Below, piece by piece: positions 1-11,398 of a stretch of DNA of 11,398 nucleotides. Each line of letters starts with the position of its first letter. Position 1 is the first letter of the stretch. A model generated the notes under the pieces. It worked only from the letters and a program-made list of their open reading frames with translations, made no database searches and was not told the origin of the DNA. The stretch is from Candidatus Zhuqueibacterota bacterium. Its GTDB lineage: Bacteria; SM23-31. The stretch lies in NCBI GenBank assembly GCA_022562855.1, contig JADFON010000032.1, positions 1 to 11,398 on the forward strand. Reading direction: 5' to 3'. The position numbers and the translations under genes were made by a program.

Positions 1-417
1 ATCTCTTCTGAGATTCATAAAACCTAAACCGAATTTATAATAAGCAAACCGAAGTGATCCGGAATTAAATCTGGATTTTAAACCTACTGAAAGGTCGAAA
101 ATAGAATGGTTACCGCGGGCAACATTGTCACCGGCAGACCCTCCTGAACTTTCAACTAAGGCATTCTCGTCAAGGTCAAATTTATGATATCCGCCTTCAA
201 TTAGAAAGCTGCTTTGTTCGTTTATCTGGTACGAGAATCCAATACCGGCGTTTAAAGACGGGTTGTAAAAGTCGGGAAATACCGTTGGTTTCAAAGGAAA
301 TGTGCTTCCGCCGTTAAGGTAGAACTCGGCTGTTCTGTTACTTATTTCGTTTTCCTGTCCAAAGATATCGGCTGGAATTATCATAAGAACAACAAAAATT
401 ATGGTAAGCCTAATCAT
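1..417 (-). CDS. Secreted outer-membrane beta-barrel-type protein, 5' part (runs off window)
   Basis: This is a 139-codon open frame from an ATG at 417 that is still open at base 1, so the C-terminus lies outside the window. The first 20 or so residues form a Sec signal peptide: Met-Ile-Arg, then a hydrophobic run, then an Ala-x-x-x-Gly-Gln cleavage-type region. The mature part has alternating aromatic/polar stretches rich in Gly, Tyr and Phe (for example GIGFSYQIN, FLIEGGYHKF, LRFAYYKFGLGF). These look like amphipathic beta-strands of an outer-membrane barrel. An AAGGG Shine-Dalgarno lies about 7 nt upstream of the ATG, which supports this start. Two TATAAT hexamers lie upstream on this strand (443-438 and 480-475), but neither has a convincing -35. 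It follows dtxR on the same strand after a 158-nt gap. Barrel identity is inferred from composition; the specific family is not recognised. Confidence 0.7.
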   Translation of the reverse strand, partial: MIRLTIIFVVLMIIPADIFGQENEISNRTAEFYLNGGSTFPLKPTVFPDFYNPSLNAGIGFSYQINEQSSFLIEGGYHKFDLDENALVESSGGSAGDNVARGNHSIFDLSVGLKSRFNSGSLRFAYYKFGLGFMNLRRD

Positions 418-575
418 TAATTTTCCCTTATCAGAGAATTATAAGAGGAAATATGGAAACCGATTAAATGTTCAATTATATACAATGTTTAACCACCCGT
501 ATTCCATATAAAAACATATCGTCAATATTGTACACAAGGCAAAAATTTCTGTGATATAAGGTTGCCCGGCTCGGA

Positions 576-1301
576 TTATAATCCGCCATTAACCTGTTTC
601 ACATAGATGTGCTTTGCTATGTCGTAATCCAAAGCAAGATCGGTTTGTCCAACCTGCAAAACTATAGAAGGCTTTTTTTGATGCAGCTTGATAATCGAAC
701 CGGGTGTAATGCCAAATGTCATAAGCCGGTCAAGCCGTAAATTTGACTTGGGGGTCATAAATACAATTTTGCCCTCTTCACCGATTTTGAGATCTATAAG
801 AGGTTTGATGAGCGGCACAACTTTTTTTTGAAACGTAGAACAGCACTTTCCTCGCGGTATCGGCATATCGTGGGGACAATTAAGAGGATGACCGAGAAAA
901 GTACAGATGCTGTCTGCCACTTCTGTGGTCAAGACATGTTCAAATTCACATGCCTGTGAGTGCGCTGAAAAGTCGTCCATTGCGAGGATTTCACTGAATA
1001 ATACTTCGGCAAGACGGTGACGTCTTATCAGATTTTCAGCATATTTTTCACCTTCATCTGTAAAATTGACTTTTTCCGATTCGAGAATCAAAAAACCGTT
1101 CCGCACAAGTTCGTCGACCAATAGTTCCGGTTTATTCTCCTTCACTTTACTGGTAAGTTGTTCAAGGCTGTCCACTTCATTTTCCCTGTTTACCCAGATT
1201 TTGATAAGGACATGCTCCTTCGAGGATTTCTTTGTTTGAGACTCGTTTTCCTTTATTTCGAGACCTTCCGGATTAACAATCTTGTCTTTTACAGTATCCA
1301 T
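576..1301 (-). CDS. DtxR-family metal-dependent repressor with C-terminal FeoA/SH3-like domain
   Basis: This is a 241-aa cytoplasmic transcription factor that would sense Fe(II) or Mn(II) and repress metal-uptake genes. Order of parts: a charged N-terminal extension (1-28), a divergent winged helix (about 29-85), the DtxR dimerisation/metal-binding domain (about 90-155), and a FeoA-like SH3 domain (about 165-240). The DtxR metal ligands align with correct spacing: H95, E99, H114, C118, E121 and H122 match DtxR H79, E83, H98, C102, E105 and H106. The Cys at 118 is the iron-regulator residue; Bacillus MntR has Glu there. An extra Cys/His segment, C142-P-H144 to C153-C154, follows the dimerisation helix. 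The winged helix is weakly conserved, so the operator may be unusual. No clear Shine-Dalgarno precedes the ATG. The gene is divergent from modA. Family assignment is firm; the target genes are unknown. Confidence 0.9.
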   Translation of the reverse strand: MDTVKDKIVNPEGLEIKENESQTKKSSKEHVLIKIWVNRENEVDSLEQLTSKVKENKPELLVDELVRNGFLILESEKVNFTDEGEKYAENLIRRHRLAEVLFSEILAMDDFSAHSQACEFEHVLTTEVADSICTFLGHPLNCPHDMPIPRGKCCSTFQKKVVPLIKPLIDLKIGEEGKIVFMTPKSNLRLDRLMTFGITPGSIIKLHQKKPSIVLQVGQTDLALDYDIAKHIYVKQVNGGL

Positions 1302-1555
1302 ATAGAAATCACTTGAAGGGAATATAATGCCCCACAGAAGGGGAAAAATATTATTTAAAATCCATAATATCGGTCAAATATACACATATATAGCTCAATA
1401 ATCAATCTATAAAGAAACAGCAAAAGCGCCCTGGTTTTCCTCAATCCAAATATCGCAAAATGTACTTTTATAATTTTCGTGAATTGATTACCTTTTACCT
1501 GGTTCTCTCGGGGTATTTTCCTTAGTTGTCTCCGCATTTTATATAGGCAAATTTC
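1302..1555. promoter_or_regulatory. Divergent intergenic region, dtxR / modA
   Basis: This 254-nt, AT-rich stretch separates the dtxR-like gene (leftward) from modA (rightward), so it must hold promoters for both. A short hairpin, CCCC-acagaa-GGGG, lies at 1331-1344 in the dtxR leader. A TATATT-like -10 lies at 1326-1321 on the minus strand and TATATA at 1540-1545 on the plus strand, but I find no convincing -35 partner for either. I see no clear DtxR- or ModE-type palindrome and cannot confirm a molybdenum-cofactor riboswitch. A 60-codon minus-strand open frame inside it (1355-1537) has no recognisable features and is treated as noncoding. Confidence 0.4.
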
Positions 1556-2341
1556 GTGAAATCAAATTGCACAACTAATAAATATATTATCACAATCTTG
1601 AGTGTTCTTGTTGTCTTCTGCGGTTGCGGCCGGCAAGAGAATCCTGATGAATTGATAATTGCCGCCGCCACCAATCTGCAATATGCTCTCAAGGAAATCG
1701 GCGATAATTTCACCAGGAATAACGAAATATCCATTATTTTTGTCTGGTCTTCGTCAGGAAGTCTTGCCAATCAAATCCCGAACGGCGCTCCGTATGATAT
1801 ATTCTTCTCTGCAAATAAATCAATGATTGAGCCTCTCCGAAGTAAGGGATTTTTTCTCGATGAACATACCGTTACTTTTGCCGGCGGGCAAATTGCGATA
1901 GGTATCCCGGCAAATAATAGAAACCGTATTACCGGCACACCGGTCACCTTAAAAGATTTTGTCAATCCCGGCATGAAAAGAATTGTTATCGCCTCCCCCG
2001 ACCATGCGCCTTTCGGAATTGCGGCAAAAGAAGCTCTAACTAATCAAGGTCTGTGGGACAAAATCAAATCAAAATTATTGTATGCGGAAAATATACGGCA
2101 ATGTCTGCAATTCATTCAAACCGGAAACGCTGACGCCGGTATAATCTCTTCAAATATTCCGTCAATTGAAGGAATTTTAGTATTCCCCATTGAACAAAGC
2201 CTATATACGCCTCCTGAGCAAACGGCAGCGATTTTGAAAAACAGCCCTAATGCAGAAGCAGCTATCAAGTTTCTGAATTTTCTACGGGATAAGAGCAGTA
2301 CAGACATTTTAGAAAAATACAATTACACAATATTGCGTTAA
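1556..2341 (+). CDS. modA: Molybdate ABC transporter, periplasmic binding lipoprotein ModA
   Basis: This 261-aa extracytoplasmic binding protein captures molybdate (and probably tungstate) and delivers it to ModB/ModC. The N-terminus has a hydrophobic signal (residues 10-21) ending in F-C-G-C24, so it is probably a lipoprotein anchored through C24. Family signatures seen in order are AAATNLQYAL, SSGSLANQI, GAPYDIFFSANKSMI, and the strongly diagnostic region with SPDHAPFG, GLWDKI, AENIRQCLQFIQTGNADAGII. The frame opens with GTG at 1556; no ATG is available that keeps the signal peptide, and the ribosome site is weak (AGG about 10 nt upstream). The length is normal for ModA. It is the first gene of a three-gene operon and lies 34 nt before modB. 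The family assignment is secure; preference for molybdate over tungstate cannot be read from the sequence. Confidence 0.95.
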   Translation: MKSNCTTNKYIITILSVLVVFCGCGRQENPDELIIAAATNLQYALKEIGDNFTRNNEISIIFVWSSSGSLANQIPNGAPYDIFFSANKSMIEPLRSKGFFLDEHTVTFAGGQIAIGIPANNRNRITGTPVTLKDFVNPGMKRIVIASPDHAPFGIAAKEALTNQGLWDKIKSKLLYAENIRQCLQFIQTGNADAGIISSNIPSIEGILVFPIEQSLYTPPEQTAAILKNSPNAEAAIKFLNFLRDKSSTDILEKYNYTILR

Positions 2342-2375
2342 AATCTCATAAGAAAGTATTATTCCCGATTTACAT

Positions 2376-3041
2376 ATGGCAGAGATATCATTTTACCCGG
2401 TGTGGCTTTCCATTAAAGTTGCCTTAACCGCAACCACTGCAAATTTCTTTATAGGGACATTCCTCGCATATTTGCTTTCAAGGTATGACTTTTTTGGTAA
2501 GAATTTATTCGACGCGATCATAATGCAGCCGCTTATTATGCCGCCAACAGTATTGGGTTATTACCTGTTAGTCCTTCTCGGCAGACAGAGTTTTATCGGC
2601 AGATTTCTTGAGGATTATCTGGGAATAACTCTTGTTTTTACCTGGCAGGGCGCCGCATTAGCGGCGATGGTCGCCTCATTGCCTCTGTTTATAAAACCGG
2701 TTCGGGCAGCTATCGAATCAGTGAGTTCTCATATAGAGGACTCGGCAAGAATACTCGGCAAAAACGAGTGGCAGGTATTCAGACATATTACGTTTCCGCT
2801 TGCGCGAGGTGGAATTGTTGCCGGGACTGCCCTTGCATTTGCCCGGTCTCTCGGAGAATTCGGGACCACCCTTATGGTTGCAGGCAATATTCCGGGTAAA
2901 ACACAAACTGTTTCGATTGCTATTTATGATGCGGTTCAAGCGGGGAATACCGCCGGCGCACAGGTTCTTGTCGGACTTATTACTATAATTTCGGTCGTTA
3001 TTTTATATACGGTAAACAGAGTCGTAACCCGGAAATATTAA
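2376..3041 (+). CDS. modB: Molybdate ABC transporter permease ModB
   Basis: This 221-aa inner-membrane permease forms, as a dimer, the channel through which ModA-delivered oxyanion passes. It has about five hydrophobic segments in the usual ModB arrangement: N-terminal KVALTATTANFFIGTFLAYLL, a segment around MQPLIMPPTVLGYYLLVLLG (the PLI/VMPP-TVxGYYLL element is typical of ModB), and three further helices. The cytoplasmic EAA coupling loop that docks on ModC starts at about residue 121 (EDSARILGKNEWQVFRHITF) and continues into the LGEFG motif near 160. The ATG at 2376 is the first possible start after an in-frame stop at 2349. Its Shine-Dalgarno is poor, as for the other mod genes, so translation may depend on coupling with modA. 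Length is normal. Confidence 0.94.
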   Translation: MAEISFYPVWLSIKVALTATTANFFIGTFLAYLLSRYDFFGKNLFDAIIMQPLIMPPTVLGYYLLVLLGRQSFIGRFLEDYLGITLVFTWQGAALAAMVASLPLFIKPVRAAIESVSSHIEDSARILGKNEWQVFRHITFPLARGGIVAGTALAFARSLGEFGTTLMVAGNIPGKTQTVSIAIYDAVQAGNTAGAQVLVGLITIISVVILYTVNRVVTRKY

Positions 3042-3099
3042 GGCGGAAGAAATAATTAAAATTCAGTTAACTATTGGGTAACCCGGAAAAAATTCAAAT

Positions 3100-4200
3100 A
3101 TGTTATCCTTATCATTGCAAAAACGATTCGGAACGTTCTTTTTCGACGTTACGATTGAGGTTGAAAATGAAATATTGGTGCTTCTTGCGCCTTCGGGTGC
3201 GGGCAAGTCTCTTATACTCAATATGATAAGCGGTATCATTACGCCTGACAGCGGGAGAATAATGCTGAACGGGGTCGAGCTTTATAACAGCCGGAAAAAT
3301 ATTTCCTTACCCATCAGGAAAAGAAGCATCGGGTACATTTTTCAAGATTATGCTCTATTTCCCAACAAAACGGTGCAGGAAAATATCGCTTTCGGTATGC
3401 AGGATAACAATAATGCGAATACGAATCTTTCTCAACTGCTGAAAAGATTTGACTTAGAAGATAAAAGAAACGCATATCCGCACCAGCTTTCCGGCGGGCA
3501 GATGCAGCGTGTCGCTATTGCACGGGCTCTTGCGGCAAAATCACGTATTATGCTATTTGACGAACCTTTGTCGGCAGTGGACGTGCAATTGCGGGAATCT
3601 CTTCTTAACGAAATAAGCGAAATCTCAAAGCTATATTCCCTGCCGGTGTTATACGTAACCCACAATTTTCGTGAAGCGGAGCAAATCGGTGACAGAATTG
3701 CAATCATGAACGAAGGAAAACTTATTGAAGCGGCAGAAACGGGGAAAATATTCAGGAAACCTTCACAACTATTCACAGCGCAGTTTCTTGGAGTTAAAAA
3801 CATTTTCCCCTGCCATATAGAATCCCGTTCTCAGAAAAGCTGGAAAGTACGAATTCTCGACTCCTTTTCCTTAGACTGCAGCCCTGCAGAGGGATTTGAA
3901 GAAGCCGATTCGGCATGGCTTTGTGTCCATCCAAAAGACGTGCGGTTGATCGTGACAAAAGAAGACCGACCAAATATGTTTCCTGTATACGTTGAGGATA
4001 TGAAGATTGTGGATAGAGTGTTCCGGGTAACGATGCAGGTTTTTCATCCGGAGGACAAAGAAAAACCGGTGCCGAACTTTAAATTGTATATGGACATCGA
4101 GGAACTCACCTGCAGAAAATATAAACTCACCTTACATGAATTTGTCAACATATCCCTGAAACCCGACCGTCTTTTCCTCTGTTCTCAAGCAAAATCCTGA
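3100..4200 (+). CDS. modC: Molybdate ABC transporter ATP-binding protein ModC
   Basis: This 366-aa cytoplasmic ATPase powers the transporter. Motifs seen are Walker A APSGAGKS (30-37), Q-loop Gln82 in FQDYALFP, signature LSGGQ (130-134), Walker B IMLFDE (150-155), D-loop SAVD (158-161) and H-loop His188. Oddities are Ala in place of the usual first Gly of Walker A, Val in the D-loop (normally SALD), and THN where THD is usual. All catalytic residues remain, so it should be active. Residues about 235-366 occupy the place of the ModC regulatory molybdate-binding (TOBE/Mop) domain but are strongly diverged. The ATG at 3100 has only a distant GGA as ribosome site. It is the last gene of the mod operon, 58 nt after modB, and is followed 5 nt later by a terminator hairpin. 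Confidence 0.93.
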   Translation: MLSLSLQKRFGTFFFDVTIEVENEILVLLAPSGAGKSLILNMISGIITPDSGRIMLNGVELYNSRKNISLPIRKRSIGYIFQDYALFPNKTVQENIAFGMQDNNNANTNLSQLLKRFDLEDKRNAYPHQLSGGQMQRVAIARALAAKSRIMLFDEPLSAVDVQLRESLLNEISEISKLYSLPVLYVTHNFREAEQIGDRIAIMNEGKLIEAAETGKIFRKPSQLFTAQFLGVKNIFPCHIESRSQKSWKVRILDSFSLDCSPAEGFEEADSAWLCVHPKDVRLIVTKEDRPNMFPVYVEDMKIVDRVFRVTMQVFHPEDKEKPVPNFKLYMDIEELTCRKYKLTLHEFVNISLKPDRLFLCSQAKS

Positions 4201-4205
4201 TCAAC

Positions 4206-4229
4206 AAAAATAGTGCCGGCATTATTTTT
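4206..4229 (+). terminator. Putative Rho-independent terminator of modABC
   Basis: A near-perfect inverted repeat starts 5 nt after the modC stop codon: AAAAATAGTGCC pairs with GGCATTATTTTT, 11 of 12 positions Watson-Crick plus one G-U in RNA. It folds as a 10-bp stem with a CCGG loop, an A-tract on the 5' side and a U-tract on the 3' side. That is the layout of an AT-rich, potentially bidirectional intrinsic terminator. The stem has little GC, so its strength is uncertain. It coincides with the left edge of the AT-rich cassette that follows. Confidence 0.6.
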
Positions 4230-4406
4230 CAAATACGTAAGGCGAAAAAAATGTAGAAAATTAGTTAGCCTGCAAAATTATACCCAGATTCAAAAATAGC
4301 TAAAAAATATGTACTTTATGGAAAAGAATTATTATTTTATTAAAACGTCATATATTGTCGCATCAAGTATTACATTGACTCTAAAAGTAAAGTGATGTGT
4401 GTATTT

Positions 4407-4410
4407 GGAG
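4407..4410 (+). promoter_or_regulatory. Shine-Dalgarno GGAG that decides the WYL gene start
   Basis: GGAG at 4407-4410 is followed by six A residues and then ATG at 4417. This is ideal spacing and favours 4417 over the in-frame GTG at 4399, which has no ribosome site and would itself contain this GGAG within its coding frame. Confidence 0.75.
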
Positions 4411-4416
4411 AAAAAA

Positions 4417-5412
4417 ATGGAAGCACAAGATTCACTAGTAAGAGCTATTAAGATCATTCAAAGACTGTCAGCAAGAAAAAAGCTAACAGTGAAAGAGCTT
4501 TACAATTATTTTGATGGCAATGTGGGGATTAGAACTCTTCAAAGGGATTTGAATAAGATCTCTGAGGCAGGGATACCGCTATTCTCTGAAAAGAGTACAG
4601 GAAATGAAAATGTTTGGTTTATAGATTCTCAATTCACTGGCTCTGAATTCCTTCCAATCTCACTAAATGAATATATGGTAGCCTCATATTTAAAAAAAGC
4701 ATTGCCAGTATTTAAAAACACCCCATTGGAAAAGGAATATGCCGATTTGGTAGATAAATTAGATCAGTTTTTACCGTCAGATTCATTTGATATTTTATTT
4801 GCAAACGACAATGCGATTGATGAAAATTTTGAAGCACTTGAGTTTGGAACTTTTGATTACAGTAAATATTCTGATCTTATCAAAAAAGTGCTATATGGAA
4901 TAGAAAAAAGATTGATATGCAATGTAACATACAAAAGTCCTGAGAATCCAGAAGCGAAGTCATTTGAGATTGAGCCATATAAGATCCTGCTATTTAATGG
5001 AGCTATGTATTTGATAGTATTCAATAGAAAATATCAGGAATTCAATCATCTTTCTTTAAATCGAATTGAGGAATTGGAAGTGACAGACAAAGTATTTCAG
5101 AAAGATCAGAAATATGAAAATGAGCGGTTTGTAAAAGACAGGTTTGGGCTAACATCATTACATGCCGAAAAAATTGAGCTTCTCGTTGACCAGTCCACAG
5201 TTCCATATATAGAAGGAAGGATATGGCACAGGTCACAGAAAACATCATTGGGTAAAGATGGATCAATGACGATCTCAATGAAGGTCAGTATTTCAGATGA
5301 TTTAATCGGATGGATATTAAGATGGCAGGGTGGAATAACTGTTTTGAAATCTGATAAACTAAAAAAGAAAATTTTAGATTCGCTGGAATATATGAAAATT
5401 AAATTCAGATAA
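4417..5412 (+). CDS. WYL-domain transcriptional regulator (winged HTH + WYL + WCX)
   Basis: This is a 331-aa cytoplasmic DNA-binding regulator. Residues about 8-70 form a winged helix-turn-helix with recognition helix RTLQRDLNKI (39-48). Residues about 150-225 form the WYL domain, with EPYKILLFNGAMYLIV followed by HLSLNRIEEL. The C-terminal part (about 235-331) matches the WCX extension. The name-giving Trp is replaced by Met (M197-Y-L199). WYL proteins bind nucleic-acid-derived or nucleotide ligands and often control accessory operons, including phage-defence loci (BrxR/CapW type); that role here is inference from context. It heads four co-oriented genes, 44 nt before the next. Codon use is extremely AT-rich (AGA, ATA, AAA) compared with modABC just upstream. 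An in-frame GTG at 4399 would add six residues but lacks a ribosome site. Family call firm; ligand and targets unknown. Confidence 0.88.
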   Translation: MEAQDSLVRAIKIIQRLSARKKLTVKELYNYFDGNVGIRTLQRDLNKISEAGIPLFSEKSTGNENVWFIDSQFTGSEFLPISLNEYMVASYLKKALPVFKNTPLEKEYADLVDKLDQFLPSDSFDILFANDNAIDENFEALEFGTFDYSKYSDLIKKVLYGIEKRLICNVTYKSPENPEAKSFEIEPYKILLFNGAMYLIVFNRKYQEFNHLSLNRIEELEVTDKVFQKDQKYENERFVKDRFGLTSLHAEKIELLVDQSTVPYIEGRIWHRSQKTSLGKDGSMTISMKVSISDDLIGWILRWQGGITVLKSDKLKKKILDSLEYMKIKFR

Positions 5413-5456
5413 TGTAGTAAAAAATGGTCGTTAATATATATTACAGGAGAATATAG

Positions 5457-5837
5457 ATGAAATCATTAACTAGAAGGAGCTTCCTTAAAAAATCAACACT
5501 ATCAATTTTGGCAACTGTTACCCTGTTAAAAGCAAAAAATATTTTCAGTAAAAACAAAACTCACAATGATGTTGCTGAGGAAAAAATTGATTATATTGCT
5601 AAAAACGAAAACTTCGAAACATGCCCTACATGTGAAGGATCCGGATGGGGAATGGATCCAGATAGAGATGTTGATTATAACGATGACGATTATATTAGAT
5701 ATGACATTTGTAAATCCTGTAGTGGGGAAGGTGAGATTCCAGAAAAATTAGCAAATAAGTTAAATCAAATACCCAGAAAGGTTAAAAATGAAGAAAGAGC
5801 TAAAAGTGTTATGGAAGAAATGCGGTACATTGGCTGA
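5457..5837 (+). CDS. Small Tat-signal protein with two CxxCxGxG zinc-knuckle motifs
   Basis: This is a 126-aa protein of unknown function. The N-terminus carries an almost perfect twin-arginine motif, T-R-R-S-F-L-K-K (residues 5-12), followed by a hydrophobic stretch (about 15-26), so it is predicted to be exported folded. The mature part contains a pair of DnaJ-type knuckles, C56-P-T-C59-E-G-S-G and C85-K-S-C88-S-G-E-G. Between them is a very acidic loop with many Asp and Tyr (67-83). One such pair can bind a single zinc, as in the DnaJ Cys-rich domain; no J-domain is present. AGGAG at 5445-5449 lies 7 nt before the ATG. The 3' end overlaps the GIY-YIG gene by 50 nt in another frame, implying tight coupling. 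A folded metalloprotein would explain Tat export; the biochemical role is unknown. Confidence 0.8.
   Translation: MKSLTRRSFLKKSTLSILATVTLLKAKNIFSKNKTHNDVAEEKIDYIAKNENFETCPTCEGSGWGMDPDRDVDYNDDDYIRYDICKSCSGEGEIPEKLANKLNQIPRKVKNEERAKSVMEEMRYIG
5775..5781 (+). promoter_or_regulatory. Shine-Dalgarno AGAAAGG inside the upstream gene
   Basis: AGAAAGG lies 6 nt before the ATG at 5788, within the 3' part of the preceding coding sequence. It supports initiation of the GIY-YIG gene inside the upstream gene, and so the 50-nt overlap, rather than a later non-ATG start. Confidence 0.65.
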
Positions 5838-6519
5838 TATTGATGACAGTTTGGTAAAATCTGACAAAGGTGTGTATATTTTTGTTTTTGAAGGAAATCC
5901 AAATAGAATAATTTATGTGGGAACTGCTTTTAGAACCTTTAAGATACGTTGGGAAGAGCATAAGCAACATTTGAGAGTTGGTGGATTTAGCATATTCAGG
6001 CCTCTCCAAAAAAAAACAGGAGATTTTCATAATATTGATATATACGATTCAATGAAATATGATAGATCTAATCCTATTGGAGATATGGAAAAACATTTCA
6101 GAAACTTGATGTGGAAAAAGCTTGTTTGGTTGCCAGGAAATAAAAGGAGAATTAAAACACAAGAATATGACAAACTGGATGTATTTGATGGGCATTATTT
6201 TTATAAATACGATTTTTTTGTCGAAGAATGGATAGATTATGTTGAAAAGTACATGATTAATATTGTTTTATTCGCCTGTTCTATAAGTGACGAGAATGAA
6301 GCTAAGGATCTAGAAACTCAAATTCAATATACTCTTAGGGAAAAACATAATTTAGGATTCTATAAAAATGCTGATCAGTGTTGGTTAGGAAAAGAAGGGA
6401 ACAAACCAACAGCGTTTGATAGAGAAATAAAATTTGAAGGATTGGATAATTTACTTTTACACAAGGATGATACAGTTTTATTAAGTGAAATGAAAAAAGA
6501 ATTTTTGAAAAGACATTAA
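5788..6519 (+). CDS. GIY-YIG-like nuclease-fold protein with large internal insertion
   Basis: This is a 243-aa predicted cytoplasmic protein. The N-terminal part carries the GIY-YIG signature: G28-V-Y30, twelve residues, then Y43-V-G45-T. It continues with R54 and H58 in IRWEEHK, matching the conserved Arg and His/Tyr positions of the catalytic helix. A candidate metal-binding Glu is E176 in AKDLETQIQYTL, followed by N188 after a short gap, resembling the LExxLI...N end of the fold. Between R54 and E176 lie about 120 residues, much more than in a minimal GIY-YIG domain, rich in Trp, Tyr, Lys and Phe. Known families with this fold include homing endonucleases, UvrC and restriction enzymes. 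Nuclease activity is plausible, since the key residues are present, but not shown. It overlaps the upstream Tat-protein gene and ends 60 nt before the LVIVD gene. GC is about 30% by eye. Confidence 0.7.
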   Translation: MKKELKVLWKKCGTLADIDDSLVKSDKGVYIFVFEGNPNRIIYVGTAFRTFKIRWEEHKQHLRVGGFSIFRPLQKKTGDFHNIDIYDSMKYDRSNPIGDMEKHFRNLMWKKLVWLPGNKRRIKTQEYDKLDVFDGHYFYKYDFFVEEWIDYVEKYMINIVLFACSISDENEAKDLETQIQYTLREKHNLGFYKNADQCWLGKEGNKPTAFDREIKFEGLDNLLLHKDDTVLLSEMKKEFLKRH

Positions 6520-6568
6520 ATGACGTTATAACCATTAAATTACTTCCCTCTTATATTGAATATTTGAA

Positions 6569-6574
6569 AGGAGG
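6569..6574 (+). promoter_or_regulatory. Consensus Shine-Dalgarno AGGAGG
   Basis: A perfect AGGAGG lies 5 nt before the ATG at 6580. It is the strongest ribosome site in the window and contrasts with the poor sites of the mod genes; it predicts high translation of the LVIVD protein. Confidence 0.75.
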
Positions 6575-6579
6575 GATTA

Positions 6580-7605
6580 ATGAAAAATCTTTATAGACGT
6601 GAATTCATACAAAAATCTGCAAGTATAGCACTTGGCTGTTCTCCATTTTATTTACAATTGCTTCAAAAAGGTATTCCTCCATCAAAGTTATCGATTAGTA
6701 AATCCAATTATAATCTTAGGTGCATTGGAATAAGGAAGGAGATAGGTTCTTGCTACTTAGATGTGAAAGAAAATTTTGTGTTTCTTTGCAATGGTACTTC
6801 CTTCGAAATTATTGAAATATTGAATAGTGAGAGAGTTCTAAGTCTTTCAAAATATCCCCTCCCTTCCGAACCGACAAATATAATTGTTATAGACGATTAC
6901 GCATATATTGTAATTGAAAATGAGGGTATCATAGTACTTGATATCAAAGACAAAAGATTTCCGAAACCAATAGGGAAATTTGAAACAGCAGTTAGAATCA
7001 GCGGATTTTTTAACTATGAAAAACTACTTTATTTGAATATGGATGGCAAAGTATTAAAGATTCTTGATATTCGTAATCCGTCAAAGTTTGTGGAGATTGG
7101 GAATATATATGAGAGTAGCCTAATAGATTTTCTAATAAAAGGTGATTTTGCTTACTGCATCAACCATTTTGAAGGATTGAAAATATTCGATATAAAAAAT
7201 CCTAAAAATCCAAAATTAATAAGTTCCTTAAAATATAATTGGGCTTTTAATATTCACAATTTATATAGTTATAAGTATTTCTTGTGCAGTCATGTTCTTG
7301 GAACACCTAATGACAACAAAGTTGAAACTTTGATGATTGATGCCACGAATGAAGAGAATCCATTAATAAAAAAGGTATTCGAATGGGATGTTAACACAAT
7401 AAGGACAAACGATCAACAGAGAATTGCCTATGTAACCGATTTTCAACGTAATGGGATAGCAGTGCTAGATATTAGTATCCCACCAAAAAGTAAGGAATTG
7501 GGTTTTTACAAAACAAAAAACTTTTTCTGGTTAGATGCAGTATTGGAAGACTGTTTTTTGGGAACAGAAAAAGAAAAAGGGATAGTAATTTATAGATACA
7601 AATAG
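6580..7605 (+). CDS. Exported LVIVD-repeat beta-propeller protein (Tat-type signal)
   Basis: This is a 341-aa predicted extracytoplasmic protein. The N-terminus has a twin-arginine motif Y-R-R-E-F-I-Q-K (5-12) and a short hydrophobic stretch ending A-L-G-C20, which could also be a lipobox. The remainder is built of LVIVD-type repeats, which form propeller blades: GIIVLDIKD...PKPIGKF (about 116-134), VLKILDIRNPSKFVEIGNI (about 158-176), GLKIFDIKNPKNPKLISSL (about 199-217) and GIAVLDISIPPKSKELGFY (about 292-310), with less regular blades in between. LVIVD propellers occur on surface or periplasmic proteins and usually act as binding scaffolds; no enzymatic residues are evident. It is the last gene of the AT-rich cassette. 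No clear terminator follows before the toxin-antitoxin promoter 70 nt downstream. Its partner or ligand is unknown. Confidence 0.85.
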   Translation: MKNLYRREFIQKSASIALGCSPFYLQLLQKGIPPSKLSISKSNYNLRCIGIRKEIGSCYLDVKENFVFLCNGTSFEIIEILNSERVLSLSKYPLPSEPTNIIVIDDYAYIVIENEGIIVLDIKDKRFPKPIGKFETAVRISGFFNYEKLLYLNMDGKVLKILDIRNPSKFVEIGNIYESSLIDFLIKGDFAYCINHFEGLKIFDIKNPKNPKLISSLKYNWAFNIHNLYSYKYFLCSHVLGTPNDNKVETLMIDATNEENPLIKKVFEWDVNTIRTNDQQRIAYVTDFQRNGIAVLDISIPPKSKELGFYKTKNFFWLDAVLEDCFLGTEKEKGIVIYRYK

Positions 7606-7675
7606 ACAGCATAATACTTTTGATATATGGTTCTGAGTCGACGATTCAATTATCCTGTCATATCTGCAAAAATGC

Positions 7676-7706
7676 TTGACATTACGTACATTATTGCGTA
7701 CGTTAA
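7676..7706 (+). promoter_or_regulatory. Promoter and palindromic operator of the toxin-antitoxin module
   Basis: A consensus -35 TTGACA (7676-7681) is followed directly by an inverted repeat: TTACGTAC (7682-7689), 8-nt spacer, GTACGTTA (7698-7705), arms matching at 7 of 8 positions. The right arm overlaps the -10 region; TACGTT at 7699-7704 has 17-bp spacing but is a weak match. A palindrome placed between -35 and start is the expected autoregulatory site for a YefM/Phd antitoxin. An in-frame ATG at 7627 lies upstream of this promoter and cannot be the real antitoxin start. Confidence 0.7.
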
Positions 7707-7728
7707 TACAAAAATCAGAGCCAAATAT

Positions 7729-7971
7729 ATGAGGACAATTTCTGCAACAAAGGCACGTGCACAACTATATAAGCTGCTTGACGAAGCTTCACAAGTGCAT
7801 GAGCCGATACAGATTACCGGAAAGCGGTCAAACGCTATTTTGATAGGAGAATCCGACTGGCGGGCTATAGAAGAGACAATTTACCTTTTATCCATACCCA
7901 ATATGAGAGAGTCTATACGGGAAGGACTTAAAGAACCTATTGATACATGCTCAAAGGACCTTGATTGGTGA
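7729..7971 (+). CDS. Type II antitoxin, Phd/YefM family
   Basis: This 80-aa antitoxin neutralises the downstream YoeB-type toxin by protein-protein contact and represses its own promoter. The N-terminal MRTISATKARAQLYKLLDEA is the classic YefM/Phd DNA-binding fold start. EPIQITGKRSNAILIGESDW follows, and the C-terminal toxin-wrapping segment ends in the typical acid-rich CSKDLDW. The frame is open 34 codons further upstream, but that extension reads through the promoter and operator and has no family similarity, so ATG 7729 is chosen. The stop codon overlaps the toxin start in GTGA (7968-7971). Composition returns here to that of the genome left of the AT-rich cassette. Confidence 0.93.
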   Translation: MRTISATKARAQLYKLLDEASQVHEPIQITGKRSNAILIGESDWRAIEETIYLLSIPNMRESIREGLKEPIDTCSKDLDW

Positions 7972-8231
7972 GCTGGAAAATTGTTTTTTCCAAACACGCA
8001 CAGAAAGATGCGAAGAAGTTAAAAACCGCCGGGTTAAAAGACCAAGCGATTGAACTGCTTGAAATCCTCAAAAAAGACCCATATCAAAGCCCTCCCCGGT
8101 TTGAAAAGCTAATCGGCGACCTTGAAGGCGCTTATTCAAGAAGGATCAATGTTCGGCACAGGTTAGTATATCAAATTCTCGAAAAAGATAAAACAGTGAA
8201 GATCATTAGAATGTGGACACATTATGAGTAG
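7968..8231 (+). CDS. YoeB/Txe-family mRNA interferase toxin (RelE superfamily)
   Basis: This 87-aa toxin cleaves mRNA in the ribosomal A site when freed from its antitoxin. It begins SWKIVFSKHAQKDAKKL, as usual for the family, and keeps all catalytic residues: E46, R65 in VRHRLVYQI, and H85 near the end, matching E. coli YoeB E46, R65 and H83. The SRRI-N-x-x-HRLVY core is intact, so the toxin should be functional. GTG at 7968 overlaps the antitoxin stop by 4 nt (GTGA) and has AAAGGA 9 nt upstream; a TTG three bases earlier (7965) is the only alternative. This coupling is typical of antitoxin-first operons. It ends 55 nt before the convergent end of the next gene. Confidence 0.93.
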   Translation: MSWKIVFSKHAQKDAKKLKTAGLKDQAIELLEILKKDPYQSPPRFEKLIGDLEGAYSRRINVRHRLVYQILEKDKTVKIIRMWTHYE

Positions 8232-8286
8232 AAAATATCTGTTTATTTCGAATTAATGGCAAACTTAAACTCTTGATATTTGCAAT

Positions 8287-9945
8287 CTACTTTGAAAAAA
8301 GCAGGAGAATGAATTCCTTTATCCACTGAATGAGACCGATAGAAACGCTGTAGGCATTCCGTATAGATACAGCCATCCTGTATTCTTTGGAGTTCATGTA
8401 CGACCAATATCTTTTCTTCGCTAAAGGCAGTGTGAGTTTTCTGTCACTATTGAACCTTTTTTTTATTTCCAATGCTTCATTATATTTCTTAGCATTGAAA
8501 ACCAGCTGCCATTCCTTGTGAGCGGTTTCTTGTATCATACTTCTTGGCATCCGGAATAATTTTGCAAACTCCGAAGCGGGTTCAAATTCCTTTTCCTGCA
8601 TCATCTCTTTAAACGTGCCGGTAACACGGGCACGGTCTTTATCCTTTGTTATATTGAATTGAAACTCATTTTTTATTGCGAATGCGTCCTTATACGATTT
8701 TTTTTCGATGAGATCCAATACCGCGGAGAACACAGAATCGTTTACCATTTCCTTAGGAACGCCGTATTCGTTTATTGCCATAATAGCAGGTTGGATTTGT
8801 GCTTTTTCCAAGGATTTTTCGACAAAAACCGCACCATGTTGTGCGGCAACTTCCTTACTCTTTTTTGTTTTATACTTGTCGAATATTCCATATTCTTTTT
8901 TGAAGGCAAGCGCTCCCGCGAGATCGTCATTCTCCAACAAAGATTTATGATAGTTCTCGGCAGCTTCCACGAGTGTACAATAATTCTCGTAAGGGATGGG
9001 CGCAACAAACAATTTGAGCGAATCCCTGAGCATTCGGGCAGGTTTAACATCCCCTTTTTTTAACATTGCATTATGAGCTTTTACTCCTTCTTTCAAATAA
9101 AACTGCGAAAGATCTTTCAAGTATTCATTCAAAATTTCCCTGCGGAGCAGTTGCATGGCTTCAGCAAGTTCAAGCATCAATTGAAATTTCCCGGCTGCAA
9201 ACGAGGGTTCTATAAGTAACCGTTTAATATTATCGAGCAGTTTTTCAGCGTCCTTTTCCAAAATCGCCCCGAATACTTCATCTTTTCCCAGCTTAAACTC
9301 GGTCATCAACTCGATCGCCCGGTATTCATCCTGGTTTTCGCTAAGACTTGCTATACAAGCCCGTATCGCCGCCGACAGTGTTCTGCTTGCTGAAAAATTG
9401 AAAACTTTTCCAAGCATTGCGGCTTTATACACCTGCCCGGCGGTAAATGCCTTGTTAAACTCTGCGATGGCAAATCCGAGTAATTCTTCCTTCGGCAGAT
9501 TGTATTTTTCCAGGATATCCAATGCTTCGTTACTTTTATCGTTTTGCAAGAAGTCTTCGAACGCCATTTTCGCCGACCGGTGAATCTCTACGTCTGCCAG
9601 ACCCTCGGCAGCGGCCCATTCTGCGGCGGTTTCGTATTTTTTTTCTTTATTAAGTTTGTTCCATTCGGCAATAACAACGGACTGGATTTCCGATTCGGGA
9701 AAGCCGAACTTTTTTGCAATTTTAAGCGCAGTTTTTAACTCCAGCGTTTCTTTGTGCAGATCGAACGCATCCCTGGTGTTATGATTTACGGTTTGTTCCG
9801 GAAGGTCGTTGGCATCCCTGAATTGTGCTGCCTCTTCGATTTCCCCATTAAGAAGAAGTTCCCGAAAATGCTGGATTTTTTCTTCAACCGACGCATGATC
9901 GCCGTTCTGAGATTGATCTTGACTGGAAATATCTTCCATATTCAT
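8287..9945 (-). CDS. Alpha-solenoid protein of about 13 tandem 34-residue helical repeats, function unknown
   Basis: This is a 552-aa protein of no family I recognise. After an acidic, Gln/Ser-rich N-terminus (1-20), nearly the whole chain is a tandem array of two-helix repeats of about 34 residues. Each has an aromatic or Ala-aromatic opening (AF, EW, EF, FY), a Lys/Glu/Asn-rich loop, an A-L/A-x-I helix, an aromatic-Gly/Asn-hydrophobic turn often with Pro, and an acidic-Leu helix. Three consecutive units start at EWNKLNKEKKY, AFEDFLQNDKS and EFNKAFTAGQV with a strict 34-residue period; units in the middle (about 220-330) drift to longer lengths. The design resembles TPR/PPR-type solenoids, suggesting a binding scaffold. 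The last 20 residues are hydrophobic (GLIQWIKEFILLLFSK) and could touch a membrane. No signal peptide. The ATG lacks a clear Shine-Dalgarno; an ATG two codons later is equally possible. Confidence 0.8.
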   Translation of the reverse strand: MNMEDISSQDQSQNGDHASVEEKIQHFRELLLNGEIEEAAQFRDANDLPEQTVNHNTRDAFDLHKETLELKTALKIAKKFGFPESEIQSVVIAEWNKLNKEKKYETAAEWAAAEGLADVEIHRSAKMAFEDFLQNDKSNEALDILEKYNLPKEELLGFAIAEFNKAFTAGQVYKAAMLGKVFNFSASRTLSAAIRACIASLSENQDEYRAIELMTEFKLGKDEVFGAILEKDAEKLLDNIKRLLIEPSFAAGKFQLMLELAEAMQLLRREILNEYLKDLSQFYLKEGVKAHNAMLKKGDVKPARMLRDSLKLFVAPIPYENYCTLVEAAENYHKSLLENDDLAGALAFKKEYGIFDKYKTKKSKEVAAQHGAVFVEKSLEKAQIQPAIMAINEYGVPKEMVNDSVFSAVLDLIEKKSYKDAFAIKNEFQFNITKDKDRARVTGTFKEMMQEKEFEPASEFAKLFRMPRSMIQETAHKEWQLVFNAKKYNEALEIKKRFNSDRKLTLPLAKKRYWSYMNSKEYRMAVSIRNAYSVSIGLIQWIKEFILLLFSK

Positions 9946-10062
9946 GCGGATTCAGGTAGGACGTATCAAAAAATTTAATATGACAAACTAAAATAATTTT
10001 GCTTCAATTCCTTCAAATTTCCTAAAAACTTAATAGAAAAGCAAGATAATTATATAATTTGA

Positions 10063-10081
10063 GCCGGTTCAAATATCCGGC
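10063..10081 (-). other. Small GC hairpin between the btuF-like fragment and the solenoid gene
   Basis: GCCGG (10063-10067) and CCGGC (10077-10081) form a 5-bp stem with a 9-nt loop in otherwise AT-rich DNA, about 40 nt past the btuF-like stop on the minus strand. It lacks a downstream T-run, so it is at best a weak terminator. Nothing else recognisable lies in the 177-nt gap 9946-10122. Confidence 0.3.
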
Positions 10082-10122
10082 GAATAATCCTGCAAAACTT
10101 TTATCGAGTCGAAAATTCACGT

Positions 10123-10704
10123 TCACTTTGCACTTAGATTTTCGAACAAAATCCTTTGAACATAGGGCAAACCGGGAATCATCCGGACACCATACCAGCT
10201 AAATAATTCACCGTCGGCAAGATATACCCTATTGTTACGTACGGCGGGAATATCCTTGCAGCGGTTAATTTCATCTGCGTGTTTTTTCTTGAAAGGAAAC
10301 GGTTCGGAAGGAAGCACAATTATATCCGGCTGAGAAGATTCTATATCGTCAATCGATATTTCCGGATACCTGTTTTGATTTTCAGCATATAGATTTAATC
10401 CACCGCAAAAACTAATAAGGTCGTGAATATACGTATCCTTATTAATTGTCATATATGGTTTTCGCCAGATCAGGTAAATAACCGAAGGACGGGCGGTAAT
10501 CGTGGAAGTCATTTCTCTTGTTTTATGTATCGCACGTTCAGCCCTTTCATACCATTCGTGTGCCATTTTATCCGTTCCCGTTATCGTACCCAGAGTTTTG
10601 ATCAACTCAAGACTTTCCGTAATCGACCGGGGATAAGTCACAAATACCGGTACGCCTTCGTTTTCCAGTCTTATGATATCTTTTTCCTCAAATAATATTT
10701 TTGG
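10123..10704 (-). pseudogene. BtuF-like cobalamin/metal-chelate ABC substrate-binding protein, 5' end missing
   Basis: About 193 residues of a periplasmic helical-backbone binding protein (BtuF/FecB/FhuD class) end at the stop at 10123. Recognisable parts are FEEKDIIRLENEGVPVFVTY, SITESLELIKTLGTITG, the long linker helix with WYERAERAIHKT, then the C-terminal lobe with PSVIYLIWRKPYMT, FCGGLNLYAE, ISIDDIESSQPDIIVLP and RVYLADGELFSWYGVRM. The signal peptide and first lobe (roughly 80-100 residues) are absent. The frame stays open to 10860, but those first 50 or so residues are Cys/Arg-rich nonsense read antisense through an fmdB-like gene. The gene is therefore cut at about 10700, probably by a false join rather than mutation. 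It would feed a BtuCD-type importer for a corrinoid or siderophore; the exact substrate is not resolvable. Confidence 0.82.
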
Positions 10705-10712
10705 TTTCTGGT
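10692..10712. other. Junction of two unrelated sequences (likely chimera point)
   Basis: Left of here the minus strand reads as BtuF (residues P-K-I-L-F-E-E-K). Right of here the plus strand reads as an FmdB tail (S-G-F-Y-Q-T-D-Y-R). Both genes lose their 5' ends within these bases. GC rises from about 40% to about 55% by eye. The exact breakpoint is blurred over 10-20 bases because the T/G-rich sequence fits both sides. Confidence 0.7.
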
Positions 10713-10868
10713 TTTTATCAAACCGATTATCGCAGTGAGTCTTACAAAAAAGCCGCCGCCGCAGACAAGAAATTGGCGGAAGGCAGCAGTTCGTCGTCCG
10801 ACTCAAAAGGCAAATCCGATTCCACCTCAGAAAAAAAGAGTGGCAGTAGCGGCAAGTCAAATGACTGA
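10707..10868 (+). pseudogene. C-terminal tail of an FmdB-type zinc-ribbon protein, 5' end missing
   Basis: In the frame ending with TGA at 10866-10868 the sequence reads SGFYQTDYRSESYKKAAAA and then a Ser/Asp/Lys-rich low-complexity tail (DKKLAEG, SSSSSDSKGKSD, EKKSGSSGKSND). GSGFYxTDYRS-YKKA followed by a serine-rich tail is characteristic of FmdB-family small zinc-ribbon proteins, notably of planctomycetes; this is from memory of the family. The N-terminal zinc ribbon with its CxxC pairs is missing left of the junction. The stop overlaps the yacG start by 8 nt, indicating an operon. The frame is hidden by a different plus-strand open frame opening at 10735 that runs into yacG; that frame is a shadow in its first part. 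Confidence 0.65.
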
Positions 10869-11043
10869 ACTTACTTGTGCAATTTGCGGGAAGACGATTC
10901 CAACGGGCACGCCTGCGGATAAACGGCCTCTCCCGTTCTGCTCCGAACGCTGTCGTAAGATTGATCTAGGTCGCTGGTTGGGCGAGCGCTATCGGGTGAG
11001 CCAGCCGCTTTCAGGCGGACTGGAGGAAGAGGAAGGGATGTGA
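10861..11043 (+). CDS. yacG: YacG-type DNA gyrase inhibitor zinc-finger protein
   Basis: This is a 60-aa small zinc protein. A zinc site is formed by C6-A-I-C9 and C27-S-E-R-C31, and the segment PFCSERCRKIDLGRWLGERY is the YacG hallmark (C-x3-C followed by IDLGRWL). In E. coli YacG binds GyrB and inhibits DNA gyrase; that function is taken from the family. ATG 10861 overlaps the end of the preceding fmdB-like frame by 8 nt, consistent with translational coupling. A longer in-frame extension to 10735 exists but reads the fmdB region out of frame and has no YacG similarity. GC (about 57% by eye) differs sharply from everything left of 10700, suggesting a planctomycete source. Confidence 0.9.
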   Translation: MTELTCAICGKTIPTGTPADKRPLPFCSERCRKIDLGRWLGERYRVSQPLSGGLEEEEGM

Positions 11044-11261
11044 CTTTTTCGCTTCGGCCTGCGCCTGCGTAACTCGCGAAAAGAGCTCCTCGACGCTCTA
11101 GCCCGGCGGCGGTAGGAGCGTGCTATAATTGGTTGCAACAAGAACCCAGGCTCGTATAATCCCTGTACTTATGGAAATGAGAGGTCGGTCGGCCGAATGC
11201 TGGGCAGGGCCCTGTCAATGCAACCGTGCCCGGGGCGTAGTCCTTTAGAAAGCGTAGACCG
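11044..11261. other. GC-rich stretch after yacG without a recognisable gene
   Basis: I find no supportable coding sequence in this stretch. A plus-strand promoter-like pair, TTGCAA (11133-11138) and TATAAT (11155-11160) with 16-bp spacing, is the only signal. GCTCCT and AGGAGC around 11084-11119 could form a loose stem. An 87-codon minus-strand open frame (11123-11386) runs through the MITE-like repeat and is not believed. Confidence 0.35.
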
Positions 11262-11302
11262 CTAGGAGCCTGTTGAAAAACCCATCCAATTCCAAAATGA
11301 GT

Positions 11303-11323
11303 GACACTGGCTCTGCCAGTGTC
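11303..11323. repeat. Perfect hairpin, 9-bp arms with 3-nt loop
   Basis: GACACTGGC (11303-11311), loop TCT, GCCAGTGTC (11315-11323). It lies in the left half of the MITE-like element. Its 17-nt core is the exact reverse complement of the core of the second hairpin. Confidence 0.85.
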
Positions 11324-11355
11324 GGCACAATGGGGCAGTTTCCTAGCGAGACAAG

Positions 11356-11372
11356 CACTGGCAGAGCCAGTG
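11356..11372. repeat. Perfect hairpin, 7-bp arms with 3-nt loop
   Basis: CACTGGC (11356-11362), loop AGA, GCCAGTG (11366-11372). It is the inverted copy of the 11305-11321 core, so the element is itself a nested inverted repeat. Confidence 0.85.
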
Positions 11373-11398
11373 GCACACTTTCTCAACAGGCTGCTAGG

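Follow-up and report, generated by a model that had tools for sequence, protein, structure and literature searches.

A probable chimeric join between a bacterial draft genome and planctomycete DNA near the end of an 11,398 bp contig

The contig analysed here is very probably a chimera, in which DNA of a metagenome-assembled genome (MAG) has been joined artificially to planctomycete DNA inside two genes, btuF and fmdB. The two sides differ in origin and both genes are truncated; that they were brought together by an artefact rather than by a transfer is our inference. The window, meaning the whole stretch of DNA that was analysed, is the entire contig C472 (11398 bp) of the draft genome G000, which has 491 contigs, a size of 2.5 Mb, a completeness of 79.6% and a contamination of 2.5%, its fragmentation into so many contigs indicating that it is a MAG. 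The collection holds six genomes of its class, namely G000 and five relatives. Bases 1 to about 10689 would be genuine MAG sequence, and the last 0.7 kb (about 10707–11398) would come from a co-occurring, Pirellulales-like planctomycete. The two pieces would have been joined artificially within btuF and fmdB, the non-homologous chimera would have been carried into a low-coverage contig end, and the contig would then break at a planctomycete repeat. The features on both sides of the join are listed in Table 1.

Table 1. Features around the join, with positions in the window.
Feature	Position	Strand	Evidence or remark
Gene of 552 aa without a Pfam hit, downstream of btuF	8287..9945	-	Synteny partner; similar gene beside btuF in G001
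BtuF/TroA-like periplasmic binding-protein gene, 3' part; 5' part missing	10123..10689	-	Peripla_BP_2 match and 62% identity to intact G001 homologue
Join zone AAATAATATTTTTGGTT, assigned to neither side	10690..10706		Left homology end ~10689, right homology start ~10707
Planctomycete FmdB-family zinc-ribbon gene, 3' part (C-terminal tail); 5' zinc-ribbon part missing	10707..10868	+	SGFYQTDYRSESYKKAAAADKK
yacG, planctomycete	10861..11043	+	PF03884, E=1.9e-14; best relatives Planctomycetota
Palindromic repeat element, CACTGGCAGAGCCAGTG and flanking inverted arms; contig ends inside	11262..11397		Inverted repeats

On the left side, the BtuF-like protein matches Pfam Peripla_BP_2 with E=8e-19, and since the match covers profile positions 71–233 of 235 the N-terminal third of the protein is missing. 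It also matches the NCBIfam model TroA_like (E=1e-26), while the BtuF equivalog model is matched weakly, and BtuF-like is therefore the proper strength of the name. The homologues in G001 and G002, which belong to the same family, are full length, and the window protein aligns well with both up to about 10689, where the alignment collapses at the expected place of a conserved PDLVIANxEEN motif, of which PDL(V/I)IA is kept in relatives from several phyla. In G001 btuF and a neighbour of the 552-aa type are found in the same order, the likeness of the neighbours being judged by eye (e.g. YKAAMLG.FNFS.SRTLSAA). The left side is thus native to the MAG, as btuF and its neighbour are syntenic in G001 and btuF is intact in both relatives. 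The missing 5' half of btuF has no match elsewhere in the MAG, but sampled contigs below 3 kb read as N and the search carries little weight. The 552-aa protein has the appearance of degenerate helical repeats. A TTG start at 10860, proposed by the ORF finder for the minus-strand frame, was rejected, the frame there running antisense through foreign DNA.

On the right side, the tail of FmdB (SGFYQTDYRSESYKKAAAADKK, from position 10707) is nearly identical to FmdB proteins of Pirellulales; it reads SGFYQTDYRSESYKKAAAADKKLAEGSSSSS..., and near-identical tails are found in planctomycete FmdB-type zinc-ribbon proteins. In every planctomycete FmdB compared the tail is immediately preceded by FKG, and in the window by FLV. 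The missing zinc-ribbon part corresponds to TIGR02605, as identified on a planctomycete homologue, and a profile search of the tail for FmdB gave no match, which is no surprise, the profile being built on the very domain that is lacking here. The start of yacG and the stop of fmdB overlap by 8 nt, and in most of the planctomycete loci inspected the gene immediately upstream of yacG is fmdB. Among the nearest YacG homologues in GTDB genomes 15 of 17 are planctomycete, and YacG is present in 136 of the 146 genomes of one Pirellulales order. The right arm is short. The nearest YacG shares only about 56% identity with that of the window, and when the arm was compared at the DNA level with 14 planctomycete genomes, only short matches were obtained, none of which marked a near source genome.

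The contig ends 692 bp beyond the join, inside a nested palindrome with the core CACTGGCNGAGCCAGTG, which in the MAG is found only here. There are 30 copies of the core in the planctomycete G089, and it is present also in the planctomycetes G091, G145 and G152; it was found in none of the five class relatives, nor in most of the planctomycetes tested, and a search of viral contigs gave two matches. The dispersed planctomycete copies support the assignment of the right side to planctomycetes, without being proof of it.

The btuF-like gene on the minus strand and fmdB on the plus strand are broken at one point, each without its 5' part, and both are intact in relatives of their respective sides. 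This loss of two 5' ends had been read from the letters alone in the earlier note, and the Peripla_BP_2 match that begins at position 71 and the FmdB without zinc ribbon bear it out. The join itself, which had been placed at 10692–10712, can be narrowed to about 10690–10706, inside the former interval to within 2 bp. About 17 bp separate the left and right homologies, each of which breaks off cleanly at a conserved position, with no visible overlap of the two. A misjoin in a de Bruijn graph normally requires both templates to have a k-mer of at least 20 bases in common, and no overlap of the homologies by that length was seen, as judged from conserved residues in relatives and not from the source genomes. 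As the homologies do not overlap, a non-homologous join (a library or ligation chimera, an amplification chimera or a read chimera) is somewhat favoured over one at a long shared k-mer, going by the relatives.

The composition changes abruptly at the join. The GC content is 40.5% over 8232–10689 and 54.5% over 10707–11398, in good agreement with the jump from about 40% to about 55% noted earlier, and the compositional change point is at 10749, slightly to the right of the join, since the FmdB tail begins with a part of moderate GC content. Third-order Markov models were trained on 61 kb of other MAG contigs and on 46 kb of planctomycete loci, and the log-likelihood ratio (host minus planctomycete) of the right 691 bp is -62.5 bits, near the median of 61 planctomycete segments (-65). 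The left part scores above zero in all of its 690-bp segments, also across the low-GC stretch of 4.2–7.6 kb, and the lowest score there (+17) belongs to a segment that starts at 10351 and itself crosses the join. That the right side could be native to the MAG lineage, with GC variation and gene rearrangement explaining the jump, gains something from the GC content ranging from 30% to 48% inside the window for other reasons, but we regard it as scarcely credible: the 86 segments of the same size from the host MAG score from +9 to +110, which places the right arm outside all of them and beyond the host range, the best matches to the fmdB-yacG pair and to its sequence are in planctomycetes, and YacG is absent from all five other genomes of the class, incomplete as these are. 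In the MAG of the window YacG occurs once, at this contig end.

A real recombination, with a planctomycete fragment integrated by non-homologous transfer into btuF of the MAG bacterium, would fit the sequence across the join, which is continuous and without N. It would make the contig a case of DNA capture across phyla, real, recent and non-homologous, from a planctomycete into the MAG bacterium, with disruption of a btuF-like gene; such a capture we consider very unlikely. Against the recombination itself, similarly improbable, speaks the lack of an integrase, transposase, transposon end or inverted repeat at 10650–10750 in the ORF and repeat lists, there being no other mobile signal at the join, and the import would consist of a broken fmdB and yacG that have kept planctomycete composition and a planctomycete repeat without amelioration. 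Moreover, the contig stops within the foreign piece, and neither this piece nor the join is found in the class relatives. The earlier judgement that a chimera is likelier than a natural joining of two genomes is thus supported, since the sides belong to different phyla, YacG and the repeat are absent from the other genomes of the class and the joint is absent in relatives. The separate taxonomic search of each side that had been proposed led on the left to the lineage of the MAG itself, where synteny is conserved, and on the right to Planctomycetota, where the synteny of fmdB and yacG is conserved. The warning that a linkage of btuF and yacG should be distrusted is upheld, and the same distrust is due to any other linkage of genes on opposite sides of the join.

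Elsewhere in the window, the region 576–4200 holds a metal-regulator gene of DtxR/FeoA type and, in divergent orientation, an operon for an ABC transporter of molybdate type, encoding ModA, ModB and an ATPase that is nearer to the PhnT2/WtpC models than to ModC. The region 4250–7600 has a GC content of about 30–33% and a strong positive GC skew, and it contains genes for a WYL-domain regulator, a small DnaJ-CxxCxGxG-like protein, a GIY-YIG-like protein and an LVIVD-repeat protein; this stretch may be a genomic island, although it is host-like by the Markov model. It is followed at 7627–8231 by a type II toxin-antitoxin pair, a Phd/YefM antitoxin and a YoeB/ParE-type toxin, with a 7-nt overlap, where the start listed for the antitoxin ORF may be too early.

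The importance of the artificial join is one of quality control only, the artefact being of an ordinary kind. The contig should be trimmed back to about 10690, and none of the following should be attributed to the MAG: yacG, the fmdB of this contig, the palindromic repeat, a btuF-yacG linkage and a disruption of btuF.

Chimerism that goes undetected is common among MAGs (PMC8201837). Like the inter-species chimeric MAG contigs that GUNC is aimed at (PMC8201837), the contig combines genes from two lineages, and its composition changes abruptly between them, but here the foreign part is the terminal 0.7 kb only, which would probably be hard for gene-count methods to notice. Amplification chimeras have also been documented, over 70% of them with a short shared sequence of 2–21 nt (PMC1855051), and those that arise by strand displacement and re-priming resemble the present case in that two templates are joined with short or no shared sequence. 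They were mostly intramolecular inversions from an amplified single cell, whereas the join in the window is between organisms (PMC1855051).
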